A stretch of 64,000 bases of DNA, taken from Thioalkalivibrio denitrificans (lineage in GTDB: Bacteria > Pseudomonadota > Gammaproteobacteria > Ectothiorhodospirales > Ectothiorhodospiraceae). The notes under the pieces were generated by a model, which was not told the DNA's origin, searched no databases, and worked only from the letters and a program-made list of their open reading frames with translations. The stretch is taken from assembly GCF_002000365.1 (NCBI RefSeq), contig NZ_MVBK01000057.1, positions 18,974 through 82,973 of the forward strand. The letters run 5' to 3'. Within the stretch, counting starts at the first letter, position 1. The number at the start of each line of letters is the position of its first letter. Made by a program: the position numbers and the translations under genes. Positions 1 to 64,000 of the stretch are shown here, one piece after another.

Positions 1-16
1 TGGTGAGATATGCGGG

Positions 17-2779
17 CTATAGCCTTCTTATCCTTTCCAGCTGCGCGTCCAGTTCCTTGAGGGTGGTTTCCAGCTCGCTGACGCGTGTGCGTTCCTTCTC
101 CACCACGTCCGCGGGGGCGCGTTCCACGAAACTCGGGTTGGCCAACTTGGCGCTGCACACGTCGAGGTTCTTCCGCACCCTGGCCTGTTCCTTCTCGAGT
201 CGTGCTATTTCGGCATCCTTGTCGATGAGGCCCGCCAGCGGGATGAGCAGGCGCATTTCGCCCACCAGGGCCATGGCGGATTCCGGCGCCTCGTTGCCGG
301 GCTCGAGCCAGGTGACGGACTCGGGTTTAGCCAGAAAGCCGATGAAGGCTTCCGCCTCGTCGTAGCGCGCCCGGTCGCTGTCCCGCCAGTTGTCGATCAG
401 AAGGGGCAGGGGCTTGCCGGGGGAGATGTCCATTTCGGCACGGATGCGGCGCATACCCAGGATGAAGGTTTTGACCCACTCGATTTCCGATTCGACTGCC
501 GCGTCCTTGCGGTCTTCATCCGATTCGGGATAGGGCTGGTGCATGAGCGTATCGCCCCGGCTTCCGGCAAGCGGGCCCACCTGGCGCCAGATGGCCTCGG
601 TGATGAAGGGTATCACGGGGTGCATGAGGCGCAGCAGGGTGTCCAGCACGCGCACGAGTGTCCGCCTGGTCCCGCGCTGAGCCTCGACGGTGGAATCGCC
701 GGTCAGCACCGGCTTGGACAGTTCCAGGTACCAGTCGCAGTACTCGTGCCAGGTGAAGTCGTAGAGCGCCTGCGCGGCCAGGTCGAACCGATAGGCGTTC
801 AGCTGTGCGCGCACCTGGCCGATGACGTCCTGCAGGCGTGACTCGATCCAGCGATCTGCAAGCGACAGTTCCACCGGCTCGTCGCCAAGCCCCGTATCCT
901 GCCCTTCGGTGTTCATGAGCACGTAGCGGGCCGCGTTCCAGAGTTTGTTGCAGAAGTTGCGGTAGCCTTCGATGCGGCCAAGGTCGAACTTGATGTCCCG
1001 TCCGGTGGAGGCCAGCGAGGCCAGTGTGAAGCGCAGGGCGTCGGTGCCGAAGGCGGGAATGCCCTCGGGGAAGTGCTTGCGGGTGACCTTCTCGATGCGC
1101 TTCGCCATCTGCGGCTGCATGAGGCCGCGGGTGCGCTTGTCGATCAGATCGTCCAGGCTGATGCCGTCGATCAGGTCGATGGGATCCAGGACGTTGCCCT
1201 TGGACTTGGACATCTTCTGGCCTTCGGAGTCGCGGATCAGCCCCGTGATGTACACCTCCCGGAAGGGAACATCGCCCATGAACTTCTGGCCCATCATGAT
1301 CATGCGGGCCACCCAGAAGAAGATGATGTCGAAACCCGTGACCAGCACGTTGGTCGGGTAGTAACGGGACAGCTCCGGTGTTTCGTCCGGCCAGCCCAGG
1401 GTGGAGAAGGGCCAGAGCGCGGAACTGAACCAGGTGTCCAGCACGTCCGGGTCCCGGGTGAGCTTCACCCCGCTGTCCAGCTTGTACCTGGCGCGCACCT
1501 CGTCCTCGTCGTGAGCCACGTAGATATTGCCCTGCTCGTCGTACCACGCGGGGATGCGGTGGCCCCACCAGATCTGGCGGGAGATGCACCAGTCCTCGAT
1601 GTTGCGCATCCACTCGAAGTAGGTCTTGCTCCAGTTCTCCGGCACGAAGCGGATGCGGCCGTCCTCCACGGCGGCGATGGCCGGTTCCGCCAGCGGGCCG
1701 GCCTTCACGTACCACTGGTCCGTGAGGAAGGGTTCGATGACGGCGCCGGTGCGGTCGCCCCGGGGCACCATGAGCTTGTGGTCGTCGATGCGCTCCAGCA
1801 GGTCCTGCGCCTCCAGGTCGGCAATGATCCGCTTGCGTGCATCGAAGCGGTCAAGACCCCGGTAGGCCTCCGGGGCCTCGTCGTTGATCTTCGCGTCCAC
1901 GGTGAAGATGTTGATCACGGGCAGATCGTGACGCTGCCCCACTGCGTAATCGTTGAAGTCGTGCGCCGGGGTGATCTTCACACAGCCGGAGCCGAACTCC
2001 GGGTCCACGTAGTCGTCCGCGATCACCGGGATGGTGCGACCGGTGAGGGGAAGCTCGACCTGCCTGCCGATGAGGTGGTTGTAGCGCGCGTCCTCCGGAT
2101 GCACGGCGACGGCTGTGTCGCCCAGCATGGTTTCAGGACGCGTGGTGGCCACCACCAGGTGTCCGGAGCCGTCGGCCAGCGGGTAGCGCATGTGCCAGAG
2201 GGATCCCTGTTCCTCTTCCGAGATCACCTCGAGATCGGAAACGGCCGTGTGCAGCACGGGATCCCAGTTCACCAGCCGCTTGCCGCGGTAGATGAGTCCC
2301 TCGTCGTAGAGACGCACGAACACCTCGCGCACCGCCCTGGACAGACCGTCGTCCATGGTGAAGCGTTCGCGATCCCAGTCGATGCTGTTGCCCAGCCGGC
2401 GCATCTGGCGGGTGATGGTGTCCCCGGATTCCGCCTTCCATTGCCAGACCCGCTCCAGGAATTGCTCCCGGCCCAGGTCATGACGGCTGACACCCTCGGC
2501 CGCCAACTGGCGCTCCACCACCATCTGCGTGGCGATGCCCGCATGGTCCGTGCCCCCCTGCCAGAGGGCGTCGGCGCCGCTCATGCGCTGATACCGGATC
2601 AGCGTGTCCATCAGCGTGTGCTGGAAGGCGTGACCCATGTGCAGGGTGCCGGTCACGTTGGGCGGCGGCAGCATGATGCAGTAGGGGGTGCCATTCCCGC
2701 TCGGCCTGAAATGACCGGCGCGCTCCCATTGCTCGTACAGGGACTGTTCGATGGCGCGGGGGTCGTAGGTCTTGTCCAT
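17..2779 (-). CDS. valS: Valyl-tRNA synthetase
   Basis: Cytoplasmic class I aminoacyl-tRNA synthetase that charges tRNA-Val and edits misactivated threonine. The 920-residue product has the HIGH-type motif near residue 45 ([12 protein letters not shown]), the KMSKS loop ([14 protein letters not shown]), and a C-terminal charged coiled-coil arm ([19 protein letters not shown]), as in bacterial ValRS. Length is slightly below E. coli ValS (951). I chose the ATG that gives [12 protein letters not shown]; an in-frame ATG 39 bases upstream would add a proline-rich, non-conserved tail. It ends the minus-strand run pepA - holC - small protein - valS, a gammaproteobacterial order. A very long antisense frame covers it but is a GC artefact. 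Confidence 0.97.
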
Positions 2780-2884
2780 GGGATCCGGGTCGGGGTGCGG
2801 TGGCCGAAAAGCCGGCATTATACCGGAAGCGGTTGGGGTGTTGGCTGCGCGCGGAACGGCTCAGGCGCGGTACAGTTGCCGTGT

Positions 2885-3421
2885 TCAGTCCTTTCCGGAA
2901 TCTTCCGGGGAGGAGGGAGGCGCATCGCCCAGGGAGGCCATGACCGCGTCCACCAGCTTCGTGCGCAGTTCGGGCAGGTGCTCGGCGAGGATCTGCTCTG
3001 CCAGGGCGTCCACCCGCGCACGCAGAGCTTCGTCCAGTGAATCGACATCCATGGCCGGTGTCGCCTCCACCACCTCTTTCTCCGGCACCTGTTCCAGCGA
3101 GTGAAAGGGCAGATCGTCCAGCTCATCCAGCTGCAGATCGATGTCGAGTTCGTTGGGCATGGTCGGAGACGCGGTGTCAGGCGGGACGTCGGCGCTGAGG
3201 CGCGACATGGCCTTGTCCACCAGCGATGCACCCTCGTCCGACGCCGGAGCGTCCGGTCCGACTGCCTGAGGCCCGTCGGGCCCGGTGGGCTGCTCGGTCA
3301 CCTCCGGTGGCGCGGTCGTATCGGCAGGGGCTGCATCGTCAACGGCTGGTCCCTTGCCCGATCCGGCCTTGATCAGCTTGGTCAGCGTGGGGATGCGTGG
3401 ATCGTCGGGGGACTGGGTCAT
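2885..3421 (-). CDS. Uncharacterised acidic protein between holC and valS
   Basis: A 178-residue protein of unknown function. The first two thirds are low complexity, rich in Ala, Pro, Asp and Thr, and probably disordered. The last 50 residues look like an amphipathic helical module (ALRARVDALAEQILAEHL) followed by an acidic tail. No catalytic motif, signal peptide or membrane segment is visible. Its ATG overlaps the holC stop in a TAATG arrangement, so translation is probably coupled to the polymerase chi subunit. A product of this kind in the same place has been seen in related genomes, but I do not know a function. Confidence 0.75.
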   Translation of the reverse strand: MTQSPDDPRIPTLTKLIKAGSGKGPAVDDAAPADTTAPPEVTEQPTGPDGPQAVGPDAPASDEGASLVDKAMSRLSADVPPDTASPTMPNELDIDLQLDELDDLPFHSLEQVPEKEVVEATPAMDVDSLDEALRARVDALAEQILAEHLPELRTKLVDAVMASLGDAPPSSPEDSGKD

Positions 3422-3849
3422 TAGCGTGCACCCAGCCGGTGATGGGTCAGGGCGTAGCCGCGCTCCTTGTAGAAACGGTACCGTTGACGGCCCGCGTCGC
3501 GGATGTTTGCTTCCTGGTTGACGATCTCCGCCACCCGTTCAAACCGGCTGAAGAAGAGGGGCACTTCGTCGTCAAGGTTGACCAGGATCTCGCCGGCCGA
3601 AGCCGGTTCCCGTTCGTGGCAGATCTGCACCGGACAATGCGGGTCGTCGCCTTCCACCTCGTGGGGCACGAAGGCGGTGTCACGGAAGGTCCAGAGCAGT
3701 TCGTCCAGTTGTCGGGAAAGCGCCGGAGTACCGGTGTGCACGTGCACCCGGTGGCCCAGACCGAAGGCCTTGTGGATCAGCCGGCACGCCGTCTGCAGGC
3801 GTCGGCGCGGGTCGTCGTCCTCGAGTACGTAGAAGTCGATGCGGGTCAT
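3421..3849 (-). CDS. holC: DNA polymerase III chi subunit
   Basis: Chi subunit of the clamp-loader complex, which links DNA polymerase III to single-stranded-DNA-binding protein. The 142-residue product starts MTRIDFYVL and has the family core (CRLIHKAFGLGHRVHVHT, then LDELLWTFRDTAFVPHE, then HEREPA and VNLDDEVP). Length matches the family (about 147 in E. coli). I chose the ATG at 3849; an extension of ten residues upstream would be translated from a tandem repeat. The leader directly upstream is that 7-base repeat and shows no Shine-Dalgarno sequence. It lies between pepA and a small acidic protein, the usual neighbourhood. Confidence 0.95.
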   Translation of the reverse strand: MTRIDFYVLEDDDPRRRLQTACRLIHKAFGLGHRVHVHTGTPALSRQLDELLWTFRDTAFVPHEVEGDDPHCPVQICHEREPASAGEILVNLDDEVPLFFSRFERVAEIVNQEANIRDAGRQRYRFYKERGYALTHHRLGAR

Positions 3850-3853
3850 GAAA

Positions 3854-3888
3854 AGGCAGGTACAAGGGCAAAGGTGCAAGATACAAGG
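3854..3888. repeat. Degenerate 7-base tandem repeat upstream of holC
   Basis: Five 7-base units in register (AGGCAGG, TACAAGG, GCAAAGG, TGCAAGA, TACAAGG on the plus strand). They begin 4 bases from the holC start codon and occupy its leader. Units read as CCTTGTA/TCTTGCA on the holC strand, and closely similar units recur upstream of parE and relA. No clear inverted arm is visible here. Confidence 0.7.
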
Positions 3889-3979
3889 GAAAACCCGTGG
3901 AATTTATCATCGTGGGTCAGGTGTTCAGCCTGACGTCGATGTTTGTCGATGGTTCCGCGGAGAGAGACCATGTGGTTTC

Positions 3980-5470
3980 TCACGAGGCCTTGTTCAGGAG
4001 GTATTGCATGAGCAGGGGGACGGGGCGGCCAGTGGCGCCTTTTTCCTTGCCGCTCTTCCAGGCGACGCCGGCGATGTCCAGGTGCGCCCAGTGGTATTTC
4101 TTCGTGAACCGGGACAGGAAGCAGGCGGCGGTGATGGTGCCTGCGGGGCGGCCGCCGATGTTGGCCATGTCCGCAAAGTTGCTCTTGAGCTGTTCCTGGT
4201 ATTCCTCCCACAGCGGCAGTTCCCAGGCCCGGTCGTAGCACTGCCGGCCCGCGTTGAGCAGTTCGTTGGCCAGTGGGCCGTGGTTGCTCAGGAGGCCTGT
4301 GGCCTGGTGCCCGAGGGCGATGATGCAGGCGCCGGTGAGGGTGGCGATGTCGATCACCGACTCCGGCTCGAAGCGTTCCACGTAGGACAGGGCGTCGCAC
4401 AGGACCAGCCGGCCCTCGGCATCCGTGTTGAGGATCTCCACGGTCTGTCCGGACATACTCGTCACCACGTCACCGGGGCGGCTGGCTTTGCCGTCCGGCA
4501 TGTTCTCCGCGGCCGCCACCACGCCGATCACATTCAGGGGCAGCATCATCTCGGCAATGGCCTTCATGACACCCAGCACGCTGGCAGCCCCGCACATGTC
4601 GAACTTCATCTCGTCCATGGCCTCGCCAGGCTTGAGCGAGATACCGCCGGTGTCGAACGTGATGCCCTTGCCTACCAGCACGATGGGCTTGCTGTCCTTC
4701 TTTCCGCCCCGATACTCCATCACGATCAGCTTGGCCGGCTGCTCGCTGCCCCGGGACACGGAGAGCAGGGCGCCCATGCCGAGTTTCTCCATGTCCGCCT
4801 CTTCCATGACCTCCACCTTCACGGACTTGTAGGTCTTGTTCAGCTGCCGGGCCTGATCGGCCAGGTAGGTGGGGGTGCAGATGTTGCCGGGGAGGTTGGC
4901 GAGGTCGCGGGTGAAGCGGGTGCCCAGTGAGATGGCCGAGGCCACACGCACGGCCTCCTCCCCGGGCAACAGGTCCGAACGGGAGGGCACGCTCAGGATG
5001 ATGCGGCGCAGGGGACGCTGGACCTCGTCCTTCTTGCTCTTGAGCTGCTGGAAGCGGTAGAGGGTGTCCTGGGTGACGGTCACCGCCTGGCTGATCTTCC
5101 ACAGGGTGTCGCGCCCCTTGACCGGCAGATCCGTGAGATAATTCACTGCCTCCACGGCGCCGCTCTTGTTTACGGTACGGGCCATGGTAGCCGTCACGCT
5201 GCGGTAGGCGGCCTCGTTGAACTCGCGCTCCTTGCCGCAGCCCACCAGGAGGACACGGTCGCACAGGGTGTTGGGCAGGTTGTACAGCCAGAGGGTCTGT
5301 TCCTTCTCTCCGTCCATGTCACCGCGGCGCAGGATGGTGGAGAGCATACCGCCGCTGGCCTTGTCCAGAACGCGGGCGGCGCCTGAGAGCCTGCGCCGCT
5401 CGAAGACCCCCACGACCACGCAGGCACTGCGCTGTTTTTCAGGGTTGCCGCTCTTGACTGAAAATTCCAT
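3980..5470 (-). CDS. pepA: Leucyl aminopeptidase
   Basis: Cytosolic M17 metallo-aminopeptidase with two divalent metals; in E. coli PepA also acts as a DNA-binding accessory factor in Xer recombination and carAB control. The 496-residue product carries the signature NTDAEGRL at residues 348-355, the metal/active-site lysine region [11 protein letters not shown] near 267-277 and DMCGAA near 291. Length matches the family. It is transcribed away from lptF with a 150-base gap holding both promoters. XerD is encoded about 40 kb away in this window, but no link can be read from sequence. Confidence 0.97.
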
Positions 5471-5620
5471 GCCACTCCTCGGGTATGCTGGTGGGACGCG
5501 CCCGGACGGCGCCGTTCAGAATCGATAAATGAGGCACGCCCATTCTATGCAAGTTCCCATGCCATCACCACGCCGGCGCGTGTCGGGCCCCGTCGGGCGG
5601 GTCCGGGAAGGAGTGGCCGC

Positions 5621-6745
5621 ATGGCAGTGAGGCAGGGGGTTTTCGACGTCCTCGATCGCTACCTGATGCGCGAGATGCTCAGCACCCATGGGGCGGTGAC
5701 CCTGGTGCTGCTCCTGATCATTGTCGGCGGCACGCTGGCACGCATCCTGCGCGATGCCGCAGAGGGACGCATACCGCCGGATGTGTTGCTGCCGCTGGTG
5801 GCGCTGGGTTCGGTGCAGGGGCTGATCCTGCTGCTGCCGGTGTCCCTGTTTCTGGCGCTCATGCTGGGACTGGGGCGCCTGTACAAGGACAGTGAGATGA
5901 CGGCGCTTCAGGCCTGCGGTGTGGGTCCCGCGCGCCTGTACAGGGGCATTGCCTGGTTGACGGCCCCCATGGTGGCCCTGCTCACGGTGCTGGTGTTCTG
6001 GGCCGCCCCGCTGGCCTCCGCCGCCATCGAGCAGGTACGCGCCGAGGCGGAACAACGGCCCGACCTGGCAGGCGTGGCGCCCGGGCGGTTCATGGAGTCC
6101 CGCGTGGACAGGCGCGTGTTCTTCATCGAGGGCTACACCGACGATGGTGCGTCCATGCGCAACGTGTTCATTCAGTCGCGCGGACCGGAGGGTACCGAGG
6201 TGATCACCGCGCAGCGCGCACGCAGCCAGGTGGACCCGGTGACAGGCTCCCGCTACCTGGTGCTTCACGACGGCTACCGCTATCTGGGTCACCCGGGAGG
6301 ACGCGAGTTCCGCGTCATCGAGTTCCGTACGCACGGCATGCGGGTGCCTGACCCCGAAGGTGCTCGGCGACGGGGCGGCGTGGGGAGCATGCCGACCCTG
6401 GATCTGATCGGCTCTGATCGACGCGAGGCGCAGGCGGAACTGCACTGGCGCGCCGCCATCCCCATTTCCATGATCCTGCTGGCTGCCCTGGCGCTGCCGC
6501 TGTCGCACACCACCAACCCGCGCCAGGGGCGCTTCGCGAAGCTCACGGCGGCCATCGTCATCTACATCGTCTATGCCAACTTTCTCATTCTGGGCAAGTC
6601 CTGGTACGAGAGCGGCCAGACCCCGGCATGGCTGGGGCTGTGGTGGGTACACGTGGCCTTGGGCGCAGTGATCGTCGTACTGCTCTGGCGCCAGCGCGGA
6701 CTGCGCCTCGGGCGCCGGGTCACCCCCGTGGAGAGCCCGTCTTGA
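5621..6745 (+). CDS. lptF: LPS export ABC transporter permease LptF
   Basis: Inner-membrane permease that pairs with LptG and the LptB ATPase to extract lipopolysaccharide and push it across the periplasm. The 374-residue product has the YjgP/YjgQ arrangement: N-terminal membrane helices (LVLLLIIVGGTLARIL; GLILLLPVSLFLALMLGLG), the cytoplasmic coupling segment DSEMTALQACGV, a periplasmic beta-jellyroll domain, and three C-terminal helices. It is divergent from pepA and its stop overlaps the lptG start, the standard arrangement. Confidence 0.95.
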   Translation: MAVRQGVFDVLDRYLMREMLSTHGAVTLVLLLIIVGGTLARILRDAAEGRIPPDVLLPLVALGSVQGLILLLPVSLFLALMLGLGRLYKDSEMTALQACGVGPARLYRGIAWLTAPMVALLTVLVFWAAPLASAAIEQVRAEAEQRPDLAGVAPGRFMESRVDRRVFFIEGYTDDGASMRNVFIQSRGPEGTEVITAQRARSQVDPVTGSRYLVLHDGYRYLGHPGGREFRVIEFRTHGMRVPDPEGARRRGGVGSMPTLDLIGSDRREAQAELHWRAAIPISMILLAALALPLSHTTNPRQGRFAKLTAAIVIYIVYANFLILGKSWYESGQTPAWLGLWWVHVALGAVIVVLLWRQRGLRLGRRVTPVESPS

Positions 6746-7800
6746 GGCGGCTCGACGGATACATCGGCCGCCAGGTGGCGGTTGGCACCCTGCTGGTGCT
6801 TTTGGTGCTCACGGGGCTGGACGCCCTGTTCGCCTTCATTGGCGAGATCGACGGCCTGGATGAACACTACGGACTCGTACAGGCGCTGGTGTACACGGCG
6901 CTGACGGTGCCGCGCCGCGCCTATGAACTGTTTCCCACCGCTGTCCTGCTGGGCAGCCTGCTGAGCCTGGGTACACTGGCCGCCAACAGCGAGCTCATTG
7001 CCATGCGGGCGGCCGGCGTGTCCGTGGCGAGAATCGTGGGTTCGGCGCTGCGCACGGGCCTGATCCTGATGGTGGGCATTGTGATCGTCGGCGAAGGGGT
7101 GGCCCCCGCGGGCGAACAGCGCGGCCAGAACCTGCGCGCCATGGTTCACAGTGACGAGATGCATGTCACCACACGCGGCCTGTGGGCCAAGGACGGACAG
7201 CGTTTCGTGAACGTCGGCGCGGTGATGCCCGATCTGCGCCTGCTGAATGTCCGCATCTACGAACTCGATGCCGACCGGCGCCTGAGCGCCCTCATGAGGG
7301 TCGAAGCGGCTCGCTATGAGGGCGGCAGATGGATGCTCTCGGGTATCCATCGCAGCCGCCTGTCCGATGCGGGCGTGACCAGCGAGTTCGTGGACGAGGA
7401 ACGCTGGTCCCGGCTGCTGGCGCCGGAACTGTTCGATGTTCTGGCTGTGGAGCCGCGGCAGATGTCGGCCATGACGCTTCGCCAGTACGTCAATTACCTG
7501 CGCGAGAACAACCTGGAATCCGCACAGTATGAATTGGCCTACTGGATGCGATTCACCATACCCCTGTCGAGCCTGGTGATGCTGCTGCTGGCCATACCGT
7601 TCGTGTTCGGTTCGCTGCGCACGGGCAGCGCGGGGCAGCGGCTGTTCATCGGCGTGCTCATCGGCGTGGGGTTCCACCTGCTCAATCGGACATTCAATCA
7701 CATGGGCATTGTCTACGGATTGCCGCCGCTGCTGAGCGCAAGTCTGCCGATGCTCATATTTCTTGGCGTGGCGCTGGCGGCGCTGAGGCGAGTGAGATGA
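6742..7800 (+). CDS. lptG: LPS export ABC transporter permease LptG
   Basis: Second permease of the LptBFG lipopolysaccharide extractor. Topology mirrors LptF: two helices, a coupling segment (NSELIAMRAAGVSVARI), a jellyroll domain (residues about 130-265) and three C-terminal helices. I start it at the TTG at 6742, which shares bases with the lptF stop (TTGA), lies about 8 bases after a GGAG ribosome site, and gives 352 residues beginning (M)RRLDGYIGRQ. Upstream in-frame starts would add a non-conserved tail. The stop codon is followed without a gap by a 7-base tandem repeat. Confidence 0.94.
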   Translation: MRRLDGYIGRQVAVGTLLVLLVLTGLDALFAFIGEIDGLDEHYGLVQALVYTALTVPRRAYELFPTAVLLGSLLSLGTLAANSELIAMRAAGVSVARIVGSALRTGLILMVGIVIVGEGVAPAGEQRGQNLRAMVHSDEMHVTTRGLWAKDGQRFVNVGAVMPDLRLLNVRIYELDADRRLSALMRVEAARYEGGRWMLSGIHRSRLSDAGVTSEFVDEERWSRLLAPELFDVLAVEPRQMSAMTLRQYVNYLRENNLESAQYELAYWMRFTIPLSSLVMLLLAIPFVFGSLRTGSAGQRLFIGVLIGVGFHLLNRTFNHMGIVYGLPPLLSASLPMLIFLGVALAALRRVR

Positions 7801-7908
7801 ATTCAAGATTCAAGATTCAAGATTCAAGATTCAAGATTCAAGATTCAAGATTCAAAGGTAATGGGTCGCCCGCTTTTCCCTTGAATCTTGAATTTTGAAC
7901 CTTGAATT
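7801..7908. repeat. ATTCAAG heptamer hairpin between lptG and an RDD gene
   Basis: The left arm is seven perfect ATTCAAG units (7801-7849) plus ATTCAAA. The right arm is four inverted units (TTGAATC, TTGAATT, TTGAACC, TTGAATT; 7881-7908) after a 24-base loop. The arms are unequal (8 against 4 units). The element fills the gap between two convergent genes and could act as a bidirectional terminator or RNA hairpin. Related elements with the same unit are at 10248 and 47937. Confidence 0.95.
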
Positions 7909-7912
7909 TGTT

Positions 7913-8407
7913 TCAAACCCTCTCCAGCTTCGTCCCCGACAATCGGTCATGCAGCATCAGGCGTTCGGGATCGCGCTGGGCCCTGGCCAGCCCGGCTGCC
8001 ACCAGCGCAACGAAGGGCAGGGCGGCGATCCACCAGCCGCGGATGTAAAGCGCCGCGGCTGCCACGACCAGGCACCACTGGCCAAGGGCCACGCCGAAGC
8101 GGATGCCTGCCTGTCGCCAGGTGACCTGCTTCCCCGCCATGTCCACCAGGCGTATTTTCCAGGCCTGCATGCCCAGCGTCTGTCCCCGTTGGCGTGTCCA
8201 GCACCATCCCAGGAACCCGAAGGCCACCAGTGGAATGTACAGGCGCAGCGGCAGAAACAGCGGGTGCTCGTCGGTGATACCGAATGCGGCCACGATGAAA
8301 AACTCGACTGCCATGATCATGGCCAGCAGCAGCAGACCGTCGTAGGTCATCGCCGCCAGACGACGGGGCAGGCCAACGGGGGCGGTTGCAGTCTTGGGGG
8401 AGGCCAT
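7913..8407 (-). CDS. RDD family membrane protein
   Basis: A 164-residue integral membrane protein of the RDD family. It shows the family Arg/Asp pattern: PRRLAAMTYDGLLL at the N-terminus, RGQTLGMQAWKIRLV in the middle loop, and LMLHDRLSGT at the C-terminus, with three to four hydrophobic helices between. RDD proteins are often of unknown role; some are proposed to move ions or solutes. It is convergent with lptG across the heptamer hairpin, so it has its own promoter in the 234-base gap shared with the DUF2173 genes. Confidence 0.9.
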   Translation of the reverse strand: MASPKTATAPVGLPRRLAAMTYDGLLLLAMIMAVEFFIVAAFGITDEHPLFLPLRLYIPLVAFGFLGWCWTRQRGQTLGMQAWKIRLVDMAGKQVTWRQAGIRFGVALGQWCLVVAAAALYIRGWWIAALPFVALVAAGLARAQRDPERLMLHDRLSGTKLERV

Positions 8408-8641
8408 GGATTGTCCTGTGGCGGCCGGGGCACCCGGGAGAATTCCGGGAACCCTATCAAATTTTTCAATGACACCGATGGATTTTATGGCGGGTACGGA
8501 GGCCCTGTGGTAATAATTCCAGACACAGAGGTCTGCCGCATGCGCGGCGGAACATTATAAGGCAACCCCGCCCGAGGGCGAGGAGATTGCCGGATTCGTG
8601 CGGCGCCGTCACGGGGTCGTGCATGTTAGAGGGGGAGGTTC

Positions 8642-8998
8642 ATGGGGTTGATCCGCGATCTCATGGCGCAGCCGGGTGTTCTGGCGGCGGGAGAGTACTC
8701 CTACCGGGGTGATCGTTTTTCCTACGAAGGCAACCTGACGCGGGAGATGGCCCGCATGGCCTCGATCATGTGTCGGGCCACGCATATGGGCGTCCACATG
8801 GAATGCGACATCCTCGGCGTGTTCTGCCCTGGCTGCGGGCTCGTGCCCTCCCGGGGCTGGGCCGTGAGGGGGCCGCGTTTCAGCGTGTGTGTCATGGCCA
8901 ATTTCTTCTGCATCCTGGAAAACCGGGACGGTGTCATGAACGCGGTCCTCAAATGCATGCACGAGTCCCTGGACGAGGTGGCCATCGACATGGTGTGA
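8642..8998 (+). CDS. DUF2173 protein, first of three
   Basis: A 118-residue protein of the DUF2173 family, which is related to roadblock/LC7 folds. It shows the family pattern of an N-terminal LMAQPGVLAAGEY segment and a central GWAVRGPRFSVCVMANFFC strand pair. It is cysteine-rich (CDILGVFCPGCG adds a CxxC-like cluster), unlike its two neighbours. A very strong ribosome site (AGGGGGAGG) precedes the ATG. No signal peptide or membrane helix. Function unknown; a protein-binding or redox-sensing role is only a guess. Confidence 0.85.
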   Translation: MGLIRDLMAQPGVLAAGEYSYRGDRFSYEGNLTREMARMASIMCRATHMGVHMECDILGVFCPGCGLVPSRGWAVRGPRFSVCVMANFFCILENRDGVMNAVLKCMHESLDEVAIDMV

Positions 8999-9043
8999 GA
9001 CGTGTCGACGCACGTTCGTGAGGGATTTTCCAAGGGGGACGGA

Positions 9044-9397
9044 ATGATCGAACTGAGTACGCTCATGTCGTTGAACGGTGCCGTTGCGGCCTTCGAGTTT
9101 TCGGACCGGGGGGAACTGGTGAGCCACGCGGTGGCGCCGGACCCGGACATGGATCCGGTGGCCCTGGACATGCTGAGCCATGTCTGCGTGGCCAATATCT
9201 CCCTGGCATCCATGCAGGCCAGGGGCTGGGAAGGCGTGACGGGCATGAACGGCTTCTACCCCATCCAGGGGTTCACCCTGATCGGGATGGACTGGACCGC
9301 CGTCATCAATGGCCGCCATGGTGTGGTTCTGCGCAATGACTCGGGCGATGTGGAAGCCGCCTATCGCGCCCTGGGGGCAGGGGATCAGGGTCCATGA
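9044..9397 (+). CDS. DUF2173 protein, second of three
   Basis: A 117-residue paralogue starting MIELSTLMSLNGAVAAFEF, with the same layout as its neighbours: N-terminal helix, short beta hairpin, a helical middle around HVCVANISLAS, then strands in FTLIGMDWTAVINGRHGVVL. I chose the ATG at 9044 because AAGGGGGACGG lies just before it; an earlier ATG at 9002 lacks a ribosome site and would add 14 non-conserved residues. Its stop overlaps the next start (ATGA), so the second and third genes are translationally coupled. Confidence 0.83.
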   Translation: MIELSTLMSLNGAVAAFEFSDRGELVSHAVAPDPDMDPVALDMLSHVCVANISLASMQARGWEGVTGMNGFYPIQGFTLIGMDWTAVINGRHGVVLRNDSGDVEAAYRALGAGDQGP

Positions 9398-9726
9398 TCA
9401 GGCGGTTGCTGGCCCTGGATGGCGTCCTGGTGGCCGCGCGCTTTCGCGACGACGGACAATTGGTGGAGGGTTACGGTCTGCTCGATGAGCATCATATGTG
9501 GCGCCTGGCCCGCTTCGCCCACGACTACAAGCGCTTCACCCAGGGGAATTCGGACCAGTTCTCCATGTTCACCCGATTGCGTGGCTGGACCCCGCCCAAG
9601 GGCTGGATCGTGCGTGGCGAGGCGCACTCGGTGTGTTCCATCGGCAACCTGGTCTGCCTGGTGAACAATGCCGAGGCCTCTCTCAATGAGGTCATGCGCG
9701 AGCTGGACGACGTGTCCCATTTCTGA
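9394..9726 (+). CDS. DUF2173 protein, third of three
   Basis: A 110-residue paralogue (MIRRLLALDGVLVAARF). The segment GWIVRGEAHSVCSIGNLVCLVNN lines up with GWAVRGPRFSVCVMANFFCILEN of the first copy, which shows they are paralogues; the second copy is more diverged here. The start overlaps the stop of the preceding gene. Three copies in a row suggest subunits of one small complex, but the sequence alone gives no partner. Confidence 0.83.
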   Translation: MIRRLLALDGVLVAARFRDDGQLVEGYGLLDEHHMWRLARFAHDYKRFTQGNSDQFSMFTRLRGWTPPKGWIVRGEAHSVCSIGNLVCLVNNAEASLNEVMRELDDVSHF

Positions 9727-9822
9727 GCCGGCCCCTGTCTGCGGGTCTGCCGGCCCGTTCTCCGGCAGGAACTTGTTGGAACCGCATCCGGGTTCCTATA
9801 CTGCGTCGACGATCAAGATGCA

Positions 9823-10236
9823 GTGAATCCACTCAATCATCCCGGTAATCAGCCAGTGACTCGAATCCAGGACCCGGAGAAGCGCCGTTTTCATCGCATC
9901 AGTTTCGAGGGATCCGCCTACGTTTCCTTTGACGGAGGCGCGGAAACGCAGGTCGATCTGCTGGATCTCTCCCTGCACGGCGCACTGATTCGCACGACGG
10001 GAATGGAGGCTCAGCCTGCGCCTCAACAACGCTGCACCCTCAGGGTGCCGTTGACGCAGGACCTCGCCATTTCCATGGAGACCCGGGTGGCGCGGGTGGA
10101 AGGCGAGGAGACGGGCCTGGTGGTAGATCGGCTGGATCTCGACAGCGCGCAGCACCTGAAGCGTCTCGTGGAACTCAACCTGGGGGATGAGACCCTGCTT
10201 AATCGGGACCTTGCCGCGTTGTTCAGGAGAGAGTGA
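9823..10236 (+). CDS. PilZ domain protein, likely c-di-GMP receptor
   Basis: A 137-residue single-domain PilZ protein. Both c-di-GMP contact motifs are present: RRFHR near residue 21 (the RxxxR motif) and DLSLHGALI near residue 48 (the D/NxSxxG motif). The start is a GTG; a second GTG eleven codons later is also possible. No other domain is attached, so it would act by binding a partner after ligand binding. Nearby genes give no hint of the partner. A heptamer hairpin follows 12 bases after the stop. Confidence 0.85.
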   Translation: MNPLNHPGNQPVTRIQDPEKRRFHRISFEGSAYVSFDGGAETQVDLLDLSLHGALIRTTGMEAQPAPQQRCTLRVPLTQDLAISMETRVARVEGEETGLVVDRLDLDSAQHLKRLVELNLGDETLLNRDLAALFRRE

Positions 10237-10247
10237 GAGAAGGGCAA

Positions 10248-10335
10248 ATTCAAGATTCAAGATTCAAGATTCAAAGGGTCCCCTCGATAGATCCACGTGC
10301 CCTTCCCTTGAATCTTGAATCTTGAATCTTGAATA
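10248..10335. repeat. ATTCAAG heptamer hairpin between PilZ gene and ackA
   Basis: The left arm is three perfect ATTCAAG units plus ATTCAAA (10248-10275). The right arm is three TTGAATC units plus TTGAATA (10308-10335). The 32-base loop is unrelated to the loop of the sister copy at 7801. Arms pair almost perfectly over 28 bases. The element ends 37 bases before the ackA start codon. Confidence 0.95.
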
Positions 10336-10372
10336 TTTGATTGTTCCCTTCCACCGACATGCAGAGACCCCC

Positions 10373-11554
10373 ATGACCCAGGGACTGCTGGTGATCAATG
10401 CCGGCTCCTCGAGCATCAAGTTTGCGCTCTACGCGGTGCAGGCGCAGAGTCTCGTTCCTCACTATCGCGGCCAGGCGGACGGTCTCGGAGGCCGCAAGGC
10501 TCGGCTGAGGTTCACCGACGCTGACGGCAACCGCCTGCTGGACCATGATCTGCGGGAAAGCGCCGACCACGACGAGGCGCTTGATCGCGCATTGCAATGG
10601 CTCGAACAGCACCTGGGCGGTTTGCGGCTGCTGGCCGCCGGGCATCGCCTGGTGCATGGCGGCCCGCACTTTGACAGTCCGGTGCGCCTCGACGCGGATA
10701 CCCTCGCGCAGCTTGAAAGTTTCAGCCAGCTGGCGCCGCTTCACCAGCCCCATAACCTGAAAGCGATCCACGCGGTGGCGCGCCTGCGCCCCGATTTGGC
10801 GCAGGTGGCCTGTTTTGATACGGCCGTACACCGATCGCAACCCAGGGAGGCACAGCGCTTCGCCTTGCCGCGGGAATATGAGGAGAAGGGCATCCTGCGC
10901 TACGGTTTCCATGGCTTGTCCTACGAGTACATCGCGTCCGTGCTGCCCGATCATGACGAGCGGGCCACCCACGGTCGGACGGTGGTGGCACACCTGGGTA
11001 ACGGTGCGAGCATGTGTGCGCTGCTGGCCGGGCGCAGCATTGCCACCACCATGGGCTTCACTGCACTCGACGGGCTGCCCATGGGCCAGCGTTGCGGCAG
11101 CATCGATCCTGGCGTGCTGCTCTACCTGCTGCAAAGCGAAGGCATGAGCGCCTCCGAGCTGGAGGATCTCCTCTACCGCCGATCGGGATTGCTCGGCCTG
11201 TCCGGTATCAGCTCCGACATGCGGGAGTTGCTCGAGAGCAATGACCCCGCGGCGGCGGAGGCCGTGTCATATTATGTATATCGTGCCGTGCGGGAGGTCG
11301 GCAGCCTGGCGGCGGCCATGGGCGGACTGGATGCCCTCGTGTTTACCGCAGGGGTGGGCGAAAATGCCGCGCCGGTGCGTTCCGCCATCTGCAGGCACCT
11401 GCAATGGTTGGGGCTGTCTCTGGACGAGGAGGCCAATACGCGAGGCGATATGCGGATCAGTACTGAGGCGAGCCGGATGTCGGCATGGGTGATTCCCACC
11501 GACGAGGAACTGATGATCGCCCGGCACACGCTGGATTGTCTGCAGAATCCTTGA
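10373..11554 (+). CDS. ackA: Acetate kinase
   Basis: Interconverts acetyl phosphate + ADP and acetate + ATP in the cytoplasm. The 393-residue product has the phosphate-binding N-terminus (LVINAGSSSIKFAL), FDTAVHRSQP, the YGFHGLSYEYI motif, HLGNGASMCAL, and the C-terminal VFTAGVGENAAPVR. The ATG at 10373 gives the conserved start; an upstream frame through the repeat is rejected. No phosphotransacetylase gene is next to it. It lies at the head of the sulfonate block, so I infer it harvests ATP from the acetyl phosphate that Xsc makes. A second, general role in overflow metabolism cannot be excluded. Confidence 0.94.
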   Translation: MTQGLLVINAGSSSIKFALYAVQAQSLVPHYRGQADGLGGRKARLRFTDADGNRLLDHDLRESADHDEALDRALQWLEQHLGGLRLLAAGHRLVHGGPHFDSPVRLDADTLAQLESFSQLAPLHQPHNLKAIHAVARLRPDLAQVACFDTAVHRSQPREAQRFALPREYEEKGILRYGFHGLSYEYIASVLPDHDERATHGRTVVAHLGNGASMCALLAGRSIATTMGFTALDGLPMGQRCGSIDPGVLLYLLQSEGMSASELEDLLYRRSGLLGLSGISSDMRELLESNDPAAAEAVSYYVYRAVREVGSLAAAMGGLDALVFTAGVGENAAPVRSAICRHLQWLGLSLDEEANTRGDMRISTEASRMSAWVIPTDEELMIARHTLDCLQNP

Positions 11555-11717
11555 CCTGGACTCCTGGCCCTCGGATTTCCGTCGTCGACATGGGCCTGCT
11601 ATGGTCCTTTTGGGGCCAATCATGCGCGCGGGTTCGGCAGGCCGGCGTTGCGGCATCGCCCCTGATGCGATCAAATGCTGATGCAAAGACGCCGGGAATG
11701 ACAAATCCGGGTGCGCC

Positions 11718-12539
11718 ATGTCCACTGCGCGGCGTACCGACCTCACAGGGTATTGCATGGTGGAAGCGACGACTGTCAGGAAGCAACGACAAACCGGTTC
11801 GGCGGCGGCCCGCACGCTCGAGGTGATGCGTGCGGTGACCCATGCCGGGTTGCCCCTGGCGCTTCCCGAGATTTCCGATCTGGTGGGCCTGCCCAAGCCC
11901 ACGGTGCATCGCATCGTGTCGCTGCTTGAGGAGGAGGGTTACCTGGTCAAGGATGAGACCGGACGACGTTTCGTGCCCGGGCCCCAGCTGCGGGATCTCT
12001 CCTACCGGGTCTTTCAGTGCGAGGCCCTGCGCGGGCCCCGGCATCTCATCCTGCAGCAGCTGGCCCAAAGGGTCGGCGAGGCGTGCAACATCGTGCTGCT
12101 GGACGGCGATCGCATCACCTACCTGGACCGCGTTGACTCCGCCTGGCCGCTCAGGCTGCGTTTCGAGGTGGGCTCCCACGTGCCCCTGCATTGCACGGCC
12201 ACCGGTAAACTGCTGCTGGCCATGCAACCGAAGCGGGTGCGGGATCGGCTGGTGTCGTCCCTGACGCTGGAGGCCAAGACGCCTCACACCATCACCGGGT
12301 TGGAGGCATTTCAGCAGGAACTCGCCCGCATCCGGCGCGAGGAGGTGGGTATCGACAACGAGGAATTCATCGAAGGTATGGCCTGTATCGCCGTGCCCAT
12401 CCACCCGCCCAAGGGCCCGCCCATTGTGGCCGTATCCATCCATGCCTCCATTCCCCGGCGTTCCCTGGACGATCTGCGCGCATTATTGCCGGACCTGCGT
12501 GAAGCCGCGCGGGCTCTGGCACCCGTCATGTACTCCTGA
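11718..12539 (+). CDS. IclR family transcriptional regulator
   Basis: A 273-residue regulator with an N-terminal winged helix (ISDLVGLPKPTVHRIVSLLEEEGYL) and a C-terminal IclR effector domain (PLHCTATGKLLLA, GIDNEEFIEGMACIAVPI). IclR proteins often control aromatic, glyoxylate or organic-acid catabolism. Its place directly upstream of xsc makes it the obvious candidate to control the sulfonate genes; known sau operons use a LysR-type SauR, so this would be a different regulator type. A second ATG at 11757 is an equally good start. The ligand is not known. Confidence 0.88.
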   Translation: MSTARRTDLTGYCMVEATTVRKQRQTGSAAARTLEVMRAVTHAGLPLALPEISDLVGLPKPTVHRIVSLLEEEGYLVKDETGRRFVPGPQLRDLSYRVFQCEALRGPRHLILQQLAQRVGEACNIVLLDGDRITYLDRVDSAWPLRLRFEVGSHVPLHCTATGKLLLAMQPKRVRDRLVSSLTLEAKTPHTITGLEAFQQELARIRREEVGIDNEEFIEGMACIAVPIHPPKGPPIVAVSIHASIPRRSLDDLRALLPDLREAARALAPVMYS

Positions 12540-12848
12540 CACGGCATCCCGGACCCTCCGGCAATTCGAGTAAAGGATTGCCTTTCTCCCGCAACTCTTT
12601 CATCGCGCTGGCAAAGTGCAGGGTGTTCTGCGTCGAGCCGGCTCGTTGGTCCAGCGTCTTCCGTCAAAATTTTGCCTGAGGATTGCAAAAACGCACAAAA
12701 ATGAGACGAAATATCTCGGGAATGGTCTATACTGGGCCCTTGTGTTGATTTGTCTGGTGTGCCCACCTTCCCGAAGCGCCTGTCGGCGAGCGACGTGCAA
12801 CGATCCGGCAGGCGGCGCGCCAGACCCCATTAGCGAGGGAGAAGACCG
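12540..12848 (+). promoter_or_regulatory. Control region upstream of xsc
   Basis: A 309-base gap with no gene. AT content rises sharply around 12660-12735. A dyad GAGACGAAATATCTC lies at 12703-12717 and a TATACT hexamer at 12728-12733. The dyad is the size typical of IclR-type operators and sits where a regulator could block or recruit polymerase. A good -35 hexamer is not evident. The xsc ribosome site (GAGGGAGAAG) closes the region. Confidence 0.45.
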
Positions 12849-14594
12849 ATGAAACGCATGACCCCGAGTGAGGCATTGGTGGAGACGATGGTGGCCCACG
12901 GCGTGAAGAACGTGTTCGGTATCGTGGGATCGGCGTTCATGGATGCACTGGACATCTTCGAGCCGGCGGGGATCCGCTTCATTCCCACGGTACACGAACA
13001 GGGGTCCGCGCACATGGCGGATGGATATGCGCGTGTGACGGGTCGCCACGGGGTGTGCATCGCGCAGAACGGACCCGGGATCACGAACTTTGTCACGGGG
13101 ATTGCCGCGGCGTACTGGGCGCACAGCCCGGTGGTGGCGATCACGCCGGAGACGGGGACCAACTCCCAGGGTCTTGGCGGTTTCCAGGAGGCGGAGCAGC
13201 TGCCGTTTTTCGAGAAGATCACCTGTTACCAGGGCAACGTGAGCCGCTCGGACCGCATGGCGGAATTTACGGGGCGCTGCTTTAACCGGGCGATCAACGC
13301 CAATGCGCCGACCCAGCTCAACATTCCGCGGGATCTGTTCTACGGCGAGATCGAGTGCGAGATCCCGGGGCCGAAGCGTCTCGAGCGCGGTGCAGGCGGC
13401 GAGCGCGAGCTGGATCGTGCAGCGCAGCTGCTGGCGGAGGCGCGTTTCCCGGTGATCATTTCCGGGGGCGGTGTAGTGCTCTCGGAGGGTGTTCAGGATT
13501 GCGTCGCGCTGGCAGAGCGCCTGAGCGCGCCGGTGGTCAACAGCTACCTGCACAACGACTCCTTCCCGGCGAGCCACAAGCTGTGGGCTGGCCCGCTGGG
13601 CTACCAGGGCTCCAAGGCGGGCATGCAGTTGATGGCGAAGGCCGACGTGGTCCTGGCGCTTGGCAGCCGGCTTGGGCCCTTTGGCACGCTGCCGCAACAC
13701 GGACTCGATTACTGGCCCAGGGAGGCGCGCATCATCCAGGTGGATGCCAATCCCGACATGCTGGGCCTGGTCAAGGGCACGGACGTGGATCTGCTGGGTG
13801 ATGCGGCGGCCGTGGCGCGGGCGCTGCTTGCGCGGCTCAAGGATCGCAAGCTGGCCTGCGACGCGAACCGCGACGAACGCCTCGGCACCATCGAGTCCAC
13901 CAAGGCCGAATGGGAGAAGGAGCTCGATGGCTGGAGTCACGAGCGTGACGAGTGGAGCCTGAAGGTGGCGGACAGCGATGGCGGACTGCATCCACGCCAG
14001 GTGCTTCGCGAGCTGGAGAAGGCCATGCCGGGCAACGCCATGGTTTCCACGGATATCGGCAACATCTGCTCGGTGTCCAATTCCTACCTGCGCTTTGAGC
14101 AGCCGAGGAGTTTCTTTGCGGCGATGAGTTTCGGCAACTGCGGTTACGCGCTGCCGGCGATCATCGGCTGCAAGGTGGGCGCGCCGGATCGCCCCGCGGT
14201 GGCGTACGTGGGTGACGGCGCGTGGGCGATGAGCATGGTGGAGATCCTGACCTGTGTTCGGGAAAACATCCCGGTGACGGCGGTGGTGTTCAACAACCGT
14301 CAGTGGGGCGCGGAGAAGAAGAACCAGGTGGATTACTACGGCGAGCGTTTCGTGGGCTCGAACCTCAACAGCCCTTCATGGGCGGGCATCGCGCGTTCCA
14401 TGGGTGCCGAGGGGGTGACCATCGACAAGCTCGACGAGGTGGGCGGTGCGCTTGCCGCGGCGTGTGAGGCGCAAAAGCAGGGCAAGACCACAGTGATCGA
14501 GATCAACGTCTCGCGCGAGCTGGGCGATCCGTTCCGCCGTGATGCGCTCAAGGCACCCAGGCGCCTGCTGGACAAGTATAAGAAGTACATGTGA
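12849..14594 (+). CDS. xsc: Sulfoacetaldehyde acetyltransferase (Xsc)
   Basis: Thiamine-diphosphate enzyme that splits sulfoacetaldehyde with phosphate into acetyl phosphate and sulfite. The 581-residue product belongs to the acetolactate-synthase superfamily but matches Xsc: start MTPSEALVETMVAHGVKNVFG, cofactor-activating Glu50 in TVHEQGSAHMADGYARVTG, TETGTNSQGLGGFQEAEQ-like region near residue 100, and the ThDP motif GDGAWAMSMVEIL with FNNRQWG. Acetolactate synthases lack the GGFQEAEQ and NRQWGAEKKNQVDYY segments. Length fits the family (about 590). It is the diagnostic gene of this sulfonate block. Confidence 0.94.
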   Translation: MKRMTPSEALVETMVAHGVKNVFGIVGSAFMDALDIFEPAGIRFIPTVHEQGSAHMADGYARVTGRHGVCIAQNGPGITNFVTGIAAAYWAHSPVVAITPETGTNSQGLGGFQEAEQLPFFEKITCYQGNVSRSDRMAEFTGRCFNRAINANAPTQLNIPRDLFYGEIECEIPGPKRLERGAGGERELDRAAQLLAEARFPVIISGGGVVLSEGVQDCVALAERLSAPVVNSYLHNDSFPASHKLWAGPLGYQGSKAGMQLMAKADVVLALGSRLGPFGTLPQHGLDYWPREARIIQVDANPDMLGLVKGTDVDLLGDAAAVARALLARLKDRKLACDANRDERLGTIESTKAEWEKELDGWSHERDEWSLKVADSDGGLHPRQVLRELEKAMPGNAMVSTDIGNICSVSNSYLRFEQPRSFFAAMSFGNCGYALPAIIGCKVGAPDRPAVAYVGDGAWAMSMVEILTCVRENIPVTAVVFNNRQWGAEKKNQVDYYGERFVGSNLNSPSWAGIARSMGAEGVTIDKLDEVGGALAAACEAQKQGKTTVIEINVSRELGDPFRRDALKAPRRLLDKYKKYM

Positions 14595-14931
14595 TCGACG
14601 ACGGTGCCGGTGCGGGTTCCCGAAAGGCTGTTCCGCACCGGTGCCTGTCCGGTAAGAGGGTGAACACACCATCGAGCCGGGGCGGAGCCCCCTCGGTGTC
14701 GGCGTAACGGAGTGAACAGAGGACGTACAACGAGGAGAAAAGAGGTCAATACTCAAATGTGCGGACGGGCGGGCTGACTGCCCCCCGGATCCGCAAGGCC
14801 GGAACGCCGCCGGACACCCTGCAGAGGGCCGGGCGGGGCAGCCATCCGGCCGCGCATAACAGCGCACCCCGGGTCGACCAGCCTGCATGGCCGGTGGACG
14901 ACGGCGGTGCCAATACGCTGGAGGAGTGAGG
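14595..14931 (+). other. Gap between xsc and tctA
   Basis: A 337-base gap without a convincing gene. A 9-base-pair hairpin (CCGGTGCGG ... CCGCACCGG, 14611-14642) follows the xsc stop; there is no T run, so it may mark RNA processing rather than termination. A ribosome-site-like AGAGG precedes a six-codon frame starting at 14758 (peptide MCGRAG), which could be a leader peptide or chance. The tctA ribosome site GGAGGAG lies at its end. Confidence 0.4.
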
Positions 14932-16458
14932 GTGGAGTTACTGACGTACCTTCCACAGGTGTTTTCCGGGGTCAATATCCTGATCCTGGTGCTGGGCACC
15001 ATCATCGGCCTGCTACTGGGGTCCATGCCCGGTGTCAGCCCCACCATGGCCGTGGCCCTGCTCATCCCCTTTACGTTCCACATGGATTCCACTGCCGGGC
15101 TGATCCTGCTCGGCGTGATCTATGCCTCCACTGTCGCGGGTGGGGCGGTGAGTGCGATCCTGATCAACATCCCGGGTGCGCCCGCCAACATCGCCACGAT
15201 CCTCGACGGCCATCCCATGGCCCGCAACGGTCGCGCCACCGAGGCGCTGCATTACTGTTTCATCAGTTCCGGCATCGGCGGCATTCTGGGTGTGCTGGTA
15301 CTGATCTTCTTCACGCCGCCGCTGGCGGAACTCGCACTGCGCTTCGGGCCGTCGGAACTGTTCTGGGTGGCCATCCTCGGCGTGACGGTGATCGGTTCCC
15401 TGGGCAGCACGTCGGTGCTCAAGGGCCTGATCGCAGGGGCCTTCGGCATCTGGATCTCCCTGATCGGCTTCAACCCCATCCTCGGCACCGAACGCTTCGT
15501 GTTCTCCGGTCACCTGCAGGGCGGGATCAGCATCGTCCCCGCCCTCATCGGCCTGTTCGCCATTCCCCAGGTGCTGTACATGGTGGAGAGCGCATGGCGG
15601 GGCCAGACGGGAGAGCAGTTCCAGATGGAGGGGCGCAGCATCTGGCAGTCCGTACGCTACAACCTGCGTCGGGTGCGTTCCCTTTCACTCGGCAGCGTGG
15701 TGGGCGCCGTCGTCGGCCTGATACCGGGCGCGGGTGGCCAGATCGCCGGGCTGTTGGCATACGACCAGGACAAGAAGTTCAGCGGACATCCGGAGAAGTA
15801 TGGCAAGGGCGAGCCCGACGGTGTCATCGCTTCTGAAAGCGCCAACAACGCCATGGTGGGATCATCGCTCGTGCCCATGTTTTCCCTGGGTATTCCTGGC
15901 AGCCCCACCGCTGCGGTACTGCTGGGCGGTCTGCTCATCCAGGGGCTGTTCCCGGGCCCGGATCTTTTCACCCAGCACGCCAGCGTGGTGTGGACCTTCC
16001 TCGGCGCGCTGCTGTGCGCCCAGATACTGCTCATGGTGTTCGGCCTGTACATCAGCTCCCTGAGCCGGTTCGTGATCGGCATTCCCAAGGAGTACATGGC
16101 GGGCGCGGTGGCCGTGCTGGCCATCTTCGGCACCTACAGCGTGCAGCACAGCTTCTCTGACGTGCTGGTGATGCTCGTGCTGGGTACCGGCATGTACTTC
16201 TTCATGCGTTACGGTTTCAGCCCGGGGCCTGTGGTGCTTGGCATCATCCTCGGGCCCATCGCGGAGGAGAATCTCCTGCAGGGGCTGATCATCGCGCCCG
16301 CGCTGGACGGCCCGATGCCGTACTTCTTCACCGGCACCATCAACCTGATCCTGATCGGCCTGTGCGTCATGTCGATCGGATACAGCATCTACAGTGAGCT
16401 CAAGATCCGCAGCCGCCGCAGGGCCGGTGAGCGAGCCGGGGGGGCGCCCGAGGCATGA
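14932..16458 (+). CDS. tctA: Tripartite tricarboxylate-type transporter, large permease (TctA)
   Basis: Large membrane subunit of a TctABC-type secondary importer. The 508-residue product has about twelve hydrophobic segments and the two TctA signatures: GSMPGVSPTMAVALLIPFT near residue 26 and its repeat VVGLIPGAGGQIAGLLAY near 260, plus SANNAMVGSSLVPMFSLGIPGSPTAA. The GTG at 14932, just after GGAGGAG, gives a start in the membrane; the ATG at 14887 would add 15 polar residues. It overlaps tctB by ATGA. Located between xsc and the sauS/sauT-like genes, so the substrate is inferred to be sulfoacetate or a related sulfonate. Confidence 0.93.
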   Translation: MELLTYLPQVFSGVNILILVLGTIIGLLLGSMPGVSPTMAVALLIPFTFHMDSTAGLILLGVIYASTVAGGAVSAILINIPGAPANIATILDGHPMARNGRATEALHYCFISSGIGGILGVLVLIFFTPPLAELALRFGPSELFWVAILGVTVIGSLGSTSVLKGLIAGAFGIWISLIGFNPILGTERFVFSGHLQGGISIVPALIGLFAIPQVLYMVESAWRGQTGEQFQMEGRSIWQSVRYNLRRVRSLSLGSVVGAVVGLIPGAGGQIAGLLAYDQDKKFSGHPEKYGKGEPDGVIASESANNAMVGSSLVPMFSLGIPGSPTAAVLLGGLLIQGLFPGPDLFTQHASVVWTFLGALLCAQILLMVFGLYISSLSRFVIGIPKEYMAGAVAVLAIFGTYSVQHSFSDVLVMLVLGTGMYFFMRYGFSPGPVVLGIILGPIAEENLLQGLIIAPALDGPMPYFFTGTINLILIGLCVMSIGYSIYSELKIRSRRRAGERAGGAPEA

Positions 16459-16904
16459 CCATCTGGAAGCAACGGATCATTGCCATTGCGAGCATCCTGG
16501 TGGCTGCCGGGCTGGTCGTCTGGTCTTCTCCGGAAGCGCGGCCCGGTTACGAGTTTCCGCGCATGGTGGCCTGGACCATGCTGGTGCTTTCCGCGGTGCT
16601 TGCGCTGATGGCTTTCAAGCCCGGCAAGGTGGTGATTCCCGCCGACATCGAATCGGTCCCGATGCGCATCATCTGGCCGATGCTGGTCATTCTCGCGGGC
16701 ATGGCCTATCTCGCACCGCGTCTGGGCTTCCTGTCCACATCGTTTCTCGTGTTCGTGGCCACTGCCCTGGTCTTCAGCCCGGACCGCCTCGGCGTACGTC
16801 GCATCGCGCTGGTGGTGGCCATTGCCGCGTGTTTTACCGTGAGTCTGTATCTGTTGTTCGTGCTGTTGCTTGGTGTGCAATTGCCGCGAGCCCTGCTGTT
16901 CTGA
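16455..16904 (+). CDS. tctB: Tripartite tricarboxylate-type transporter, small permease (TctB)
   Basis: Small membrane subunit of the importer. The 149-residue product has four hydrophobic segments (IIAIASILVAAGLVVW; MLVLSAVLALMAF; IWPMLVILAGMAYLAPRLGF; LVVAIAACFTVSLYLLFVLL), the DUF1468/TctB layout. Its ATG overlaps the tctA stop. Sequence conservation in TctB is low, so the call rests on topology and position between tctA and tctC. Confidence 0.88.
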   Translation: MTIWKQRIIAIASILVAAGLVVWSSPEARPGYEFPRMVAWTMLVLSAVLALMAFKPGKVVIPADIESVPMRIIWPMLVILAGMAYLAPRLGFLSTSFLVFVATALVFSPDRLGVRRIALVVAIAACFTVSLYLLFVLLLGVQLPRALLF

Positions 16905-16918
16905 ACGAGCCCAACAGC

Positions 16919-16939
16919 GGGCCGGCCATGCACCGGCCC
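16919..16939 (+). promoter_or_regulatory. Hairpin between tctB and tctC
   Basis: A perfect 7-base-pair GC stem (GGGCCGG, loop CCATGCA, CCGGCCC) in the 72-base gap before tctC, without a T run. It could stabilise the tctC end of the message, since binding proteins are usually needed in excess over their permeases. That role is inference. Confidence 0.5.
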
Positions 16940-16976
16940 CAAAACCAACCCAATGGGATGTAAGGAGGAATGAAGC

Positions 16977-17954
16977 ATGATCAAGCGACTCAGCAAGTAT
17001 CTCATGCCGTTGATGGCCGTACCGGTGGCGTTCGCCCTCGGGGCGCTCGGCACCGTCAAGGCGGACTGGCCCGATCGTCCGCTGACCATGATGATCCCGT
17101 ACACCGCAGGCGGCGCGTCGGATTTCCAGGCACGCATCGTGACGATTCCTTCCGAGGATGAACTCGGGCAGCCGGTGGCGATCATCAACCGACCCGGCGC
17201 CGGCGGTCAGGTGGGCTGGAACCAGTTCGCCGCAGGTGCCCGCAAGGACGGCTCTGAACTGGCCGGTTACAACGTGCCGCACTTCATCGCCCAGTCCATT
17301 ATGCACACCACTCAGTACAACAAGGACAACCTGGAGCCTGTTGCCAACTGGGGCGCCGATCCGGCGGTACTGATCGTCTCGCGGGACAGCCAGTTCGACA
17401 CGCTGGAGGACCTGGTCGAGTATGCCAAGGCCAATCCCGGGCGCGTGACGGTCTCCGGTGCGGGCCAGTTCGTGGGTCATCACATCGCCACCCTGCAGCT
17501 GGAGCGTGCTGCGGGTATCGAGCTGCGCTACGTGCCCACATCCGGCGGCGTGGACGCCATGCGCTTCGTGCAGGGCGGCCAGTCCATGGCCGGCTTCAAC
17601 AACCTGTCAGATGCCTATCGCGCCCGCGATCGCCTGAAGATCCTGGCCATCGCGGATCTGGAGCGGGATGAGGAGTTCCTGCCGGATGTTCCCACCCTCA
17701 AGGAACGGGGTTTCGACGTGGATGACACCAGCGTGAACTTCCGCGGTGTCATGGCGCCGCAGGGCGTGCCTGCCGACCGCCTCGAGATGCTGTCCGAGGC
17801 GTTCGTCAACATGTTCAACGACGATCGTGTCAAGCGCCGCATGTCGGCCGGCGGTTCACCGCTGCGCGTCATGAACCGGGAAGAGACTCGCGCACTCTGG
17901 GATCGTCAGCAGCAGACCCTGGAGCAGCTGTTCGAGGGCATGGAGGCAAACTGA
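16977..17954 (+). CDS. tctC: Tripartite tricarboxylate-type transporter, periplasmic binding protein (TctC)
   Basis: Periplasmic solute-binding subunit. The 325-residue product has a signal peptide (KYLMPLMAVPVAFALGALGTVKA, cleavage near residue 29), then the TctC/Bug fold: PLTMMIPYTAGGASDFQAR, INRPGAGGQVGWNQFA, and the C-terminal NFRGVMAPQGVPADRLEMLSEAF. A strong AAGGAGG ribosome site precedes it, stronger than those of the two permeases. Bug-type proteins bind many carboxylates; sulfoacetate is inferred from neighbours. Tricarboxylates or other sulfonates remain possible. Confidence 0.92.
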   Translation: MIKRLSKYLMPLMAVPVAFALGALGTVKADWPDRPLTMMIPYTAGGASDFQARIVTIPSEDELGQPVAIINRPGAGGQVGWNQFAAGARKDGSELAGYNVPHFIAQSIMHTTQYNKDNLEPVANWGADPAVLIVSRDSQFDTLEDLVEYAKANPGRVTVSGAGQFVGHHIATLQLERAAGIELRYVPTSGGVDAMRFVQGGQSMAGFNNLSDAYRARDRLKILAIADLERDEEFLPDVPTLKERGFDVDDTSVNFRGVMAPQGVPADRLEMLSEAFVNMFNDDRVKRRMSAGGSPLRVMNREETRALWDRQQQTLEQLFEGMEAN

Positions 17955-18153
17955 AGTCCGGACAGGTCCATTGGACCCGTCACGGGCTGGTTTCACAGGG
18001 GTGCGCCAAGGATGGCCAGCGGGGGGTCAGGGATGGCCCGTCCCCTGATTTTGAATCATCGGGTGCCGGCGCGGCCGGTGTCCTTAAAGGGATTCCCTAT
18101 CCGGAGCAGAATCCTTTCCCGGACAGTGGGGATCCTGGCAGAGAGCAAGGCTT

Positions 18154-19593
18154 ATGGGTTCACAACAGGTCGAAGATCAGGCAAGCGACGAGACTGCAGC
18201 ACGTGTCACCGGGATAGTTGACCGGGCCCGCGCGGCTCAGCAGGTGTTTGAGCGCTTCGATCAGGCACGGGTGGACGAGGCCGTGACGGCACTCGCCTGG
18301 GCGCTGATGCATCCGAAGCGCAACCGCGAACTCTCGGAACTGGCGGTGCAGGTTACGGGGCTCGGCAACGTCAGCGACAAGATCATCAAGAACGAGCGCA
18401 AGACCAAGGGTCTGTTGCGCGACCTCAACGGACAGCGCACGGTCGGAGTGATCCGCGAACTGCCCGAACTGGGCCTGGTGGAGATTGCCCGGCCCGTGGG
18501 GGTGGTGGGTGCGGTGGTGCCCTCGACCAATCCCGCCGCGACACCGACCAACAAGGCCATCAACGCGGTCAAATGCCGCAATGCGGTAATCCTCTCGCCG
18601 TCGCCCAAGGGCGCCGAGGTGTGTGCACGGCTGGTGGGGTACATGCATGAGGAACTGGACAGGGTGGGAGCCCCCCGGGACCTGGTGCAGTTCCTGCCCG
18701 CTCCGGTCAGCAAGGAAATGACCCTGGAACTGATGCGCCAGGTGGATCTCGTATTGGTCACCGGTTCGCAGAACAACGTGCGTTCCGCCTATGCGAGCGG
18801 CACGCCGGCCATTGGCGTGGGCACAGGAAATGTTCCGGTCATCATCGACGACAGTGCCGACCTGCACGATGCCGCGGCCAAGATCGCTCGTTCAAAGACC
18901 TTCGACAACGCCACCAGCTGTTCTTCCGAGAACAGCCTGGTCATTGTCGATGCCGTATACGACGCCATGCTTGAAGCGATGGCCGGACAGGGGGGTGTCT
19001 TGCTCAATGCCGAAGAGAAGGCCCTGCTCCAGGACAACCTCTGGCAGCAGGGATCATTGAACCGCCGGCTGCTGGCAAAGAGCGCCGCGGAGATCGCGCG
19101 TGCCGTGGGCATTGAGCGCGCCGACCGTGACGATACGCGTATCCTCATGGTGGAAGAGAGCGGGGCGGGGCCCGAATACCCCTTCTCCAGCGAGAAACTC
19201 TCGCCGGTGCTGACCATCTACCGGGTGGCCGATTTCGACGCGGCATTCGACAAGGTGCACGAAATCCTCCTGCACCAGGGCGCGGGACACTCCTGCGGCA
19301 TTCATACCCGCGACGACGCACACGTCATGCGGCTCGGTCTGGAGATGCCCGTGTGCCGGGTGATCGTGAACCAGGCCCATGCCGTGGCCACCGGCGGCAG
19401 CTTCGACAACGGGCTGCCGTTCTCCCTGTCCATGGGCTGCGGCACCTGGGGCGGAAACCCGATTTCCGACAACCTCAATTTCCGTCATTACATGAACATC
19501 ACCCGCATTGCGCGAACGATTCCTCCGGTTGAACCGAGCATGGAGGACCTGTTCGGAGCGTACTGGAAGAAGCACGGCCTGGAGCCGGAATGA
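18154..19593 (+). CDS. sauS: Acylating sulfoacetaldehyde dehydrogenase (SauS-like)
   Basis: CoA-acylating aldehyde dehydrogenase of 479 residues that would reduce sulfoacetyl-CoA to sulfoacetaldehyde. The catalytic cysteine is Cys256 in DNATSCSSENS; the cofactor region is PVGVVGAVVPSTNPAATPTNKA; GNVPVIIDDSADL and GLPFSLSMGCGTWGGN are also typical of SauS and related acylating enzymes. It is too short to be AdhE and lacks microcompartment targeting. Neighbours fix the likely substrate: an acyl-CoA ligase lies 55 bases downstream and xsc upstream. A role with another acyl-CoA would be the main alternative. Confidence 0.85.
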   Translation: MGSQQVEDQASDETAARVTGIVDRARAAQQVFERFDQARVDEAVTALAWALMHPKRNRELSELAVQVTGLGNVSDKIIKNERKTKGLLRDLNGQRTVGVIRELPELGLVEIARPVGVVGAVVPSTNPAATPTNKAINAVKCRNAVILSPSPKGAEVCARLVGYMHEELDRVGAPRDLVQFLPAPVSKEMTLELMRQVDLVLVTGSQNNVRSAYASGTPAIGVGTGNVPVIIDDSADLHDAAAKIARSKTFDNATSCSSENSLVIVDAVYDAMLEAMAGQGGVLLNAEEKALLQDNLWQQGSLNRRLLAKSAAEIARAVGIERADRDDTRILMVEESGAGPEYPFSSEKLSPVLTIYRVADFDAAFDKVHEILLHQGAGHSCGIHTRDDAHVMRLGLEMPVCRVIVNQAHAVATGGSFDNGLPFSLSMGCGTWGGNPISDNLNFRHYMNITRIARTIPPVEPSMEDLFGAYWKKHGLEPE

Positions 19594-19648
19594 CGCGGAC
19601 GATGCGCGCGGGCCGGAGTTCTGCGGATCAAGTGACCGGATCACTGTT

Positions 19649-21220
19649 ATGAGCACGATTCTGACACTCATCGAGAAATGGGCGAAGGAGCGCGGCAACG
19701 AGACCTTCCTGATCGGTCCGGAGACCGGCGAGACCGTCAGCTTCTCGCAGCTTCTGGCCCATGTGGAGGACATTGACCGCAGGTTGTCGGCGGGCGGCAT
19801 CGAAAGAGGCGAGAAGGTCGCCTTCCTGATGGAGAACGGACTCTGGTCCGCGATTCTGTTCGTGGGTGTCATGGCCAGCGGGCGTGTCATCGTCCCGCTC
19901 AACGCGGTATCCGGCGACGACCAGTTGCGTTATGTGCTGGATCACTCGGACAGCCGGGTCCTGCTCGTGACGGAAACCTATCGGGAGCGCGCCGGTACGA
20001 TCATGCAGGGGATCGATCGGGACATCACACGGATTCCCACGCACGTGGAGCGGGGGCCCGAATGGCCATGGGAGGCTGCCGCCGAGGCAGGTGGCGAAGC
20101 GCCTGAACCCGAAGATATCGGGCTGCTCATCTACACCTCGGGCACCACGGGATTGCCCAAGGGCGCGCTGCTCAGTCACCGCAGCGTAATCGCCGGCGGG
20201 CGCTACACGGTGGAGGCGCACGCGCTGACGGCCGAGGATCGGGCCTTGTGCGTGCTGCCCCTCTATCACATCAACGGCGAGATCGTCACGGTCATTGCTC
20301 CACTGTACAGCGGCGGCAGCCTGGTGATTCCGTACAAGTACAGCACCAGCGCATTCTGGAAATGGATCGAGCGCTATCACTGTACCTGGTTCAGCGTGGT
20401 GCCCACCATCATCGCCTATGTGCTGGACAAGGCGTCGGAGACGGCGGAGCACGTGAAGAACGGCGAAGGTTTCCGGCAGGTGCGCTTCGGCCGCAGCGCA
20501 TCGTCGGCGTTGTCGCCGGAGATGCACAAGGCCTTCGAGGAGTCCTTCGGCATCCGCATCGTCGAGACCATGGGGCTCACAGAGACGGCGGCGCAGATCC
20601 TTTCGAATCCCCTGCCGCCGGCCACCGGCAAGTATGGCTCCCCGGGCATCCCCTACGGCAACGAGGTACGCGTGGTGGACGAGAACGGCAACGAGTTGCC
20701 CCGCGGTGAGGTGGGGGAGCTCGCGGTGCGCGGCGACAATCTCATGTCCGGTTACTACAAGAACCCCGAAGCCACGGCCGGTGCGCTCAAGGGCGACGGG
20801 TGGTTTTACACGGGTGATCTGGGTTTCCAGGACGAGGATGATTACTTCTTCATCACCGGCCGCATCAAGGAACTGATTATCAAGGGCGGGGAAAATGTGG
20901 CGCCGCGCGAGATCGACGAGGTGCTGCTGCAGCACACGGGCGTACTGGAAGCCGCGGCCTACGCCATACCCGACGAGCGCTACGGTCAGGAGATCATGGC
21001 CTGTGTCGTGCCGAGCGAAGGTGTGGAACTGAGCGAGCAGGCGCTGCAGGATTATTGCGTTGAGAAGCTCGGCCGCTTCAAGGCGCCCCGTCAGGTCAGC
21101 GTGGTGCGCTGGGTCCCAAAAGGCCCGTCCGGCAAGATACAGCGCCTCAAGATACCGGATATGCTGGAGGAATTGCGCACAACGCCTCCGCCGGAAACCT
21201 CGAACATGAGCCAGGACTGA
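19649..21220 (+). CDS. sauT: AMP-forming acyl-CoA ligase (sulfoacetate-CoA ligase, SauT-like)
   Basis: ANL-superfamily ligase of 523 residues. ATP-binding motif IYTSGTTGLPKGA at residues 161-173, the YGxTE-type motif as ETMGLTETAAQIL, GWFYTGDLGF, and the C-terminal GRIKELIIKGGENVAPREID with the catalytic lysine in PSGKIQRLKI. By position with sauS and xsc it is predicted to make sulfoacetyl-CoA from sulfoacetate, CoA and ATP. I chose the ATG at 19649; the longer frame overlaps sauS by 86 bases. Specificity cannot be read from the motifs alone. Confidence 0.83.
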   Translation: MSTILTLIEKWAKERGNETFLIGPETGETVSFSQLLAHVEDIDRRLSAGGIERGEKVAFLMENGLWSAILFVGVMASGRVIVPLNAVSGDDQLRYVLDHSDSRVLLVTETYRERAGTIMQGIDRDITRIPTHVERGPEWPWEAAAEAGGEAPEPEDIGLLIYTSGTTGLPKGALLSHRSVIAGGRYTVEAHALTAEDRALCVLPLYHINGEIVTVIAPLYSGGSLVIPYKYSTSAFWKWIERYHCTWFSVVPTIIAYVLDKASETAEHVKNGEGFRQVRFGRSASSALSPEMHKAFEESFGIRIVETMGLTETAAQILSNPLPPATGKYGSPGIPYGNEVRVVDENGNELPRGEVGELAVRGDNLMSGYYKNPEATAGALKGDGWFYTGDLGFQDEDDYFFITGRIKELIIKGGENVAPREIDEVLLQHTGVLEAAAYAIPDERYGQEIMACVVPSEGVELSEQALQDYCVEKLGRFKAPRQVSVVRWVPKGPSGKIQRLKIPDMLEELRTTPPPETSNMSQD

Positions 21221-21287
21221 CGTGGACGGCGTCCGTGCCCGCGGCATGAATCCGGGTGTCGGTACGGCGATCCGCATGGAGTGAACT

Positions 21288-22121
21288 ATGGCTGCCCCTC
21301 TTGAACGACTGGAAAGGATCATGCTGGCAACAGACGGCACGCGTCACAGCCGCGCCGCGGAGGCGGCGGCCGCGTGGCTTGCCAAACAAAGTGGTGCCGG
21401 CATGTCTGCGTTGCAGGCGGTGATCGGGGACACCGGCTATCCGCTGATGGTGCCGGGCGACGAACATGCCGCCGTAAAGGATGCCCGGGACCACATGGCG
21501 GAACTGTGCCGGCGCATGGCCGGTGAAGGCATCCAGTGCCAGCCCCTGGTGTCACCTGCCGCGAACCCGTTTCAGGTCATCGTGGAACGCGCCGGCGAGA
21601 CCGGCGCGGACCTCATCATCATGGGTCGCCGGGACCGCAGTGATCTCAGTCGCCTTATGATGGGCGACAACACCGCCAAGGTCATCGGCCACGCTCCGTG
21701 CCCGGTGATGGTGGTCCCCAAGAGTGCGTCCGTGCCGTGGCACGGTATCGTGGTGGCCACCGACGGGTCCGAGTTCAGCGAGCGCGCCGTGGCAACCGCC
21801 GGCTGGTTCGCGAAGGAACTGAAGATTCCGCTGCGGGTGCTTGCGGTGGTCACCGGCAGGGAAGGCGATCCCGATGCCGCCGGTGCCCGTCGTGTGGCGG
21901 ATGCGGCGAAGACGGCGCTGGCCGATGTCGACACGCTGGCCGACTGCGCCGTGGAACGGGGTCGCCCCGATCAGGTGATCGTCTCCTATGCCAACCGGCA
22001 CGGCGCCGACCTGATCGTGGTGGGCAGTCACGGAAGAACGGGGCTGGCACGCCTGATGGTGGGCAGTGTCTCGGAGCGGGTGGTGGGCCATTTTGACGGC
22101 GCGGTGCTTGTGGTTAGATAG
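21288..22121 (+). CDS. Tandem universal stress protein
   Basis: A 277-residue protein with two Usp domains. Domain 1 (about 1-140) ends IIMGRRDRSDLSRLMMGDNTAKVIGHAPCPVMVV, and domain 2 (about 145-277) ends VVGSHGRTGLARLMVGSVSERVVGHFDGAVLVV. Domain 2 has the ATP-type G-x2-G-x9-G pattern; domain 1 has a looser version. Good GGAG ribosome site. It follows the ligase gene in the same direction and may be the tail of the sulfonate operon. Confidence 0.9.
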   Translation: MAAPLERLERIMLATDGTRHSRAAEAAAAWLAKQSGAGMSALQAVIGDTGYPLMVPGDEHAAVKDARDHMAELCRRMAGEGIQCQPLVSPAANPFQVIVERAGETGADLIIMGRRDRSDLSRLMMGDNTAKVIGHAPCPVMVVPKSASVPWHGIVVATDGSEFSERAVATAGWFAKELKIPLRVLAVVTGREGDPDAAGARRVADAAKTALADVDTLADCAVERGRPDQVIVSYANRHGADLIVVGSHGRTGLARLMVGSVSERVVGHFDGAVLVVR

Positions 22122-22160
22122 GCAGCGCCAGCGGCATCGCGTCGTTTCTTTTCCCGTAGC

Positions 22161-22949
22161 ATGATTCCCCAGATGCAGACGGTTTCCCCCCGAGGGTTTC
22201 GCATACGTTACCAAGTGCACGGCACCGGTGTGCCCGTGCTGTTGCTCCACGAGTTCGGCGGTTCGGGGCGGAGCTGGCTGCCCTATATCCGCCGGATGCC
22301 GGAGGGGTTCATGGCCGTGGCCGTGGACGCGCTGGGTCATGGCGGGAGCGATTGTCCCCGGGAGGCGGACGCCTACGTGTCTGCAGGGCGGGTCGCGGAT
22401 TTCACCGCGGTGCTGGATGCGCTGGGCATCGGGCGGGCCCATGTCTGGGGCTACTCCATGGGGGGGCGCAATGCGTGGGCGATGCTCGCCCATGCCCCTG
22501 AGCGTATCGCCTCGCTGATCGTCGGCGGCGCAGGCCCCCCCGGTCCGGATGACGACGACGGCCCCGATTACCTGGAGGCCCGGGCCGCGGCGCTGGCCCG
22601 GGGTGACTGGGGGGCATTCTGGCGGGTACTCACCCCGGACGGGGCCGAGGAAGGACCCGGCGTGCAGGTGTTTCGCAGGCGTTTTGAACAGGACAACGAT
22701 GCCCGCGCGCTGGCTGCCGTGTCACTGGCCCTGCGGGAATGGCCGGCGCTGCCGCCACGCCGAGGCGTGCCGATGTCCTGTCACTACGCGGGCGCCCTGG
22801 ATGGTTTCCTGCCCCGGGTGCGTGCCGGTGCAGCCCAGCTGGGAGGCGTCCTGCACGTGATCGAAGGGGTGGGGCATGACGCCCACTTCAAGGCGGTCGG
22901 AGAAGTGTCGGAGATCGTGCGTGACCACCTGATGAGTGTGTCTTTCTAG
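22161..22949 (+). CDS. Alpha/beta hydrolase
   Basis: A 262-residue cytoplasmic alpha/beta hydrolase. The oxyanion segment is LLLHEFGGSGRSW, the nucleophile elbow GYSMGG has Ser near residue 96, and a likely catalytic His lies in VIEGVGHDAHF near the end. An unusual acidic stretch (PGPDDDDGPDYLEAR) occurs in the cap region. The substrate is not predictable. It is the last gene of the plus-strand block and is followed by a REP-type palindrome. Confidence 0.87.
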   Translation: MIPQMQTVSPRGFRIRYQVHGTGVPVLLLHEFGGSGRSWLPYIRRMPEGFMAVAVDALGHGGSDCPREADAYVSAGRVADFTAVLDALGIGRAHVWGYSMGGRNAWAMLAHAPERIASLIVGGAGPPGPDDDDGPDYLEARAAALARGDWGAFWRVLTPDGAEEGPGVQVFRRRFEQDNDARALAAVSLALREWPALPPRRGVPMSCHYAGALDGFLPRVRAGAAQLGGVLHVIEGVGHDAHFKAVGEVSEIVRDHLMSVSF

Positions 22950-23001
22950 CGCGTAGTCGGTGGCCGCGCAGAATTGAAGTGAGCTGGGGTGCTGGATCTC
23001 T

Positions 23002-23070
23002 GTAGGTCGGGCTTCAGCCCGACGCGGGCGGCCTCGACAGGCACCTCTGTCGGGCTGAAGCCCGACCTAC
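23002..23070. repeat. REP-like nested palindrome (GTAGGTCGGGCTTCAGCCCGAC)
   Basis: A 22-base unit at 23002-23023 is repeated exactly in inverted form at 23049-23070. Each unit is itself palindromic (GTCGGGCTTCAGCCCGAC), so the site can form a cruciform or cloverleaf. It lies between two convergent genes. This resembles dispersed REP elements moved by TnpA-REP transposases; no such gene is in the window. Confidence 0.92.
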
Positions 23071-23091
23071 GACCCGACCGGCGGGCGGCGG

Positions 23092-23343
23092 TCAGACGCC
23101 GTGAGGCTTGCAGTCGTCCGCCCTCTCCGGGCAGAGCAGCCGGGACGCGCGGCCGAACCCGCAGCAGACCAGGCGCGCCGTACCGGCCAGCAACACCGCC
23201 AGGGGGTGATGCACATCGATCACCACCTCGTCGCCCTCGGCGCTGACCTGCATCGGTTCCTGAGCAGCCGCCCATGCCAGCTGTGCGGCCTGGTCACGCG
23301 CCTCGGACGCGTTGCGGGTGGTGATACGAAAGCTCAGGGACAT
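23092..23343 (-). CDS. Small uncharacterised protein
   Basis: An 83-residue product starting MSLSFRITTRNASEARDQA. A GGAG ribosome site lies 9 bases before the ATG. The first 50 residues look like a beta-alpha-beta fold (SAEGDEVVIDVHHPLAVLLA); the C-terminus contains four cysteines (CCGFG, LLC, DDC). Function unknown. An upstream ATG at 23412 in frame would add 23 residues and is less likely. Confidence 0.55.
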   Translation of the reverse strand: MSLSFRITTRNASEARDQAAQLAWAAAQEPMQVSAEGDEVVIDVHHPLAVLLAGTARLVCCGFGRASRLLCPERADDCKPHGV

Positions 23344-23527
23344 GGCCGGAATCTCCAGAAATGAAACGCGATATCTCGCTTGTTGCGCTGCAGTATACCG
23401 GAAATGCTGCACTGCCGCAACATGTGGGGCTGGCGTCCCCCTGGGCCGATATAACTTGAAGTCGCGTCCCTAACATATTGAAAAGAAATCAGGAAGAGAG
23501 CCCGGATTCGAGGGGGTTGAGTCCGGG

Positions 23528-24787
23528 CTAAAGGAGTCCCTCCAGCGGCATCACGTCCACCTCGGCACCTTCCTCCACATCCCCCGCCTCCCGCGGGATG
23601 ACGATGAAGGCGTTGGCCCGGCTCATGGAGCTGAGCACATGGGAGCCCTGCAGCCCGGTGGTGGAGACCACGGGCCGCCCGGTCTCATCCTGGGACAGGA
23701 TGCCGCGCTGGTAGTCCGTGCGCCCGGGTACCTTGCGCAGGCGGTTGAGGCAGCGTGCCCGGAGGGTGAGCGGCGCCTGGGGCTCCATGCCCATGAGGCG
23801 CTGCAGTGCCGGGCGCACGAAAAGGATGAACGTGGCCATGGTGGACACCGGATTGCCGGGCAGGCCGAAGAACAGGGCATCCCCCAGGCGACCGAAGGCC
23901 AGCGGCCGGCCGGGTTTCATGGCGATCTTCCAGAAATCGATGCGCCCGAGCTGCTCCAGGGTCTGCTTGACGTAGTCGGCGTCGCCCACGGACACCCCGC
24001 CGGTGGTGATCACCATGTCCGCGGTGTTGCGGGCCTCGGTGAACGCCGCCACGATGGCCTCGGGTTCGTCGGGGATGACGCCCATGTCGCGAATCTCCAC
24101 GTTCATGCGGCGCAACAGGGCGTAGAGGGTGTGCCGGTTGCTGTCGTAGATCTGGCCGGGTGCCAGGGGCTGACCCACACCGCACAGTTCGTCTCCCGTG
24201 GAGAAGTAGGCCACCACCGGCCGGCGCACCACGTCCACCTCGGCGATCCCCTGGGAGGCCAGCAGGCCCACGTCGGCGGCGTTGATGCGCCGCCCGGTGG
24301 CCAGGACCACGTCGCCGCGGCGCACGTCCTGCCCCGGCAGGCGCACGTTCTCGCCCTGTCCGGTACCGGCGGGCAGGACGACCGTTTCGCCCCGGACCTC
24401 CACCCGTTCCTGCATGATCACCGAGTCGGCGCCCTCGGGCACCACGGCGCCGGTCATGATGCGCACGCATTCCCCGGGGCCGAGGGTGCCCGTGAACGGG
24501 TGTCCCGCCAGGGATTGCCCCGCGAGCCTCAGGCGCGTTTCGCCCCCGGCGCCCAGATCACGCCCGGCGAAGGCATAACCGTCCATGGCCGCGTTGCGTT
24601 CCGGCGGCACGTCCATGCGCGCAGGCACGTCCCGGGCGAGCACCCGGTCCAGCGCGTCCCGCAGGAAGACGCGTTCCATGCCCCGAAGCGGCTGCGTCAG
24701 CGCGCGGATGTGCGCCAGCGCCTGCTCCACGGTCCGGGCGTGCGGGTCGAATTCGTCCATGCAGGTGGCGGGCTGTTTGCGGCTCAT
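23528..24787 (-). CDS. moeA: Molybdopterin molybdenumtransferase MoeA
   Basis: Inserts molybdate into adenylylated molybdopterin to give active Mo cofactor. The 419-residue product has all MoeA features: PPERNAAMDGYAFAGRD near 60, GPGECVRIMTGAVVPEGADSVIMQE, the MPT-binding segment ITTGGVSVGDADYVKQ, and FGLPGNPVSTMATF, with C-terminal domain IV. The ATG at 24787 overlaps the mobB stop (ATGA), so the pair is co-translated. ArxA encoded 10 kb away needs this cofactor. Confidence 0.96.
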   Translation of the reverse strand: MSRKQPATCMDEFDPHARTVEQALAHIRALTQPLRGMERVFLRDALDRVLARDVPARMDVPPERNAAMDGYAFAGRDLGAGGETRLRLAGQSLAGHPFTGTLGPGECVRIMTGAVVPEGADSVIMQERVEVRGETVVLPAGTGQGENVRLPGQDVRRGDVVLATGRRINAADVGLLASQGIAEVDVVRRPVVAYFSTGDELCGVGQPLAPGQIYDSNRHTLYALLRRMNVEIRDMGVIPDEPEAIVAAFTEARNTADMVITTGGVSVGDADYVKQTLEQLGRIDFWKIAMKPGRPLAFGRLGDALFFGLPGNPVSTMATFILFVRPALQRLMGMEPQAPLTLRARCLNRLRKVPGRTDYQRGILSQDETGRPVVSTTGLQGSHVLSSMSRANAFIVIPREAGDVEEGAEVDVMPLEGLL

Positions 24788-25341
24788 GGTGTGTGGTTGT
24801 CGTCTCTGGCGGATTCGCGCTGCCATTGTAGAACAAAGGCGCAGATCGCCTCGGCGTCGTTGAGATCCAGGAGCGACCTGTCGCAGGGAACGGGCAGCGG
24901 CGCGTCGCTGGCTACGGCGATGATGTCAGGATCGTCCGGAAACATCAGCGGCTTGCCGAGGCCCGGGCGATGCAGTTCGATCTTGGGGAAGCGCTCACCC
25001 TTGAACCCCTCCACCAGCACCAGGTCGGCACGTTCCGGAACCAGTTGCCTGAGCAGGTCGGCCAGTCGCGGTTCGCCTGGCGGCTCGAACTCCGTCATGA
25101 GCGCCATGCGGCGGCTCGATGCAATGAGCATCTGGCTGGCGCCCGACTTGCGCAATTCGTAGCTGTCCTTGCCGGGCTTGTCCACGTCGAAATCGTGGTG
25201 GGCGTGCTTGACCATGGCGATGCGCAGCCCGTGTGCGCGCAGCATGGGGATCAATTGCGTCAGGAGGGTGGTCTTGCCGGTGCCGCTCCATGCGGCGAAG
25301 CCAAGGATGGGGCGCGTCCATCGGACGGGGGCAGGTTTCAT
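24784..25341 (-). CDS. mobB: Molybdopterin-guanine dinucleotide biosynthesis protein MobB
   Basis: GTP-binding accessory protein for bis-MGD synthesis. The 185-residue product has the P-loop GFAAWSGTGKTTLL, VKHAHHDFDVDKPGKDSYELRKSGA, and LVLVEGFKGERFPKIELHRP, all diagnostic. I start at the ATG at 25341 (MKPAPVRWTRPILGF), which is the usual family start; in-frame ATGs up to 25491 would run into the leader of the divergent phosphatase gene. It is upstream of, and overlaps, moeA. Confidence 0.95.
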   Translation of the reverse strand: MKPAPVRWTRPILGFAAWSGTGKTTLLTQLIPMLRAHGLRIAMVKHAHHDFDVDKPGKDSYELRKSGASQMLIASSRRMALMTEFEPPGEPRLADLLRQLVPERADLVLVEGFKGERFPKIELHRPGLGKPLMFPDDPDIIAVASDAPLPVPCDRSLLDLNDAEAICAFVLQWQRESARDDNHTP

Positions 25342-25478
25342 GGCGTTGTGGTCTCGACTGGGTGCCGGGAGACGAATCCGGTCCGATTGATTGATATCAT
25401 GAGTTTCCATAAGGATATCCATAAGAATGGCACCTGATACAGCCTCCCGTCGACACACGACCTCAGAGGAGAACGAAG

Positions 25479-26087
25479 ATGCGGATGACACAGATGCGGA
25501 CGACGCCCCTCTTGGTGACTGTCGCGCTTGCGGGCATGTTGGTCATGGGTCTGGCCACGACTCCGGCCTTTGCCAAGGACTCCCTGTGGGCGGCCCTGGC
25601 CGAGGGCGGCAAGGTGGTGATGGTACGCCACACCGAGTCCGAGGAGGCGGAACCGGAACGGTCCCTGCATCTGGCCCACGGGGATTGCAGTGAGGAACAG
25701 AATCTCTCCGAGGAGGGGAGGGCGCAGGCGCGGGCCCTGGCGGACGCCATCCGGCAGCACGGGGTGCAGGTGGCGGAAGCCCTGACCGGCGAGTTCTGCC
25801 GTACCACGGAGACGGCGGAACTGGTCTTCGGCGGGGCCGAGACGTGGAACGCCCTTAACCTGCTTAATGTTTTGCCAGCCGACGAGGTGGATTTCCTGCT
25901 GGAAGACGTGCGTGACCGCATCGGCGATTTCCGCGGCCCCGGCAACCTGTTCATGGTCACCCACCGCCCGAACATCAACATGCTCACCTTCCAGAACGTG
26001 GAGGCGGGCAGCCTGGTGATCCTTCAGCCCGACGGTACCGGCGGATTCGACGTGGTGGGTGAGATCCCACTGGAGTCGTATTATTGA
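25479..26087 (+). CDS. Exported histidine phosphatase family protein
   Basis: A 202-residue protein with a signal peptide (LLVTVALAGMLVMGLATTPAFA, cleavage near residue 32), so probably periplasmic. The phosphohistidine motif is MVRHTES; the second catalytic histidine is in FMVTHRPNINML; an arginine pair lies in GEFCRTTETAEL. The fold is the branch-2-like short form found in exported SixA/phosphoglycerate-mutase relatives. Substrate unknown. It is divergent from mobB. Confidence 0.85.
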   Translation: MRMTQMRTTPLLVTVALAGMLVMGLATTPAFAKDSLWAALAEGGKVVMVRHTESEEAEPERSLHLAHGDCSEEQNLSEEGRAQARALADAIRQHGVQVAEALTGEFCRTTETAELVFGGAETWNALNLLNVLPADEVDFLLEDVRDRIGDFRGPGNLFMVTHRPNINMLTFQNVEAGSLVILQPDGTGGFDVVGEIPLESYY

Positions 26088-26140
26088 TTCGATAGTCCGC
26101 GAATGAACGCGAATCAACCCAACCTGATGGTCTGCAAAGC

Positions 26141-26242
26141 TAACCGCGAAGGGCGCGAAGGTATGCGCGAAGGACGCAAGGGGTATTTTGAAACGAGATT
26201 GTCCTCGCGTCCTTTGCGCATACCTTCGCGCCCTTCGCGTTA
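26141..26242. repeat. Hairpin of 9-11-base units (GCGAAGG type) before arsR
   Basis: The left arm 26141-26180 has repeated GCGAAGG cores (CGCGAAGGGCGCGAAGG...). The right arm 26203-26242 is its inverse with one single-base indel and two substitutions. The loop is 22 bases. Outside it, GCGAATCAAC at about 26110 and GTTGATTCGCG at about 26265 add a second, outer, partial arm. It separates the phosphatase gene from the ars operon and could act as a terminator. Confidence 0.9.
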
Positions 26243-26334
26243 AGGCTTTTGATTCTCCATTTGCGTTGATTCGCGCACCGATTCTTCCCGGGCCACCGTC
26301 ACCGCTTTCCTGCTGCTGCAATACTGGACATCAG

Positions 26335-26358
26335 TTCAATACTTCTTGTAGCATTGAA
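26335..26358 (+). promoter_or_regulatory. Likely ArsR operator
   Basis: The inverted repeat TTCAAT - 12 bases - ATTGAA (26335-26340 and 26353-26358) ends two bases before the arsR start codon. ArsR/SmtB repressors bind imperfect 12-2-12 or similar dyads of this AT-rich type, so autoregulation is expected. No clear Shine-Dalgarno sequence is visible for arsR. Confidence 0.6.
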
Positions 26359-26360
26359 AC

Positions 26361-26729
26361 ATGGATCAGACAGCAGCCATCGGGATGCTCGAGTCCCTGT
26401 CCTCGCCGGTGCGCCTGGACATCTTTCGGTTGCTGGTGCGCCAGGGTCCGGAGGGCATGGTGGCGGGTGACATCGCCACGACCCTCGATGTGCCGCCGAC
26501 CAATCTGTCCTTCCATCTCAAGACCCTGACCCGTGCCGGTCTGCTGACCGTGACGCAGGAAGGGCGATTCCAGCGCTACCGGGCAAACCTTCCGGCGATG
26601 CTCGACCTGGTGGCCTACCTCACCGAAGAGTGCTGCGCCGGTCATCCGGAGCAATGCATCGACGTCCCCGCACTGTCCGGCTGCCAGGACGTGACCCCGA
26701 CCCGATCCCCTCATACCCGCGAGTCCTGA
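26361..26729 (+). CDS. arsR: ArsR family arsenic-responsive repressor
   Basis: A 122-residue winged-helix repressor: LSSPVRLDIFRLLV, recognition helix region VPPTNLSFHLKTLTRAGLL. The candidate As(III) site is C-terminal: Cys91, Cys92 and Cys99 in EECCAGHPEQC. This spacing resembles the Acidithiobacillus ferrooxidans ArsR (Cys95/96/102) rather than the E. coli type, where the cysteines lie in the DNA-binding helix. First gene of arsR-arsC-acr3-usp. Confidence 0.92.
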   Translation: MDQTAAIGMLESLSSPVRLDIFRLLVRQGPEGMVAGDIATTLDVPPTNLSFHLKTLTRAGLLTVTQEGRFQRYRANLPAMLDLVAYLTEECCAGHPEQCIDVPALSGCQDVTPTRSPHTRES

Positions 26730-26733
26730 AGCC

Positions 26734-27216
26734 ATGAATGTTCTGTTTCTCTGCACGGGCAATTCGTGTCGCTCGATCCTGGCCGAGGCGGTGTTCAACC
26801 ACCTGGCGCCGCCGGGATGGCGGGCCATGAGTGCCGGCAGCCGGCCGACCGGTTTCGTCCATCCCCGCAGTCTGGCCCTGCTGCAACGGGAGGGTGTCTC
26901 CACGGAAGGCCTGCACAGCAAGTCCTGGGATGATCTCCCCGAGACCCCCGACGTGGTGATCACCGTATGCGGAAGTGCCGCCGGGGAGACCTGCCCCGCC
27001 TATCTGGCCTCGGCGACCCGTGCCCACTGGGGCGTCGAGGATCCCGCCAAGGCCACGGGCAGCGAGGCCGAGATCGAGGCGGCTTTCGAACAGGCTTATC
27101 GGATCCTGCGCCGGCGCATCGAGGCTTTGCTGGAGCAGCCTCTGGATGCACTTGAGGGGGACCCGCAACACCTGAAACCGGAACTGGACCGCATCGGTGG
27201 GCTGGGGGACGCATGA
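26734..27216 (+). CDS. arsC: Arsenate reductase, low-molecular-weight phosphatase type
   Basis: Reduces cytoplasmic arsenate to arsenite. The 160-residue product has the P-loop CTGNSCRS (Cx5R, Cys7) and the redox pair in TVCGSAAGETCPAY, where the two cysteines are seven apart, as in the Staphylococcus aureus thioredoxin-coupled enzyme. Asp in DPAK completes the phosphatase site. The C-terminal 20 residues are an extra tail. Four bases after arsR. Confidence 0.94.
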   Translation: MNVLFLCTGNSCRSILAEAVFNHLAPPGWRAMSAGSRPTGFVHPRSLALLQREGVSTEGLHSKSWDDLPETPDVVITVCGSAAGETCPAYLASATRAHWGVEDPAKATGSEAEIEAAFEQAYRILRRRIEALLEQPLDALEGDPQHLKPELDRIGGLGDA

Positions 27217-27256
27217 GCGCATCAACTGCCGCCCATCGGTTCCCGGCCATCCGCCC

Positions 27257-28345
27257 ATGACAGCCATGCAAGAGGACAGCGAGATCTTCCCGGCCCAGGG
27301 CATGGGTTTCTTCGAGCGCTACCTGACCGTGTGGGTGGCCCTGTGCATCATCGCCGGGGTGACGCTCGGACAGTTCCTGCCCGTGGTTCCCGAGACCCTG
27401 GCGCGCTGGGAATATGCCTCGGTGTCCATCCCGGTGGCGATCCTCATCTGGGCCATGATCTATCCCATGATGGTGCAGATCGACTTCTCCGCCATCCTGG
27501 GCGTGCGCCGGGAACCGAAGGGGCTGGCGGTCACCACCACGGTCAACTGGCTGATCAAGCCCTTCACCATGTTCGTCATCGCCTGGTTCTTCCTCATGGT
27601 GGTGTTCTCGCCATGGATCCCCGAGGACCTGGGCCGCGAATACCTGGCGGGCGCCATTCTGCTCGGGGCCGCGCCCTGTACTGCCATGGTGTTCGTGTGG
27701 AGCTACCTGACGCGCGGCGATGCCGCCTACACCCTTGTGCAGGTGGCGGTGAACGACATCATCATGTTGTTTGCCTTCGCGCCCATCGTGGTGCTGCTGC
27801 TGGGCATGTCGAACATCGTGGTGCCCTGGGACACGGTGGCGTTGTCCGTCCTGCTGTACATCGTCATCCCGTTCTCGGCCGGATACCTGACGCGGGTGGT
27901 ACTCATCCGGCGCAAGGGCGTCGAGTGGTTCGACAACGTGTTTCTGAAGCGCCTGGCGCCGGTCACACCCATCGGCCTCCTGGTCACCCTCGTGCTGTTG
28001 TTCGCCTTCCAGGGCGAGACCATCCTGAACAACCCGCTGCACATCCTGCTGATCTCGGTGCCGCTCACCATCCAGACCTTCCTGATCTTCTATATTGCCT
28101 ACCGTTGGGCAAAGGCCTGGAAGGTACGTCATGCGGTGGCAGCGCCGGGCGCCATGATCGGTGCCAGCAACTTCTTCGAACTGGCGGTGGCGGCGGCGAT
28201 TGCCATGTTCGGTCTGCAGTCGGGTGCGGCACTGGCCACGGTGGTGGGCGTGCTGGTGGAGGTGCCCCTGATGCTGGCGCTGGTGCGCATCGCCAACCGC
28301 ACGCGGCACTGGTTTCCCGCGCACGAGGCGCCCCAGCCGGGATGA
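27257..28345 (+). CDS. acr3: Arsenite efflux permease Acr3
   Basis: Inner-membrane arsenite exporter. The 362-residue product has about ten membrane helices and the ACR3 signatures: IYPMMVQIDFSAI, GAILLGAAPCTAMVFVWSYLTRGDAAYTLVQVAVNDIIM with the essential cysteine, and APGAMIGASNFFELAVAAAIAMFG. I chose the ATG at 27257; a second ATG at 27266 or a GTG at 27197 are possible. Follows arsC by 40 bases. Confidence 0.95.
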   Translation: MTAMQEDSEIFPAQGMGFFERYLTVWVALCIIAGVTLGQFLPVVPETLARWEYASVSIPVAILIWAMIYPMMVQIDFSAILGVRREPKGLAVTTTVNWLIKPFTMFVIAWFFLMVVFSPWIPEDLGREYLAGAILLGAAPCTAMVFVWSYLTRGDAAYTLVQVAVNDIIMLFAFAPIVVLLLGMSNIVVPWDTVALSVLLYIVIPFSAGYLTRVVLIRRKGVEWFDNVFLKRLAPVTPIGLLVTLVLLFAFQGETILNNPLHILLISVPLTIQTFLIFYIAYRWAKAWKVRHAVAAPGAMIGASNFFELAVAAAIAMFGLQSGAALATVVGVLVEVPLMLALVRIANRTRHWFPAHEAPQPG

Positions 28346-28367
28346 GCATATGAACCGGGAGCCGAGC

Positions 28368-29192
28368 ATGTTTGAACATATCCTGGTGGCCGTGGACTTT
28401 TCTCCGAGTTGGGAACGCCTCAAGGCACAGCTTGACCGGTTGAGGGTCCTGGGTTGTCGCAGGCTGACGCTGGTGCACGTGATCGCCTCCGGTTACACGC
28501 AGGCACCGGAATTAACTCACCGCGATCACTATCAGCAGCGCCTCGATCAGGTCGCGGAGTCATTGCGTGAACGAGACTTCGAAGTGGAGACCGAGGTCTG
28601 TGTAGGGCTGGTGGCGGCCGAGCTCAGGCGCGCGGCGCGTGAACGGGAGGCCGGTGTGATTCTGGCAGGCAGCCACGGCCATCGCATACTGCGGGATCTG
28701 CTGCTTGGCAGTACCGTGCTGGATCTGGCCCGCCAGGCTGACCGGCCGCTGTTGCTGGCCCCCACCGATGAATCCGTGGTGTTGCCCGGTACGCGCGTGT
28801 GCCGGCCGCTGCTGGCGACCGACGGATCCGCCGCCGCAGCCGGTGCCGAGGCCGCGTTCCTGGATCTGCTGTCTCTCTGCCAGCCGGGTCTTGTCGTGTC
28901 GGTGGGACGGTGGGCCGAGCACTCCGGACACGACGACGAGCAGGCGCGCATACAGGCCCATGTGGCCGAACTGGCCGAACGGGTGCCCGCGGGGGCATTC
29001 GAGACCCTGCTGCCCGGCAAGGGCAGGCCCGCGGAGGAGATCGCCCGGGTGGCGGAGGAGCGGGCTGCCGATCTCATCATTGTCGGCAAGCGCGGCCACA
29101 ATCCCATGGTGGACCTGCTGCTGGGCAATACCGCGGAGGCAGTGTGCCGCAACGCCCGCAGACTCGTGCTGCTGGTGCCGGATATGACCTGA
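28368..29192 (+). CDS. Tandem universal stress protein of the ars operon
   Basis: A 274-residue protein with two Usp domains (FEHILVAVDFS... GSHGHRILRDLLLGSTVLDL; then RPLLATDGS... GKRGHNPMVDLLLGNTAEAV). Both have the G-x2-G-x9-G(S/N) nucleotide loop. The ATG at 28368 has a GGGAG ribosome site at ideal spacing; an earlier ATG at 28350 is less good. It lies 22 bases after acr3 and probably shares its transcript. Paralogous in layout to the Usp gene at 21288. Confidence 0.9.
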   Translation: MFEHILVAVDFSPSWERLKAQLDRLRVLGCRRLTLVHVIASGYTQAPELTHRDHYQQRLDQVAESLRERDFEVETEVCVGLVAAELRRAAREREAGVILAGSHGHRILRDLLLGSTVLDLARQADRPLLLAPTDESVVLPGTRVCRPLLATDGSAAAAGAEAAFLDLLSLCQPGLVVSVGRWAEHSGHDDEQARIQAHVAELAERVPAGAFETLLPGKGRPAEEIARVAEERAADLIIVGKRGHNPMVDLLLGNTAEAVCRNARRLVLLVPDMT

Positions 29193-29307
29193 GGCAAGGA
29201 TCGGCACGGACGAAACGGGTAGATTGTCATATTGCCACGCGGGCCCGCTCATCGGACGCCCGATGCGTGCCCGGTTTGCGGAACGGTCGCGGTGATGTCG
29301 TGCTGCA

Positions 29308-29375
29308 GGCCGGGGTGAACAACGCGAACCCCAACAGCCCGGGCCTTTCCTGGCCGACGCCCTCTGGGGTTCGTC
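29308..29375. repeat. Degenerate REP-like element (GGGGTGAAC type)
   Basis: The left part GGCCGGGGTGAACAACGCGA(ACCCCAAC) and the right remnant CTGGGGTTCG match the intact palindrome at 30405-30491 with losses at both ends. It lies in the 256-base gap between the Usp and rhodanese genes. No gene is seen in that gap. Confidence 0.65.
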
Positions 29376-29448
29376 CCTTATTCCACTCTTCACGTGGGGA
29401 TGGCTTTTTCTGACACGCTCCCTGTCCCTGCTTTCAGAGGTATAGCGC

Positions 29449-30372
29449 ATGTTCTTGAAGTGTTTGAGTCCTGTCCTGCTCCTGCTGGTCCTGATGGCGC
29501 ATCCGGCCCTGGCAGATCGCCCCGATTTCCTGGTGGACGCCGAGTGGCTCGAGGCGCGCCATGACGACCCGAACCTGGTCCTGCTCGAGGTGCGCTATTA
29601 TCCCCATCGCTACTACACCGTGGGCCACATTCCCGGCGCGCAACAGGTGCAGCGCTTCAAGGACCTGCACGACCATGAAACCCCCATCGGTCGCTTTCCC
29701 GGCCGCGAGGCCTTCGAGGCTACACTGCGTTCCTGGGGTGTGAACGACGATTCGCTGGTGGTCATCTACGATGATTCGCGCACCGCGCTGGCGTCGCGCC
29801 TGTATTTCCTGATGGCGCTGTTCGGCTTCGACATGGAGCGCGTCAAAGTCATGGAGGGCGGCACGATCGAGTGGGAGGCCTTCAATCCCATGTCCACGGA
29901 GGCCCCGCAGGTGACACCTGGGACGGTGACGCTGTCCGAACCCCGCAGTGAGCTGATCGTCGAGTGGACGGAGGTCTATGACCGTGTCTACTCGCGCCGC
30001 GACCCTTCCGTGGTGCTGCTGGATCTGCGCCCGGTGCCACAATACACGGGAGAGGTGATCAACGGCGCGGTGCGCGGCGGCCACATTCCCGGGGCGATCA
30101 ACATCGTCAGCCTGGACGCCACCGACGGCATCGCCCAGACCTGGCATGGCATGCCCGACGTGGGGCGTATGTACCGGGAGATTCCGCGGGAAAGCACCAT
30201 CTACGCCTACTGTCACGACGGTTACCGCTCCACCCTGGCCTACATGCAGCTCAAGGCCTTGGGATATGAGGACGTTCGGGTCATGAACGGCGGATGGGCC
30301 CAGTGGGGCAATGAACTCTCATTGCCCGTGGTGGAGGGGCCGGAGCCGCTGGATCCCGCCCATTTTCCATGA
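29449..30372 (+). CDS. Periplasmic two-domain rhodanese (sulfurtransferase)
   Basis: A 307-residue protein with a signal peptide (LSPVLLLLVLMAHPALA) and two rhodanese domains. The C-terminal one has the active loop with cysteine CHDGYRST, preceded by STIYAY; the N-terminal one (VVIYDDSRTALASRL) has Asp in place of the catalytic Cys and is inactive, as in thiosulfate:cyanide sulfurtransferases. It would move sulfane sulfur in the periplasm. Good ribosome site. A REP element stands on each side. Confidence 0.9.
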   Translation: MFLKCLSPVLLLLVLMAHPALADRPDFLVDAEWLEARHDDPNLVLLEVRYYPHRYYTVGHIPGAQQVQRFKDLHDHETPIGRFPGREAFEATLRSWGVNDDSLVVIYDDSRTALASRLYFLMALFGFDMERVKVMEGGTIEWEAFNPMSTEAPQVTPGTVTLSEPRSELIVEWTEVYDRVYSRRDPSVVLLDLRPVPQYTGEVINGAVRGGHIPGAINIVSLDATDGIAQTWHGMPDVGRMYREIPRESTIYAYCHDGYRSTLAYMQLKALGYEDVRVMNGGWAQWGNELSLPVVEGPEPLDPAHFP

Positions 30373-30404
30373 CCGTGGAGTCCGTCCCGCCGCATTCAGG
30401 TTAT

Positions 30405-30491
30405 GTAGGTTGGGGTGAGCAAGGCGAACCCCAACAAGGGTGATCGGGATGCCCCGGCACGTTGGGGTTCGCGTCGCTCACCCCAACCTAC
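30405..30491. repeat. REP-like inverted pair (GTAGGTTGGGGTGAGC)
   Basis: A 31-base unit at 30405-30435 and its inverse at 30461-30491, differing at two positions, with a 25-base loop. Each unit carries a smaller palindrome (TTGGGGT ... ACCCCAA). It lies between convergent rhodanese and FKBP genes and could end both transcripts. Confidence 0.92.
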
Positions 30492-30579
30492 CACTGATGT
30501 GAATCACAGGGTTTCTTTGCGTGCTTCGTGTCTTGGCGAGAGATCCTGTGACGTGGTTGAGGTCGTCCCTCCTCGCGGC

Positions 30580-31062
30580 CTAAGGCGCCCCGCCTTCGAT
30601 GACCCGACGCTGCCGGATCTCTTCCGCAGTCGCCGGCCGGACTTCCCGGACGGTGATCTCGAAGTGAAGGGTCATGCCGGCAAGGGGGTGGTTGCCGTCC
30701 ACCACGGCACCGTCCTCGGTGAGTTCCACGATGCGCAGCGGGAAACGGCGTCCGTCACCGTCGCGTTCCGTGGTGCTCAGCATCATGCCCTCCCTGAGCG
30801 TGCCCTCGGGGAGGTTTGTGCGAGGCGCCGTGAAAACCAATCTGGGATCGCGTTGGCCATAACCCGCCTCCGGGGGCACGGTGACGGCGCGGATATCGCC
30901 CGGCCGGGCATCCTCCAGGGTCCTCTCCAGTGTTTCCAGGATTTGCCCGTAGCCGTGGAGATAGACCATGGCTCCCTCGTGTTCTTCTCCGGGGGTTCCG
31001 GTATCGCTCTCCGTGGTCAGTCGGTATTGCGCGCGGACCACGGTGTCCTTCTGAGTCTTCAT
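30580..31062 (-). CDS. FKBP-type peptidyl-prolyl isomerase, SlyD-like
   Basis: A 160-residue cytoplasmic prolyl isomerase: YLHGYGQILETLERTLEDARPGD and EAGYGQRD are the FKBP core with the IF insertion, and VDGNHPLAGMTLHFEITV is the SlyD signature. It lacks the metal-binding His/Cys tail of E. coli SlyD. The ATG at 31062 overlaps the stop of the zinc-ribbon gene (ATGA), which in turn overlaps arxD, so it looks like the last gene of the arx operon. A folding role for Arx subunits is inference. Confidence 0.9.
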   Translation of the reverse strand: MKTQKDTVVRAQYRLTTESDTGTPGEEHEGAMVYLHGYGQILETLERTLEDARPGDIRAVTVPPEAGYGQRDPRLVFTAPRTNLPEGTLREGMMLSTTERDGDGRRFPLRIVELTEDGAVVDGNHPLAGMTLHFEITVREVRPATAEEIRQRRVIEGGAP

Positions 31063-31262
31063 TGACGGCGGACGCTGTCCGGCAGCCGCGGGCTCATCGG
31101 TGTCAGGCCCATCTCGTACGCGCGGCAGGCGGGGCACAGGGCGAGATGGTCGGTGGTCAGGCCGCGCCGGGCCAATGTCTCGGCCATGGCGGCGATATCG
31201 GCGGCAGGCATGAATTCGGCGCCGCAACGCCGGCAGGCCACCTGGTCAACCGGCTGCGGCAT
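31059..31262 (-). CDS. Small zinc-ribbon protein at the end of the arx operon
   Basis: A 67-residue protein with two knuckles: CRRCGAEF near residue 10 and LCPACRAYEMG near 42, a likely zinc site. It starts inside the arxD 3' end (17-base overlap) and overlaps the FKBP gene. The pattern resembles the C-terminal ribbon of the ArxB'-like protein (CARCRRDF ... LCPACAKDR) at the other end of the operon. Function unknown. Confidence 0.75.
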   Translation of the reverse strand: MPQPVDQVACRRCGAEFMPAADIAAMAETLARRGLTTDHLALCPACRAYEMGLTPMSPRLPDSVRRQ

Positions 31263-31971
31263 GAGGAGTCTCCTCGGCGATGGCGGGGCCGGGCCAGCGG
31301 GTCCAGGCCTCGAGATCGCTGCGAACCGCGTCCAGGGTCATGCCCGCCAGATGACGGTAGGGGGCGGGCAAGCCGTACTCGCTTTCCGCCTGACGCATCC
31401 TGTCGATGAACTGCGGCAACCAGGCGCCCACATAGTGGAACTCGAAGGCAGCCGTTTCCCGCACCAGGGCCGCGGCCGCTTCGGAATCACCGCCGCGCAA
31501 CGCCTCGGCGGCCCGGCTCAACAGAAAGCCGACGAACTGAAGCTGCAGGGCCAGGTGGTCGGGAAGGTCCTTGAACGCCTTGTCCTTCTCCAGGCCATGG
31601 CGCAGGTAGAAATCCTCGATGGCGGCCACGCTCCTGCCCATCAGGGCCCCGTCCAGGTGAATGCCGGCGTTGATGGCGGCCGGGAAGGGCGGGGCGAGAA
31701 AGAGACGGCTGTAGAGGCGCTTCAGTCCCCCCGGGCGCAGGGAGGCCGCCAGGGCCTCGTCGGCGAACAGGGCGGGATTACCCCGTTCGGTGAAGTCGAG
31801 GTGGTCGTTCAGGGCCTCCAGGTCCTGGGGCAGGGTGCCCACCATTGCCTCCTCGGTCTCGACCTCCATGGGGGGGAGAAACGCGTGGCCCAGGCAGAGA
31901 TGGAGTTCGGCGCGGGCCTCGATCTCGGAAGGATCGGGAATGCGACGATCCTGATTTTCGGGGTTCACCAT
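31246..31971 (-). CDS. arxD: ArxD, TorD-type chaperone
   Basis: Cytoplasmic chaperone that would hold apo-ArxA until cofactor insertion and Tat export. The 241-residue all-helical product has the TorD-family core near residue 135: FKDLPDHLALQLQFVGFLLSRA. A good ribosome site (GGAGAGG) precedes the ATG. It is the fourth arx structural gene after arxC, with a hairpin in the 113-base gap. Confidence 0.88.
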   Translation of the reverse strand: MVNPENQDRRIPDPSEIEARAELHLCLGHAFLPPMEVETEEAMVGTLPQDLEALNDHLDFTERGNPALFADEALAASLRPGGLKRLYSRLFLAPPFPAAINAGIHLDGALMGRSVAAIEDFYLRHGLEKDKAFKDLPDHLALQLQFVGFLLSRAAEALRGGDSEAAAALVRETAAFEFHYVGAWLPQFIDRMRQAESEYGLPAPYRHLAGMTLDAVRSDLEAWTRWPGPAIAEETPHAAAG

Positions 31972-32017
31972 GTTCCTCTCCGTGAATGGATACCGGCATA
32001 AAGGGGTACGGACAAGG

Positions 32018-32046
32018 GAGGGGCCGGGGGCATACCCCGGCCCCTC
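32018..32046 (-). promoter_or_regulatory. Strong hairpin between arxC and arxD
   Basis: A perfect 12-base-pair GC stem (GAGGGGCCGGGG, 5-base loop, CCCCGGCCCCTC). It is not followed by a T run in the direction of transcription, so it is more likely a processing or stability element that sets different levels of the enzyme and its chaperone than a full terminator. Confidence 0.7.
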
Positions 32047-32084
32047 AATTCCGCCCGATCGTCGGAACCGTGAAGCATGCTGAG

Positions 32085-33287
32085 CTATGCACCCGCCCCG
32101 GCCGTCGCCGCCCGGGAGGTCTCGGGCGCGGCGGTGGTGACCGGGCTGTCGGAGAGGTTGAAATACTTCTCACCCAACACGTAGAGGACGAAGATCATCG
32201 CCGCGCCCATGAAGGTGAGACTCCATTCCGCCGCCGAAGGTGTGTAATGAATGATGTCCCAGGCCCAGGTCCCCTTGAACAGCGGGATCACCTGGCCGCC
32301 CACCACGAAGAAGTAGCGTTCGGCGAACAGCCCCGCGAACACCAGCACCGAGCACAGCACCTGGACGCCGGACTGCACCCGCAGATTCGGCGAGAGCAGC
32401 AGCAGGAAGGGCAGAAGCAGTCCGCCCCACAGCGACAGGTGATAGACCGGCGAGGCCAGGATGTAGTCGGACCACACCAGGCTGACCTCCGGCATGTTGC
32501 TGTAGAGTCCCGTGACCATGCGTACCAGGACGAACAGCAGGGTGACGCCGAGCAGTGCCGCGAAGAGCACCGGGAGGTTGCCCGTCAGCAGCCGCTGCAG
32601 CGGCTCCGGCATGGCCTCGCGTTTGAAGCCGTAGGCCAGGTACGTGTAGAAGACCAGGGCGGCCATGCCGCTGGCAATGCCGGTCAGGTAGAAATAGATG
32701 GGCAGCGAGCCGTCGAACCAGAACGGGCGCATGCTCATCATGCCGAAGATCAGCGCCAGGTTGCCGCTGGCCAGCAGCACGCCCAGGAAGGAGGCGATGC
32801 CGATCTGCCTGGCGGCCTTGCTGTCCCAGTCCTTGCCCTCCAGGCGCTGGAACTTCCACATCAGGAAGAGCAGGTCCAGCAGGTAGAGCACACCCATCCA
32901 GAACATGGCCGACTGGACCTGCATGCCGAACGGAATCGCCCAGAGCATGCGGAAGGTGTGGCCGAGCTCCATGGCCAGCACCGCCATGCCCGAAACGAGC
33001 ACGATGAACGCCAGGAATATGCAGCGCTTGGCGATGGGGTAGTAGGCCTTGACCCGGAAGACCAGCGGGATCGCCGCCAGCAGGCCGAGCCCCGACGAGG
33101 CGAGGGCGAAGTACAGATAGGTGGAAATGGGCTGGCCCCAGGGCACGTTGGAAGAGGCATTGAAGGCCGCGTGGCCATGGGTGGCAAGGCTCGAAGCCGC
33201 GTAGCCGAAGCTGGCCACCATCACCAGCAGGGAAATCACCAGCAGCCCCGTGCCGGCGCCGCCTTTCATCACGTTACCGTCGTTCAT
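32085..33287 (-). CDS. arxC: ArxC, NrfD/PsrC-type membrane anchor
   Basis: Integral membrane quinone-reactive subunit. The 400-residue product has about ten hydrophobic helices with a hydrophilic Ala/Thr/Pro-rich C-terminal tail. Features of the NrfD family include GWAIPFG-like MLWAIPFGMQV, and LVWSDYILASPVYHLSLWGG. It would pass electrons from ArxB to or from the quinone pool. It follows arxB by 17 bases. Confidence 0.9.
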   Translation of the reverse strand: MNDGNVMKGGAGTGLLVISLLVMVASFGYAASSLATHGHAAFNASSNVPWGQPISTYLYFALASSGLGLLAAIPLVFRVKAYYPIAKRCIFLAFIVLVSGMAVLAMELGHTFRMLWAIPFGMQVQSAMFWMGVLYLLDLLFLMWKFQRLEGKDWDSKAARQIGIASFLGVLLASGNLALIFGMMSMRPFWFDGSLPIYFYLTGIASGMAALVFYTYLAYGFKREAMPEPLQRLLTGNLPVLFAALLGVTLLFVLVRMVTGLYSNMPEVSLVWSDYILASPVYHLSLWGGLLLPFLLLLSPNLRVQSGVQVLCSVLVFAGLFAERYFFVVGGQVIPLFKGTWAWDIIHYTPSAAEWSLTFMGAAMIFVLYVLGEKYFNLSDSPVTTAAPETSRAATAGAGA

Positions 33288-33304
33288 GATCGTCTCTCCC
33301 CCTG

Positions 33305-34057
33305 TCAGGAGCGCTCACGGCGCTGGAATGCGGGAACGCCGGCGCCGGCGCCCAGGTAATAGACCTGCGGGCGGTTGCCGGTCTCGTCCCGGAGCCGCAC
33401 GCCGCGCTTGTTGCCGATGAGCCGGTTGACGTTGCTCTGCGGGTTGTCCAGATCGCCGAAGTAGCGCGCCTTCGGCGGGCAGGTGCGCACGCAGGCCGGC
33501 ACGAACTCCACGAGTTCCGGGTCGTCCTCGTCCAGGTCGGCAACGCCTTCGGGTGCCTTGCTGACCCGGTGGTAGCAGAAGGTGCACTTGGAGACCACGC
33601 CCTTGGGTTGGACGCCGATGCCCCGCCGCCAGTCCTCGTCCGGGCCCTGGTAGGGCGGGCTCCAGAGCTGGCCGTTCTCGCCGGGGAAGATGTTCTTCAG
33701 GTCAGGCTCCACCAGCGGCTTCTCGTCGGCGTAGAAACGCACCCCGTACGGACAGGCGATCATGCAGTACTTGCAGCCGATACACTTGTTCCAGTCCACG
33801 AACACGATGCCGCCGGCGTTCATGTCCTTGTAGGTGGCGCGTGTCGGGCACACGTGCACGCAGGAAGGGTCCTCGCATTGCATGCAGGGGCGTGGCAGCC
33901 ACTTCATCTGGCCGCTCGGATACTCGCCTTCGCTGTAAAAGAGCACGTCCTGCCAGTTCTCACCCGGGAGGGTGTTGTTCTCCATGCCGCACGCCGTGGT
34001 GCAGGCCTGACAGCCCGTGCACTTGTCCAGGTCAATAACCATTCCCCACTTAGCCAT
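33305..34057 (-). CDS. arxB: ArxB, 4Fe-4S electron-transfer subunit
   Basis: A 250-residue DMSO-reductase-type iron-sulfur subunit with four cysteine clusters: C13TGCQACTTAC23; PCMQCEDPSCVHVCPTRAT; KCIGCKYCMIACPYGVRFY; and CTFCYHRV with CVRTCPPKARYFGDLDN. No signal peptide; it would be exported bound to ArxA. Lies 27 bases after arxA. Confidence 0.93.
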   Translation of the reverse strand: MAKWGMVIDLDKCTGCQACTTACGMENNTLPGENWQDVLFYSEGEYPSGQMKWLPRPCMQCEDPSCVHVCPTRATYKDMNAGGIVFVDWNKCIGCKYCMIACPYGVRFYADEKPLVEPDLKNIFPGENGQLWSPPYQGPDEDWRRGIGVQPKGVVSKCTFCYHRVSKAPEGVADLDEDDPELVEFVPACVRTCPPKARYFGDLDNPQSNVNRLIGNKRGVRLRDETGNRPQVYYLGAGAGVPAFQRRERS

Positions 34058-34084
34058 AGCTCAATCTCTCCTCGACAGTCCGGT

Positions 34085-36577
34085 TCAGGCCCGCTCCAGA
34101 TCCACCTTGCCGGTGTAGTAGCAGGCAAGGCCGGAGATGGGGTCGGATACGTTGGCGGTGATCTCGTTGGGGTTGCCGGGTGTCCGGTCGCGGCCCTGCC
34201 CGGTGGCCCAGCGCCCCTGTGCCCAGTGGCCGTGTTCGTAGGGCAGGACGATGGTGTCCGGGCGGTGCTGCGGCACGAACCGGACATAGGCCTCGATGGT
34301 GCCGAGATCCGAGCGGATGCGGACCCGGTCGCCGTCCCGGATGCCCCGATCGCGCGCCGTTTGCGGATGCACCTCCAGGTAGGTGCGGTCGTTTCCGCCG
34401 ACGATGGGCTGCTGGATCGCGATGGCGTGCGGGATGTTGCCGGATCGGCCTTCCGCCGTGAGCGGTGTCTTGGGCGTGACGAAATGCAGGGGCCGGTTGC
34501 CGCCCGTGTGTTTCGGTTCCACCCACTGGGGGTAGCCCACACGGGCCGACGGAATGCCGAGTTCACGCTGGATGTAGTCGGCGTGGCCCTCAAGGTGGGA
34601 AGACTTGAATTCGAACTTCCCGGAAGCGGTCTTGATCAGCTTCTCCTTGACCTCCTCCTCGCTCATCACCCGGTTGTAGCCTTCACCGTCCCATTCGTAG
34701 AACACACCCCGGTGCTGGCGCCAGTGATAGGGCTTCCTGTACCAGACGCCCTTCTCCTTCCAGCTCTCGAAGTCATTGACGCCGTTGTCGCCCGGGTTGT
34801 CGGCAAACCCCCGGGCAATGTGGCGGAGCAGGTTCTCGACGCTGTCGATACGCCGGTAGTACTCGCCGGTGGGGCCCTCGATACGCTTGCCGATCTCGAT
34901 CATCATGTTGCCGAACTCGGTGGTGTCGTAGATCGGATCGATGGCCGGGACCCGCAGGGCGGTCATCGGCCAGCCCTCGAAGGGATAGGTGGGCGAATCC
35001 TGCAGCCGCTCCAGGTAGGTGGACTCCGGCAGCACGATGTCGGCGAACATGGCGGTCTCGCCCGGGAACGGGGAGGTGTCGATGACGAAAATCTCGCTCA
35101 GCATCTTCTCCCACTCGGGGGCGTCCGGTGCCGTCCAGATGGGGTTGGTGGAGAAGAACATGGCCATCTTCAGCTTGTAGGGGTCGCCCGCGTTATGGTT
35201 GCGGGCGGACTCCTGCATCATGTGGGCGGTGAACGGCCAGCGCTCCGTGCGGGCCATGTCGATACGCGGGTACTTGCCCCTCATTTCGTTGGCAATGTCG
35301 TCCATGTAATCGGCGGGATTGGCGGGGCCGGGCCCGTAGGACGGGCCCATCTGGTAGAACAGGCCGCCTTTCGCGAACATGCAACCGGACAGTGCATTGA
35401 GGGCATGGATCGCCATGCCGTTGTAGACGCCGTTGGTGTGGGCCGTGGGGCCGCGCTCCATGATGGCCATGGCCGGGCGCGTGGTGCCGAACTCGCGCGC
35501 CACCTCGATGATCTCCCGCGCCGGGACCCCCGTAACGCTCTCGGCCCAACTCGGCGTGCGGTCCTTGAGTTCGTTGTTCCACCAGTCCACCAGGCCGTGG
35601 GTCCATTTCTCCTCGAACTCGAAGGCGCGCACCGTCTGGCCGGCGCGGAAGCGGTTGCGCCCGTCCCGGAAGTCGCCGACGAAATCCTTCTCCCACAGGC
35701 CTTCCGTGAGCATCAGGTGGGCGATGGCCAGGGCGATGGCGCCGTCGGTGCCGGGTTTGGTCATCAGGTAGCGGTCCGAGGCCGCCATGGTGGGATTCAT
35801 GCGCACGTCGATGGTGGTGACCCGCGTCTTGGGGCTCTTGCTGCGCATGTGTCCCCAGTCCTGCATGATCTTGTTGTAGGGGCGGAAAGCCTCCAGGAAC
35901 CCCGCGCCGAAGATCAGCATGCAGTTGGTGTTGCGATAGTCGTAGGCGTTGTATGAGTTGTTGCCGTCGGTGGCCGCCTTGGCGCGCTTGGAGCCCTCGG
36001 CGCACATGGACGCGTGGCCGATGGCGGAGTTGGGTGTCCCGATGAGCTGGCCCCAGGCGCCGTACAGACCGGCGTCGCTCGGACCCCAGCCGCGTCCGTA
36101 GAAGTGGGCGAACTTGTGGGACTCGCCGTTTTTGCGCAGTTCGTTAATGCGCCCGGCGATCTCGTCGTAGGCCTGCTCCCAGGTGATCGGCTCCCAGCCC
36201 GGATCCTCGTTGCGCCCCTTGCGCGGATTGGTGCGCCGCATGGGCCCCTTGAAGCGGTCCGGGTCGTAGAGGAAATAGGTACCCAGGTGCCCCTTGGGGC
36301 AGAGCTTGCCGTTGGCAATCGGATTGCCCGGGTCGCCGTAGATGGCATGGACCCGCCCGTTCGTGGTGTAGACGTTGATGCCGCAGCGTGCGGGACACTG
36401 GTGGCAGATGTTCTTGGTCACCCGAGTCTGCCCGCGGGCCTGTGCGCCGGCGGTCTTCGGTGTGGAGGTGGCGGCCGTGAATCCGACGAGTTTGGCCGCG
36501 CCCGCGCCCGCGACGCCGGCGGCGCCGCTGACCTGCAGAAAACGGCGGCGTGTCATGAGTGCCTTCAGGACATTCAT
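34085..36577 (-). CDS. arxA: ArxA, anaerobic arsenite oxidase catalytic subunit
   Basis: Periplasmic Mo-bis-MGD enzyme of the DMSO-reductase family, 830 residues. It begins with a Tat signal (TRRRFLQVSGAAGVAGAGAA). The 4Fe-4S motif is Cys58-x2-Cys61-x3-Cys65-x27-Cys93, the spacing of ArrA/ArxA. Residues 160-165 read YGRGWG, which I recall as the ArxA form of the substrate motif, where ArrA has RGRY. Cys192 (HASMCAEGSK) is the likely Mo ligand. The operon order B'ABCD with XSR divergent is that of Alkalilimnicola ehrlichii. ArrA (arsenate reductase) or a polysulfide/thiosulfate reductase are the alternatives; motif and neighbours favour ArxA. Confidence 0.9.
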   Translation of the reverse strand: MNVLKALMTRRRFLQVSGAAGVAGAGAAKLVGFTAATSTPKTAGAQARGQTRVTKNICHQCPARCGINVYTTNGRVHAIYGDPGNPIANGKLCPKGHLGTYFLYDPDRFKGPMRRTNPRKGRNEDPGWEPITWEQAYDEIAGRINELRKNGESHKFAHFYGRGWGPSDAGLYGAWGQLIGTPNSAIGHASMCAEGSKRAKAATDGNNSYNAYDYRNTNCMLIFGAGFLEAFRPYNKIMQDWGHMRSKSPKTRVTTIDVRMNPTMAASDRYLMTKPGTDGAIALAIAHLMLTEGLWEKDFVGDFRDGRNRFRAGQTVRAFEFEEKWTHGLVDWWNNELKDRTPSWAESVTGVPAREIIEVAREFGTTRPAMAIMERGPTAHTNGVYNGMAIHALNALSGCMFAKGGLFYQMGPSYGPGPANPADYMDDIANEMRGKYPRIDMARTERWPFTAHMMQESARNHNAGDPYKLKMAMFFSTNPIWTAPDAPEWEKMLSEIFVIDTSPFPGETAMFADIVLPESTYLERLQDSPTYPFEGWPMTALRVPAIDPIYDTTEFGNMMIEIGKRIEGPTGEYYRRIDSVENLLRHIARGFADNPGDNGVNDFESWKEKGVWYRKPYHWRQHRGVFYEWDGEGYNRVMSEEEVKEKLIKTASGKFEFKSSHLEGHADYIQRELGIPSARVGYPQWVEPKHTGGNRPLHFVTPKTPLTAEGRSGNIPHAIAIQQPIVGGNDRTYLEVHPQTARDRGIRDGDRVRIRSDLGTIEAYVRFVPQHRPDTIVLPYEHGHWAQGRWATGQGRDRTPGNPNEITANVSDPISGLACYYTGKVDLERA

Positions 36578-36591
36578 ACGCTTGCTCTCTC

Positions 36592-37815
36592 CTAGGGTTG
36601 CTGAGGATCGGCCGAGCGCTGGGTTCGACCAAACAGATGTTCAAACGTGGACGACATCAATGTCCGGTCCTTCGCACAGGCCGGGCAAAGGGATGAATCC
36701 GCCGCGTCGTGCGCGGCCTTGGGCGCCGCGAAGTCCCTGCGGCAACGTGCGCAGGTGCGGGTGCCATGGCGGGACAGGATGCGGATGCGAAACGGTTCGG
36801 TTGGGCACTCGCTGTTTTGAAGCCGCAGGGCCCGCTCCGGGCAGTTGCGTTCGCATTCCCCGCAGCCGATGCAGGTGGCCGGATCGAACTGGACGCCATG
36901 CTCATCGCCCGCCGCCCAGGCACTGAGCGCAGCCGTGGGGCAGGTGCTCGCGCACAGCGCGTGGTGACGGCAGCGCCCGTCGTCGATCTCGACCCGGTAA
37001 AGCAGTTCCACGGGAAGGTCCGGGTTCCCGTCGGCGGCCAAATCCCGAAGCTGTGTCAGGATGGCCACCCGTTCCGCCGGATGGATCCGGCGGGATCCGT
37101 CCGGGGTCGGCGGCTCGCCGGCTTGGTCGTGTCCGTCTTCGGGCCCTTGGGCGGCCATGGCCAACTGGCCTGCCAGTTGGCGCAGAAAGCCCCGGCGGTC
37201 CATGGGCCGGGACGCCGTGGGATCCGGGATGTCCTCAGGCATGTGGCGAAGCGGCAGGGGGCGGGATACATGGCGGATATGCCGGGACTCGGGCACGCCG
37301 ATGGCGCTCAGCCAACGGTTCACGTCGCTGACCTGGGCCTGGGCGGGATGCGGGCAGCCCCCGGAGGCGCACTGGTTGCACCAGCCCCGATCCATTAGAA
37401 CCACTGTGCGTTCCGGGTTCAGCCTGACCAGGGCGATCAACTGGCTGCGACTGAGGCCCCCCAGACAGGGCACACGCAACCCGCCCGCCAACCCGCCTGC
37501 ACCCGGCACCTTGGCGCAATCCACCTCAAGGATCTCCCCTCCGCCATCGGGGAGCTCCGTGAGGAAACCAGGAACGGAGAGGGCCCGGGTGGGGCAGGAC
37601 GCAGCGCAGCGGCCGCAGCCGGTGCAACCGTCGGCCAATTCGAGCCCGTGAGGTGTCACCTTCAGGATGCATACGGGGCAGGCGGCTTCGCATGCATGGC
37701 ACCCTGTTGCCGGGAAGCGCACGCCGAGGCAGGCCATCTCATTGGCCCAGGGCCCGGTCCCTTCGGCAAGGCGCGAATAGGACGAAACGGGCTCGACTGT
37801 GGCGGTCACGGCCAT
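36592..37815 (-). CDS. arxB': ArxB'-like polyferredoxin, two modules
   Basis: A 407-residue iron-sulfur protein, first gene of the operon. The N-terminal module has GCHACEAACPVC and GCTGCGRCAASCPTRA; a middle Cys-rich part (WCNQCASGGCPHP) follows. Near residue 205 an internal twin-arginine-like stretch (MDRRGFLRQLAGQLAM) opens a second module with CRHHALCASTCPTAA and CIGCGECERNCPERA, ending in a CARC ... CPAC zinc ribbon. It looks like a fusion of two ferredoxin-like proteins. Start at 37815 chosen by the MAVTATVEP start; no N-terminal signal. It would pass electrons near ArxA or serve maturation; role unproven. Confidence 0.8.
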   Translation of the reverse strand: MAVTATVEPVSSYSRLAEGTGPWANEMACLGVRFPATGCHACEAACPVCILKVTPHGLELADGCTGCGRCAASCPTRALSVPGFLTELPDGGGEILEVDCAKVPGAGGLAGGLRVPCLGGLSRSQLIALVRLNPERTVVLMDRGWCNQCASGGCPHPAQAQVSDVNRWLSAIGVPESRHIRHVSRPLPLRHMPEDIPDPTASRPMDRRGFLRQLAGQLAMAAQGPEDGHDQAGEPPTPDGSRRIHPAERVAILTQLRDLAADGNPDLPVELLYRVEIDDGRCRHHALCASTCPTAALSAWAAGDEHGVQFDPATCIGCGECERNCPERALRLQNSECPTEPFRIRILSRHGTRTCARCRRDFAAPKAAHDAADSSLCPACAKDRTLMSSTFEHLFGRTQRSADPQQP

Positions 37816-37912
37816 CTGTCTGGCGTTCTCCCGTGCTCGGCGATTGATCGCTTGAGGGCGCCCGCAGCCCGTCACGGAATTGCAGGCCGCCCCTGTTCTT
37901 CCACCTCATGCC

Positions 37913-37928
37913 TGCACGCACTGTGCCA
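37913..37928 (-). promoter_or_regulatory. Sigma54 promoter of the arx operon
   Basis: On the minus strand this reads TGGCACAGTGCGTGCA. The -24 (TGGCAC) and -12 (TGC) boxes and their spacing match the sigma54 consensus with two mismatches. Transcription would start near 37902 and run into arxB'. It fits ArxR, an NtrC-class activator with a GAFTGA loop, encoded divergently. Confidence 0.75.
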
Positions 37929-37983
37929 GAGGCGCAAAAACGCCACGGATCGTAGGGTCTGAGCCAAGGGGCCCCGAAATGTG

Positions 37984-37999
37984 GTTACCAAACGGTAAC
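37984..37999. promoter_or_regulatory. ArxR enhancer candidate 1
   Basis: A palindrome GTTACCAAACGGTAAC, about 90 bases upstream of the expected arx start site. The same half sites recur 42 bases away, four helical turns, placing both on the same face of DNA as is usual for NtrC-type enhancers. Confidence 0.65.
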
Positions 38000-38025
38000 G
38001 GCGGGCGGGTCCTGGCTCAGTTGAT

Positions 38026-38041
38026 GTTACGGATCGGTAAC
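38026..38041. promoter_or_regulatory. ArxR enhancer candidate 2
   Basis: A palindrome GTTACGGATCGGTAAC, sharing GTTAC and CGGTAAC with the first copy at the same spacing. It lies about 130 bases upstream of the expected arx start site. Confidence 0.65.
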
Positions 38042-38177
38042 ACACGGGATGTGCGTAGGTGGCGGGAATCGAGAGCCGATGCGGCGACCGGGTTCCGGAC
38101 TCGCCCCAAGCTTTAGGGAGCGTTGATTTTCCCCGGTACCTGACAGGCACTAAACTGGTAGATTACTTAGGGGTTTT

Positions 38178-38192
38178 TTACGGACTCGGTAA
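38178..38192. promoter_or_regulatory. Possible third, weaker ArxR site before arxX
   Basis: TTACGGACTCGGTAA resembles enhancer 2 with one extra base between the half sites. It lies 7 bases before the arxX start codon, where binding would repress arxXSR. Weak evidence. Confidence 0.35.
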
Positions 38193-38199
38193 TCTGACC

Positions 38200-39054
38200 A
38201 TGAATCGGAGGACGCTCCTGCGCGCCTTGGGCGCTGGTCTTGCGACAACGCTGCTGGGCCGCCCGGCGGGCGCCGACGCCGCGCCGTTGCGGATCGGCCT
38301 GACACCGGTGTTCCTGGACGATCAGACCGCCTTTCTCAATGAATGGCGGGACTACCTGGCGGCGCGCCTCGGGCGGCCCGTGGTCTTCGTGCAGCGCTCC
38401 AGCTACCGGGAAATCGTTGACGAGGTGATGGCGCACAGGCTCGATCTGGCCTGGGTGTGCGGCTACCCGTTCGTCCGGGAGCAGGCACGCATGCGCCTGC
38501 TGGCGGTGCCCCTCTACCTGGGGCGGCCCCTGTATCGCTCCTACCTCATTGTCTCCGGAGACGACGGGGTGTCCGCTTCCCTGGATGATCTGGAAGGGCG
38601 GATATTCGCCTTCTCTGATCCCAATTCGAATTCGGGCCATCTGTACACGCTGTATCAACTGCAGCAGCGCGGGGAGAACCCGGAACGCTTTTTTCGCCGG
38701 ACGTTCTTTACCTGGTCCCACCGGCGGGTGGTGGAGGCCGTGGCCGTGGGTATGGCCGACGGTGGGGCGGTGGACGGCTACGTGTGGGACACGCTCTCAC
38801 GGATCCATCCGGAGATCACCGGGCAGACTCGCGTGGTGGCCCGTTCCGAGACGTTCGGGTTCCCCCCGCTGGTGGCGTCCGTCTCGCTGTCACAGGCGGA
38901 CTTCGATGCGGCACAGTCGGTGCTCATGGAGATGCCCCGGGACGAGGTCGGGGCGCGGCTGTTGCACAAGCTCAACCTGGACGGTTTTGTCGAAGGCGAC
39001 GTGGCGCTCTTTGACGATATCGCCGAGATGGCACGCGCCACCGGCCGCCTCTGA
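38200..39054 (+). CDS. arxX: ArxX, periplasmic PhnD-like sensor protein
   Basis: A 284-residue periplasmic binding protein of the phosphate/phosphonate type: RIGLTPVFLDDQTAFLNEWRDYL at the mature start and FSDPNSNSGHLYTLYQL in the ligand hinge. It has a signal with RR (MNRRTLLRALGAGLATTLLG). There is only one cysteine, Cys87 in DLAWVCGYPF. AioX, the analogous arsenite sensor of aerobic oxidisers, needs a cysteine to bind As(III), so Cys87 is a good candidate. It is the first gene of arxXSR. The start at 38200 is set by the signal; no clear ribosome site is seen. Confidence 0.87.
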   Translation: MNRRTLLRALGAGLATTLLGRPAGADAAPLRIGLTPVFLDDQTAFLNEWRDYLAARLGRPVVFVQRSSYREIVDEVMAHRLDLAWVCGYPFVREQARMRLLAVPLYLGRPLYRSYLIVSGDDGVSASLDDLEGRIFAFSDPNSNSGHLYTLYQLQQRGENPERFFRRTFFTWSHRRVVEAVAVGMADGGAVDGYVWDTLSRIHPEITGQTRVVARSETFGFPPLVASVSLSQADFDAAQSVLMEMPRDEVGARLLHKLNLDGFVEGDVALFDDIAEMARATGRL

Positions 39055-39057
39055 CCC

Positions 39058-40506
39058 GTGCTGCTGCGTAACCTCAGTTTCCGCTACAAGATCCCCCTGA
39101 GGGCCACGGTGCTCGTGTTGATTACCGCCGTGCTCATCACGGGTGCGATCCTGGCGCGGGAGTATGATCAGGTGCGCCGGGACCTGTTCGAGAACGCCGA
39201 GAGCATGGGCAGGCTGCTGTCCAACACGCTGGTTACACCCCTTCTGCACGATGACGTCTGGCGCGCCTACGAGATCATCGATTCCCCCTTCAAGGGGGAA
39301 GAGTCCGCGCTCGGTGCCGAACTCATCATGGTGCTGGACACGCAGCGGCGGGTCTATGTGTCCACGCAGCCGAGGAACTATCCCATGCTGGTGCCCCTCG
39401 ATGAACTGGGTCCCGCCTATGCCGATCTGAACCGGGCGCTGGGGAATGCCCCGGACCTGACTCACCGTGCGGTCGATCTGCCGAACGCCGCCCAGTTTCA
39501 CATGGTCGCGCCCATCGTGTTCGACGGCGTGCATCTGGGTACGCTGGTCATGGAGTACCCCAAGTCCCTGTTCATACCCCGGTTCGTCAGCATCGTGGGG
39601 CGGGCGGCACTGGTCACGCTGCTGGTGCTGGTGGTGCTGCTGCCCGTGTCCTGGTATTGGGGGCGACGCATGGCCGATCCGCTGGTCCGTCTGTCTGAGT
39701 GCATGGGGCGCGTCGGGCGCGAGATTCCCCTGGAGAGCGAATGTCGGCTCTACGAGTCAAAGGACGAGATCGGCCGTGCCGGAACGCAGCTCAAGCGCAT
39801 GCTTTCCGAGCTGCGCCAGAAACAGGAACTGGAGCGCGGGGTCATGGCCTCCGAGCGTCTGGCGGCGGTGGGACGCCTGACGGCCAGCATTGCCCACGAG
39901 ATCAACAATCCGCTGGGTGGCATGCTCAACGCCCTGAGCACCTATCGCCGCCACGGCAATCCGGACGCCGTCACCGCGCGCACCCTCTCGCTGCTGGAGC
40001 GCGGGTTGCTGCAGATCAAGGAAACGGTGGGTGCCCTGCTGGTGGAGGTCAGGCTCGAGGGTCACGCCCTCACACCCCAGGACCTCCATGATATCCACAC
40101 CCTCGTCCTGCCGGACGTGCATGCCAAGTCGCTGGATCTTGTCTGGGATATCCAGGTGACACAGACCCTGGCGCTGCCCTCGACCCAGGTGCGCCAGATC
40201 CTGCTCAACCTGCTGCTCAATGCCATCCAGGCCAGCGAACCCGGGGGCAAGGTCAAGTGTCGACTGCGTCTGCGTGACGGGGGGTTGCTCATGGAGGTCA
40301 GGAATCGGGGTGTGCCGATCCCGCCCGAGCAAATGAACCGCCTGTTTGAACCTTTCTTCGGCGCTTCGGGCCGGGGTCATGGGCTGGGGTTGTGGGTCAC
40401 CTACCAGTTGGTGCAGCAGATGGAAGGGCGGATTCACGTGCAGAGCACGCACGGGACGACCGAGTTTCGTGTGCACCTCCCCTTGCGTGATCAGGAGGCC
40501 GCATGA
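39058..40506 (+). CDS. arxS: ArxS, sensor histidine kinase
   Basis: A 482-residue membrane kinase. Two membrane helices (about 14-34 and 183-202) bracket a periplasmic sensor domain, then HAMP, the phospho-accepting His280 in SIAHEINNPLGG, and the ATP lid LFEPFFGASGRGHGLGLWVTYQLV. A GTG start at 39058, three bases after arxX. It probably receives a signal from ArxX. Confidence 0.9.
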   Translation: MLLRNLSFRYKIPLRATVLVLITAVLITGAILAREYDQVRRDLFENAESMGRLLSNTLVTPLLHDDVWRAYEIIDSPFKGEESALGAELIMVLDTQRRVYVSTQPRNYPMLVPLDELGPAYADLNRALGNAPDLTHRAVDLPNAAQFHMVAPIVFDGVHLGTLVMEYPKSLFIPRFVSIVGRAALVTLLVLVVLLPVSWYWGRRMADPLVRLSECMGRVGREIPLESECRLYESKDEIGRAGTQLKRMLSELRQKQELERGVMASERLAAVGRLTASIAHEINNPLGGMLNALSTYRRHGNPDAVTARTLSLLERGLLQIKETVGALLVEVRLEGHALTPQDLHDIHTLVLPDVHAKSLDLVWDIQVTQTLALPSTQVRQILLNLLLNAIQASEPGGKVKCRLRLRDGGLLMEVRNRGVPIPPEQMNRLFEPFFGASGRGHGLGLWVTYQLVQQMEGRIHVQSTHGTTEFRVHLPLRDQEAA

Positions 40507-41831
40507 CCGGTGTCCCGCGTCTGTGCCTGATCGAGGACGACCCCATCATGGGCGAATCCCTGTGCGATCGTTTCGAACTGGAAGGCTTCAGCGTGCAATG
40601 GCTGCAAAGCGTGGCCGAGGCCCGCCCGGCCCTTCAGCGGGGCGGGTGTGACGCGGTCATCAGCGACATCCGGCTGGCGGACGGGCAGGGTGATGCGCTG
40701 TTCCAGGAGATGATGGAAGCGGGCAGCGTCACGTGCCCCTGGCTGTTCATCACCGGCTACGGCGCGGTGGACCGGGCCGTGGCCCTGCTCAAGCTGGGCG
40801 CCACCGATTACATCACCAAGCCCTTCGATCTGGATGCCCTGGTTGAGAAACTCCGCGGGCTGATCGTGCAGGGCGGTGAGACGGGCGGTGCGCAGACGGC
40901 CCGGCTCGGGGTTTCTCCCGCCATGCGCCGGGTGGAATCGCTGCTTCCGCGCCTGGCCACCCAGGCCGGCACGGTACTGCTTACCGGTGAGTCGGGGGTG
41001 GGCAAGGAGGCCGTGGCCCGGGAACTGCATCGTCTGGACCCGGCCACCGCTGATCAGCCTTTCGTGGCGGTCAATTGCGGCGGGCTGACCGAGACCCTGC
41101 TGGAGGCGGAACTCTTCGGTCACGAAAAGGGCGCCTTCACCGGTGCCGTGCGCTCCCGGGCCGGTGTGTTCGAGCAGGCCCACGGAGGCACGCTGCTGCT
41201 GGACGAAGTGGGGGACATGCCCATGGTGATGCAGATCAAGCTGCTGCGCGCTATCCAGGACCGGCAGGTGGTGCGTGTCGGTGGCGATCGACCCATCCCC
41301 GTCAACCTGCGCCTGATCTGCGCCACCCACCGGGATCTCCTGCAGATGGTGCGGGAAGGCAGCTTCCGGGAGGACCTCTACTACCGCATCCACGTGATCC
41401 ACGTGCGCATCCCTCCCTTGCGCGAGCGGCGCGAGGATATTCTGTGGCTGGCGGGCCGGTTCCTGGACGAGTATGCCCGGGCACGCAACGAGCCCCGCAA
41501 GCAACTCACTGCCGCCGCCGAGCAGGCGCTGCTGCGCCATCCCTGGCCCGGCAACATCCGCGAACTCAGGCACGCCATCGAGCGGGCCTGCATTCTGAGC
41601 ACCGGGCCGCTGATCCAGGCAGAGACCGTGTTCGACGAGCCAGGGACGGAACCCGGGACCGAGCCCGACGAGCGGGGGCGCCTGACGCATTACCTCAAGG
41701 CCTGCGAGGCGGACTACATCCGCCGTGCCCTGGATCTGCACGACGGCCACATCGGCCATACCGCCGCGAACCTCGGCATCAGCCGGAAGAACCTCTGGGA
41801 GCGCATGAAGCGCCTTGGAATGTCTGATTAG
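40503..41831 (+). CDS. arxR: ArxR, sigma54-dependent response regulator
   Basis: A 442-residue NtrC-class activator. Receiver domain with Asp55 (AVISDIRLADG) and Lys in YITKPFDL; AAA+ domain with Walker A TGESGVGKEAVA (161-172) and the sigma54-contact loop GAFTGA (210-215); and a Fis-type helix-turn-helix (HTAANLGISRKNLWERMKRLG). It overlaps arxS by ATGA. Targets are likely the palindromes at 37984 and 38026. Confidence 0.92.
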   Translation: MTGVPRLCLIEDDPIMGESLCDRFELEGFSVQWLQSVAEARPALQRGGCDAVISDIRLADGQGDALFQEMMEAGSVTCPWLFITGYGAVDRAVALLKLGATDYITKPFDLDALVEKLRGLIVQGGETGGAQTARLGVSPAMRRVESLLPRLATQAGTVLLTGESGVGKEAVARELHRLDPATADQPFVAVNCGGLTETLLEAELFGHEKGAFTGAVRSRAGVFEQAHGGTLLLDEVGDMPMVMQIKLLRAIQDRQVVRVGGDRPIPVNLRLICATHRDLLQMVREGSFREDLYYRIHVIHVRIPPLRERREDILWLAGRFLDEYARARNEPRKQLTAAAEQALLRHPWPGNIRELRHAIERACILSTGPLIQAETVFDEPGTEPGTEPDERGRLTHYLKACEADYIRRALDLHDGHIGHTAANLGISRKNLWERMKRLGMSD

Positions 41832-41943
41832 TCCGTTGTCAGTGGTCCGTTGTCAGTTGTTGGAAACCCCTTTGACAGCCCCTCTGCCGGAATCAGACTC
41901 TGACAACTGACAACTGACAACTGACAACTGACAACTGACAACT
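41830..41943. repeat. Heptamer hairpin (GACAACT type) between arxR and mobA
   Basis: The left arm is degenerate inverted units (AGTCCGT, TGTCAGT, GGTCCGT, TGTCAGT, TGTTGGA) from 41830, beginning within the arxR stop codon. The right arm is six perfect GACAACT units (41902-41943) ending two bases before the mobA stop codon. It separates two convergent genes. Confidence 0.93.
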
Positions 41944-41945
41944 GA

Positions 41946-42530
41946 CTACGAACCACATGACTGATGTGAAGCCCACTCCTCGGGCGTATTGAGGTTCACG
42001 AATCCCTCGGGACAGTCGGAGAAATCCACTTCCACGTGCGGCTGGTCCCGCATCCAGCGGCCGACTGCCAGTCGTCCGGCGGCAATGTCGGCATCGAGGG
42101 TGGGCAGCAGGTCGCGGTGCACCAGTGCGAACAGGGGCTGGATGCGTTGGCCGTCGTGGGGCAGGGCGATGCGGGCGTTCGTTCCCCCGACCGCCCGCCA
42201 TAATCGTGCGACCAGGTCTGCAGGCAGGTTTGGCGTGTCACAGGGTGCACATTGGACCCAGTCGGTGGTGGCCAGGCGCAGCACGGCGGCCATGCCGGCC
42301 AGTGGGCCCTGAAAGTCCGCATGGTGGTCGCCGACGACAGGGTAACCGAGCCCGGCATAGGCGGAGCTGTTTCGGTTGGCGTTGATGATGATCTGTCCAA
42401 CCTGCGGCTTCAGCGCGCGAATGACATGCAGGATCATGGGTGTACCGGCCAGCGGCAGCAGGCCCTTGTCTTCTCCGCCCATGCGCGAGCCGCGCCCGCC
42501 CGCCAATACGGCACCGGTGATGTGGGACAT
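41946..42530 (-). CDS. mobA: Molybdenum cofactor guanylyltransferase MobA
   Basis: Attaches GMP to Mo-molybdopterin to make MGD, the cofactor form ArxA uses. The 194-residue product has the nucleotidyltransferase signature GAVLAGGRGSRMGGEDKGLLPLAG, ADFQGPLAGMAA and CAPCDTPNLP. Start taken at MSHITGAV (42530); ATGs at 42551 and 42587 are possible. It is convergent with arxR. Confidence 0.95.
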   Translation of the reverse strand: MSHITGAVLAGGRGSRMGGEDKGLLPLAGTPMILHVIRALKPQVGQIIINANRNSSAYAGLGYPVVGDHHADFQGPLAGMAAVLRLATTDWVQCAPCDTPNLPADLVARLWRAVGGTNARIALPHDGQRIQPLFALVHRDLLPTLDADIAAGRLAVGRWMRDQPHVEVDFSDCPEGFVNLNTPEEWASHQSCGS

Positions 42531-42613
42531 TGAATGATTGGGGACAGACATGGTCACATGAGCCATACGCCCCGTTGCAGGTGCCACGGGGTACCCATTC
42601 TGGATGGAATGCT

Positions 42614-44110
42614 ATGATAACCGGCATGTTCAGGCATCGACACGCAAGGAAGTTTCGCCTCTGGCTCTGGGGGGTTCTCGCGCTGCTGGGTGCAGGCCTC
42701 GCCCTGGGTGTGGGGGGCGAGGAAGAGGAGCGGCGCACCGCGGTGCTCCTGGAGATCTCCGGCGCCATCGGACCGGCCACCAGCGACTATGTGGTGCGCG
42801 GCATGCGGGAGGCCCGGGACCGCAATGCCGAGATCATTGTACTGCGCATGGACACGCCGGGCGGTCTGGACACCGCCATGCGTGAGATGATCAAGGAGAT
42901 TCTGTCCTCACCGGTGCCCGTCGCCACCTACGTATATCCTGCCGGATCCCGTGCTGCCAGCGCGGGCACCTACATCCTCTATGCGAGCCATATCGCCGCC
43001 ATGGCCCCGGCGACGAACCTGGGCTCGGCGACCCCGGTGCAGATCGGCGGCATGCCCGGCGTGCCGGAAGAGCCGGAGCGTGAGGATCGCAGCCGCGACA
43101 GGGACGACAAGAACGAGGAAGAACGGAATGAGGGCGATGCATCGGCCGAGGCGGACGAAGCGCAAGAGGAACGGCCCGCCGAGCCCCGGCGCGGCGAAAC
43201 GCCCATGGAGCGCAAGGTGCTCGAGGATGCCGTGGCCTACATCCGCGGGCTGGCCGAGCGCCACGGCCGCAATGCCGACTGGGCCGAACAGGCGGTGCGC
43301 GAGGCCGTCAACCTGACTGCCACCGAGGCCCTGGAGAAGAACGTCATCGACGTGGTGGCGGAGAGCGTGGACGATCTGTTGCAGCAGATCCACGGTCGCA
43401 CCGTGAAGATGGAGATCGGTGAGCGCACTCTGGATACCGAGAATCTGCAGCTGGTGGAGATCGAGCCGGACTGGCGCAGCCGTCTGCTGTCGGTGATCAC
43501 CAACCCCAACATCGCCTACATCCTGATGATGGTGGGCATCTACGGCATCATTTTCGAGCTGGCCAATCCGGGCAACATCTTCCCGGGCGTGGTGGGCGTC
43601 ATCTGCCTGGTGCTCGCGCTCTATGCCTTCCAGGTCCTGCCCATCAATTACGCGGGTCTGGCGCTGATTCTCGTCGGTATTGTGCTGATGATAGCGGAGG
43701 CCTTCATGCCCAGTTTCGGGGTATTGGGCTTCGGCGGCATCGCCGCATTCGTGATAGGGTCGATCATACTGATGGACGAAGCTACGCTGACAATCTCAAT
43801 TCCGCTCATCGGTGGTGTGGCGCTGGTCTCAGCCCTGTTCTTCATCTGGGTCCTCACCCGGCTCGTGGGCATCCGAAGGCGCCAGGTGGTCACGGGCAAG
43901 GAGGAAATGATCGGTCTGGAAGGCACGGCCAAGGAGGACTTTTCGGGTAACAGGGGCCGTGTATGGCTGCACAGCGAGACCTGGTCCGCCGAGTCGCCAG
44001 TCCCCGTGTACGAGGGCGATTCGGTCAGAGTGACAGGAATGAAGGGGCTGCGGCTCGTGGTGGAGCCGGTGGCTGAAGAAACCGACACAAACAAAGGAGC
44101 TGCCACATGA
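42614..44110 (+). CDS. NfeD-type membrane serine protease
   Basis: A 498-residue nodulation-formation-efficiency (NfeD1b) protein. Signal/anchor at the N-terminus, a ClpP-like domain with Ser in [12 protein letters not shown] and a likely Lys in ERKVLEDAV, four membrane helices and a C-terminal OB-like NfeD domain ([21 protein letters not shown]). An unusual 40-residue highly charged insert ([20 protein letters not shown]) lies inside the protease domain. Its stop overlaps the slipin start, a standard partner pair in membrane quality control. Start 42614 is chosen; 42626 is possible. Confidence 0.88.
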
Positions 44111-44856
44111 TTGCCTATCTGGTACCCGTGGCCCTGGTTGTGGGCCTGCTGATCATGTCCATCCGGATCCTTCCGGAGTATGAGCGCGGCGTGATCTTCT
44201 TCCTCGGCAGGTTCCAGGCGGTGAAAGGCCCGGGCCTGATCATCGTGATCCCGGGCATTCAACAGATGGTGCGTGTGGACCTGCGCATCATCACCCTGGA
44301 CGTGCCCAGCCAGGACGTGATCTCCCAGGACAACGTCACCGTGCGGGTCAACGCGGTGCTCTACTTCCGGGTGATGGATTCCGCCAAGGCGATCATCCAG
44401 GTGGAGGACTACTACGCCGCCACCAGCCAGCTGGCCCAGACCACGCTGCGTTCGGTGCTGGGCAAGCACGATCTCGACGAGATGCTCTCCGAGCGCGACA
44501 AGCTCAACGCCGATATCCAGGAGATTCTCGATGCCCAGACCGACGCCTGGGGCATCAAGGTGACCAACGTCGAGATCAAGCACGTGGACCTCAACGAAAG
44601 CATGATCCGCGCCATTGCCCGCCAGGCCGAGGCCGAGCGTGAACGGCGCGCCAAGGTCATCCATGCGGAGGGCGAACTGCAGGCTGCGGAGAAGCTCTCC
44701 GAGGCCGCCGAGATCATCGCCCGCCACCCCGCGGCACTGCAGCTCCGTTACCTGCAGACCATGAACGACATGTCCAATAAGACCGGCTCCTCGTCCATCT
44801 TCTTCCCGCTGCCCATGGAATTGACGGAGATATTCAAGGCGCTCTCGTCGAAGTGA
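44107..44856 (+). CDS. Slipin (SPFH/stomatin family)
   Basis: A 249-residue stomatin-like membrane scaffold. N-terminal membrane segment ([18 protein letters not shown]), then the SPFH domain ([47 protein letters not shown]) and a C-terminal coiled coil ([26 protein letters not shown]). It pairs with NfeD, whose gene overlaps by ATGA. Confidence 0.94.
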
Positions 44857-44965
44857 GAAGTGTGAAGTGTGAATTGAGAAGTTGGAAGGGAGCCATGTGA
44901 AGAGGAGCTTGAGAAGTCGGATTTGGATGTTTTCCCGCTTCCCAATTCCAACTTCCCACCTCCTT
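44853..44965. repeat. Heptamer hairpin (GTGTGAA / CTTCCCA type) between slipin gene and xerD
   Basis: The left arm GTGAGAA, GTGTGAA, GTGTGAA, TTGAGAA, GTTGGAA starts inside the slipin stop codon. The right arm CTTCCCA, ATTCCAA, CTTCCCA ends just before xerD. Degenerate, but strictly 7-base in both arms. Confidence 0.8.
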
Positions 44966-44969
44966 CGGA

Positions 44970-45896
44970 ATGCCTGATATAACAGACGATCAGGAATTGG
45001 CCGACCTGTCGACACGAGCCATTGACGTCTTCCTGGACGCCATCTGGGCCGAGCACGGTCTGAGCGATCACACGCTTGCCGCCTACCGGGCGGACCTGAA
45101 CGCCCTGGCCCGCTGGTTGCAGGGGCGAGGTGTCGCCGTGGAGCAGGCCGAACGGGCGGAACTCCTGGCCTACCTGTCCCATCGCGTGGCCGCCGGCGCG
45201 CGTCCGCGTTCCACGGCCCGCCTGCTGTCCAGCCTGCGCCGTTTCTACCGTCACCTGGTGCGCGAGGGCCGGCGCATGGATGACCCCACGGCCCGGATCG
45301 ACTCGCCCAGGCTGGGTCGGCCGCTACCGGACACCCTGAGCGAGGCCGATGTGGAGGCGCTTCTTGCCGCACCGGCCGTGGAGGAGGGCCTCGGGTTGCG
45401 GGACCGCGCGATGCTGGAACTGATCTATGCAACCGGCCTGCGCGTCTCGGAGCTGGTTGGTCTCAAGGTGGACCAGGTCAATCTGCGTCATGGCGTCGTG
45501 CGCACTGTCGGCAAGGGCGGCAAGGAACGCCTGGTGCCCCTGGGCGAGGAGGCGTCGGCCTGGGTGAGCCGCTACCTTGCCGATGCCCGGCCCGCATTGC
45601 TGCGCGGTCGGGATGCCAGTGATGACCTCTTCGTCACCCGCCGCGGCGCCGCCATGACCCGCCAGGCCTTCTGGCACCTGATTCGCCGTTATGCCCACCA
45701 GGCGGGGATCAACAAACACCTTTCTCCCCACACGCTGCGCCATGCCTTCGCCACGCACCTTCTGAACCACGGCGCCGACCTGCGCGTGGTACAGATGCTG
45801 CTCGGCCACAGCGATCTCTCCACCACCCAGATCTACACCCACGTGGCGCGCGCGAGACTCAAGGAACTCCACGGACAGCACCACCCGCGCGGATGA
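44970..45896 (+). CDS. xerD: Site-specific recombinase XerD
   Basis: Tyrosine recombinase that resolves chromosome dimers at dif with XerC and FtsK. The 308-residue product has all catalytic residues: Arg158 (ATGLRVSEL), Lys182 (VGKGGKERLVP), His254 and Arg257 (SPHTLRHAF), His280 (LLGHSDLSTTQ) and Tyr289. It is followed by dsbC, the normal order. It is a core enzyme, not a phage integrase. No ribosome site is visible; the leader is a heptamer repeat. Confidence 0.96.
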   Translation: MPDITDDQELADLSTRAIDVFLDAIWAEHGLSDHTLAAYRADLNALARWLQGRGVAVEQAERAELLAYLSHRVAAGARPRSTARLLSSLRRFYRHLVREGRRMDDPTARIDSPRLGRPLPDTLSEADVEALLAAPAVEEGLGLRDRAMLELIYATGLRVSELVGLKVDQVNLRHGVVRTVGKGGKERLVPLGEEASAWVSRYLADARPALLRGRDASDDLFVTRRGAAMTRQAFWHLIRRYAHQAGINKHLSPHTLRHAFATHLLNHGADLRVVQMLLGHSDLSTTQIYTHVARARLKELHGQHHPRG

Positions 45897-45906
45897 TCAC
45901 CCGCAG

Positions 45907-45969
45907 GACCACTGACCACTGACCGCTGACCGCTGACCGCTGAATGCTGAATGCTGAATGCTGAAAGCT
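45907..45969. repeat. One-armed heptamer array with block-wise variants after xerD
   Basis: Nine 7-base units in a row: GACCACT x2, GACCGCT x3, GAATGCT x3, GAAAGCT. Variants occur in blocks, as expected if the array grows by duplication of neighbouring units. No inverted arm is found before dsbC. Confidence 0.9.
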
Positions 45970-46107
45970 AAAGAACAAATGTAGCGACACGACGACGGAC
46001 TGCACCCGTCCAGGCTTGTATCTCATATCTAATGGAATCTTTTGCACCATCGCGCGTCATAGACATGCGATACCCTGATTTCCTTACGCTCTTTCCGGAC
46101 CCGACTT

Positions 46108-46833
46108 ATGAAAATGACCCGACTCGTGTTCATGCCGGTGTTGCTGCTGGCCCTCTTGTCGCTGGCCGTGGCCGCATCCGAGAAGCACGTGCGCGAGCGC
46201 ATGCAGATGCTGATCCCGGGGGCGGTGCCCGATGCCGTTGTTGAAACCCCGGTGGACGGTGTCTACGAAGTACGCTACGGCACGCAGATTCTGTACATGA
46301 GCGCGGACGGAAAGTACGTGTTCCAGGGCAATCTGGTGGATACCGAGACCCGTACCAACCTCACGGAAAGCAGCCGTACATTGGCCAGGCAACAGGTGGT
46401 TGCGGATCTGGACGAATCACGCATGGTCATCTACGGGGCCAATGGCGAGACCCGACATGTGGTGACCGTGTTCACCGACGCGGACTGCACGTTCTGCCGC
46501 CGCATGCACGCGGAAATGCCCGAGATCAACGATCTGGGTATCACCATCCGCTATCTGCTCTTCCCCCGCACGGGCGTGGACTCCCCCAGCTATCGCAAGG
46601 CGGTGAGCATCTGGTGCGCCGATGATCAGCATCACGCCATGGACGAGGCGAAGCTGGGACGCGAGATACCGGCGAAGAGCTGCGACAATCCTGTGCAGGA
46701 ACACATGGCGCTGGGCGAGCAGCTGGGCGTGCAGGGCACCCCGGCCCTGGTCCTGGAAAATGGTCAGATGCTGCCCGGCTACCGCCCGGTGAATGAACTG
46801 GCTGCGATTCTGGAGCAGCTCAGCAAGAGATAA
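46108..46833 (+). CDS. dsbC: Thiol:disulfide isomerase DsbC
   Basis: Periplasmic disulfide isomerase. The 241-residue product has a signal peptide ending near residue 23 (LLLALLSLAVAA), an N-terminal dimerisation domain, and a thioredoxin-fold domain with active site Cys127-Thr-Phe-Cys130 and cis-proline in VQGTPALVL; a second cysteine pair lies at SIWCADDQ and AKSCDN, as in E. coli. Located after xerD. Confidence 0.94.
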   Translation: MKMTRLVFMPVLLLALLSLAVAASEKHVRERMQMLIPGAVPDAVVETPVDGVYEVRYGTQILYMSADGKYVFQGNLVDTETRTNLTESSRTLARQQVVADLDESRMVIYGANGETRHVVTVFTDADCTFCRRMHAEMPEINDLGITIRYLLFPRTGVDSPSYRKAVSIWCADDQHHAMDEAKLGREIPAKSCDNPVQEHMALGEQLGVQGTPALVLENGQMLPGYRPVNELAAILEQLSKR

Positions 46834-47007
46834 GGATGAAGGTTGAAGGATGAAGGATGAAGGCTGAATGGAAGCCAATTCCAACTCACCCTTCATGCTT
46901 TTCCCGTAGGAGCCCGGCCCTCCGGGCGAACATTCCCACGGAGTTTCGTTCGCCCGGAGGGCCGGGCTCCTACGGGGGAGCGTCCGGGTTAATTCAACCT
47001 TCAACCT
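46833..47007. repeat. Heptamer hairpin (AGGATGA type) interrupted by a REP palindrome
   Basis: The left arm is AGGATGA, AGGTTGA, AGGATGA x2, AGGCTGA (46833-46867). The right arm is a shorter TCAACCT x2 (46994-47007). Between them sits a complete GTAGGAGCCCGGCC palindrome, so one mobile or repeated element appears nested inside another. It spans the gap between convergent dsbC and the CnoX-like gene. Confidence 0.8.
46903..46976. repeat. REP-like palindrome (GTAGGAGCCCGGCC type)
   Basis: Perfect 28-base inverted repeat: 46903-46930 and 46949-46976, with an 18-base loop. Lies inside a heptamer hairpin between convergent genes. Confidence 0.93.
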
Positions 47008-47009
47008 TT

Positions 47010-47870
47010 TCAGTACAACAGGCTCACCATCTTCCTCCGGTATTCCTTCACCAGCGGGTGCTGCGCGCCGAGTAACTCGAAGGCGGCCAGCAGGCCTTTG
47101 TGGCCGGCATCGTCCCCGTACTTGCGGTGTTTCTGCATGAGGCGCAGGAGCAGGGGCAGCGCCGTCTCGTAATCCTCCGCGAGGATCTTCGCCGCGGCCA
47201 CCCGGTGCATGGCTTCGGGGTTGTCGCCCGATTCCGCCGCCGCCTCCAGTTGCCCGAGTTCATCCCCCCGCGCCGCCACGCGGGCAAACCGGACCTGCGC
47301 CTCCAGGCGCCGCACGGCCTCGTCCTGGTGCAGGTCCATGGGCAGTGTCTTGAGGGTCTCGTCCGCTTCGTCCGCGCGCCCCAACGCCACCAGTGCCCGC
47401 GCGATGTCGATCTTGAGGGCCTGGTTGTCGGGATCGCTCTCGAACGCCGCCTGCAGACCGGCCAGAGCCCCCTCGGCATCGCCTGCGCGCAGCTTTTCCA
47501 GGGCGGCGCTGCGCAGATTGTCCGACTCACGGGGGAGGTGACGCTCCAGCAGAGTGCGGATGGCGGACTCGGGCTGAACGCCCATGAACTGGTCCACGGG
47601 CTTTCCATGGCGGAAGACCATCACCGTGGGCAGGCTGCGTATGCCGAACTGCGCGGCCAGCGCCTGCTGCTGATCGGAGTTCACCTTGGCCAGGATCACG
47701 CGCCCCGCAAAGTCCTCAACGATCTTCGCCAGCACCGGCATCAGTATCCGGCAGGGCTGGCACCAGTCCGCCCAGAAGTCCACCAGCACCGGCCGTTCCC
47801 GCGACCCCTCCAACACCACCTCGGTGAAGTTGCTCTGGGTGACGTCGATGATGAAAGGGGAATCGGGCAT
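47010..47870 (-). CDS. cnoX: CnoX/YbbN-type thioredoxin with TPR tail
   Basis: A 286-residue protein with an N-terminal thioredoxin domain (VLVDFWADWCQPCRILMPVL; Cys37/Cys40) and a C-terminal helical TPR-like region (residues about 115-286). It is a cytoplasmic chaperedoxin of the CnoX/YbbN family, but keeps the full WCQPC active site, unlike E. coli CnoX with SxxC. That implies real redox activity. Confidence 0.9.
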   Translation of the reverse strand: MPDSPFIIDVTQSNFTEVVLEGSRERPVLVDFWADWCQPCRILMPVLAKIVEDFAGRVILAKVNSDQQQALAAQFGIRSLPTVMVFRHGKPVDQFMGVQPESAIRTLLERHLPRESDNLRSAALEKLRAGDAEGALAGLQAAFESDPDNQALKIDIARALVALGRADEADETLKTLPMDLHQDEAVRRLEAQVRFARVAARGDELGQLEAAAESGDNPEAMHRVAAAKILAEDYETALPLLLRLMQKHRKYGDDAGHKGLLAAFELLGAQHPLVKEYRRKMVSLLY

Positions 47871-47936
47871 CGGGGGGGTTCCTCCTGGCTTGAGATGTAA
47901 TGGGTCGATTCAGACAAGTTGGGATGGTTTGGGGAT

Positions 47937-48029
47937 GATTCAAGATTCAATATTCAAGATTCAAAGGGAAGGTCCAGGACCAATCACAGAGCATCACCCC
48001 TTTGAATCTTGAATATTGAATCTTGAATC
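47937..48029. repeat. ATTCAAG-family heptamer hairpin with identical 32-nt arms
   Basis: Left arm 47937-47968 and right arm 47998-48029 are exact inverse copies over 32 bases, including a shared variant unit (AAT in place of AAG). The loop is 29 bases. It lies between the AddA-type helicase gene and the CnoX-like gene, both on the minus strand. Confidence 0.97.
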
Positions 48030-48032
48030 CGT

Positions 48033-51000
48033 TCACACCAGCACCCGGATGTGCGTAAACAGCAGCCTGCATTCCACCTCGCGTCCCGGCCAGAGGCGCC
48101 GGACGCCCTCCGCATACAGCACCATGGGTTCGGCGTAGGCCTGTGCCACCCGACGGGCCTGCTGCTCGTCGGCCACCCGGTGGGTCTTGTAGTCCACGAG
48201 GAGAATGTGTTCGGGCGTTACGCGGAGCCGATCGATGATGCCGTACACGGTACGGCCGTCCGGGGCCGTGTACTGCAGCGGCACTTCGCAGTAATCGAGA
48301 CTCCGATCCCGGGGTTCGAACACGTCTGCGAGCGCCGGCGCGGCGAGAACGGCCCGTGCCTCGGCGAGCCAGTCTGCCAGTTCCGGGTGGGCAGGGTCCA
48401 GACGCAGTTCCAGGGCAAGCCTGCGTCGCAATGCATCGTCGTCATCGTCCGATCCCCCTGCCAGCCACTCGAGCAGGCGGTGAATGCCGATGCCCCGCAG
48501 ACGGGCATCCTCGTCGCCGTCACCGGCCTCCCATGTGTCGGTGGCCGCCCGACTCGGGGCGATCTCCACCTCCGGTGCGCCGCAGGCAAGACGCGAAGCG
48601 AGTTCCGGAGGCACCGGTGCGGGCGGCGGCCGTTCCCTGACCGTCGCCGCCACCGGGGGCGGCGTGCCCACCTCGTGGGCCCAGGTGCCGTCGTCCATGA
48701 AGCGGCCCGGTACGGGCGCGGTTGCGGCCTCCGGGGCAAGGGCCTCGCGGATACGGGCATACCATCCGCCGTTGCTGCGACCGCTGGCCGAGATGATCAG
48801 CACCTGCCGGGCCCGGGTGAGCGCCACATAAAGCAGGTTGGCGTCCTCGCGATCCCGGATTTCCCGGACGCCGGCGGCGCGGGCCGCGGTGGTCCGGTCC
48901 AGGTCGGCGGCCCTGGGCAGCAACTGCATCAACCGGGGGCGGTCCGCCCCCGCGGGCCAGTCCACGAGGGTACCGTAGGCCTGCCTGTCCTGGGGCACGG
49001 CGGCCGCGTCGGCCAGAAAGACCACCGGGGCTTCCAGCCCCTTGGCGGCGTGGATGGTCATGATGCGCACGCGTTCGGCCGAGCCGCGCACCGGCGGGGT
49101 GTCCGGGGCGCCCTCGGCCTGATCGCGCAGGCCGCGCAGCCGGGCCAGAAAGTGCACCAGGCTCGGATAGCGGCCGCTGTCCACCTCCAGGGCCAGTTCC
49201 AGAAAGCGCACCAGGCTGGCCAGTACCGTGGGCACCCGGTCCGGGCGGCTGCCGGCTGCATAGCGGGCCAGCACATTGCCGTCCAGAAAGATGCGATCCA
49301 GGAGATCGTGCACCGGCAGGGCCCCGCTCCAGGTGCGCCACAGGGTCAGCTTTTCCGCGGCGCGTCTCAGGGGGTGCGTTTCAGGCAGGCCGGGTGCCAG
49401 TGCCTCCAGCCGCTCGTGCCAGGGTCCGCGCCCCGCCTCGGCGAGGCGTTCCAGTTCCTCGTGCCCGATACTGAACAGCGGTGAGCGCAGCACCTGGGCC
49501 AGGGCCAGATCGTCGTGGGGGGTGATCAGCACCCGCAGCAGGGCCTCAAGGTCCTGGATCTCCAGGTACTCCAGCAAGGCGCCCTTCGCCGCACTGAGGT
49601 AGGGGATCCCGGCATCGCGCAAGGCATCTTCGATGGCCTGCACGTGGGTTCGTCTGCGCACCAGGATGGTGATGTCCGCGTAACCCACGGGCCGCGCCGT
49701 CTCGCCATGGCCGACCACCAGCCCCTCGGCAACCATGGACCGGATGCGCGCCGCGATACGCGCTCCCTCCCGGGCATGCAGGGTCTCACCGGTGTCGGGG
49801 CGGGGGGTCGTGAGGGGGTTGCGCAGGCCCTCGAGGGGCGGCGTCTCGTCGGGGTCATCGGGCTCGATCAGGGGCCACACTTCCACGCGACCCCACAGGT
49901 CCTCGAGGTGGGTGCCGTGTTCCTGGAAGTCCTCCAGGGCGGATCGCAGGGACGGGGAGACCGTGAATACCCGGTTGACGAAATCCATCACCGCAGGGCT
50001 GGAGCGCCACGACCGGTCCAGGTGCTCCGGACTTCCGCCCAGGCGATCCCGGATCCACTCTGCCGCGATGACCTGCAGACGGGGGTCGGCCCGCCGGAAA
50101 CTGTAGATGGACTGCTTGGTGTCGCCCACCAGAAACACGCTGCGCCCCTGGCGGTCGCCGTGGGCGGCCAGTTCCTCCAGCAACGGCAGGATCAGTCGCC
50201 ACTGGGTGGGGTTGGTGTCCTGGAACTCGTCGATGAGCAGGTGTTCGATGCGGCTGTCGAGCCGGTACTGCACCCACAGGGCATGGTCGCCGTGATTGAG
50301 CAACCGGTAGGCGCGCCATTCGAGGTCGGTGAAGTCCAGGGTACGCAGTTCCGCCTTGATGTTGCCGTAATGCGCCAGGTAGCGCGTGCCGGCGGTCAGC
50401 CACGCCTCATTGAGCTGCAGGCTGTGCTGGCGCGCGAGCCGGTCCAGGGCGTCCAGGATGTGCTCGCACAGCTGCCCGTGCAGTTCCAGGAATCGCGCCT
50501 CGGCCTCGGGGCCGCCCAGGCGGCCCGCCCGCGCCTTGGTGGGGTTGCGCGTGCGCGGCGCGCCATCCTGTCGCAGCAGCGCGCGGCAGGCGGACTCGAA
50601 TATGGCATGCGCCTCATTCCCGGCCAGGGCATCGGCCAGCGCCTGTCCAAGCGCGGCTTCCCGGGCGGTGTCCTTTCCCAGCAGGGCGGCGAACTCGGCC
50701 AGTTCGGCGCGGACCCGGTCGGTCAGGAAATCGGCACGGAAATCGGCGTCGGGGCTGACGTCCAGCGATTCCGCGATGCGGGAGCGGGCAAATTCCGCCG
50801 GGTGATCCTCATGTTCCGTCCATGCCCACCAGTCCTCCCGGTGGGTGAGGAAGCCATCCAGGGCCTTGCGTGCGCTGTCCACACCGTTGAGGGCGGTCAG
50901 CAGGTGTTCCAGTGCCCCGGCCAGTTCGCCATCAGGTGTCCGGGTGGCCTCGCTCACCAGGGCGTCCCAGGCTCGGTCCCGGATGTCGGCGGTGTTCTCG

Positions 51001-51404
51001 ACCAGTTCGAAACCCGGCGGTACGTCGGCTTCCAGGGGAAACCGGGCCAGCAGATCCTGGCAGAAGGCATGGAAGGTGGTGGTCCTCACGGGGCGCTCGG
51101 CCAGCAGGGTGGTCTCGAAGAGCCGCCGGGCCCGTTCCCGTACGGCCGGTTCCACCGTCACCCCCATGCGTGCCAGTTCAGCGTCCAGGGCGTTGTCGTC
51201 CAGTGTCTGCCAGTGAAGCAGGCGTTCCGTGAGGCGGCTTTGCATCTCCCCGGCCGCCATGCGGGTAAAGGTGACCGCCAGGATGCCCTCCGCCCGGGCG
51301 CCCGCCAGCAGCAGGCGCAGGATGCGGGTCACCAGCAGGTAGGTCTTGCCGGAGCCGGCCGAGGCGAAGACGGAGATGTTGAGTTCGGGATCTGTAGCTG
51401 ACAT
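48033..51404 (-). CDS. addA: AddA-type UvrD helicase/nuclease
   Basis: A 1123-residue helicase-nuclease of the AddA/RecB group for double-strand-break processing. Walker A in FASAGSGKTYLL near residue 16, helicase motifs ILAVTFTRMAA, LLIDEFQDTNPTQW, FLVGDTKQSIYSFRRADP, MTIHAAKGLEAPVVFLAD and VALTRARQVLII. The C-terminus has a PD-(D/E)xK nuclease core (YGIIDRLRVTPEHILLVDYKTHR). No addB gene adjoins it. An in-frame ATG at 51434 would lie inside the tandem repeat upstream; 51404 is chosen (MSATDPELN). No ribosome site is visible at either. Confidence 0.92.
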   Translation of the reverse strand: MSATDPELNISVFASAGSGKTYLLVTRILRLLLAGARAEGILAVTFTRMAAGEMQSRLTERLLHWQTLDDNALDAELARMGVTVEPAVRERARRLFETTLLAERPVRTTTFHAFCQDLLARFPLEADVPPGFELVENTADIRDRAWDALVSEATRTPDGELAGALEHLLTALNGVDSARKALDGFLTHREDWWAWTEHEDHPAEFARSRIAESLDVSPDADFRADFLTDRVRAELAEFAALLGKDTAREAALGQALADALAGNEAHAIFESACRALLRQDGAPRTRNPTKARAGRLGGPEAEARFLELHGQLCEHILDALDRLARQHSLQLNEAWLTAGTRYLAHYGNIKAELRTLDFTDLEWRAYRLLNHGDHALWVQYRLDSRIEHLLIDEFQDTNPTQWRLILPLLEELAAHGDRQGRSVFLVGDTKQSIYSFRRADPRLQVIAAEWIRDRLGGSPEHLDRSWRSSPAVMDFVNRVFTVSPSLRSALEDFQEHGTHLEDLWGRVEVWPLIEPDDPDETPPLEGLRNPLTTPRPDTGETLHAREGARIAARIRSMVAEGLVVGHGETARPVGYADITILVRRRTHVQAIEDALRDAGIPYLSAAKGALLEYLEIQDLEALLRVLITPHDDLALAQVLRSPLFSIGHEELERLAEAGRGPWHERLEALAPGLPETHPLRRAAEKLTLWRTWSGALPVHDLLDRIFLDGNVLARYAAGSRPDRVPTVLASLVRFLELALEVDSGRYPSLVHFLARLRGLRDQAEGAPDTPPVRGSAERVRIMTIHAAKGLEAPVVFLADAAAVPQDRQAYGTLVDWPAGADRPRLMQLLPRAADLDRTTAARAAGVREIRDREDANLLYVALTRARQVLIISASGRSNGGWYARIREALAPEAATAPVPGRFMDDGTWAHEVGTPPPVAATVRERPPPAPVPPELASRLACGAPEVEIAPSRAATDTWEAGDGDEDARLRGIGIHRLLEWLAGGSDDDDDALRRRLALELRLDPAHPELADWLAEARAVLAAPALADVFEPRDRSLDYCEVPLQYTAPDGRTVYGIIDRLRVTPEHILLVDYKTHRVADEQQARRVAQAYAEPMVLYAEGVRRLWPGREVECRLLFTHIRVLV

Positions 51405-51405
51405 C

Positions 51406-51447
51406 AGTGGCAAGTGGCAAGTGGCAAGTGGCAAGGTAAAGATACAG
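51406..51447. repeat. AGTGGCA heptamer array between addA and parE
   Basis: Four perfect AGTGGCA units (51406-51433) followed by AGGTAAA and GATACAG. It begins one base before the addA start codon. Further loose 7-base units (CCTTGTA, TCCTGTA) run from 51478 toward parE. It separates divergent genes and so replaces both leaders. Confidence 0.85.
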
Positions 51448-51559
51448 CTTTTGGGGGTGTGGACCTACCTCAAGGGCCTTGTATCCTGTAGGGTATGTCG
51501 CCCATTATCTTGTATCTCCCGGGCCCGTTGGCCCCACTATCTTGGGTTCTCCGCCTTCC

Positions 51560-53452
51560 ATGACCAACAGCTACAACGCGGCTGATATCGAAGTCCTGTC
51601 GGGGCTGGATCCGGTGCGCAAGCGGCCGGGCATGTATACGGACACCAGCCGGCCGAATCACATGGCCCAGGAGGTGATCGACAACTCGGTGGACGAGGCC
51701 ATTGCAGGCTATGCGAAGAAGATCGACGTGGTGCTGCACAAGGACGGGTCGCTGTCCGTGGCCGACGACGGGCGCGGCATGCCGGTGGACATGCACCCGA
51801 AGGAAAAGCGTCCCGGGGTGGAGGTGATCCTCTCCACGCTGCATGCGGGCGGCAAGTTCTCGGACAAGAACTACCAGTTCTCCGGCGGCCTGCACGGCGT
51901 GGGCGTGTCCGTGGTCAACGCCCTCTCGAAGCACCTGGAAGTGTGGATCAAGCGCGACGGCAGGGAATACAACATGGCCTTCGCCGGCGGCCACAAGAAA
52001 GTGGATCTCGAGATCGTGGGCGAGGTGGGGCGGCGCAATACCGGCACGACCCTGCGTTTCTGGCCGGACCCGAAATATTTCGATTCGCCGAAGTTCTCCG
52101 TGCCCCGCCTTAAGCATATCCTGCGCGCCAAGGCCGTGCTCTGCCCGGGGCTCGCTGTCAGCTTCCGCGATGAGATTACCGGCGAGCACGTCGACTGGTG
52201 CTACGAGGCGGGTCTGCGGGATTACCTGGTGGAGGCGGTGTCGGGTTTCGAGCGCGTGCCCGAGGAGCCCTTCATGGGCGCCATGTCCGGCCAGACCGAG
52301 GCAGCCGAGTGGGCCGTGGTCTGGCTGCCGGAGGGCGGCGAGGCGGTGACCGAGAGCTACGTGAACCTGATCCCCACGGGGCAGGGCGGCACCCACGTCA
52401 ACGGCCTGCGCACCGGGCTCACCGATGCGGTACGCGAATTCTGCGAGTTCCGGAATCTGTTGCCACGCGGCGTGAAGCTCACCCCCGAGGACGTCTGGGA
52501 TCGTGTCTCCTACATCCTCTCCTTCAAGATGCAGGATCCCCAGTTCGCCGGGCAGACCAAAGAGCGGCTGTCGTCCCGCGAGGCGGCACCGTTTGTCTCC
52601 GGTGTCGTCAAGGATGCCTTCAGCCTGTGGCTCAACCAGCATCCGGGGGCCGGCGAACGCATCGCGGAACTGGCCATCAACAGTGCCCAGCGCCGCGCAC
52701 GGGCAGGCCGAAAGGTGGTGCGCAAGAAGGTCACCCAGGGCCCGACGCTGCCCGGCAAGTTGGCCGACTGCGCCAGCCAGGATCTGGCCCGCACCGAACT
52801 CTTCCTGGTGGAAGGGGATTCCGCAGGTGGCTCCGCCAAGCAGGCACGTGATCGGGAGTTCCAGGCCATCATGCCGTTGCGCGGCAAGATCCTGAACGCC
52901 TGGGAAGTGGAGCCGGATCAGGTGCTCGGCTCCCAGGAGATCCATGACATCAGCGTCGCCATTGGCGTGGAGCCCGGTGTGTCGGACCTAAAGGGCCTGC
53001 GCTACGGCAAGATCTGCATTCTGGCCGATGCCGACTCCGACGGCGCCCACATCGCCACGCTCCTGTGCGCGCTGTTCATGCGCCACTTCCGGCCGCTGGT
53101 GGACCATGGTCACGTCTACGTGGCCATGCCGCCGCTGTTTCGCATCGACGTGGGCAAGGAGACCTTCTACGCACTGGACGAACACGAGAAGCAGGGCGTG
53201 CTGGAGCGCATCGAGGCGGAAAAGAAGAAGGGCAAGGTGTCAGTCACCCGCTTCAAGGGCCTGGGCGAGATGAATCCCATGCAGCTTCGCGAGACCACCA
53301 TGGACCCGGACACCCGCCGCCTGGTGCAACTCACCGTGGACGCCGGCGACGACACCCACACCCTGCTGGACATGCTGCTGGCCAAGAAACGAGCCGCCGA
53401 CCGCAAGAGCTGGCTCGAGACCAAGGGGCATCTGGCTGAGGTAGAGGTTTGA
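51560..53452 (+). CDS. parE: DNA topoisomerase IV subunit B
   Basis: ATPase subunit of topoisomerase IV, which decatenates chromosomes. The 630-residue product has the GHKL fold (VIDNSVDEAIAGYAKKI; SVADDGRGMPVDMHPK; GLHGVGVSVVNALS) and the TOPRIM domain (ELFLVEGDSAGGSAKQARDR; ADSDGAHIATLL; PLRGKILN). ATG at 51560 gives MTNSYNAADIEVLSGL. No ribosome site is seen because the leader is repeat-derived. Its partner parC lies 1.2 kb downstream. Confidence 0.96.
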   Translation: MTNSYNAADIEVLSGLDPVRKRPGMYTDTSRPNHMAQEVIDNSVDEAIAGYAKKIDVVLHKDGSLSVADDGRGMPVDMHPKEKRPGVEVILSTLHAGGKFSDKNYQFSGGLHGVGVSVVNALSKHLEVWIKRDGREYNMAFAGGHKKVDLEIVGEVGRRNTGTTLRFWPDPKYFDSPKFSVPRLKHILRAKAVLCPGLAVSFRDEITGEHVDWCYEAGLRDYLVEAVSGFERVPEEPFMGAMSGQTEAAEWAVVWLPEGGEAVTESYVNLIPTGQGGTHVNGLRTGLTDAVREFCEFRNLLPRGVKLTPEDVWDRVSYILSFKMQDPQFAGQTKERLSSREAAPFVSGVVKDAFSLWLNQHPGAGERIAELAINSAQRRARAGRKVVRKKVTQGPTLPGKLADCASQDLARTELFLVEGDSAGGSAKQARDREFQAIMPLRGKILNAWEVEPDQVLGSQEIHDISVAIGVEPGVSDLKGLRYGKICILADADSDGAHIATLLCALFMRHFRPLVDHGHVYVAMPPLFRIDVGKETFYALDEHEKQGVLERIEAEKKKGKVSVTRFKGLGEMNPMQLRETTMDPDTRRLVQLTVDAGDDTHTLLDMLLAKKRAADRKSWLETKGHLAEVEV

Positions 53453-53489
53453 CTGGCATTTCGACGGTGATTGGCGTAGGTGATGGAAC

Positions 53490-53582
53490 GCGTAGGTCGC
53501 AGAGGCGCGGAGAACGCAGAGAGTTTCGTCTTTCCTAAATCAAACTCCGCGTCCTCTGCGCCTCTGCGTCCTCCGCGTCAAC
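53490..53582. repeat. Hairpin of GCAGAGGCGCGGAG-type units after parE
   Basis: The left arm around 53490-53525 (GCAGAGGCGCGGAGAACGCAGAGA) and the right arm 53545-53582 (CTCCGCGTCCTCTGCGCCTCTGCG) are imperfect inverse copies built of 8-9-base units. The gap between parE and the HAD gene holds nothing else. Confidence 0.8.
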
Positions 53583-53622
53583 CTCCCAAGACAACGTTTC
53601 ACGGAAACGGGGTAACTGGTAA

Positions 53623-54552
53623 ATGGCTACGTTGTTCACCCAGACCATCATCGCGGTGGTGTGGGACTTCGACAAGACGCTGATCCCGGGCTACATGCAG
53701 GGGCCCCTGTTCGAGCATTACGGGGTGGATGAGCGGCAGTTCTGGCGCGAGGTCAATGAGCTGTCGCGGATCTATCGCGAGCGCGGTTCGGAGCAGGTGT
53801 CCGGGGAGATGAACTATCTCAATCACATCCTCGAGTACGTGCGTCGCGGCGTGTTCAAGGATCTGAGCAACGAGAAACTGGGCGAGCTGGGCGCGAGCCT
53901 CCAGTTCTATCCGGGGCTGCCGGAGTTCTTCGGCGAGTTGAAGGAGACGGTGGAGCGTGAGCCGCGCTACGCCCATCACGACATCACGCTGGAGCATTAC
54001 GTGGTGAGCACGGGTTTCACGCGCACCATCCGCGGCAGTGCCATCGCGCCGTATCTGGACGGGGTGTGGGGCTGCGAGTTTCTGGAAGACCTGAACGCCG
54101 CTCCGCCGGTGATTGCTCAGGTCGGTTACGTGCTGGACAACACCACCAAGACCCGTGCGGTGTTCGAGATCAACAAGGGCGTAAACAAGCACCCGGAGCA
54201 GATCGACGTGAACGCGGCGGTACCGGAGGCCGAGCGGCGCATCCCGTTCCAGAACATGATCTACATCGCCGACGGTCCGTCCGACGTGCCGGTATTCTCC
54301 GTGGTCAAGCGCAGCGGAGGTTACACCTACGGCGTCTACAACCCGGGCCAGCGCCAGGAGTTCAGTCAGGTCAACGAACTGCAGCGCCAGGGACGCGTTC
54401 AGGCCTTCGGCCCCGCGGATTACCGCCAGGGTACCCAGACCTGCATGTGGCTCACGGACGCCGTGCAGAAGATCGCCGAACGCATCGTCACCGACCGCGA
54501 ACGTGCTCTGGGCGACAAGGTCGGCAAGGCCCCGCGGCATTTGTCGGACTGA
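53623..54552 (+). CDS. HAD-superfamily phosphatase-like protein
   Basis: A 309-residue HAD hydrolase. Motif I is AVVWDFDKTLIPG near residue 12 and motif IV is YIADGPSDVPVFSVVK near 215; motif II Ser/Thr is STGFTRTI. The Asp residues are intact so it should be active. Substrate unknown. It lies between parE and parC in the same direction. Confidence 0.87.
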   Translation: MATLFTQTIIAVVWDFDKTLIPGYMQGPLFEHYGVDERQFWREVNELSRIYRERGSEQVSGEMNYLNHILEYVRRGVFKDLSNEKLGELGASLQFYPGLPEFFGELKETVEREPRYAHHDITLEHYVVSTGFTRTIRGSAIAPYLDGVWGCEFLEDLNAAPPVIAQVGYVLDNTTKTRAVFEINKGVNKHPEQIDVNAAVPEAERRIPFQNMIYIADGPSDVPVFSVVKRSGGYTYGVYNPGQRQEFSQVNELQRQGRVQAFGPADYRQGTQTCMWLTDAVQKIAERIVTDRERALGDKVGKAPRHLSD

Positions 54553-54562
54553 ACAACTAATG

Positions 54563-54653
54563 GACAGGATTAACAGGATTTTTGTGGATCTACAGGATCA
54601 ATTCCTAATGCTTTAAATTCCTGTGAATCCTCAAAAATCCTGTTAATCCTGTC
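54563..54653. repeat. AACAGGATT-type hairpin before parC
   Basis: A perfect 22-base inverted repeat (54563-54584 and 54632-54653; GACAGGATTAACAGGATTTT...), extended inward by a weaker match. Units are 8-9 bases (AACAGGATT). It sits between the HAD gene and parC. Confidence 0.95.
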
Positions 54654-54675
54654 AAAGATTTTTACTTGAGGCACC

Positions 54676-56925
54676 ATGAGCAGTCTTGATCTGAACCTGG
54701 AAGGCGCCGAGCGGCTGCCGCTGAAGGACTTCACCGAGAAGGCGTACCTGGATTATTCCATGTACGTGATCCTCGACCGGGCGCTGCCGCACATTGGCGA
54801 CGGCCTGAAGCCCGTGCAGCGGCGCATCGTCTATGCCATGAGCGAGCTGGGGCTTTCGGCGGCGTCAAAGTACAAGAAGTCGGCGCGAACCGTGGGTGAC
54901 GTGCTGGGCAAGTTTCATCCCCACGGGGATTCGGCCTGTTACGAGGCCATGGTGCTCATGGCCCAGCCGTTTTCCTACCGCTATCCGTTCGTGGACGGGC
55001 AGGGTAACTGGGGCTCGCCGGACGATCCCAAGTCGTTTGCCGCCATGCGCTACACCGAGTCGCGGCTTTCGCCCTATGCACAACTCCTGCTCTCGGAACT
55101 GGGGCAGGGCACCGTGGACTGGATTCCCAACTTCGACGGTACCCTGGAGGAACCGAAGGTGCTGCCGGCGCGCCTGCCCAACGTGCTGCTCAATGGTGGT
55201 ACCGGCATCGCCGTGGGCATGGCCACGGATATCCCGCCCCACAACCTGCGCGAGGTGGCCGCGGCCTGTGTGCATCTGCTGGAGAATCCGAAGGCCACGG
55301 TGGCGGAGTTGTGCGAGCACATCCAGGGGCCGGATTTTCCCACCGAGGCGGAGATCATCACGCCACGGGCCGAGATCCGGAAGATCTACGAGACCGGCAA
55401 CGGCGCGCTGCGCATGCGCGCGCGCTACGAGCGTGAAAACGGCGACATCATCATTACCGCGCTGCCGTATCAGGTCTCGGGCTCGAAGGTGCTGGAGCAG
55501 ATCGCGGGACAGATGAATGCCAAGAAGCTGCCCATGGTGGAGGATCTGCGCGACGAGTCCGATCATGAACACCCCACGCGGCTTGTGATCCAGCCGCGCA
55601 GCAACCGGGTGGACGTGGAGGCGCTCATGGCGCACCTGTTCGCCACCACGGATCTCGAACGCAGCTATCGCGTGAACCTGAACATGATCGGTCTGGACGG
55701 CCGACCGCAGGTAAAGAACCTGCCTGCGCTGCTCAGGGAGTGGCTGAGCTTTCGTACCGAGACCGTGCGCCGGCGCTTGCAATGGCGCCTGGACAAGGTG
55801 CTGGCCCGGCTGCATATCCTCGAAGGCCTGCTGATCGCCTATCTGAACATCGATGAGGTGATCCGCATCATCCGTGAGAACGATGAGCCGAAACCGGTGC
55901 TCATGAAACGTTTCGGCCTCACGGACACCCAGGCCGAGGCGATCCTGGAACTCAAGCTGCGGCATTTGGCCAGGCTCGAGGAGATGAAGATCCGCGGCGA
56001 GCAGGACGAACTGGAGAAGGAGCGGGCTGCACTGGAGAAGACGCTCGGCTCCAACACGCGTCTCAAGCGGCTCATCCGGGACGAGATCCGGGCCGATGCC
56101 GAGAAGTTCGGCGACGAGCGCCGATCGCCCATCGTGGCAAGGGCCGCCGCCCAGGCCATGGACGAATCGGAACTGGTGCCCACGGAACCGCTCACCGTGG
56201 TGCTGTCGAAGATGGGTTGGGTGCGCGCCGCCAAGGGCCACGAGGTGGATGCCGAGGGCCTGAGCTACAAGTCGGGCGACGCCTTCCTATCGGCTGCCCG
56301 CGGGCGCAGCAACCAGCCGGCGGTGTTCATCGATTCCACCGGGCGCACCTACACCCTGCCGGCCCATACGCTGCCTTCCGCACGGGGGCAGGGCGAGCCC
56401 CTCTCCGGGCGCCTCTCTCCGCCCGACGGGGCGCGTTTCGTGGGCGTGATGATGGGTGCCCCCTCGGACCTGTTCCTGCTCTCCACCGATCACGGCTACG
56501 GCTTCGTGTGTTCCCTGGAGGACATGCAGAGCCGCACCAAGGCGGGCAAGGCGGTGCTCACGGTGCCGGCAGGTGCCCGGGTGCTGCCGCCCGTGAGGGT
56601 TCGAGACCTGGAGCAGGACTGGATTTGTGCCGCCACCAGCGAAGGGCACCTGCTGGTCACGCCGCTGGCCGAACTGCCGCGCATGGCGCGGGGCAAGGGC
56701 AACAAGATCATCAACGTGCCCACCGCAAGGCTCAAGACCCGTCAGGAGTGGGTGGCCGCGATCACCCTCGTCCAGGACGGAGAGCCCCTCACCGTGGTGG
56801 CCGGCAGGAAGTTCAAGACCATGAAGGGCCCCGAAGTGGACGAATACGCCGGGGAGCGCGGCAAGCGCGGCCGCAAGCTGCCCAGAGGGTTCCAGAAGGT
56901 GGAAGCACTGAAGGTGGAGGGATAA
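54676..56925 (+). CDS. parC: DNA topoisomerase IV subunit A
   Basis: Breakage-reunion subunit of topoisomerase IV. The 749-residue product has the catalytic Tyr126 in [11 protein letters not shown], the quinolone-determining region [15 protein letters not shown] with Ser86 and Glu90 (wild-type pattern), [16 protein letters not shown], and a C-terminal beta-propeller. Length matches E. coli ParC (752). Confidence 0.96.
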
Positions 56926-56940
56926 AGACCCGAAAGGTCA

Positions 56941-57070
56941 GCCACAGAGGGCACAGAGGTCACAGAGGAAATCCGTAAGCGCCACCGGCGGAAGGTCCGA
57001 ACCGCTGGCTATCTACCGCAACATCCAACGAAGTGGCCTTTATCTCTGTGTCCTCTGTGCCCTCTGTGGC
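56941..57070. repeat. CACAGAGG-type hairpin between parC and htpX
   Basis: The left arm GCCACAGAGGGCACAGAGG(TCACAGAGG) at 56941-56968 and the right arm 57044-57070 are inverse with one mismatch in 27 bases, from 9-base units. The 75-base loop has no gene. The whole parC-htpX gap (265 bases) holds this element and the htpX leader. Confidence 0.93.
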
Positions 57071-57190
57071 TTAAGGCCTTTCCTGGCAGTCTCCCCCGTC
57101 CCCGGACACAGGACGAAGGTTGAATTTTTCACCTTTGACCCTATCTAATATCGCGGTTCCGGATTCTGAACTGAATACATCGGAGAGACG

Positions 57191-58078
57191 ATGAAGCGCG
57201 TTTTCCTGTTCCTGGCCACCAACCTGGCCATCATTGTGGTGCTGAGCATCACCCTGCGCATCCTGGGTGTGGAGCGCATCCTCGATGAGACCGGTACCGG
57301 CCTGAACCTCAACGCCCTGCTGGTGTTCGCGGCGGTGTTCGGTTTCGGCGGTTCGTTCATCTCCCTGGCCATTTCCAAGTGGATGGCCAAGCGGGCCATG
57401 CGCGTGCATATCATCGAGAAGCCCCGCAACAGCTCGGAACAGTGGCTGGTGGAGACCGTGCAGCGACAGGCACGCCAGGCGGGCATCGGCATGCCGGAGG
57501 TAGGCATCTTCAACTCGCCCGATCCCAACGCATTCGCCACCGGCATGAGCAAGAACAACGCGCTGGTGGCGGTGAGCACCGGACTGCTGGATCGCATGAA
57601 TGCCGACGAGGTGGAGGCGGTGCTGGGCCACGAAGTGAGTCACGTGGCCAATGGCGACATGGTCACCCTGGCGCTGATCCAGGGCGTGGTGAACACCTTC
57701 GTGATCTTCCTTGCCCGGGTGATCGGCCATTTCGTGGACCGGGTGGTCTTCAAGAACGAGCGCGGTCACGGTCCGGGTTTCTGGATCACCACCATCGTGG
57801 CGGAGATCATTCTTGCCATCCTGGCGTCCATCATCGTCATGTGGTTCTCCCGCCAGCGTGAGTTCCGGGCGGATGCGGGCGGCGCCCGTCTGGCCGGCCG
57901 GGAGAAGATGATTTCGGCCCTGGAAAAGCTGCGGGCGGTGCACCAGCCCAGCCAGATGCCCGACCAGCTTGCCGCCTTCGGTATCCGCGGGGGCATGGCA
58001 CAGGGCATCAAGAAGCTCTTCATGAGCCACCCGCCGCTGGAGGAGCGCATCATGGCGCTCAAGACGGGTCAGAGGTAA
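57191..58078 (+). CDS. htpX: Membrane metalloprotease HtpX
   Basis: Inner-membrane M48 zinc protease of membrane-protein quality control. The 295-residue product has two N-terminal helices, the zinc motif HEVSH (His147, Glu148, His151), two further helices (about 159-176 and 196-216), and the downstream Glu in [12 protein letters not shown]. Followed by a clear intrinsic terminator. Confidence 0.95.
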
Positions 58079-58105
58079 AACGCCTCTTATTCAATGAGTT
58101 GCAGC

Positions 58106-58130
58106 AAGGCCGCCCCCGGGCGGCCTTTTT
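58106..58130 (+). terminator. Rho-independent terminator of htpX
   Basis: A GC-rich stem (AAGGCCGCC ... GGCGGCCTT) followed by TTTTTG, 28 bases after the htpX stop. This is the clearest intrinsic terminator of the window. Confidence 0.92.
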
Positions 58131-58172
58131 GTTCTATGCTGTAGAGAACCCTGATAGACGTGAGGGTCACCC

Positions 58173-58367
58173 ATGGCCAACAAGCCGCATCCAACTGAGC
58201 CCGAGCTCATCGCCTGCGAGATCTGCCTGCGCGAATTGCCATCCCACGAGTCCCACAGCGTGGAGGAAGATGAGTACGTGCAGCATTTCTGTGGCCTCGA
58301 GTGCTACGACCTCTGGCGCCGCGGGCTGATCAAGCTGGACGATGACAAGGCTGATGATAGTCAGTAG
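58173..58367 (+). CDS. DUF3330-like small zinc-binding protein
   Basis: A 64-residue protein with a probable metal-binding core CEICLRELP ... HFCGLECYDLW, a pattern I recognise from DUF3330 proteins. Its last codons (ADDSQ) and stop codon run into the AGTCAGT repeat, so the C-terminus has been set by the array. Function unknown. Confidence 0.75.
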   Translation: MANKPHPTEPELIACEICLRELPSHESHSVEEDEYVQHFCGLECYDLWRRGLIKLDDDKADDSQ

Positions 58368-58445
58368 TCAGTAGTCAGTAGTCAGTAGTCAGTAGTCAGT
58401 TGTCCGTTGTCGGTCTGCAACTGACCACTGACGAGGGACAACTGA
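58359..58445. repeat. AGTCAGT heptamer array overlapping two gene ends
   Basis: Six perfect AGTCAGT units (58359-58400), then TGTCCGT and TGTCGGT, and a degenerate inverted part (CAACTGA, CCACTGA, CGAGGGA, CAACTGA; 58418-58445). It overlaps the 3' end of the DUF3330 gene and supplies the last residues and stop codon of tesA from the opposite strand. Confidence 0.93.
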
Positions 58446-59061
58446 CCATCCCGTCCAGCACCTCCCAGACGTTTTCCAGCATCCGCTCTTGCGCTTCGGC
58501 GGTGGGGTGGATACCGTCGGCCTGCATGAGCGAGCGGTCTTCGGCGACACCGTCCAGAAAGAACGGCACCAGGGGCACGTCAAACTCCCGGGCCACCTGG
58601 TGATAGATGTCGTGGAACCTCTCGGTGAAATGGCTGCCGTAGTTGGGAGGCAGGTGCATTCCCAGCAGCAACACGTCGGCGCCATGGTCCAGGCTCAGGC
58701 GGACCAGTTGGGCGAGGTTGTCGCGCATCTCAGCCAGCATCTGGTTCGGATGCACGCCCCGAAGGCCGTCATTGCCTCCCAGTTCGATGATCACCAGTGC
58801 CGGGTCATGGCGTTCCAGGGCCCGGGGGAGGCGAGTGAGCGCGCCACGGGTGGTTTCACCTGAGACGCTGGCATTGACCACCTGCCAGGGCAAATCGTCC
58901 TGGGCCAGGCGGCGTTCCAGCAGGGCAACCCAACCGTCGCGTTCGGCGAAGCCGTGAGCGGTGCTCAGGCTGTCGCCCAGTACCATCAGCGTGGGACGTT
59001 CGCCGGAGGCGAGGCCCGGTAGCGGAATCAGCAGGATCAGCAACAGGAGAAGGCGTTTCAT
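58396..59061 (-). CDS. tesA: Multifunctional esterase/lysophospholipase TesA
   Basis: Periplasmic SGNH hydrolase. The 221-residue product has a signal (LLLLLILLIPLPGLASG), block I LMVLGDSLS with Ser, block II ASVSGETTRGAL, block III ELGGNDGLRG and block V ADGIHPTAEAQ with Asp and His. The last 15 residues (SCPSSVVSCRPTTDN) and the stop codon come from the heptamer array, not from the ancestral gene. It starts at ATG 59061, overlapping the divergent ybbA start by two bases. Confidence 0.92.
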   Translation of the reverse strand: MKRLLLLLILLIPLPGLASGERPTLMVLGDSLSTAHGFAERDGWVALLERRLAQDDLPWQVVNASVSGETTRGALTRLPRALERHDPALVIIELGGNDGLRGVHPNQMLAEMRDNLAQLVRLSLDHGADVLLLGMHLPPNYGSHFTERFHDIYHQVAREFDVPLVPFFLDGVAEDRSLMQADGIHPTAEAQERMLENVWEVLDGMVSCPSSVVSCRPTTDN

Positions 59062-59758
59062 GGGGTCGAATTCTAACGCGCTCAATGGCGCACTGGTGGA
59101 AGCCGAGGGGCTGACAAAGTTCGTGCAGGGGCCGGGCGGGCGCCTGGATATCCTCAAGGGCGTGGACCTGCGCGTTGCGCCATCGGAAGCGGTGGCGATC
59201 CTCGGCGCGTCGGGTTCCGGCAAGTCCACCCTGCTCGGGCTGCTCGCAGGGTTGGATCTGCCAAGCGGCGGAGAAGTTCGCCTGTTGTCCGAATCACTGC
59301 GGGCGCTGGATGAGGATGTGCGCGCCCGCCTGCGCGCGGGGCGGGTGGGTTTCGTGTTCCAGTCCTTCCAGCTCCTGCCGGCCCTGACGGCCCTGGAGAA
59401 CGTCATGCTGGCGCTGGAACTGGGCGAGCATCCGGGCAATGCCCGCGGCGCGGCCCTGGAGGCCCTGGAGCGCGTGGGGCTCAGGGAGCGGGTGCATCAC
59501 TACCCGAGCCAGCTTTCGGGTGGCGAGCAGCAGCGCGTCGCCATTGCCCGGGCCTTTGCCCCGAACCCCCGCGTACTGTTCGCCGACGAACCCACCGGAA
59601 ACCTGGACCAGGTCACGGGTGATCAGATCATCGGGCTGTTGTTCGAACTCAAGGAGGCCCTGGGCACGGCACTGGTGATGGTGACCCACGACGTGGAACT
59701 GGCCGGACGCTGCGACCGCCGCCTGTTTCTGCGCGACGGTGTCCTGGAGGCCCAATGA
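59060..59758 (+). CDS. ybbA: ABC transporter ATPase, YbbA/LolD-like
   Basis: A 232-residue ATPase: Walker [16 protein letters not shown]-loop [10 protein letters not shown], signature [15 protein letters not shown], Walker [14 protein letters not shown]-loop [10 protein letters not shown]. Closest in kind to LolD/MacB-family YbbA. The ATG at 59060 shares bases with the tesA start on the other strand. It overlaps the permease gene by ATGA. Confidence 0.92.
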
Positions 59759-62250
59759 AGGCAGGGGCCGTTCGTTTTTCCCTGCGTTCGCTGATGCGGG
59801 AGTGGCGCGCCGGGGAATTGCAGGTGCTGGCCCTGGCCGTGGTTATTGCCGTGGCGGCGGTGACGTCGGTGGGCTTTTTTGCCGACAAGGTGCAGCGGGC
59901 CATGCTGCTGCAGGCCAGCGAACTGCTGGGCGCGGACCTGGTGGTGGTCTCTCCCGAACCCATCGAACCGGCCCTGCGGGAAGGAGCGCAGGCACACGGT
60001 CTTGAAACGGCGCGCTTCGTCACCTTCCCGAGCGTGGTGTTGTTCGGGGATGCGGCACAGCTCGCGGAACTCAAGGCGGTGGATGGCGGTTATCCCCTGC
60101 GCGGCCGGCTGCGTACCTCGGAGCAGCCCTTCGGGTCCGAGGAGGAGATGGAGCAGGGCCCCGCCCCCGGCGAGGTGTGGGTGGAGGCACGGCTGTTCCA
60201 GCAGATGGAGTTTGAACCGGGGGATCTCCTGCAGGTCGGCGAGACGGAACTTCGGGTGGCCCGTGTACTGACCTATGAACCCGACCGGGGCGGCGCCCTG
60301 TTCCTGCTGGCCCCGCGCGTGATGTTCAACGTCGAGGACGTGCCGGCCACGGGCCTGGTCACCCCGGCAAGCCGCGTGGACCACCGGTTGCTGGTGGCCG
60401 GCGACGAACCGGCGGTGAACGCCTATCGGGCCTGGGCCGCGGAGCGCCTCGAACCCAACCAGCGCCTGGAAGGGATCCGTGACGCCCGCCCGGAGCTGCG
60501 CATGGCCATCGAGCGAGGCGAGCAGTTCCTGGGGCTTGCGGCACTGGTGGCGGTGTTGCTGGCTGGCGGTGCCATCGGGGTGGCGGCGCGCTACTACAGC
60601 GAACGTCAGGCCGATGCCGGCGCCGTCATGCGCTGTCTGGGCGCCAGCCGGGCCTTCGTGGTCCGGGTGTTTGCGCTGCGGCTGTTGTGGATTGCGATCC
60701 TCTCCAGCTTGGCCGGCGTACTCGCGGGTTTCGCCGCCCAGACGGTGCTGACGCGTCTGCTGGGTGTGTGGTTTCCGGGCGGGTTGCCCGCGGCCTCCGC
60801 GTGGCCCGTGTTCTCGGGCCTGGCCATCGGTCTGATCACGGTGGTCGGCTTTGCCCTGCCCTCCATGCTGCGCGTCGGGCGCGTTCCACCCCTTCGGGTG
60901 CTGCGCCGTGAACTGGGCGCCCCACCGCCGTCCGTGTGGCTGGTGCTCGGTCTTGCGTTCCTCACCCTGGCGGTGCTGCTCATGTGGCAGATCGGGGACC
61001 TGCGCCTGGTGGGGCGTGTCCTGGGCGGTGCGCTGATCACGGGCCTGGTGCTCTGGGGCGCGGCCTGGGGTCTGATCCTGCTGCTCAGACCGCTTCGCAC
61101 CCGGGGCGGCGTGGCGCTGCGTTTCGGCCTGGCCAACCTGGCCCGCCGCGGCAGCCTCAGCGCGGTGCAGCTTTCCGCGTTCGGTCTCGGAATCATGGCG
61201 CTGCTGCTGCTGGCCCTGGTGCGGGTGGACATGCTCGCCGCGTGGGAGCAGAACTTCTCCGATGACGCACCGAACCAGTTCATGATCAACGTGCAGCCGG
61301 ATCAGGTGGAACCCCTGCAGGCGCTGTTCGAGTCCCGCGGGCTGGCAAAGCCGGTCTACCATCCCATGGTGCGCGGCCGGCTCATCGCCATCAATGAACG
61401 GGCCGTGAATCCGGAGGACTACGACAACCCCCGCGCCGAGCGGCTGGCCGCCCGGGAGTTCAATCTCTCCTTCAGGGATGCGCCCCAGCCGGGCAACCAC
61501 GTCGTCGAGGGCCGCTGGTGGCGGGCGGGGGACGATCCCCGGCAATGGTCGGTGGAGGATGGGCTGGCTACGACATTGGGCATCGAGCTGGGTGACACAC
61601 TCAGCTTCCGCGTTGCCGGGGAGACGGTGGAGGGTACCGTCACCAACCTGCGCAAGGTGCAGTGGGATTCGTTCAATGTGAATTTCTTCGTGGTGGCGCC
61701 ACCGGAGCTGCTGACCGAAATGCCCGCCACGTACATCACCAGTTTCCGGCTGGACGACGACGGTGACGGGCTCCTTGCGGCCGCAGTGCGTCAGTTTCCC
61801 AATGTCACGGTGCTGGACGTGCGCGTGCTGATGGAGCGGGTGCGCGCCATCACCGACAGGGCCTCCCTGGCTGTGGAGTATGTGTTCCTGTTTACGTTGC
61901 TCGCCGGCGTGGTGATGCTGTTCGCGGCCATCCAGGCCACGCGGGATGTGCGCCAGCAGGAGACGGCGCTGTTGCGCACCCTGGGGGCCGGCCGCCGTCA
62001 CGTGCTGGCCGGGCTGCTTGCCGAGTTCATGGTCATGGGCCTGCTGGCCGGGGTGCTGGCCGCAGCCGGGGCCACGCTCATAGGCTACGTGCTCGCCCAG
62101 CAGATCTTCGACCTGCCTTTCGCGGTCAATCCGTGGTTGTGGATCGTCGGCGTCGGTGGCGGTGCGGCCGGCGTCGGCCTGGCCGGCTGGCTCGGGGCAA
62201 GAGGCGTGCTGCGTCAACCGCCGCTGCTCACCCTGCGCAAGGGCGTGTGA
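59755..62250 (+). CDS. ybbP: ABC transporter permease, YbbP-like (FtsX family)
   Basis: An 831-residue permease with ten predicted membrane helices. An N-terminal helix is followed by a large periplasmic domain, an FtsX-type core (LAALVAVLLAGGAIGVAARYYSERQADAGAVMRCLG), a second periplasmic domain, and a second FtsX core (LLAGVVMLFAAIQATRDVRQQETALLRTLGAG). This is YbbP of the YbbAP system next to tesA. A long antisense frame is an artefact. Confidence 0.93.
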   Translation: MKAGAVRFSLRSLMREWRAGELQVLALAVVIAVAAVTSVGFFADKVQRAMLLQASELLGADLVVVSPEPIEPALREGAQAHGLETARFVTFPSVVLFGDAAQLAELKAVDGGYPLRGRLRTSEQPFGSEEEMEQGPAPGEVWVEARLFQQMEFEPGDLLQVGETELRVARVLTYEPDRGGALFLLAPRVMFNVEDVPATGLVTPASRVDHRLLVAGDEPAVNAYRAWAAERLEPNQRLEGIRDARPELRMAIERGEQFLGLAALVAVLLAGGAIGVAARYYSERQADAGAVMRCLGASRAFVVRVFALRLLWIAILSSLAGVLAGFAAQTVLTRLLGVWFPGGLPAASAWPVFSGLAIGLITVVGFALPSMLRVGRVPPLRVLRRELGAPPPSVWLVLGLAFLTLAVLLMWQIGDLRLVGRVLGGALITGLVLWGAAWGLILLLRPLRTRGGVALRFGLANLARRGSLSAVQLSAFGLGIMALLLLALVRVDMLAAWEQNFSDDAPNQFMINVQPDQVEPLQALFESRGLAKPVYHPMVRGRLIAINERAVNPEDYDNPRAERLAAREFNLSFRDAPQPGNHVVEGRWWRAGDDPRQWSVEDGLATTLGIELGDTLSFRVAGETVEGTVTNLRKVQWDSFNVNFFVVAPPELLTEMPATYITSFRLDDDGDGLLAAAVRQFPNVTVLDVRVLMERVRAITDRASLAVEYVFLFTLLAGVVMLFAAIQATRDVRQQETALLRTLGAGRRHVLAGLLAEFMVMGLLAGVLAAAGATLIGYVLAQQIFDLPFAVNPWLWIVGVGGGAAGVGLAGWLGARGVLRQPPLLTLRKGV

Positions 62251-62255
62251 GCAGA

Positions 62256-62358
62256 AGGATGAAGGTGGAAGGATGAAGGATGAATCAAAGGCCGCGGGGT
62301 GGCGCAGCCGCCCTTTGTCTTTGGATTTCCCCTTGTATCTTGGCTCTTGTATCTTGGC
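62256..62358. repeat. Mixed heptamer arrays between ybbP and relA
   Basis: The left array is AGGATGA, AGGTGGA, AGGATGA x2 (62256-62283). The right array is CCTTGTA, TCTTGGC, TCTTGTA, TCTTGGC (62331-62358). The two are not inverse copies of one another but keep the 7-base period. The right array ends 9 bases before the relA start, and no ribosome site is seen. Confidence 0.8.
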
Positions 62359-62367
62359 TCTGTTTTT

Positions 62368-64000
62368 ATGAAACACTCCCACTACCACAAGAAGCATGTC
62401 TCCGGTGCCCCGCTGCACGAACTCGAGGCGCGCTTCGGTCCGGCCCAGGGGGACGCGTCGGACGCGGCGTTGTCCGAGGCGCTCAAGCTGGCCACGGCCT
62501 ACCGTGGCGACGATCTGCGGCGCCCCGTTGCGCTGGACGTGGCCGAGACGCTGCGGCTGCTGGGCGTGGACCGGGAGACCCTGGTGGCCACCCTGTTGCT
62601 GGACGCCTACATGCACGGGCGCCTTTCCGAGGCGGGGATGCGCGAGCGTTTCGGGGCCTCGGTGGCGGGTCTGGTGCGCAGTGTGCACTGGATGCTCACC
62701 TTCAAGGAGGAAACCCCCGGCGCGGCGGCAGGCCCGGAGCAGGCCGAGCGCCTGCGCCGGCTGCTGCTGGCCGTCGTGGAAGACGTCCGCGCCGTGCTCA
62801 TCAAGCTCGCCTACCGGGTGCAGCGCCTGCGCCTGATGGCGCGCGAGCCCGACGAGGAAGCGAAAGCCTATGCACGGGAGACGCTGGAGGTGTTTGCACC
62901 GCTGGCGCATCGTCTGGGTATCGGTCAGTTGAAATGGGAGATGGAGGATCTTTCCTTCCGCATTCTCGAACCCGACGAATACCGCCGGGTTGCGAAACTG
63001 CTGGAGGAAAGCCGCACCGAACGCGAGTCCTATATCCTCGACTTCACCGGGCGCCTGGAATCCGCGCTGTCGGCCGAAGGAATCGACGCAAAAGTCCTGG
63101 GGCGGCCGAAGCACATCCACAGCATTTGGCGCAAGATGCAGCGCAAACAGCTGGATTTCGAGGAGCTGTATGACCTTCGTGCCGTGCGCGTGATCGTGGA
63201 CCGCATCTCCACCTGCTACACGGTGCTGGGGGTGGTACACGGTCTCTGGCCGCACATTCCCCAGGAGTTCGACGACTACATCGCCAATCCCAAGGACAAC
63301 GGCTACCAGTCCCTGCATACGGCCGTGATCGGGCCGAAGGCCAAGGTGGTGGAGGTGCAGATCCGCACCCAGGAGATGGACGATTTCGCCGAGCTGGGTG
63401 TCGCGGCCCACTGGCGCTACAAGGAAGGCGGACGTGAGGACCTGGCCATGGCGCGTGCGATCGGATCGCTGCGCCGGTTGCTGGATAACCGCGAGGACGA
63501 CGAAGTGCTGATGGACAGTTTCCGCTCGGAGCTGTTCCAGGACCGTGTCTTCGTGCTGACGCCCCGGGGTGATGTGGTGGATCTGCCCAAGGGCTCCACC
63601 CCCCTGGATTTCGCCTATGCCATCCACACCGAGGTGGGCCACCGCTGCCGGGGCGCCAAGGTGGACGGGCGCATTGTGCCGCTGACCTACACGCTTCGCT
63701 CGGGCCAGCGGATCGAGGTGCTCACCACCCGCCAGGGCGGACCAAGCCGGGACTGGATCAACCCCAGCATGGGCTACCTGCGCACCTCGCGTGCCCGCGC
63801 CAAGGCCCGTTCCTGGTTCAAGCTCCAGGATCATGACCGCAATCTTGCGGAGGGGCGCGGCATCGTGGAGCGGGAATGTCAGCGCATGGGTGTGAGCCAG
63901 CCGGATCTCGATGCGCTGGCGCGGCGGTTTCATCACTCCAACCGGGAGGATTTCCTGGTGGCCGTCGGCAGCGGTGACATCAGTCCGGCCCAGTTGGCTG
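62368..64000 (+). CDS. relA: GTP pyrophosphokinase RelA (cut by window end)
   Basis: Makes (p)ppGpp in response to amino-acid starvation. The window holds 544 residues of roughly 740. The hydrolase domain is degenerate (VLIKLAYRVQRLRLM where active enzymes have KLADRLHN), as in RelA. The synthetase domain has YDLRAVRVIV and the acidic EFDDYIANPKDNGYQSLHTAV typical of RelA, not SpoT. The TGS domain is DRVFVLTPRGDVVDLPKGST. ATG at 62368 gives MKHSHYHKKHVSGAPL. Confidence 0.93.
   Translation, partial: MKHSHYHKKHVSGAPLHELEARFGPAQGDASDAALSEALKLATAYRGDDLRRPVALDVAETLRLLGVDRETLVATLLLDAYMHGRLSEAGMRERFGASVAGLVRSVHWMLTFKEETPGAAAGPEQAERLRRLLLAVVEDVRAVLIKLAYRVQRLRLMAREPDEEAKAYARETLEVFAPLAHRLGIGQLKWEMEDLSFRILEPDEYRRVAKLLEESRTERESYILDFTGRLESALSAEGIDAKVLGRPKHIHSIWRKMQRKQLDFEELYDLRAVRVIVDRISTCYTVLGVVHGLWPHIPQEFDDYIANPKDNGYQSLHTAVIGPKAKVVEVQIRTQEMDDFAELGVAAHWRYKEGGREDLAMARAIGSLRRLLDNREDDEVLMDSFRSELFQDRVFVLTPRGDVVDLPKGSTPLDFAYAIHTEVGHRCRGAKVDGRIVPLTYTLRSGQRIEVLTTRQGGPSRDWINPSMGYLRTSRARAKARSWFKLQDHDRNLAEGRGIVERECQRMGVSQPDLDALARRFHHSNREDFLVAVGSGDISPAQLA

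Follow-up and report, generated by a model that had tools for sequence, protein, structure and literature searches.

Quasipalindromes are the closest described counterpart of the hairpins analyzed here. Replication template switching homogenizes their arms and inverts their spacers (Ripley model; Abraham and Hazkani-Covo 2021, PMC8604942), and a part in making and preserving RNA stems has been proposed for it (Monttinen and Loytynoja 2022, PMC8794818). Reported inverted spacers measure 2–5 bp in yeast (PMC8604942) and mostly 4, up to 7–8, nt in rRNA loops (PMC8794818). The hairpins of Thioalkalivibrio share with quasipalindromes the homogenized arms, the paired changes and the inverted loops, but their arms consist of 20–40 bp of tandem 7- or 9-mers, their inverted loops measure 12 to over 100 nt, and ≈ 13% of the loops that can be read point opposite ways in two close species. 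The mechanism is known; size and frequency look unusual here.

Several other systems bear a partial likeness. Intergenic heptamer repeats, among them the TAACTGA repeats of Beggiatoaceae (PMC4679880) and long simple sequence repeats built from 7-nt units, likewise have seven-base units and are scattered over distant phyla, but the TAACTGA sets are direct repeats that mostly precede start codons closely and almost never form inverted pairs (PMC4679880), whereas the Thioalkalivibrio heptads form facing pairs just after stop codons. The multicopy sites of Geobacter metallireducens resemble them in being tandem hepta- or octanucleotides paired on opposite strands at variable spacing; in the sections of PMC2700814 that deal with these sites, the unit sequences differ from ours, the sites are described as predicted regulator binding sites, and arm co-evolution is not discussed. 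REP, BIME and REPIN sequences, which are associated with RAYT transposases, are also dispersed extragenic hairpins, but the heptad hairpins have tandem heptad arms, unique loops and no GTAG/CGTC tag. Intrinsic terminators, finally, place a hairpin right after the stop codon; the hairpin studied here differs from them in its A + T-rich stem, its long loop and the lack of a T-run. A paper search yielded no publication on the repeat sequence itself.

The window, a stretch of 64,000 nt from Thioalkalivibrio denitrificans, carries this hairpin between two co-directional genes (Table 1). The initial annotation had reported arms identical over 32 nt, and this was confirmed: the 32-nt arms are 100% complementary and enclose a loop of 29 nt. 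RNA folding gave z-scores of − 8.2 and − 8.3 for the two strands and was equaled by none of 200 shuffled sequences. The hairpin far exceeds chance. It lies 3 nt from the stop codon of the AddA-like gene. Because the ORF of this gene opens within a period-7 array, translation probably starts at the ATG at ≈ 51401. An intrinsic terminator was rejected, since no T-run or terminator-like match was found at the hairpin. Rfam returned only microRNA models with scores below gathering for the site, owing to the long stem, and the GTAG/CGTC tetranucleotide was absent from the palindrome foot (sequence 47930–48035).

Table 1. The hairpin and its neighboring genes (positions in the window)
Feature	Position	Strand	Remarks
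Left arm	47937–47968	+	Units GATTCAA, GATTCAA, TATTCAA, GATTCAA, then AGGG
Loop	47969–47997	none	29 nt
Right arm	47998–48029	−	Exact reverse complement of the left arm
AddA-like gene	48033–51434	−	UvrD-type helicase and PD-(D/E)XK nuclease domain; upstream of the hairpin
CnoX/YbbN-like gene	47010–47870	−	Thioredoxin domain and TPR repeats; downstream of the hairpin, co-directional with the AddA-like gene

Our own caller found at least four period-7 hairpins in the window, and TRF added further period-7 arrays. Besides the hairpin studied here, period-7 arrays and hairpins with other units lie at 7801–7907, 10248–10334, 41829–41948, 44850–44882, 45907–45969, 51406–51435, 58358–58448 and 62254–62361; the units across these eight stretches are ATTCAAG, GTTGTCA, GAAGTGA, GACCGCT/GCTGAAT, AGTGGCA, TAGTCAG and GAAGGAT, and several of the stretches adjoin gene ends. 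Hairpins with units of ≈ 9 bp (26140–26244, 53488–53578, 54563–54653 and 56940–57071; units GCGCGAAGG, GCGCAGAGG, ACAGGATTA and CACAGAGGG) make up a second size class, which behaved like the heptads in the sister species, loop flips included. A nested element at 46832–47008 contains a REP-like perfect 29-bp hairpin (46903–46976) amid two repeat stretches, an AAGGATG-type array on its left and a TTCAACC-type stretch on its right. GTAGG-tagged palindromes of REP type occur at 23002–23070 and 30405–30491, and the genome has eight matches to Y1 (RAYT-like) transposase genes.

A two-armed ATTCAAN pattern had forward matches in all five Thioalkalivibrio genomes (28 in G000, 18 in G001, 61 in G004, 67 in G003 and 4 in G002, overlapping starts included) but was absent from the 42 other family genomes; the reversed pattern, used as a control, had no matches. 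A sample of 398 genomes of the phylum gave no match to the ATTCAAN pattern beyond the window's own. Matches in the genome collections came from Thioalkalivibrio sulfidiphilus ALJ17, a Thioalkalivibrio MAG (G001), and scattered MAGs of Thiohalomonas, Nitrospirae, Thermoanaerobaculia, Bacteroidetes, Verrucomicrobia and others. One groundwater Nitrospirae MAG, taxonomically remote from Thioalkalivibrio, carried at least five two-armed ATTCAAN hairpins (L121, L135, L137, L163 and L164).

Tandem 7-nt units were present between genes at many loci of a single genome. Counted by unit length, there were 66 arrays with 7-bp units, 34 with 6-bp, 5 with 8-bp and 1 with 9-bp units; a length of 7 is conspicuous among the longer units. 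Nearly all ATTCAAN arrays with at least three units (40 of 44) had a facing partner. Two of the other four had a degenerate partner and two were broken by one common inserted element: an element with the end CACTAGTGTCCGGTTAA splits the hairpins at G003 C11:97674 and C19:278 (L178 and L075), which accounts for the apparent single arms there. Pairing mostly halted at the repeat edge, 45 of 52 hairpins extending by at most one base. Fold-back copying into the flanks was rejected, since the excess of longer extensions was slight and came from few independent sites. The loops of heptad hairpins were practically without further copies in the sequence examined, whereas MITE-like hairpins had such copies. 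These unique loops led us to reject a mobile copy that includes the loop; no conserved body of the kind expected of a MITE was common to the heptad hairpins, and no clean empty site from which a target-site duplication could be read was found.

The dynamics of these elements became visible in a comparison of ≈ 0.52 Mb of G003 with the matching stretches of G004. Hairpins were found in both genomes, orthologous pairs (mean identity of flanks of up to 500 nt, 95%) were compared, and loop orientation was read by local alignment. Among 105 orthologous pairs, the loop had the same orientation in 54 and was inverted in 8, 37 elements were replaced or unrecognizable, 4 were absent and 2 ambiguous. 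Thus, 8 of the 62 readable loops (≈ 13%) were inverted between colinear flanks. BLAST of ≈ 1 kb around three of the inversions returned opposite-strand matches of 82, 168 and 84 bp (99, 99 and 96% identity) inside colinear orthologs, and the flip at C9:9685 was seen by direct reading. In a scan of 220,743 14-mers for micro-inversions (segments present only as reverse complement near the expected place), long clusters occurred at hairpins only; the single long cluster off our hairpin list itself carries inverted ends. No single sequence-specific site accounts for the flips, since they hit the unrelated ATTCAAN, GGAAGTG, ACAGGATT and GCAGAG classes as well as one MITE-like element.

Some individual loci in this comparison deserve mention. 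A 9-mer hairpin is nested in the loop of another (L202 2022–2189 vs L201 2022–2189), and its inner part of ≈ 100 bp is inverted as a whole between the two species. G003 C5:56516, C12:63488, C5:60389 and C11:81303 have a different hairpin at the same intergenic place in G004, with flanks 93–98% identical, so that whole elements have been replaced; at three of these loci the unit class has changed as well. A MITE-like element with ends CCCGAATGTTTCATGAA occurs at G003 C12:76862, where TTAA stands on both flanks, and at C9:48241 (L069 and L072); it is absent in G004.

The reading that we favor, and consider fairly probable, is that the hairpins formed by facing heptad arrays at the 3′ ends of genes are shaped by replication template switching together with slippage and turnover. 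The site belongs to a large and dispersed group of 3′-end hairpins built from facing 7-bp (or 9-bp) arrays. Where the DNA is single-stranded at the replication fork, its arms would pair into a hairpin; a switch of the nascent strand within one strand would copy one arm from the other and homogenize them, whereas a switch between strands would return the loop inverted. Array length would change as whole units slip, and whole elements are frequently replaced, so that the perfect arms in the window probably represent a recently made or re-copied state and are no proof of constant correction. The agent would then be template switching and not an enzyme, with correction acting intermittently. The confinement of flips to hairpins, their occurrence in several unrelated unit classes and some paired arm changes fit template switching. 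In its favor count also the arm agreement above shuffling in the window's genome, G003 and other taxa, the rarity of ATTCAAN arrays without a facing partner, and the equal numbers of G–U and A–C mismatches. Against it stand the scarcity of paired and the abundance of unpaired changes, the lack of excess arm agreement in G001 and G004, and the little sign of copying into flanks, where pairing mostly ends with the repeat. Since the inverted loops are far longer than the reported spacers, an enzyme or recombination has to be considered as well; ordinary recombination seems physically unlikely where two duplex arms of 30 bp flank a loop of 20 bp. The ExoI C-terminal domain (Exonuc_X-T_C) was not found in any of 47 genomes of the family, nor SbcD above cut-off in the genus. 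These absences may be permissive, not specific, and loss of SbcCD or ExoI as the specific cause was rejected, because most hairpin-free relatives also lack both.

How often arms change together was counted over 1099 pairs in 46 hairpins whose loops are conserved (G003 vs G004). There were three compensatory paired changes, for which 0.17 were expected (Poisson P ≈ 0.0008); one pair had changed on both sides non-compensatorily and 40 on one side only. At G003 C5:32089, for example, the outer unit went from A to G in the left and the right arm alike, and the loop was conserved. Paired, templated changes were thus shown for the hairpin set as a whole. Change per base was 2.2% in arms and 4.0% in loops, and ≈ 6% of arm pairs were mismatched.

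At the window's own site, the comparison gave a mixed picture. A TTCAA-class hairpin occupies the gap between the addA-like and thioredoxin–TPR genes in three congeners as well. In G003, the arms are perfect with the unit order T,G,A, as against G,T,G in the window; in G004, they are unlike at two units; in G002, they comprise about eleven units of GTTCAA type and differ strongly, the variable bases being mostly unmatched. Within each species, the unit class is common to both arms and the variable base not always. All four loops are mutually unrelated, so that neither a base-by-base history of the site nor its loop orientation can be read. Strains with freely differing arms had been named in the initial annotation as the observation that would speak against correction, and G004 and G002 largely present it here.

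These data bear on a rival account, in which elements are often made anew with identical arms that then drift independently, with no correction. The unrelated loops at the site, the 40 unpaired as against 3 paired changes, and the 37 of 105 elements replaced or unrecognizable all speak in its favor. At 14 of these 37 sites, the unit class had changed between flanks otherwise ≈ 95% identical, although some of the 14 are losses or longer insertions and not clean swaps. The proportion of mismatched pairs would be roughly that expected from such turnover. Since whole elements are often replaced, youth can explain much of the arm identity, and correction is probably occasional. As the sole explanation, however, youth is somewhat unlikely: it leaves unexplained both the loop inversions at conserved loops and the three paired changes.

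The perfect arms at one site could also reflect chance, since with few unit types some hairpins will match fully. We compared the variable base of the units between arms, shuffling right arms among the hairpins of one genome. Full agreement over the shared units was seen in 11 of 19 hairpins of the window's genome. Both arms at the site do carry TATTCAA at the same place, as had been noted, yet this is weak evidence by itself: among comparable hairpins of that genome, one of seven rare (T or C) variable units was matched, with 0.27 expected (P = 0.26). The assertion that independent drift would not produce such a match therefore fails at this site, rare-unit matches not being in excess. As an explanation of this one site, chance is nevertheless unlikely; overall agreement in the window's genome was 29 of 38 (76%) vs 56% after shuffling (P = 0.002; 19 hairpins). 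Agreement was 32 of 54 (59%) vs 46% in G003 (P = 0.013) and 47% vs 32% in other taxa (P = 0.011); G001 and G004 showed none above shuffling. A moderate excess of arm agreement exists in some genomes. The initial interpretation, that the arms must be corrected against each other or copied through a hairpin, is partly supported: it was right in kind, given the agreement in the window's genome and G003 and the slow and imperfect exchange seen in the sister species (inverted loops and paired changes), and overstated in its "must", given the preponderance of single-arm changes and two of four congeners without excess agreement.

Selection on RNA is a further candidate, the hairpin acting as a terminator or 3′-end stabilizer whose pairing is kept by compensatory selection. 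Genes were called with our simple codon-usage caller. The hairpins lay in 33 convergent, 60 co-directional and 6 divergent gaps (baseline 56, 193 and 71), divergent gaps thus making up 6 of 99 for hairpins vs 71 of 320 for the baseline; in co-directional gaps, the hairpins lay at a median of 12 nt past the upstream stop and 62 nt ahead of the next start. This strong 3′-end location, the very stable folds and the slower change in arms than in loops would suit selection on RNA. We judge it quite improbable as the cause of the pattern, however, because the site has neither T-run nor terminator-like match, arm mismatches read as sense RNA showed no G–U preference (25 G–U vs 25 A–C), and selection for pairing does not invert loops. 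The hairpins may mark or protect transcript 3′ ends, or have no function.

An RAYT-like or other transposase, or an invertase, that inserts, flips and replaces the elements is very unlikely: each of the five Thioalkalivibrio genomes has Y1 transposase genes, REP-like hairpins lie within the window and element classes switch at the same place, but the near-unique heptad loops speak against whole copying from a master, the GTAG/CGTC foot that marks REPs (PMC3733652) is missing from the arms, Y1 genes are equally common in hairpin-free family members and do not track the hairpins, and inversions strike several unrelated unit classes. Should a dedicated activity nonetheless write facing 7- or 9-bp arrays at gene 3′ ends, flip their loops and swap their classes, for which we see little chance, these slots would be an actively edited layer of 3′-end hairpins and not passive replication errors.

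Heptad hairpins at gene 3′ ends with frequent loop inversion and class change are a more interesting result than the single site. Compensatory pairs in stems are usually taken as proof of selection on RNA. Many natural hairpins with flips and arm exchange would offer a direct measure of the share of DNA copying in that compensatory signal, and such a genome would let unit slippage, arm correction and loop inversion be told apart. For Thioalkalivibrio, the set means that heptamer arrays can occur as facing pairs at gene ends and not just as direct repeats.
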